Shown: piece by piece, positions 1 through 21,243 of the stretch
How positions within the stretch are numbered: the stretch's first letter is position 1
Layout of the letters: the number at the start of each line of letters is the position of its first letter
From: a virus
Strand: one strand, 5' to 3'
DNA: 21,243 nt
Virus record (IMG/VR): IMGVR_UViG_3300009419_000124
Coordinates: 1 to 21,243 of that record
Position numbers and translations under genes: made by a program
Notes under the pieces: model-generated
What the model saw: the letters and a program-made list of their open reading frames with translations, nothing else
Database searches by the model: none
Told to the model about the DNA's origin: nothing

Positions 1-390
1 ACCCATACCGCGGCTTGAAACGCCAAGACGAACTCCGCCTTCAACAAGACCCTTTACGATGTTGCCCATCGGAGTATTGAGGATGAGAGCCTTACCCATT
101 ACATTGTGTCCGTCCCATTTGAGAGAGGTAATGCGATGTGAGACCTTATCAAGGTTCACGGTAGGACCGTCCGGGTGATTCAGTTCACCAACTGCACGAC
201 CCGTCGCAACTTGCTCGGTAACGTATTTGGCAACTGCGGGAGAAAGAACATTGTAGCGATAGATGCGACCGTTACGGTTTGCCTTTTCGGCTTGCATAAA
301 GACGCCTTCGACGTAGGTTTTCTTTTCTGCGCCGATGCCTTCGGTAATATAACCGATGTCACTATCGAGATGTTCTGTGATGAGTTTCAT
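1..390 (-). CDS. 21: prohead core protein protease gp21 (partial, C-terminal part beyond the left edge)
   Basis: Only the first 130 codons are present; the gene continues past base 1. In T4, gp21 is the serine protease (HK97-type assemblin fold) that degrades the scaffold core and trims head proteins during prohead maturation. The visible part shows the family signature: FMQAEKANRNGRIY near residues 31-44, the catalytic-His region GELNHP with His72, and GVSSRG at residues 123-128 carrying the candidate nucleophile Ser. The ATG at 388-390 lies 6 nt after the stop of the upstream small gene, without a convincing Shine-Dalgarno sequence, so translational coupling is likely. Its place after portal and core genes is the standard T4 order. 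The family assignment is secure; the third catalytic residue cannot be seen. Confidence 0.93.
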   Translation of the reverse strand, partial: MKLITEHLDSDIGYITEGIGAEKKTYVEGVFMQAEKANRNGRIYRYNVLSPAVAKYVTEQVATGRAVGELNHPDGPTVNLDKVSHRITSLKWDGHNVMGKALILNTPMGNIVKGLVEGGVRLGVSSRGMG

Positions 391-396
391 TTGAAA

Positions 397-657
397 TTAT
401 TTTGCTTCGGCATCATGATACGCCATCATATTCTTATGATGCTGCATCAGTAAAGTGTGATATTTGCCACCTACAACAGACCTGCGTTCATTGTGACGAT
501 CATAAGCAAACTGATGCATTTTACTTGCTTGCTTATGATATTCTGGTCTGGTCGCGTGCTGAGAATGGGAGTTTGCAATGTTGGTTGCATCATGCGCATA
601 ATCATCAGCAGTTGCCTCAGTAATAACCGAACGAACCGAATTGATGAAGTCTTGCAT
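397..657 (-). CDS. small His-rich protein between prohead core gene and protease
   Basis: This 86-aa protein begins MQDFINSVRS and ends HDAEAK. I chose the ATG at 655-657 because AGGAAG lies about 9 nt upstream and the start follows the stop of the previous gene by one base. A longer reading up to 735 would overlap that gene entirely. The product is unusually rich in histidine (10 of 86 residues, including a His-His pair near residue 73) and has no membrane segment or cysteine. By position it could be a head-core or scaffold component, as T4 gp68 lies between gp67 and gp21. I see no sequence resemblance to gp68 that I can defend, so function is unknown. A metal- or DNA-contacting role is speculation. 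Confidence 0.75.
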   Translation of the reverse strand: MQDFINSVRSVITEATADDYAHDATNIANSHSQHATRPEYHKQASKMHQFAYDRHNERRSVVGGKYHTLLMQHHKNMMAYHDAEAK

Positions 658-658
658 G

Positions 659-832
659 TTATTTAGCTTCCTGAGTTGGTTTCTTGTTGTAAAGTTCCGA
701 AGCCAAAGATACCTTTCGTTCATCAAGAACGGCATTAATCTTGGATGTCATCACGCGAGTAAAGTTCTCATTCGCTTCCGAGGCTTTCCCGGACGCCAAT
801 GCTTTAATCATTGTGGTAATGTCGTTATTCAT
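659..832 (-). CDS. 67: prohead core protein, gp67-like (57 aa)
   Basis: This short gene encodes MNNDITTMIKALASGK...KINAVLDERKVSLASELY...EAK. The layout matches the N-terminal half of T4 gp67, an internal prohead core component: a short helix with an IKxL-type start, an Ala/Ser-rich turn, then a second helix of the form 'I..vLdeRKv.lAsely' (T4: IDLIKEEKIAIARNFL). The long acidic tail of T4 gp67 is absent. The position directly after the portal gene and before gp21 also fits. The ATG at 830-832 lies 8 nt downstream of a perfect TATAAATA late-promoter box. The next gene starts one base after its stop. Confidence is high that it is a gene and good that it is gp67-like. Confidence 0.82.
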   Translation of the reverse strand: MNNDITTMIKALASGKASEANENFTRVMTSKINAVLDERKVSLASELYNKKPTQEAK

Positions 833-840
833 TATGAAGC

Positions 841-848
841 TATTTATA
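841..848 (-). promoter_or_regulatory. T4-type late promoter upstream of gp67-like gene
   Basis: The minus strand reads TATAAATAG here, an exact match to the T4 late -10 box recognised by gp55-directed RNA polymerase. It lies in the 34-nt gap between the portal stop and the gp67-like ATG. With T4 spacing the start site would be near 835, leaving about 2-3 nt before the ATG. Confidence 0.75.
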
Positions 849-866
849 TGTTTTTGTAACTAAACA

Positions 867-2414
867 TTACTTACTCGGAGGCATTTCGGGTGCCGGATTT
901 GCCATACCCTCAATTTCTGCCATTCGTTGTTCTTCAGCCGCCAGAGCAGAACCGTCCTCATTCATTTCTGCATCCATCATCTCAATATCCTCGTCGGTCT
1001 GGCGTAGGATATTACGGCGAACCCATGTATCGGAGAAGTATTTGCCGATAAACGGTTGTGCAGCATTCAGGAGTTCAATACGACTTGTAAGGACTTCTGC
1101 TTCTTTTAGCTCGGTAAAGTAATTGTCCTGACGGAAGTCAACCGTCATATCCTCACGAATCTGTGGCCAATCCTCTTCGGTAATGATACCCTTGAGCATC
1201 AATTGAGTATGAAGTAGATCAAAGAACATGATCGAGAACTTTTTGCGGAGACGGTCGACAAACTTCTGGAACTTAACCTCGTCACGTGAAATCTCTGTGG
1301 TTCTACCAAGGCTGAATGGAGTTTCTGGCTCCATACGACCGATTGGTACATTGAGGCAACGATAGAGTTTCTTTTGGAAGAACAGAATGTCCTCAATCTG
1401 ACTTAGGTTCTCGCCGCCCGGAAGCGTAGAGATTTCGGTACCACGACCACCTTCGCGGCGCGGAAGCCAGAAGTCTTCAAGCATTGACATATGCTTACGG
1501 TCATCACGGATTTCACCCGTCTGAGCATCATATACCAACTTATTGCGGTACTGATTCATGATGGTGCGCATATATTCTTCCGCCTTACCCTTTGGAAGAT
1601 TGCCCACATCGATGTAGAAGATACGGCGTTCCGGAGCACGTGCAAGACGATAGATGACTAATGAGTCTTCCATCATGCGCAGTTGATTTACCGGTTTGAT
1701 TGCCTTATGGAGAGGAGATAGGACGCGCTTACGGGTCGCATCAAGAATACCGGATGGCACATAACAGATTGCATCCTTATTAATCTTGAGACCAATGTCC
1801 GACTTCTGAAGACCGCCATCTTGATAGAGGTAATACTCATCAAGATTCTTAATGATTTTAGCACCCGTCTTAATGTCGATTTCTTCTTTAATCTCACGGA
1901 CCTTACGGATACGGAGCGCATCAACGGCACGAAGTTCTTGGATACCTGCATCGGGCTGGGTTTCATCGATGATCATATGATAGAACAAACGTCCATCAAC
2001 GTACCATCTACGGAAAATATCCTGACCGTTATTGCTGAAATTGAGTAATTTGCACAGGTGATCGAACTCTGCGCGAATTAGTTTCTTAATTGACGCCGGC
2101 TGTTCCAGACGGTCCAAGTTAAGGTGTGCTGGAGCATCATCATGGTCTCCAACGATTGCTTCATTTACAATATCATCGATTGCCTGGTCGCACTCTGGCT
2201 GTTCAGCTGCAATACGATACTTGCGGATAAGATCGACATCCGTCTTTGCTGCATCTCCATCAAGGTCGAGATACTGACCATAGTAACCTCCGGCGGCAAT
2301 TGCAGTGGAACCGTCCTCTTGCGTAGCTGGTACGAAAGAAACCGGTTGTTCTGCAATCTTCTTGCGTTTCTCAGCATCGCTGAGTTTTTCAAATTTCCAT
2401 CCGAAGAATTCCAT
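867..2414 (-). CDS. 20: portal vertex protein gp20
   Basis: This 515-aa protein (T4 gp20 is 524 aa) forms the dodecameric portal through which DNA is packaged and to which the neck attaches. Recognisable family stretches are the N-terminal YGQYLDLDG, the conserved PECDQAIDDIVNEAI near residue 95, FRRWYVDGRLFYH near residue 135, the stem and wing region VGNLPKGKAEEYMRTIMNQY, and LPGGENLSQIEDILFFQKKLYR with NVPIGRM near residues 345-375. The C-terminus is acidic and Met/Pro-rich. Start at the ATG at 2412-2414, which lies downstream of a strong terminator-like hairpin and has no clear Shine-Dalgarno sequence. Neighbours gp19 upstream and gp67/gp21 downstream are the canonical T4 order. Confidence 0.97.
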   Translation of the reverse strand: MEFFGWKFEKLSDAEKRKKIAEQPVSFVPATQEDGSTAIAAGGYYGQYLDLDGDAAKTDVDLIRKYRIAAEQPECDQAIDDIVNEAIVGDHDDAPAHLNLDRLEQPASIKKLIRAEFDHLCKLLNFSNNGQDIFRRWYVDGRLFYHMIIDETQPDAGIQELRAVDALRIRKVREIKEEIDIKTGAKIIKNLDEYYLYQDGGLQKSDIGLKINKDAICYVPSGILDATRKRVLSPLHKAIKPVNQLRMMEDSLVIYRLARAPERRIFYIDVGNLPKGKAEEYMRTIMNQYRNKLVYDAQTGEIRDDRKHMSMLEDFWLPRREGGRGTEISTLPGGENLSQIEDILFFQKKLYRCLNVPIGRMEPETPFSLGRTTEISRDEVKFQKFVDRLRKKFSIMFFDLLHTQLMLKGIITEEDWPQIREDMTVDFRQDNYFTELKEAEVLTSRIELLNAAQPFIGKYFSDTWVRRNILRQTDEDIEMMDAEMNEDGSALAAEEQRMAEIEGMANPAPEMPPSK

Positions 2415-2431
2415 GTTATATGTGGGGTTGA

Positions 2432-2466
2432 ATAAAAACAGGGGAGGGAATAACTCCTCCCCTGTT
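2432..2466 (-). terminator. rho-independent terminator between gp19 and gp20
   Basis: On the minus strand a perfect 11-bp stem (AACAGGGGAGG pairing with CCTCCCCTGTT; arms at 2456-2466 and 2437-2447) encloses an 8-nt loop and is followed by a T tract (TTTTT, 2432-2438). It would end transcripts from the gp18-gp19 unit before the portal gene. It could also act as a 5' stabilising hairpin if read-through is common. Confidence 0.88.
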
Positions 2467-2469
2467 GTT

Positions 2470-2477
2470 TATTTATC
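2470..2477 (-). promoter_or_regulatory. possible weak late promoter (GATAAATA) ahead of gp20
   Basis: The minus strand reads GATAAATA, one mismatch from the T4 late box, in the gap after the gp19 stop. The predicted start site (about 2464) would fall inside the terminator stem, so the role is doubtful. It is the only promoter-like candidate I see in front of the portal gene. Confidence 0.3.
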
Positions 2478-2484
2478 CAAATAA

Positions 2485-3015
2485 TTAGACTGTTGATTGA
2501 GCCGATTCCCAATAGAGCATCTGAAGCTCTACGCCGAATTCTTCAATTGTATTTTCCGAGTCATAGCTCAGATCAATTGCAGATACGGTTGTTGGAAAAA
2601 CACCACGGAGGTCGTAACGCTTTGTTACTTCACCCGCTTTGTTGAGTTGTTCAACTGCCATATCGACGGTATAGTCGGCTGGATTTGAACGACCGGTGTT
2701 CAGTGCATTACCATTGATACCAGACATCCAACGCTCGAATGAGTTACGGATTTCCATATTGGTATCGTTGATGACGGTAATACCCCACGCTTCAAATACG
2801 CGGTCGCCAGCAATTTGCATTTGGCGTCCACGGAATGGAATGGTGATTGGGTTGATGATTGAAGAAGGAAGCTGAGCTGCCTTGATCATGAATGCAGAAA
2901 GTTCTACATTTCCTGCGGCATAAGCTGGGAAGTTGCAAGTAACCTTGAAAAGGTTATTGCGAGCTCCACCACCTACGAGTTTTGACTTAAAGTCATTAAT
3001 TCCTAGAATAGCCAT
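2485..3015 (-). CDS. 19: tail tube protein gp19
   Basis: This 176-aa protein (T4 gp19 is 163 aa) forms the stacked hexameric rings of the inner tail tube inside the contractile sheath. Supporting features are the small beta-rich sequence, the N-terminal GARNNLFKVTCNFP, PITIPFRGRQMQIAGDRVFEAW around residues 55-76, NSFERWM near residue 92, and a C-terminus with SYDSENTIEEFGVELQMLYWE. The start has one of the few good ribosome-binding sites in the window, AGGAG about 9 nt before the ATG, fitting the high copy number of tube protein. It follows gp18 by 31 nt and ends before a strong terminator, so gp18 and gp19 probably share a late transcript. Confidence 0.96.
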   Translation of the reverse strand: MAILGINDFKSKLVGGGARNNLFKVTCNFPAYAAGNVELSAFMIKAAQLPSSIINPITIPFRGRQMQIAGDRVFEAWGITVINDTNMEIRNSFERWMSGINGNALNTGRSNPADYTVDMAVEQLNKAGEVTKRYDLRGVFPTTVSAIDLSYDSENTIEEFGVELQMLYWESAQSTV

Positions 3016-3046
3016 GTGTTTATTCTCCTTTTATTAAATGTTAAGA

Positions 3047-4702
3047 TTATTTACCAACCAGTTCAGAGAACTGAACGCCAGAGCGGGTAGCAATGAAGCT
3101 CAGGGTGATGTAGTTGATCGAACGTGCTGGTTTGATATAGATTTCAGCACGGAACTCATTGCGGTCGACAACTTCTGCAGTGTTGTTTGTGGTATCACAT
3201 ACAACCAAGAAGTCGGTGAGACCACGGCGACCTTGAACGTCACGGAGGAATGGCTCAACCATATTGCGGAACATTGCACGTGTGAATTCATCATTGAATT
3301 CAAACAGTTGGAATTTAGCCGCGGTAGAGATTGCCTTTTCAAGAGTAATGAAGAGGCGGCGAACATTGATACGGTCAAATGCCGATGGCTTGGTCAGACC
3401 GGTCTTGTCACCAAAGAGGATGGTGCCCTGACCTGGGAACGAAACAATCGGATTTACGCTTGCTTTGTAGAGAGCGTCACGGTCGGCTTGTTTTGCATTG
3501 TAAGCAAGTTTGGTAACGCCGAGGAGCTGACCACGGTTAAGACCTGCTGGTGAGAACCAAGCATCTGCAACCTGATCGGTATTGGCGCAAAGACCCGCAA
3601 CGTGTCCGCAAGCTGGAATCCAACGGTAGGTATCAGAATACTTGTCGTAGATTTTGAGAGCGGTCGAATCATATACGGCGTATGAGCTATTGCCGTAGGT
3701 AGTTGCTTGAGCATCTGCTGCCCAGGCTCTTACGTCATCTGCTGGAGTTGAGGTACCAACCGAAGCCTCAAGTGGAGGAGAAAGGAATACAAGAAGATCC
3801 TTACGGGTATTTGCAATTTCGCAAAGTTTTGCGGCAATGTCGGTTGCACCATCGGCATCGGCTCCTGCAAAGAGGAGATTGACATCAACGGTTTCTGCAT
3901 CTGCAAAGAGCTCAAGAGCTGTATTGACAGAAGAAGCAACAACAGTGACATCGGTACCACCTACAAGGGAGTATTCGATAACTTCTTCTGTTGCACCACT
4001 GCCAACGAGGTTGTCGTCGGACTTGAGATACCAGACATATTTTGAATTGTTATTCAGAACATTCTTGTAGTAGTTTGTTGAACCGTCTTCTTTGAGAGCA
4101 TCGGAAACGGTAGAAACAAATTCAAATTTTTCAAGAACTGTTCCTGGGGTACCGGTCCAAAGACCATCTTCGTCAACGATAACAACGTGGAGTTCGTCGG
4201 TACCTGGTTGAGCGGTAAAGAGGCTGCTGTAATCCCAGGCGGTGAAATCACCACTTGTTACGGATCCTGGGCAAACTGAAACCTTGAGCGAGTTACCTAA
4301 TGTTCCTGGGTATTTTGCACCCCATGAGCCAACAACTGATTCTTCATCTGCGAAGCTAGAATCGTATTGGTCACGGTTTTTAATCTGTACGCCGGAGTTA
4401 CCGAGGTTACCAGATGTAGCGTTTTTAGCAGTTGTTTCAACTGCGCGAACGACCTTGAGTGTCGTAGCATACTTCAAGAATGAAGCTGCTGTTAAAAATG
4501 ATTGTGCGACTGGGATGTCAGTTTTAGGTGGAACGCCGAATACAGAAGCGAGTTCTTTTTCAGAACCGATTGTACGGATTTCCTCAACTGGTCCCCAGCT
4601 GAAAGCACCTGCATAGCCACCGATAGAAGTGGATACTGCTGGTACGACGTTTGTTAGGTCAATTTCTTGAACCTGAACTCCTGGACTTACTTGGAAGGAC
4701 AT
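3047..4702 (-). CDS. 18: contractile tail sheath protein gp18
   Basis: This 551-aa protein polymerises around the tail tube and contracts during infection; T4 gp18 is 659 aa, so this is a shorter form. The N-terminus (VSPGVQVQEIDLT, then VSTSIGGYAGAFSWGPVEE) is the classic sheath signature. The C-terminal core has FDRINVRRLFITLEKAIS, FNDEFTRAMFRNMVEPFLRD, GLTDFLVVCD and ITLSFIATRSGVQFSEL, all typical of the conserved sheath domain. The middle (about residues 120-300) is less conserved and probably surface-exposed. The start has about 51 nt of leader downstream of a perfect late promoter at 4759-4766. The homing endonuclease gene separates it from gp17. Confidence 0.97.
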   Translation of the reverse strand: MSFQVSPGVQVQEIDLTNVVPAVSTSIGGYAGAFSWGPVEEIRTIGSEKELASVFGVPPKTDIPVAQSFLTAASFLKYATTLKVVRAVETTAKNATSGNLGNSGVQIKNRDQYDSSFADEESVVGSWGAKYPGTLGNSLKVSVCPGSVTSGDFTAWDYSSLFTAQPGTDELHVVIVDEDGLWTGTPGTVLEKFEFVSTVSDALKEDGSTNYYKNVLNNNSKYVWYLKSDDNLVGSGATEEVIEYSLVGGTDVTVVASSVNTALELFADAETVDVNLLFAGADADGATDIAAKLCEIANTRKDLLVFLSPPLEASVGTSTPADDVRAWAADAQATTYGNSSYAVYDSTALKIYDKYSDTYRWIPACGHVAGLCANTDQVADAWFSPAGLNRGQLLGVTKLAYNAKQADRDALYKASVNPIVSFPGQGTILFGDKTGLTKPSAFDRINVRRLFITLEKAISTAAKFQLFEFNDEFTRAMFRNMVEPFLRDVQGRRGLTDFLVVCDTTNNTAEVVDRNEFRAEIYIKPARSINYITLSFIATRSGVQFSELVGK

Positions 4703-4758
4703 GGTTTACTTGGGTTTAATGTTAAGAAATAATAATACGGATGGTCAAAGTAATTAGC

Positions 4759-4766
4759 TATTTATA
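4759..4766 (-). promoter_or_regulatory. T4-type late promoter for gp18
   Basis: The minus strand reads TATAAATAG, exact for a T4 late promoter, 57 nt upstream of the sheath start. The TAA stop of the homing endonuclease gene lies inside this box (ATA-TAA-ATA). The predicted start near 4753 gives a normal leader of about 51 nt, the only long one among the promoters here. Confidence 0.82.
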
Positions 4767-5271
4767 TTTTTTCTGTTTTGCGTGATTCCCATTGCTTTTT
4801 AGCATTTTTAGAAAGCAGTTCTTTATTACTTATTTGGGATAATTTCATTTTAGCTATAGTCTCTGCCGAGTGTTTTCTTCCCAACATACCCTTAGACCTA
4901 TAATTGTTTTTCATTTTACATTTAGCTTCAGCCGAATGTTTTCTGCCTTTGTTAGCTTTAGATATTTTAGAACGGTGTTGTTCCGTAAAAATTTTACATA
5001 TAAATTCGGAATTTCCATTGGTTTGATTGTAAAAATTGGGATCATTTTTAGCATCAACCGCAGTTAATAGCTTTTGTTCCAATTTAATCATATCATCGGC
5101 ACTACCATGTGCAATAATGAATCTTTCAAAATTATCTGGATTTTTTCTGTATTCTTCAAGCATGGGTTTACTTGAACAGATATATCCGTCATCTACCGAC
5201 CCCTTATGCCAACCAATGTAAAGACAATTGGTAGTCTTATTCTTCCAGGAATATACAAATGCTTCTTTCAA
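4762..5271 (-). CDS. GIY-YIG homing endonuclease with NUMOD3-type repeats
   Basis: This 169-aa protein has an N-terminal GIY-YIG nuclease domain: VYSW at residues 6-9, LYIGWHKG at 17-24, GYICSS at 29-34, a candidate catalytic Glu65 in KLEQKLL, and FYNQTNG at 80-86. Two NUMOD3-like DNA-binding repeats follow (KGRKHSAEAKCKMK at about 108-121 and LGRKHSAETIAKMK at about 130-143). Free-standing enzymes of this kind (T4 Seg family) cut related phage genomes lacking them and spread by gene conversion. The frame has no ATG near its beginning; the best start is TTG at 5269-5271, with about 3 nt of leader from a late promoter. The gene is more A/T-rich than gp17 and gp18, fitting recent arrival. A conserved catalytic Arg is not obvious. 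Confidence 0.88.
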   Translation of the reverse strand: MKEAFVYSWKNKTTNCLYIGWHKGSVDDGYICSSKPMLEEYRKNPDNFERFIIAHGSADDMIKLEQKLLTAVDAKNDPNFYNQTNGNSEFICKIFTEQHRSKISKANKGRKHSAEAKCKMKNNYRSKGMLGRKHSAETIAKMKLSQISNKELLSKNAKKQWESRKTEKI

Positions 5272-5293
5272 GATATATCTATTTATAAATAGA
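5271..5293. repeat. 16-bp palindrome with late-promoter boxes on both strands, next to a 10-bp palindrome
   Basis: TCTATTTATAAATAGA at 5278-5293 is a perfect palindrome and holds TATAAATAG on each strand. AGATATATCT at 5271-5280 is a second perfect palindrome overlapping it. Together they fill most of the gap between the gp17 stop and the endonuclease start codon. Confidence 0.85.
5280..5287 (-). promoter_or_regulatory. T4-type late promoter at the start of the homing endonuclease gene
   Basis: The minus strand reads TATAAATAG, exact for a T4 late box. The predicted start site near 5274 lies about 3 nt from the proposed TTG start codon. On earlier transcripts reading through from gp17, the palindromic sequence could fold over the initiation region, as described for some T4 endonuclease genes such as I-TevI; that is inference. 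Confidence 0.65.
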
Positions 5294-5298
5294 AGGAT

Positions 5299-6909
5299 TT
5301 AGAACAATCCTGTGTTGTACGACTGGGTCCAGACCTCTCCACCCTCAACGGTGTATTTTGGTTTTGTATCTTCAACAGCGGAAAAGTAACCCACCGGAAC
5401 AAGTTCGTCCTCAATATTTTTGAGTCTATCTGAATAGAGCATATGTTTTAGATTGATGTCCGACATATTGATGAACAGATCCGTAGCGACGAACCACGCA
5501 AACAGTACGAGAGTCATTACCATATCGTCGTGATTGCCGTCGGATGCTTCATAGGAACTACCATCTTCAACAAATGTGCTTAACTCCGAGATGGTATCTG
5601 GATCCACAACCTTTAGCTTCTTTTGTTCAATAAGATCCTTGAGGTTACTGCAGCCAATACGTTTTGTTTTCTTTGTAGTTGTAATACCAATGGCTCCATG
5701 CTTCACGATGGACTCCACAAACATATTCTCGTACTCGAGGTCATAATAGAGACCATTGCACACTACGGACCCCTGGTCATTCGATTCAACCACGACATAC
5801 GCATTGTTATAGCTCTTTGCGTACTTATAGATCACATTCGGAAACAGTAGCGGCGACATGAGATTGTCTCTGAATGTGCAAACTGTATAAAACGGCTGTA
5901 CCGAAACATCAAAGATTGTGAACGTAGAAAAGTCCTGTCCTCTTCCCTTCGCCACGTCGACCGTCATAATGTAACGATGGTCGCTAATGGGTTTCTCATA
6001 GACCTTTACATTGTTCTGAGTATAGATTGCTGGCTCAGATTTTAATGTAAGAAGATTCTCGGCATTAATCAATGTGGAACCTGTACCATGGAACGAGTTA
6101 CCGTACTCCTGTTCAAACTGTAATGGAGATGTGTTGGCAATTGTCTGATTTTTCCATTTCTCGTCGCGACCCGGGACGTCAAACCAGTCCACACGGAACG
6201 CTTTGTACTCACTGACTCCTTGTACCGCGCTTTCCCAGAGACGGTGGAACGTATTACCGACACCGTTTGCGGTAGAGGTAATAATGACCTTTGAGGTAGT
6301 GCCAGAGGTAATTACTGGATATGTCGAGGTGTAGAAGGTTGCTGCATTTTCAACGAAGGCAAACTCATCCAGAAACAGAAGGTTGATGGAGAGACCGCGG
6401 ATGGAAGAACCTGAGGTTGCTGCTGCAATAATGCGCGAGTTATTACTGAATTCAATAGAACCTTTATTCAATGCTCGGCAGCCTGGTTGTAGAAAAAATG
6501 GTAGGTTCTCAAGTGCAAGGGTAATACGTGCCAACATTTCACGTGCCGTTGAACCTTTATTGGCAAGGACGGCAATAGTCTTGTCGGGTTGGAACACTGC
6601 GTACCAGAGAATATAGATGACCGATGAAATGGACTTACCCGATTGGCGACACGCAAGGACAATGGAGAATCTATTGTTTGTAAAATGATCAAACATCTTC
6701 TCTTGGTACGCATAGGGCTTGAATGGAACCAAGCCTCTGTCCAGAGAAATTACCTTGACATAGTTCTTTGCAAAGTAAATCGGATCCTTCATGCACTTAA
6801 GGTACTCACTTACTTCGTCCTTAGTGAACTGCTGTTGGACGCCATCACGCTTGACCTGTGGGTTACCGAGGTAGCCCATCTCTGCATTTTTAAGGTGCAT
6901 TTGTGACAT
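5299..6909 (-). CDS. 17: terminase large subunit gp17
   Basis: This 536-aa protein is the packaging motor that translocates DNA into the prohead and cuts concatemers; T4 gp17 is 610 aa. ATPase motifs: Walker A ACRQSGKS at residues 86-93, Walker B LLFLDEF at about 177-183 followed by AF, and coupling motif TSTANG at 211-216. The C-terminal RNase H-like nuclease has its acidic triad: Asp318 in MTVDVAKGRGQD, Glu375 in VVVESNDQG, and Asp461/Asp462 in NHDDMVM. The ATG at 6907-6909 overlaps the gp16 end by 20 nt; a second ATG at 6898-6900 (MHLKNAEMG) is also possible and would still overlap. The overlap suggests coupled synthesis of the two terminase subunits. Confidence 0.97.
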   Translation of the reverse strand: MSQMHLKNAEMGYLGNPQVKRDGVQQQFTKDEVSEYLKCMKDPIYFAKNYVKVISLDRGLVPFKPYAYQEKMFDHFTNNRFSIVLACRQSGKSISSVIYILWYAVFQPDKTIAVLANKGSTAREMLARITLALENLPFFLQPGCRALNKGSIEFSNNSRIIAAATSGSSIRGLSINLLFLDEFAFVENAATFYTSTYPVITSGTTSKVIITSTANGVGNTFHRLWESAVQGVSEYKAFRVDWFDVPGRDEKWKNQTIANTSPLQFEQEYGNSFHGTGSTLINAENLLTLKSEPAIYTQNNVKVYEKPISDHRYIMTVDVAKGRGQDFSTFTIFDVSVQPFYTVCTFRDNLMSPLLFPNVIYKYAKSYNNAYVVVESNDQGSVVCNGLYYDLEYENMFVESIVKHGAIGITTTKKTKRIGCSNLKDLIEQKKLKVVDPDTISELSTFVEDGSSYEASDGNHDDMVMTLVLFAWFVATDLFINMSDINLKHMLYSDRLKNIEDELVPVGYFSAVEDTKPKYTVEGGEVWTQSYNTGLF

Positions 6910-7324
6910 TTTTTTCGAGTGTCTGGGAGATTAGGTGTTTCTGTAAATCGGTAACCGAGCCTAGGAAGACATTGTTATTTGTCACGCTGCCAGTGGGACC
7001 AGCCTGAACCTCGCCCTTCTCTTTCTTCTTGACTTCCTTCTTTTGCTTCTGAAGTGCCATGAGTTTATCCGTCATGTCGGAAGTGTTCTTGAGCATATTG
7101 CTGAGCACTTCAAATGCACGCGGATGCTCCGACTGTAAGGCAAGTTCCATCATACCATCAATTGCCTTATTTGACTTATCCACAAGTTCCTTATAGGTCT
7201 CACGTGAAAAGTTATAGTCGTCCTCAATCTCCTTATTCAACTTCACTTCTGGATCCACAGGAGCCACAGGAACAGCAGGTAGGTTCTGTTCCAAGTTTTT
7301 TAAGATTTCTTCGCTTTTGCTCAT
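6890..7324 (-). CDS. 16: terminase small subunit gp16
   Basis: This 144-aa protein (T4 gp16 is 164 aa) is the ring-forming regulator of the packaging terminase. It shares the T4 gp16 plan: an acidic N-terminal segment ending EDDYNFSRETY, a central predicted coiled-coil region (about residues 45-98, HPRAFEVLSNMLKNTSDMTDKL then a Lys-rich stretch), and the C-terminal block GPTGSVTNNNVFLGSVTDLQKHL, matching T4 [20 protein letters not shown]. The start ATG at 7322-7324 lies 15 nt after the gp15 stop, without a clear Shine-Dalgarno sequence. It overlaps gp17, consistent with joint expression. Confidence 0.94.
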   Translation of the reverse strand: MSKSEEILKNLEQNLPAVPVAPVDPEVKLNKEIEDDYNFSRETYKELVDKSNKAIDGMMELALQSEHPRAFEVLSNMLKNTSDMTDKLMALQKQKKEVKKKEKGEVQAGPTGSVTNNNVFLGSVTDLQKHLISQTLEKNVTNAP

Positions 7325-7339
7325 AATATAGTAAAAGGA

Positions 7340-8110
7340 TTAGGGTTGCGGATCGTCGAATCCGAAGTCCGTTATTGTCTGAACTATGGTATAGTTGTCG
7401 GGCGTATCCTCAATTGATCCTACGGTCGTATGGATATTCACATTTGGAGTATTGTTCTGATTCGTGAGCAGGTTCACATCAGAAACCTTAATGATTGCCT
7501 TATTGGATACGGGACCATAGAAACGGATACGTGTTTCAAAATCCAGAGTGTAAATGATTGCTCGGCGTTCTGTAAAGTTACCTTCGTAGGTATCTTCAAG
7601 ATTTACCGCGGTGAGAACAAATGGAAGGTCGGTCGTAAGATTCACTGAATCCAGTTCCTTAATTGTAACGGTATATTCGGGCTGAAAGTATGGCAGAATT
7701 TGTTCGACAATCTGAAGAGCATCGTCCTGATTCTTTGCCATAATTGAGAGCTGGAAGTTCATTCTGTACGGAGCAAAGGTCCGCACGATATTCTTTGTCG
7801 AGGTATCTCCCGCATCAATTGAAGTGACTACATTATTGCGATTAATCTTTGTGGTCGCATCATATACCATATTCGTAATCTCGAAGGACATACGAGGTAA
7901 TTTCATTGCGACCTTATTTGCCTGAAGGTCCTTCTGTTCATCGAGACGCTGAAGGAACTTAGCCTTGGGACCATACGAAAGCGGAACCCGTACCGAATGT
8001 ACCACGTGACCCGTTTGGTCTTTGCGTACTACATTGATGTTATTGAAGATTGTTCCGAATACCGAAACAACCCTACGAATATGGGAATGGTAAAAGTGTC
8101 CGCTTGTCAT
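7340..8110 (-). CDS. 15: tail sheath stabiliser and completion protein gp15
   Basis: This 256-aa protein (T4 gp15 is 272 aa) caps the end of tail tube and sheath and joins tail to neck. The N-terminus FYHSHIRRVVSVFGTIFNNINVVRKDQTGHVV is the characteristic family opening. It is followed by PLSYGPKAKFLQR, LPRMSFEITNMVYD near residues 72-85, TFAPYRMNFQLSIMAKNQDDALQIVEQILPYFQPEYTV near 112-150, and RRAIIYTLDFE near 182. The ATG at 8108-8110 lies three bases after the stop of the collagen-like gene in the junction TAATCTATG. In T4 gp14 directly precedes gp15; here a collagen-like gene separates them. Confidence 0.95.
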   Translation of the reverse strand: MTSGHFYHSHIRRVVSVFGTIFNNINVVRKDQTGHVVHSVRVPLSYGPKAKFLQRLDEQKDLQANKVAMKLPRMSFEITNMVYDATTKINRNNVVTSIDAGDTSTKNIVRTFAPYRMNFQLSIMAKNQDDALQIVEQILPYFQPEYTVTIKELDSVNLTTDLPFVLTAVNLEDTYEGNFTERRAIIYTLDFETRIRFYGPVSNKAIIKVSDVNLLTNQNNTPNVNIHTTVGSIEDTPDNYTIVQTITDFGFDDPQP

Positions 8111-8113
8111 AGA

Positions 8114-9244
8114 TTAAAGAGCGGCAATTCTTGTTTTAAAGTCGGCAAAATCTGTACTATCTGCAACCAATGTTTTTAATCCCGATATGCTAATAAATTG
8201 CGATTCACCAGTGCTGTCTAAGATGTCTCCGGCAGCAGGTAATGTTAAATCACCATTGGTATCAAATGTCCAATTTTTAGTATTTGTATTGGTACCAATG
8301 ACAACATCGCCGCCGTTCTTTTCAATTTTAACAAACTGATCATCGTCACCCAAATAGATATCGGTTGTTACAGAATTGCCCGAGATTAAATGTACGTGAC
8401 TGTGTTCCGAGTTGGTAATACCATTGTTAGTTACGGTAACATAATTACCGGTAGGTAACGCATTAGATTCAAAATTGTAATATAATGCCGGATCATTTTC
8501 TACCTGAATATCATTAGAGCGAGTGCCATCAACTCCTGTTATTGTAAAAGTGAATTCCGTGATAGTGCTATTAGCCGGTATTGTCCAGGTGACTTCTTGA
8601 GAATCTGCTTGTTGAAGACCTGTGAAAACCACACTGCCCGTGAGCGATCGACCCAAGGATTGTTGAGTTACCCCCGTTCCCGTAATTTCATAATTAACTG
8701 TTCCAAAATAAGCCCAACTTAATAAATTAACAGAAATTGTAATTGGGCTACCGTATTCAATATAACCACTGGATGTCACAGACCAAGTTGATGAAGTTGG
8801 ACGAATCACTAAACTCTGTCCAGCAGCTGCGCCTGGTGGAGTTATGACTATTGTGGTAGCCGTATCGGTAATGTTGGCACCTTCAGGAAATGTAAGTTCA
8901 CCAGTGGCATTAAGTACAACTTCGTGGCTACCGTTGATTAATCTATCTTCCGCTGCACGGGTACCTTGAGCACCAGTAATACCCTGCAGTCCTTGAATTC
9001 CTTGAGTGCCTTGTGCACCTTGGGTGCCCGCGCCCGTAATGCCCTGAGCGCCAGTGATACCTTGGAGTCCTTGAATACCCTGAGTTCCTTGCGCACCAGT
9101 AATACCCTGGACGCCCTGGACGCCTTGTACACCTGCATTATACAGCTCGGTAAAATTGGCATTTACCTTGGTGAATGCCGTACGAAGCGGGTCACCATTT
9201 TTATCATTTGCTGCTGTTCCTATTGAAATAATCTGTTTTGCCAT
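8114..9244 (-). CDS. collagen-like virion structural protein inserted between gp14 and gp15
   Basis: The 376-aa product starts with [28 protein letters not shown] (residues 8-35), an N-terminal module seen in many phage fibre-like proteins. A short Gly-X-Y tract of about 19 triplets follows (residues 38-94, mostly [12 protein letters not shown], no proline), with one phase slip near residue 72 (GAGTQG). The remainder is Thr/Ser-rich and beta-like, ending with a [15 protein letters not shown] motif and a short terminal helix. There is no S74 chaperone domain. It begins one base after the gp14 stop and ends three bases before gp15, so it is co-transcribed with neck genes. A neck-attached fibre or whisker is my inference; exact function is unknown. 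Confidence 0.85.
8953..9135 (-). repeat. collagen (Gly-X-Y) coding repeat of the gp14-gp15 insert
   Basis: Degenerate 9-nt units encode [12 protein letters not shown] triplets. The plus strand shows repeated 'ccttg' and 'ccctg' blocks every 9 bases. It is the shortest of the four collagen tracts in the window. Confidence 0.8.
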
Positions 9245-9245
9245 G

Positions 9246-10286
9246 TTATTGAGTGTCGGCTGTTAATGTTGTAGAGTCTGCAAAGATTCCTGTTGAATCT
9301 GCACGAAAAGATGAAATTCCGGAAGGTACAATTTCTTCGGAGATACCAACCTCACCGAATGGGTTCTGTTCGCTGAAGTCAATAATGTCGCTACCCTGTT
9401 TCTCAAAATCATAATTCTGAGCGCCTTCGGCATTACCATTAAAGGTAAGGTTCTCGCCTTCGGTATCAAGATCATAGACCTTTGTAATGTCCCATTCGGC
9501 GCCACTGGTCATTCCGATAAGCTGACCAAGAGCAAAACCACCAAAGTTACCATTGCTCATCCGAATTTCACCAAGCGCAATACGAAGTTGGCTATATGGG
9601 TCGGTCGGAATCTTTTGGTCGAAGCGGAGAACCTTGCCAAAGATTTCAACGGCATCGGTAGAATTTGTTGCGGGTGAAACAATCTGCTTTACAGTTTCAC
9701 CAATAACAAACTTAGTACCATTTGAGTTTTCAATGTCAAAGAAATACTCGGTCGCAAACTTTTGTTGAATTGCATCAATTTCCTTGATACCCGTAGAGAA
9801 GTCCTCATCCGAGTATTCAAACATCTCGCACTGGAGCTTATAGACGGGAACCTTGGAGAGTTGATAGAATGGAGACTTGTGCTCCACAAACTTGATGATG
9901 AAGAACGAACGAGTGAGTGGGAAGAAGATGAGGTCGCCTTCATTCGGACGCCCAGAAACAATCTCATTGTTGTAGAGACCCACAAGTTTTTCCCACTGGC
10001 GCTTTGAAACTACAAAGGTGGCTTGGTCGCGAATCTCAAGACCAAACTTTGTGAACAGTGTACCGTCGCCATCAAATCCGTCCACATTCTCAAGATACAT
10101 CTCGATGACGTATGCTTCGGTAAATTTGGATTCAATGTCCTCATTTAAAATCATGTCACGTGAGACCATACTACGAGGAATGTAGTACATCTCGTGACCA
10201 TAGATTTTGAGTGCTTCTGTAACTAAATCTTCGTAAAGATTCTGTTCAGACTTTGCACCCTGAGAAAAGTAAACATTTCTTGGCAT
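9246..10286 (-). CDS. 14: neck protein gp14
   Basis: This 346-aa protein (longer than T4 gp14, 256 aa) belongs to the head-completion/neck complex that sits under the portal and receives the tail. The N-terminal half has the family blocks [29 protein letters not shown] near residues 34-44, [19 protein letters not shown] near 56-75, and [19 protein letters not shown] near 81-99. [18 protein letters not shown] near 118-135 and [17 protein letters not shown] near 178-195 are also conserved-looking. The last 100 residues are acidic and low in complexity and probably explain the extra length. The start lies three bases after the gp13 stop in the junction TAATCTATG. Confidence 0.95.
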
Positions 10287-10289
10287 AGA

Positions 10290-11048
10290 TTAACCAATAA
10301 GAAAATCCACTGGCTTTGCGTATCTGAGCTCCATGTCAATTTCAAGTTTCTCAATTTCCGCATTGGCATCTTCAAGAATCTTCATGCCATTCATTGTAAC
10401 GCCACCGGGAAGTTGCATACCTTCAAACTTACTCATATTCTGACCCCATTGGCGTTTAATAAGAGCCGTTGCGTATTTCTTGAGGAACATATCGTTGTAG
10501 ACTTTGGTGTGTGCGCCCGAACCATCTCTTTCAAGAGTCTCATATGCTTCAACAATGATCCAGTCTCCCACCGCAATGGTGTATGAAAAGTCCATATCAA
10601 TAAACAAACGGTTCATATGGCGGTTAAAACGAATCGGAGGAACACCATTCAGAATCATATCCAGCATCTCAAGGAACTGGCGGGTCTCAACATAATTCAC
10701 AAGTGCGCCTGCGTACTGAAGGTCATACACATCGTTCAAGTGCATCTGGTAACGAGCCGACCACATACCCGATGAATTGGATGAATTGTTTGTGAGTGGT
10801 AGAACTCTTGTAATGAATAAGCAGCTATCCGGTAGATCAACGTATTTGTTTGCTGCAATTTCCTGAGTTACTTGGACCTTACGATACGTTTTAAGCGTAG
10901 CGTCCATATGATATTCATTCCAGAATTGGAACGCTTCATCAATACGGTCATTCACCTGATCGTCATCTACGTTAATCTCCAGAACAGGAGCACCGAGTGA
11001 ACGGAGGCAATAGTCAATTAATTCTTGTCTAGATGATGGTGCAGGCAT
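10290..11048 (-). CDS. 13: neck protein gp13
   Basis: This 252-aa protein (T4 gp13 is 309 aa) forms the head-completion ring with gp14. The N-terminus SSRQELIDYCLRSLGAPVLEINVDDDQVNDRIDEAFQFWNEYH is a strong family match. FNRHMNRLFIDMDFSYTIAVGDWIIVEAYE near 137-166 and FLKKYATALIKRQWGQNMSKFEGMQLPGGVTMNGMKILEDA near 188-228 are also typical. The ATG at 11046-11048 follows a perfect TATAAATAG box by only 6 nt, so its own late transcript would be essentially leaderless. It opens the conserved 13-14-(insert)-15-16-17 block. Confidence 0.95.
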   Translation of the reverse strand: MPAPSSRQELIDYCLRSLGAPVLEINVDDDQVNDRIDEAFQFWNEYHMDATLKTYRKVQVTQEIAANKYVDLPDSCLFITRVLPLTNNSSNSSGMWSARYQMHLNDVYDLQYAGALVNYVETRQFLEMLDMILNGVPPIRFNRHMNRLFIDMDFSYTIAVGDWIIVEAYETLERDGSGAHTKVYNDMFLKKYATALIKRQWGQNMSKFEGMQLPGGVTMNGMKILEDANAEIEKLEIDMELRYAKPVDFLIG

Positions 11049-11054
11049 ATCATC

Positions 11055-11062
11055 TATTTATA
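11055..11062 (-). promoter_or_regulatory. T4-type late promoter upstream of gp13
   Basis: The minus strand reads TATAAATAG, exact for a T4 late box, between the stop of the small Cys-cluster gene and gp13. The predicted start site near 11049 is one base before the ATG. It marks the boundary between the fibre module and the neck-tail-packaging block. Confidence 0.75.
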
Positions 11063-11067
11063 TGTTC

Positions 11068-11304
11068 CTACCACCTGTCTATCGGACACTTGAGCGCAGT
11101 GAATTTTGCCTTTGCTTCCATAAAACAACCGCACTTGGTGCATCTATTCTCTTTATAGAATTCACAGGCTGCACAGGTATCCATGCGAGCCTTAATGGTT
11201 TCCGGAGACGCCAGTATAGGCTGCCCCTGTTCATTCTTTATTACCTTTTGTAAATCTCCAAGAAGATTGGAGACCTGAATTTTAATTGGTGGTACCGTCG
11301 TCAT
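11068..11304 (-). CDS. small Cys-cluster (zinc-ribbon-like) protein
   Basis: This 78-aa protein has six cysteines in a compact pattern: Cys44-x2-Cys47, Cys55-x2-Cys58-x-Cys60 and Cys73, ending CPIDRW. The pattern 'CxxCEFY...CxxCGCFMEAK...CP...W' recurs in small proteins encoded near phage structural genes and resembles DUF6171-type proteins; I name that family from memory. It probably binds zinc. The N-terminal 35 residues are not distinctive. The ATG at 11302-11304 overlaps the end of the 81-aa gene upstream, indicating coupled translation. No function is established from sequence; assembly factor or regulator are both open. Confidence 0.8.
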   Translation of the reverse strand: MTTVPPIKIQVSNLLGDLQKVIKNEQGQPILASPETIKARMDTCAACEFYKENRCTKCGCFMEAKAKFTALKCPIDRW

Positions 11305-11527
11305 ATTGTATTACGTCCCCCTCCTGAAGAGGGATCAATTCATTTTGTTGGTTTCTTAGCCAGAACACATCTCCGATAATAAGTTCCTCAACAACTCGAT
11401 AACCATGACAGATAGTCGTTTGGTCGCCGCGGATTAAATGTAAAGTACCCTTCGCAGCACCGCCCTTACGAGACGCAATAAAAGCATCTCCAAGAGTTTG
11501 TCGAGTGAGTGGTGTCAGGGTTTTCAT
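11282..11527 (-). CDS. hypothetical 81-aa protein
   Basis: I do not recognise this protein. It starts MKTLTPLTRQTLGDAFIASR, has a basic N-terminal third and an acidic C-terminal third (IPLQEGDVIQYDDGTTN), and one cysteine (GDQTTICHGYRV). The hydrophobic stretch VVEELIIGDVFWL is too short and too charged for a membrane helix. Start and preceding stop share a base (TAATG), and its own end overlaps the next gene, so it is embedded in a tightly coupled cluster of three small genes. That packing is the main evidence it is real. Confidence 0.7.
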   Translation of the reverse strand: MKTLTPLTRQTLGDAFIASRKGGAAKGTLHLIRGDQTTICHGYRVVEELIIGDVFWLRNQQNELIPLQEGDVIQYDDGTTN

Positions 11528-11934
11528 TAACAGGCTGAGGGGTTGGCGGTGTAGGAACCGTCATATGTATTTACCGTTCCTTCCCAAGCGCAGGATGTCG
11601 TAAAAGCATAGGTTCCTGCAAAACCAGGATCATTTGTATCGCTTACATCATATCCCGAACCTCCATAACATGTCGTCCATGATGCCGACGCATTACCACC
11701 GGGACCGCGATAGACTTCATAGGTGTAACAGTTATGCTTTGCCATGAAGTAATTTGAGATGTCGGTACCATTTACTCTATAACCAACATCACCGACCTTT
11801 GAAGTAGAACCTATTGCCTGATAGCGAGAATTTAAATCTGAACCGCCGACCTGGTAATTTGTACCTCCGGCACCACTACCCGACATAAAAATATCATCAA
11901 GGTCGGTACCATTGGCCTTATAGTTACTGCCCAT
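11527..11934 (-). CDS. small repeat protein with Cys-rich C-terminus (possible fibre tip or decoration)
   Basis: This 135-aa protein has three copies of the pattern Y-x-[VA]-x-G-[TS]-D-[LI] followed by an aromatic: YKANGTDLDDIFM (about 5-17), YQVGGSDLNSRYQAIG (about 27-42) and YRVNGTDISNYFMAK (about 52-66). 'xVNGTDLSxxF'-type motifs are common in phage tail-associated proteins. The C-terminal half carries four cysteines (HNCY, TTCY, TSCA, PSAC) in a Gly/Ser/Thr/Tyr-rich sequence, ending in Cys. The gene follows the double-S74 collagen fibre by 4 nt and is coupled to the next gene by TAATG. A surface or tip role is inferred from context only. Confidence 0.75.
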   Translation of the reverse strand: MGSNYKANGTDLDDIFMSGSGAGGTNYQVGGSDLNSRYQAIGSTSKVGDVGYRVNGTDISNYFMAKHNCYTYEVYRGPGGNASASWTTCYGGSGYDVSDTNDPGFAGTYAFTTSCAWEGTVNTYDGSYTANPSAC

Positions 11935-11938
11935 GGTA

Positions 11939-13417
11939 TTATCCCTTCTTTTCTAATCTTTCAAGACGGACTAAAATGTCCTTTACCGATTCAATGAGTA
12001 TTGCGCTAATGCGACTGTAATCGACGGAGTTTGGTTTACCTGCGGTATCAAGTGCAACGACCTGAGGTAATACCCGTGCAACTTCTTCGGCGATAACACC
12101 GATTTCGTTTCTCTTGGAATTGTCAACAAGGTCGTACTGAACGCCGCGCATATTCTTCACGATGTTTGAAGCATTTGCAAGAGTTACGACATTCTTTTTG
12201 TACCGAATGGAAGATGTCGAATTGTAACTTCCGGCGGTAACAGAATTGAAATTTACATCATTATAGGTGTTTAAGTCCTGATTGGCGCCGGGACCCGCTG
12301 GACCCTGAGAGCCTTGTGCGCCTTGAGCTCCATCGGAACCATTCGATCCATTCGTGCCGTTTGTTCCATTAGTTCCGGCGGTTCCCATAGTACCCTGAGC
12401 ACCATCTGATCCATTAGATCCAGCCGATCCCATTGCACCTTGTGCGCCTGTAGATCCTGTTGATCCAGTAGATCCCATTGCACCTTGCGCACCAGTTGCT
12501 CCAGTTCCGCCCGTGGCACCAGTGGAACCTACGGCTCCTTGAGCTCCTGTGGAACCTGTTGATCCAGTAGATCCAATTGAACCTTGGGCTCCTGTGGAAC
12601 CTGTTGATCCAGTAGATCCAATGGCTCCCTGAGTTCCTGTCGATCCAGTAGATCCAATTGAACCTTGGGCACCCTGCAAACCTGTGCCACCAGAAAATCC
12701 CATTGTGCCTTGAGCTCCTTGAGTACCGGTACCGCCGTTTGAACCGACTGTACCTTGAGCACCTTGGAGACCCATTGCGGCATATGCTCCGGAAGTTCCT
12801 TGAATACCTATGTAACCTTGAATACCCTGTGTTCCCTGAGCGCCTTGAGTTCCTAAAGTACCTTGTGTACCTTGAATACCTTGAGTTCCCTGAGCACCTT
12901 GAATTCCTTGACGCCCTTGAATGCCTTGAACGCCTTGGGTTCCTTGCGTACCTTGAATACCAGTGATACCTTGAATTCCTTGGATACCCTGAGTTCCTTG
13001 TGAGCCCTGAAGACCCTGTGCTCCTTGAATACCGGTAAGCCCTTGGATCCCTTGGACGCCTTGTGCGCCAATCCCGTTTTCGATAAGATCCTGTTGTGCG
13101 TGTGCAACTTCAATTAGAAGTGGCACGACCTTATCATACTGGAGCGTAAAATAATTTTCTCCACTTAAAGAAGAAGCCACTCCTGTGGGGCTATAATAAG
13201 TGTCGAATGGTGCAAGCTCAAGAATCTCGGGCAGGACAGTTCCTACTTCAGTGGTGAGAAGACCGACCTGAAGTGTTTCCGTATCAAACCCAAAGCTACC
13301 AGCCGTGGCATTACCTCTGTAATAGTACCCATGGATTGCATTGAGTTTGGTAAGCGGATTCGTGATTAACGAAACATCCGTCTTAAGACGTGGATCCGAA
13401 TAGTCTTGACGGCTCAT
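11939..13417 (-). CDS. collagen-like fibre with S74-type chaperone domains at both ends
   Basis: The 492-aa protein has an unusual three-part layout. Residues 7-108 resemble a peptidase S74 intramolecular chaperone: SDPRLKTDVSLITNPLTKLNAIHGYYY (7-33), VGLLTTEVGTVLPEI (51-65) and a helix YDKVVPLLIEVAHAQQDL (94-111). Residues 117-377 are Gly-X-Y collagen repeats, first Gln-rich then Ser/Thr/Asn-rich. Residues 379-402 are a linker, and 403-492 a second S74-type domain (SIRYKKNV, GVIAEEVARVLPQVV, SVDYSRISAILIESVKDIL). S74 domains normally sit at fibre C-termini, assist trimerisation and often self-cleave before a Ser. The start ATG overlaps no other gene and lies 5 nt after the DUF7936-like stop. 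Probably a tail or whisker fibre. Confidence 0.88.
   Translation of the reverse strand: MSRQDYSDPRLKTDVSLITNPLTKLNAIHGYYYRGNATAGSFGFDTETLQVGLLTTEVGTVLPEILELAPFDTYYSPTGVASSLSGENYFTLQYDKVVPLLIEVAHAQQDLIENGIGAQGVQGIQGLTGIQGAQGLQGSQGTQGIQGIQGITGIQGTQGTQGVQGIQGRQGIQGAQGTQGIQGTQGTLGTQGAQGTQGIQGYIGIQGTSGAYAAMGLQGAQGTVGSNGGTGTQGAQGTMGFSGGTGLQGAQGSIGSTGSTGTQGAIGSTGSTGSTGAQGSIGSTGSTGSTGAQGAVGSTGATGGTGATGAQGAMGSTGSTGSTGAQGAMGSAGSNGSDGAQGTMGTAGTNGTNGTNGSNGSDGAQGAQGSQGPAGPGANQDLNTYNDVNFNSVTAGSYNSTSSIRYKKNVVTLANASNIVKNMRGVQYDLVDNSKRNEIGVIAEEVARVLPQVVALDTAGKPNSVDYSRISAILIESVKDILVRLERLEKKG
12290..13068 (-). repeat. collagen (Gly-X-Y) coding tract of the double-S74 fibre
   Basis: This tract encodes about 260 residues of Gly-X-Y repeats. 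The half nearer the start codon is Gln-rich (GIQ/GTQ), the other half Ser/Thr/Asn-rich (GST/GAQ/GSN/GTN). The boundary near 12800 suggests two repeat families joined together. Confidence 0.85.
12543..12632 (-). repeat. tandem 45-nt repeat inside the collagen tract
   Basis: Two adjacent 45-nt copies (12543-12587 and 12588-12632) are nearly identical and encode the 15-residue period [15 protein letters not shown]. Further diverged copies flank them. The period is five collagen triplets, pointing to recent unequal duplication. Confidence 0.8.
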
Positions 13418-13422
13418 TTAAT

Positions 13423-13773
13423 TTAAACAGAAGGAGACCAAGGGAATTTACCAGAAGCAACTTCGGTTTCTGGATTCTTCTTGGCATCAATCTGTTTCTG
13501 AATCTGTTCATTCACGTGAGCTTCGTAGCTACCGGTAACAACAGCTTGAATCCAACCGAGAACCTGAGTTTCGGTAAGGGCTTCAAATGAGGTGAAGGTT
13601 GCTGGATCCATATCGGCTGCCGGTGTGAATGGAGTTGCGCCAGAGAATTCTCCGACAAGACCATTTTCATCGGTGCCGATTTTCTTCCAGTATGTTTGTG
13701 CCACAAAATCGGTAAGAGTACCGATGTTCTTTTTCTTGAGGGAAGTAAGTTCCCAGGTGTAAGTGATTGCCAT
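13423..13773 (-). CDS. DUF7936-like small structural-region protein (paralog 1)
   Basis: This 116-aa protein starts MAITYTWELTSLKKK and includes AQTYWKKIGTDENGLVGEFSGATPF (about 28-52), LTETQVLGWIQAVV (about 71-84) and an ending GKFPWSP. It belongs to a family of about 110-120-aa proteins often encoded beside fibre genes in aquatic T4-like phages; I recall it as DUF7936, from memory. Its role is unknown. A second copy lies at 15201-15563. The start ATG (13771-13773) lies 14 nt after an AATAAATA box. Confidence 0.82.
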   Translation of the reverse strand: MAITYTWELTSLKKKNIGTLTDFVAQTYWKKIGTDENGLVGEFSGATPFTPAADMDPATFTSFEALTETQVLGWIQAVVTGSYEAHVNEQIQKQIDAKKNPETEVASGKFPWSPSV

Positions 13774-13786
13774 AAATTTGTACTGT

Positions 13787-13794
13787 TATTTATT
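13787..13794 (-). promoter_or_regulatory. variant late-promoter box (AATAAATA) before DUF7936-like paralog 1
   Basis: The minus strand reads AATAAATA, one mismatch from the T4 box, in a 58-nt A/T-rich gap. The predicted start near 13781 would leave about 8 nt before the ATG. Unlike the other variants, it does not overlap a stop codon. Confidence 0.5.
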
Positions 13795-13831
13795 GAATTT
13801 TAGTCCAGTTTTAAATTGGATATTATAATGT

Positions 13832-14161
13832 TTAGTCAATGATATTTGATACAATTGTGCTATTAATATATTGAGCCATCAGCTCTGCAAAATTCTCTTC
13901 TGTTTTATTCCATATATCATACAGATCAGAAGGCAATTGACCGTTCATAAATTCTGAATTATCACTTACTGGAGGTATGATATTTGTATTATTCTCATCA
14001 ACTATTCTCCATTTGCATATTGCCAATGGACTACCTTGTTGATTTATAAATGAATCTTCAATATATTTTACGGTGTTTCCCGTTGTAATTTCTAATACAT
14101 TAGTGATTTCTACCCACAAGTCTTTTCCGCTAGAAGTAGTTTTGTTAAGTTTAATTTTCAT
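13832..14161 (-). CDS. hypothetical 109-aa protein, A/T-rich
   Basis: I do not recognise this protein. It starts MKIKLNKTTSSGKDLWVEIT and ends with an acidic/hydrophobic helix-like segment (LYDIWNKTEENFAELMAQYI). It has one cysteine (LAICKWRIVDE) and no membrane segment or signal peptide. The coding sequence is visibly more A/T-rich than the fibre genes around it, and it is followed by the longest untranslated A/T-rich gap in the module. It starts 7 nt after the Gly-rich gene stop. Possibly a recently acquired accessory gene. Confidence 0.7.
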   Translation of the reverse strand: MKIKLNKTTSSGKDLWVEITNVLEITTGNTVKYIEDSFINQQGSPLAICKWRIVDENNTNIIPPVSDNSEFMNGQLPSDLYDIWNKTEENFAELMAQYINSTIVSNIID

Positions 14162-14168
14162 ACATTTA

Positions 14169-15197
14169 TTAATATCTAATTACAACATAACCTTTTCCGC
14201 CTCTATAACCGCTGGTGCTAGCACCTTGTCCCACACCATAATTGCCAGAATAAGAGTGTCCGCTTGTTGGTCTATCTCCGTCACCGGAATTACCTGGGGT
14301 TCCTCCGCTGCCATTTAAGTATTGTAAATTTGATACATTGTATCCATACGAGCAACCGCCACCACCGCCACCGCCAGCATCACCACATCCTGTATTACCA
14401 GAGCCACCGGCGCCACCTCCGTAATAACCGTCACCACCGGCGCCACCAGGTATGCTCGCATTATTCTGATTGCCACCGTAATTATAACCACCGCTATAAC
14501 CTGTATTTCCAGAACCGTAACCACCGGCGCCACCGCCAGATATTGTACCGCCGCCACCGCCAGCATTGTTATTTACTCCATTACAAGAGTCCTTTCCACC
14601 TTCGCCAGCAGTTCCGTAATATCCGCCAGGTCCACCATTACCACCAGTGCCGCCGAACGAGTATCCTGAAGCTCCGCCACCGCCCGCAATTAGACCGGCT
14701 GAACCGTAAAACACTTCGGAACGACCACCACCACCACCGCCGCTGTTGGCTCCGTTTCCGCCCGCAGGGAATGCATTTCCGCCATATCCTTCATCTGCAT
14801 TCCACCCGCGGCCACCTTCGCCGACATTTATTGTTAAGGTCTGACCAGGTGTAACTGCAATATCACCTTGTACATAACCACCGCCGCCACCCACCGGACC
14901 AGTTGGACCAGATGCAGCGGCGCCTCCTCCCGCCCACACCTTAACTCTTACGGATGTTATTCCTGATGGTACAGTCCAATATTGAGTTCCACCAGTTGAA
15001 GAAAATGTAGCCGCAACATCGCTGTACTGCACGCGATTGCTCTTACCCCACAAATTACTCATTGAAATAGTACCACTTGCAACACCCGCAAGTGTACGAA
15101 CAGCGGTGTCATTGAGCGAAATGTTGGCAGTTGAGCTTAGTCCCAGTTCAGTATTTACCTGACTCAAAGAAATAGTTGTGTTATTGGGAAGTGCCAT
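14169..15197 (-). CDS. glycine-rich adhesin-like protein
   Basis: The 342-aa protein has three parts. Residues 1-53 (LPNNTTISLSQVNTELG, then LNDTAVRTLAGVASGTISMSNLWGKS) form an N-terminal module common in phage structural proteins. Residues 54-95 form a beta-like segment with WTVPSGITSVRVKVWAGGG. The rest is very Gly-rich, with runs of 4-7 glycines (GGGGGG near 133-138 and GGGGGGG near 275-281), ending GGKGYVVIRY. Similar Gly-rich proteins include predicted phage adhesins; polyglycine-II sandwich tips, as in gp38 of phage S16, are the obvious comparison. Three cysteines lie in the Gly-rich part. A receptor-binding or fibre-tip role is inferred. Confidence 0.82.
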   Translation of the reverse strand: MALPNNTTISLSQVNTELGLSSTANISLNDTAVRTLAGVASGTISMSNLWGKSNRVQYSDVAATFSSTGGTQYWTVPSGITSVRVKVWAGGGAAASGPTGPVGGGGGYVQGDIAVTPGQTLTINVGEGGRGWNADEGYGGNAFPAGGNGANSGGGGGGRSEVFYGSAGLIAGGGGASGYSFGGTGGNGGPGGYYGTAGEGGKDSCNGVNNNAGGGGGTISGGGAGGYGSGNTGYSGGYNYGGNQNNASIPGGAGGDGYYGGGAGGSGNTGCGDAGGGGGGGCSYGYNVSNLQYLNGSGGTPGNSGDGDRPTSGHSYSGNYGVGQGASTSGYRGGKGYVVIRY

Positions 15198-15200
15198 AGA

Positions 15201-15563
15201 TTAATTAGTTGCCCAAGGGAAATCTTTTGAGTCGAGCGATGCAGAAGTCTTTGGAGCTTTACCTTGGTCAATCGAGGCTTGAATCTGAGTGTTGATGAAA
15301 GCCATATCCTCATCAGTAATTGTTGCTTGAATCCAAGTAAGGACCTGTGTCTCGGTCAGAGAATTCAATGGAGTAAAATTGCCAGAAGCACTCAATGCTG
15401 CAATTTCTTCTAAATTAAACTTTGTGCAGCCTGGATAACGCCCTGTGGCTCCCGTTTCATCGGTGCCAGTTTTCGACCAGTGAATTTCTGTAACGGCATT
15501 CTGAACACCCAATTTTGACTGGGTGTGCATCATATCAATCTTCCAAGTATATGTAATAGCCAT
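15201..15563 (-). CDS. DUF7936-like small structural-region protein (paralog 2)
   Basis: This 120-aa protein starts MAITYTWKIDMMHT and includes VTEIHWSKTGTDETGATGRYPG, LTETQVLTWIQATI and a C-terminus SKDFPWATN. It aligns along its length with the gene at 13423-13773. I chose the ATG at 15561-15563 over an upstream in-frame one because it matches the paralog N-terminus and lies 4 nt after the previous stop. Function unknown; it is co-transcribed with fibre genes. Having two copies next to different fibres suggests each may serve a specific fibre, which is speculation. Confidence 0.82.
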   Translation of the reverse strand: MAITYTWKIDMMHTQSKLGVQNAVTEIHWSKTGTDETGATGRYPGCTKFNLEEIAALSASGNFTPLNSLTETQVLTWIQATITDEDMAFINTQIQASIDQGKAPKTSASLDSKDFPWATN

Positions 15564-15567
15564 AAAA

Positions 15568-17511
15568 TTATTTATTCTCCAATTTGCTGAGGCGGTCCAA
15601 TACTGCGGCAAGTTGTTCCTTCAGAGATACAACTTCCTTTGCAAGTTCAACTGCGGAAGCCATGGCGGCATTACCGTATGCCACAGAAAGAGTCTTAAAG
15701 TCATCGGTGGCTTCAATAACTGCTTCCGGAAGTAATGGGCGCAATGATTGAGCAGAGACACCGACCTGGCGCAGTTTCTCACCATCAATACGGGTATAGG
15801 TACCGACCTTTACCTTGGCAAGTTCTTCAACATAATTCTTTGGTAAGTCGGACCAGTCTTTCTTGAGCCGTTCATCGGAGTACGCGGTGACGTTGCTTGA
15901 TGCTTTGATCGAATAAGCCATACAAGAACCGAACCCACCGTTGATGGCGACAATGAGCCCGTGTGAATCCAGGTTACCAGCAATACCACCGGCATTTGGA
16001 TGCGACCATGCAATACCGTAGAGATTATTGATACCGCCGCCAGCGGTGAGTTTGTAGGAATCTCCCATTGCGAACACACCTTGGAAGATGGTCGAATTAT
16101 AAACACCAACTACGGAGTGGCCATAATTCTCATCAATATAGAGCCAACCTTTGTTCGATATTGTTCTTAAAACGCTAGACGAATTTGGATTAAGATAATA
16201 TGACGTATCATCGTTATCGTAAAAAATTGGACTTCTGCAACTTCCGTAAGCCCAAAAATTTGCTGAAGAGTCAAATTGTCCTTTAGTGCTATTTCCTACT
16301 CGGAAACCTACTAGACTTTCAGACATTAAATAAACATTTCCGCCAGCATAAACACCGGGGTAATTATAAGCGGCTCCAACTCTCACAACCGCTCCGGTAG
16401 ATTCAGGATTACTTACTATAATACCAGATGTATTTTGAATACTAAAGGTACATGAGCCACCACAGAAAAAATTAAAACTAGATGTTGGATCTAGATAATA
16501 ACCTGTATTATTACTATCATAGAAAATTGGTGCGCGCCAAGAAGAATCTGATTGACCGTAACCGCTTGTCCAAATTTTTGGATCGCTTTGTCCAATAGTT
16601 GCATGAATCGCACCTGCTGCTGCTACATACAATCCCCAATCGCCAGTTTTGCCGCCTCCCCAAAAATTTGAATGTGAATATCCAATGCCATACATGTTGG
16701 AGAGACCCGCATCGATTGGATTATAAGAACTGCCAATTGTATAAATCGGATTGCTTTTAGTAGAATTATCTCCAACGTTATTGTATGTTCCTTCCAACCA
16801 ACCAGCCACCGATGTGCTGCGACGAATCGGAGTGCTATAAGTATTATTTCCCGTCCATGTCTGGTTATTTCCAAGAATTGTTGCACCTGAAGTTCCCTGT
16901 GCGCCTTGAGCTCCAGTAGAACCTGTGCTGCCAGTTGCCCCAGTAGAACCTGCTGCGCCCTGAGTGCCATTGGTTCCGTTTGTGCCGTTTGCACCCGTAA
17001 TACCTTGGCGTCCCTGGATACCCTGAATACCTTGTGTGCCTGTCGAACCTTGAGTTCCAAGTGTGCCTTGGATACCTTGAATGCCTTGAATACCTTGAAT
17101 ACCTTGTGCGCCTTGAGCGCCTACCGCACCCTGAGCACCGAGCGTACCTTGCGCTCCGGTAATACCTTGAATTCCTTGGATACCTTGCGTACCCTGAGTT
17201 CCTTGAAGACCTTGGGTACCTTGCGTACCCTGGACTCCTTGAATTCCTTGGATGCCTTGAACACCTTGTTCACCTTGAAGACCTTGGGCGCCTTGTGTTC
17301 CCTGAGTTCCTTGCGTACCTTGAATACCTTGGACTCCTTGGGTGCCCTGAGCTCCTTGAAGGCCTTGGGTACCTTGAGTGCCTTGGATACCTTGAGGTCC
17401 TTGAACACCGGCATTGATTGACACCCAATAATTACCATTCCACTGCCAGCTCTTACCATTATAGCTGTAAATGTCGTTGGTGAGTGGAGAATTTGGAAAT
17501 GAAAGTGCCAT
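15568..17511 (-). CDS. collagen-like fibre with C-terminal S74 chaperone
   Basis: The 647-aa protein opens with a short attachment-like module ([26 protein letters not shown], residues 4-29) shared in pattern with the next upstream fibre. Residues 35-209 are about 58 Gly-X-Y triplets, mainly GIQ/GTQ/GAQ, with proline only once (GPQ at 38-40). Residues 210-544 form a beta-rich region with two copies of a motif ([AS]PIFYDxxxTxYYLxPxS) known from other phage fibres. Residues 545-647 are an S74 intramolecular chaperone with [24 protein letters not shown] and a terminal coiled coil. If cleaved like related endosialidase or L-shaped-fibre chaperones, cleavage would fall before Ser545. It is probably a trimeric tail or whisker fibre. 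Confidence 0.92.
15569..15576 (-). promoter_or_regulatory. variant late-promoter box (AATAAATA) before DUF7936-like paralog 2
   Basis: The minus strand reads AATAAATAA and contains the TAA stop of the S74 fibre. The predicted start site falls on the ATG of the next gene (15563). One mismatch from the T4 box. Confidence 0.4.
16885..17409 (-). repeat. collagen (Gly-X-Y) coding tract of the 647-aa fibre
   Basis: This tract has about 58 triplets, largely [12 protein letters not shown], with the C-terminal third changing to Asn/Ser/Thr-rich triplets (GTN, GST). The stretch at 17092-17115 is identical over 24 nt to 19955-19978 in the next fibre gene. Confidence 0.85.
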
Positions 17512-17524
17512 AAGAGTATATCTC

Positions 17525-17532
17525 TATTTATT
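17525..17532 (-). promoter_or_regulatory. variant late-promoter box (AATAAATAG) before the 647-aa fibre
   Basis: The minus strand reads AATAAATAG, one mismatch from the exact copies and sharing their trailing G. It overlaps the TAA stop of the 925-aa fibre. The predicted start near 17519 leaves about 8 nt before the ATG. Confidence 0.5.
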
Positions 17533-20305
17533 CAGCCGTAGAAGAAGCATCGAGAACCGAGATGGGTTTTAACGGTTCAACAATAACTTTACCATTATCA
17601 TCTGTCCAGTCGGTATCAAGCATATGCTTGTCTTTACGTTCGCCAATGACCATCCAAGAGATTTCGTCGGTACAAGCGGAGTCTTGAGCTTCGATTGTGA
17701 GAATATTGCCTGTAACTTTACCACGAATTGCCGTCCAACCACTTTCATTTGTGGTGAAGCATTGAACTTCACGACACAGAACTTCAAAGGTACCTTCTGT
17801 CATTGTTGCAGCAGTATCAATATTGACTGATGCGGCACCATTAGCGAGAGTTACTTTACCGCGATAGATAAGGTCTGCTTGCGGACCTTCGATGAATGAG
17901 TGAACAAGGTGATGTGTTTCTGATTTAGAAGCAAGTGGATGTTCAATGCGGAACGAGCCAGAACCCTTTGAAAGAGAACCTGCGATAACAACTGCTCCTC
18001 CCGAATCAATTGTAAAAGCTGCACCAAAGCTAGTTCCGGGATTGATTGTCCATTGGTTAGCGTTGACGCCCCAAGACCACCATTGATGAGTGCCACTCCC
18101 ATTGGTTGACGCCATAAGATTTAAGGCGTTTAGGGAATTACCCGTTGGGTGCATTTGCGTCAGACGACCAGCGCCACCATAAATAGTAGCGATATGTAAT
18201 GACGCATCAGCCGTGAACGAAGCAGAGTTGATTCCGATTGCTCCACCAACTACGGATAATTTTGCGTTCGCTCCGGGGAGTCCTCCGATTCCGACAGTGC
18301 CGTTAAAGTAATTAACGTCAGCGGAGTTTTCTTGGTAGATACCGTATCCGGTTGTAACGCCCGTTACTTTCTGTTGAGCAATATATAAGCCATAAGCATT
18401 AGTTAAAGATGAATTGGCTACTAAGGATGGGCTATTAGCGGTAAAATTATAGCCATTGGTTATAACCTGAAAATTTAGCGTATTTGTAAGCTGAGATTGT
18501 ATCGCGTAAGCATTAGTCACGCTTCCCCAGCTTTCTTTTGCCGTTACCCGAAGACCAATAAGAGAACCCGACAAATTAGCGCCAGATGCACCAGAATGGG
18601 TTGCCGATATGTCATAGCCAATGTAAGTAGCCGAGGATGCAGCGGGACCAGCAATAAACGCCAAAGAATTATTTGTGTATGAGCTGGTGCTGGTCGTGGT
18701 GTTGGTTACAGCTAATTTACTGCTGATCGCGAGTCCATTAGTGGAATCCAAGGACATTAACTGAGCATAGCCACCCTGCCTCCATCGGAAAGTTGTGTTG
18801 TGATTTCCGCCGAAATAGAAGTTGCCAGAATTAGAGCCTGTGCGCTCGGCAGACATTTCAAAAGTGTAGTCAGATGCCGAACCACCCGTCATTGTAATAT
18901 AGCAATTATTGCCTCCAGTTCTGCTGAACGCAGCAACAGTATCTCCGTCAGAACGAAGAACTACTAATTTTGCCGAAGGACTCGTCGTGCCGATGCCGAC
19001 ATTACCTGCATTAGTAATGTACATCGGAAGAACGGAATCTGTTCTATTTGCAAAATATGTTCCCAAACTATCAGATCCAAAAGCCCACGTTTTTGAACTT
19101 GATGTTCTGGTCCAAGAAATCTGATATTCAGACGATGTTTGAACGTCTAGTCTATACGCAGGACTCGCCGTACCTACTCCCAAATTTCCAGAGGTATTCA
19201 ATATCATTACCCTAACATGACTATATACGTCACCAGCTGTACCTGATGGGGCAATAAACCAACTATGTTCACCGTTATACTGCAGGTACTGTGAAGCAAA
19301 ATTTGTATTTAAATATCTGAGATTTGTTCCATCATAATATGTATTGGCGTATAAACGCACAACAGAAGTTGAACCAGTATCGGTTGCCAAAGCTCCCGAT
19401 TGACCGATCTGTAGAACTTTATATGTACTTGCCCACGCACTCGGCGTCACGCCGATGCCGACGTTACCTGAACCAGTGATACGCATCCGCTCCGTCATCG
19501 CTACGCTGCCATTTTCTGTTGTTTGGAACAGAATGGCAGTACCAGAGCTTGTGGCCGAATGGGCGCCTTCGGCTTTACCAGCTATCCAAGCTCCGCGACG
19601 GTAAGTAGTTCCGTTATAGCCTCCTAATTGTAAAAATCCAAGATCGTCACCATCTTGAACAGCGGTCGGTGATGCAATGGTCCCTCTCGCTGCTGCCAAA
19701 AGCATAACTGGTTGACCAGCAGCAGCGCCAAGAGCAGAGCGTATATGAAGTCGTTCTGTATTGCTAACTCCCTGTAATACAATGGATGGATCGCCAGCAG
19801 CAAGAGTTGTAGAAGAAGAAACGGTTACACTACCACTCGCGCTCAACGTCGTAAACGCATTTGTTCCGGTCCAAGTATTATTGGTTTCAAGAATAGATGC
19901 ACCAGAAATACCTTGAATACCCTGAATGCCTTGTGCGCCTTGTGTTCCCCGAGAACCTTGAATACCTTGTGCGCCTTGTGTTCCCTGTGTACCTTGGGCA
20001 CCCTGAGCACCCATGATACCTTGGAGACCCTGTGTTCCCTGTGTACCTTGGATGCCAGTAACACCCTGAGCACCGGTGACACCTTGGATACCTTGGATAC
20101 CCTGAAGCCCCTGCGAACCCTGAGTACCTAAAAGACCCTGGATACCTTGAGTGCCCTGTGTTCCTTGGTAGCCTTGGATACCCTGTGTTCCCTGAACGCC
20201 AGTGATGGTATTATTGGCCCAATAGGTGCCGCTCCACGTCCATGTTCTTGAACCTGAGGTTACTTGCTGTCCGGGAGTCGGTGATGTTGGAAAATCAATA
20301 GCCAT
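17528..20305 (-). CDS. long collagen-like tail fibre without S74 domain
   Basis: This 925-aa protein is the largest in the window. Residues 4-29 ([21 protein letters not shown] and following YW) match the N-terminal module of the neighbouring 647-aa fibre. Residues 36-136 are Gly-X-Y repeats. The centre holds repeated 'GNVGIGT.SP.A.L.V' motifs, frequent in phage fibres (for example [16 protein letters not shown] and [16 protein letters not shown]). The last 140 residues contain [32 protein letters not shown] and [11 protein letters not shown], a C-terminal domain I recognise from other phage tail proteins but cannot name. There is no S74 domain, so trimerisation must use this other C-terminal domain. 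Confidence 0.9.
19898..20200 (-). repeat. collagen (Gly-X-Y) coding tract of the 925-aa fibre
   Basis: This tract has about 33 triplets of GTQ/GIQ/GAQ/GVT type. It includes a 24-nt stretch (19955-19978) identical to one in the 647-aa fibre gene. Confidence 0.85.
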
Positions 20306-20314
20306 AGTTTTGAG

Positions 20315-20322
20315 TATTTATT
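20315..20322 (-). promoter_or_regulatory. variant late-promoter box (AATAAATA) before the 925-aa fibre
   Basis: The minus strand reads TAATAAATAC, overlapping the TAA stop of the partial S74 fibre. The predicted start near 20309 lies about 4 nt before the ATG. One mismatch from the T4 box. Confidence 0.45.
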
Positions 20323-21243
20323 ACTTAGATTCAAGTGCGGCGACACGTTGGCGAAGCGACTGAAGTTCCGCAACTAGATTTGCGATTACTTCAGCGGAGC
20401 TGGCTTGCATGGACTGATAGATAGGCTTTCCGTCGTTATCCACGGCATCCTTTTCGCCGCTCACGGACGAAGGAGATACCTCAGCAAATTCGTGAGCAAC
20501 AAAACCCACAAACTTTTTGCCACTTTCTTTCCATGTTCCAACCTTTGGCTTTAGAGCGTCAATGAACGCACCGCTGTCCGTAAGTGGGCCAGTGATTTCT
20601 TTTAGACGGTAATCGGAAGTCGTGGCATAGATTGTAACTGTTCCATTATATCCAATAGAACCGACACCAGAACCAGCAGAACTAATAAAATTTATAAAAG
20701 CACCGTTAAAAGTTGTGGCATTTGTGGTCTGAACGCGAATACCATCTTGATTTAGTGAGTTAAACGCTACGGTTAAATAAGTATTACCAGATGCAGAAGT
20801 AGTGTTCAGCATCATGTAACCGCTGCTGTCGATGCGTGCGCGTTCGGAGCCGTTAGTAAAAAACCTAAGCGGCGTGGCTGTCGTTGTGTTTAATGTGATT
20901 CCGTTAGTTGTATCACAAGTTATTTGACCAACTCTTGTTGCCGTTGTGCCAAGATTGATTTGTGACCCAGTTGATGAACCTCTAATGTCTAAGCTAGTGT
21001 ATCCAGAATCTGCAAATGGACTCGTCGTACCGATGCCGACGTTGCCGCTGCTTCCAACAAACTTGGCAATTTGTCCATTTTTTCCGTTATATATTTCTAA
21101 ATCACGGAACTGCGTCGTACCTTGAGCGTAGCCAGAATAGTTTATTGCTATGGAATAATTTGAATTGGCTGATGTTTCGATGAGTTGATTGCCCAAGAAC
21201 ATTAACGAACCGTTTGAAACAGTTGTAGTGCTGCTCAACGCGC
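20321..21243 (-). CDS. tail-fibre protein with C-terminal S74 chaperone (5' end beyond the right edge)
   Basis: The reading frame is open to the right edge, so at least 306 residues are seen and the N-terminus is missing. A TTG codon near the edge (21236-21238) is probably internal, not a start. The visible part has a '[21 protein letters not shown]' type repeat, GIRVQTTNATTFNGAFINF, and a C-terminal S74 domain starting at SDYRLKE, with FVGFVAHEFAEVSPSSV and a final coiled coil of LVAELQSLRQRVAALE. It shares the VGIGT motif family with the 925-aa fibre downstream and is followed by it after 15 nt. It is probably another tail fibre; any collagen tract or attachment module would lie outside the window. 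Confidence 0.88.
   Translation of the reverse strand, partial: ALSSTTTVSNGSLMFLGNQLIETSANSNYSIAINYSGYAQGTTQFRDLEIYNGKNGQIAKFVGSSGNVGIGTTSPFADSGYTSLDIRGSSTGSQINLGTTATRVGQITCDTTNGITLNTTTATPLRFFTNGSERARIDSSGYMMLNTTSASGNTYLTVAFNSLNQDGIRVQTTNATTFNGAFINFISSAGSGVGSIGYNGTVTIYATTSDYRLKEITGPLTDSGAFIDALKPKVGTWKESGKKFVGFVAHEFAEVSPSSVSGEKDAVDNDGKPIYQSMQASSAEVIANLVAELQSLRQRVAALESK

Follow-up and report, generated by a model that had tools for sequence, protein, structure and literature searches.

The window analysed here is the whole 21,243-nucleotide stretch of IMG/VR record IMGVR_UViG_3300009419_000124, from a T4-like virus of bacteria, and it contains a collagen-like fibre gene whose product carries an S74 chaperone-type domain at each end. 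The 492-amino acid ORF lies at 11939–13417 on the minus strand; an earlier note had given the right coordinates but no strand. The stop-to-stop frame is also 492 amino acids long and begins with the Met, and an in-frame stop abuts the ATG on its 5' side, so the longest possible leader before Ser7 is six residues (MSRQDY; residues 1–6, 13400–13417, minus strand). Cleavage before Ser7 would indeed free only these six residues, as the note had stated. The N-terminal part reads MSRQDY-SDPRLK...NPLTKLNAIHGYYY...VGLLTTEVGTVLPEI...YDKVVPLLIEVAHAQQDLIENGI-GAQGVQG. Behind the leader, all on the minus strand, follow an S74/ICA domain with a Ser7/Lys12 dyad (residues 7–116, 13070–13399), the last helix of which (residues 94–116, 13070–13138) runs into the collagen via a conserved GIG junction; a collagen-like tract chiefly of GxQ triplets and then GST/GAQ repeats (residues 117–377, 12287–13069); a short fibre tip, ANQDLNTYNDVNFNSVTAGSYNST (residues 378–401, 12215–12286); and a second S74 domain, SSIRYKK..., with a Ser402/Lys407 dyad (residues 402–492, 11942–12214). 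Approximately 87 collagen triplets separate the two S74 domains, and the PF01391 collagen model covers this stretch from residue 117 onwards (E 1.8e-37), which identifies the product as a phage collagen-like fibre. By position, the C-terminal S74 is a conventional removable chaperone that is probably cut off before Ser402. S74 matches were found at four places in the record, two of them inside this ORF.

PF13884 matched residues 7–64 on their own at 28.3 bits (curated cut-off 22; E 2.2e-6) and matched the same ORF again at residues 402–454; the genome scan placed the N-terminal match at 13226–13399. An AlphaFold (AF2) model of residues 1–140, built from an alignment of the N-terminal domains with the C-terminal S74 domains of fetched loci, had a mean pLDDT of 85.9 and was confident to approximately residue 110. 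In this monomer model, the last helix begins at residue 94, and about 2.5 heptads separate Tyr94 from the first collagen Gly. The helix was drawn onwards through residues 117–133 with low confidence (block means 52–72), and this part was left uninterpreted because it belongs to the collagen tract. Foldseek PDB matches 1–11 were all ICA/S74 structures, including the MyRF ICA (7dc3, E 6e-6), endoNF (3gw6), and the GA-1 chaperone (3gud), and the profile recovered S16 gp37, MyRF, and other fibres by sequence. The dyad, with its spacing of +5, is invariant in the family alignment and aligned with known S74 domains. By profile and predicted fold, the N-terminal domain is therefore S74/ICA and not a chance resemblance. 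The note's proposal of two S74 domains flanking collagen, the first at the extreme N terminus within residues 1–110, was borne out by the Pfam matches, the predicted fold, and the reading frame, as was its view that the first copy is not a classical removable C-terminal chaperone: it begins at residue 7, and approximately 376 residues follow it.

A few small genes separate the fibre gene from the gp13-gp14 neck genes downstream of it. Two small DUF7936-like genes sit beside the fibre genes of the window (13423–13773 and 15201–15611, both minus strand; the second assigned by eye alone), and one of these two overlaps the end of a 647-amino acid fibre gene. Between gp14 and gp15, a further collagen-like protein (8114–9244, minus strand) has a weak, below-cut-off match to the N-terminal domain of T4 gp9/gp10, and an ORF between the terminase and tail sheath genes (4762–5271, minus strand) resembles, by eye, a GIY-YIG homing endonuclease. 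The T4-type late promoter motif TATAAATA occurs four times on the coding strand (841, 4759, 5280, and 11055, minus strand) and once on the other, five occurrences against 0.75 expected; none in the window lies directly before the fibre gene.

A single-sequence search of IMG/VR returned no relatives, so a DNA pattern spanning the S74-collagen junction was needed. Relatives were found among the listed IMG/VR matches to this junction pattern, and with a home-made S74 profile, a peptide-based search, and a tighter pattern. At least five further IMG/VR contigs carry the S74-collagen-S74 layout at the same place beside gp13: L093/L131 (553-residue frame), L036 (1102 residues), L078/L132 (730 residues), L133/L134 (702 residues, near-identical to L078), and L135, the end of which falls inside the N-terminal S74. 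A C-terminal S74 follows the collagen in each relative contig. The shared gene order is glycine-rich/DUF7936-type genes, the fibre gene, small genes (one Cys-rich), and then gp13; the gene directly upstream of the fibre is DUF7936-like in the window and L093 and belongs to another family in L036 and L078. Ser7, Asp8, and Lys12 are invariant across all complete N-terminal copies, and the junction GIG.QG between the last helix and the collagen is kept in all family members. A short leader always precedes the Ser and ends in an acidic residue plus Tyr or Phe, with varying sequence and length. In L093, the S74 is not preceded by an ATG, and translation would have to begin at GTG. Two contigs with similar gp13 genes differ at this place. 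The first (L324, gp13 98% identical) has a free-standing 92-amino acid S74 ORF (772–1048, MDSIRYKKNV...) of the C-terminal type and without collagen, just upstream of the Cys-rich gene; this ORF is either the remains of a gene or a chaperone in its own right. The second (L327, gp13 85% identical) has a sulfotransferase-like ORF, assigned by eye, at 518–1358 and no S74 or collagen ORF there.

The N-terminal S74 is under purifying selection. Nei-Gojobori dN/dS for this domain was 0.086 between the window and L093, a rough value because dS is high and near saturation, 0.095 between L036 and L078, and 0.056 between L093 and L135 (half domain), giving a range of 0.06–0.10; C-terminal domains gave 0.03–0.13. 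Between L036 and L078, identity was 90% in the N-terminal S74, about 23% in the tip (an approximate figure, since the L078 tip boundary takes in some collagen), and 68% in the C-terminal S74. This contrast has the appearance of the constant-base/variable-tip pattern of adhesive fibres, but it comes from one pair, as the window and L093 differ evenly (79%, 88%, and 82% identity, respectively). A quick tree (77 S74 domains, 99 columns) separated the N-terminal copies from the other domains by a branch with SH-aLRT 90, which is no more than suggestive of a single clade. Their neighbour was the C-terminal S74 of Pseudomonas phage Milchi, whereas the S74 domains of the other fibres in the window lay apart from them. 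The C-terminal S74s of these proteins fell elsewhere, at positions that differed between the two subfamilies.

Among approximately 320 fetched sequences, 120 of which were listed matches of a start-codon survey picked for an ATG shortly before SDxRLK, a second profile found 157 S74 domains that end near the C terminus. The exceptions were L216, with 102 residues after the S74, and L321, a weak internal match; an N-terminal S74 was seen in the window/L093/L036/L078 family only. The tighter helix-to-GxQ pattern found five stretches in IMG/VR, all of the window-fibre family, and none in 84,980 species genomes; because it is tied to GxQ triplets and to certain helix codons, it would overlook collagens of other types. 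Relaxing the pattern to Gxx added no members. The phage collection has 66 records with a match to the S74 domain, and the nine records with a similar S74 that were opened all had it at the C terminus. In one fibre gene locus, from Synechococcus phage Sf-FS3 (L006:4333–5661), two 2OG-Fe dioxygenase genes, one annotated as prolyl 4-hydroxylase, directly follow the S74 fibre gene. No alignment to the junction query crossed into collagen in the phage collection, although BLAST low-complexity filtering could hide the collagen part of the query, and a synteny survey around gp13, in which many contigs were short, gave no further N-terminal S74. In phage C48C1, the nearest by terminase, neither S74 nor collagen was visible in the protein at the corresponding position. 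The open-access literature searched yielded no account of an S74 placed N-terminally to collagen. These sampled sets thus contain no large known family with this architecture, which the note had named as a point to survey. The sequence comparisons indicate that the N-terminal S74 is genuine, that a few relatives have conserved it, and that it is very rare in the rest of the samples surveyed; what is new is the arrangement, the domains themselves being already known.

Our preferred explanation, to which we assign a probability of roughly 0.6, is a trimeric collagen-like virion fibre in which the two S74 domains have different jobs and the N-terminal copy is a permanent cap, nucleator, and probable anchor. 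The C-terminal S74 would act as the usual intramolecular chaperone, folding the tip before its probable removal. The N-terminal S74 would fold and trimerise as a permanent module, its last helix forming a three-stranded coiled coil that passes straight into the Gly-X-Y tract, fixes the chain register, and nucleates the triple helix at the N-terminal end of the collagen. This S74 would be kept on the mature fibre at the virion-proximal end, and any self-cleavage at Ser7 would trim just the short leader. Phage fibres normally carry their virion-binding module at the N-terminal end, so an S74 retained there is probably also an attachment cap. The window's other collagen fibres have different N-terminal modules at the same position (MALSFPNSP... 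and MAIDFPTSP...). Virion anchoring is suggested by this position and by the contrast between L036 and L078; permanent cap and virion anchor, two of the roles put forward in the earlier note, would both fit the data and are mutually compatible. The purifying selection on the N-terminal domain and the conserved helix-collagen junction also speak for this explanation. Against a purely structural cap, the Ser7/Lys12 dyad is kept although a cap would not need it, but these residues are near-invariant in all S74 domains; the shortness of the helix before the collagen, about 2.5 heptads, is a further point against. In published systems, the C-terminal coiled coil of the MyRF ICA is reported to be the main force of trimerisation (PMC8326128), the ICA is required for trimer formation (PMC3742443), the T5 chaperone likewise ends in a central triple coiled coil (PMC4690869), and an E. 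coli prophage collagen protein forms a dumbbell with an N-terminal trimeric coiled coil directly before the collagen and a trimeric C-terminal cap (PMC3368898). By analogy, the two S74 copies could serve as N-terminal trimeriser and removable tip chaperone, respectively. More tentatively, the chaperone may have been turned round, so that it comes first in the chain, nucleates the collagen behind it, and stays as the attachment cap, possibly with self-cleavage of the leader as an assembly checkpoint.

Because the dyad is kept, the leader may be self-cleaved, and trimerisation might trigger a cut before Ser7, with loss of the leader acting as a maturation signal, either a quality check or a new Ser N terminus for docking. 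The invariant Ser7, Asp8, and Lys12 and the ever-present leader with its acidic residue and aromatic ending would suit such a cut, as would MyRF, in which cleavage needs the dyad and trimerisation and is independent of the upstream stalk (PMC8326128). However, almost every S74 domain conserves the same catalytic residues, which makes them unspecific as evidence of cleavage; endoNF stalk residues join in the reaction, whereas the window protein has no stalk, and leader sequence and length vary. We consider this explanation unlikely. Docking of another fibre or virion protein could instead be the main role, making the domain an end-to-end connector with nucleation secondary. The conserved base and variable tip of the L036/L078 pair, the attachment modules in the same position of sister fibres, and the adjacent gp13/gp14 genes are consistent with this, but no partner was identified and the directly upstream genes differ between subfamilies, and we regard it as still less likely.

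The N-terminal S74 probably arose from the C-terminal S74 of a long tail fibre, given its resemblance to such domains (45% identity to that of Milchi), and the earlier note had suggested that it might be left over from a fusion with the chaperone of an upstream fibre. An upstream fibre would have lost its body, leaving a functionless chaperone joined to the collagen gene. This is very improbable, since the domain is kept at the same locus in five other contigs at dN/dS 0.06–0.10, has no disruptive changes and a complete predicted fold, lies behind a gene that differs between the two subfamilies, and groups apart from the S74s of the window's other fibres. An artefact of the start codon or reading frame, with the S74 belonging to another protein and not translated with the collagen, could be argued from the absence of a clear Shine-Dalgarno sequence before the window ATG and from the GTG needed in L093, but is scarcely credible: the frame is single and uninterrupted with codon-level selection across the domain, the in-frame junction is conserved in six contigs, and the stop just upstream excludes a longer protein.

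As for the proposed permanent cap, the accepted view of S74/ICA domains is that they sit at the C terminus, help the upstream part of their protein to fold, and are then discarded. The N-terminal S74 is like those of endoNF (3gw6), T5 pb1, the GA-1 neck appendage (3gud), and S16 gp37 (6f45) in profile, predicted fold, Ser-Lys dyad, and terminal helix. In those phage fibres, the domain trails the protein that it folds and is released, whereas the window copy precedes everything except a six-residue leader. The MyRF ICA (7dc3) is the closest solved fold, and there the ICA trimer is followed by more polypeptide, to which it stays joined after cleavage; however, MyRF has a large upstream DNA-binding part that is released, and the window protein has nothing sizeable upstream and collagen downstream. 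T4 fibritin (wac), a trimeric fibre encoded before gp13, combines a coiled coil with a C-terminal foldon; its likeness to the window fibre, which is also encoded near gp13 and predicted to be trimeric, is one of position. In E. coli prophage EPclA/B (PfN-PCoil-Col-PfC), collagen lies between trimerising end domains, as predicted here, and a trimeric coiled coil sits directly N-terminal to the collagen, as proposed for the window fibre, but the end domains (PF08400 and PF06820) are unrelated and include no S74. An S74 at the N terminus would be naturally suited to nucleate a phage collagen from that end, and a conserved copy with nothing upstream to fold uncouples trimerisation from chaperoning and cleavage, offering a simple test case for both.
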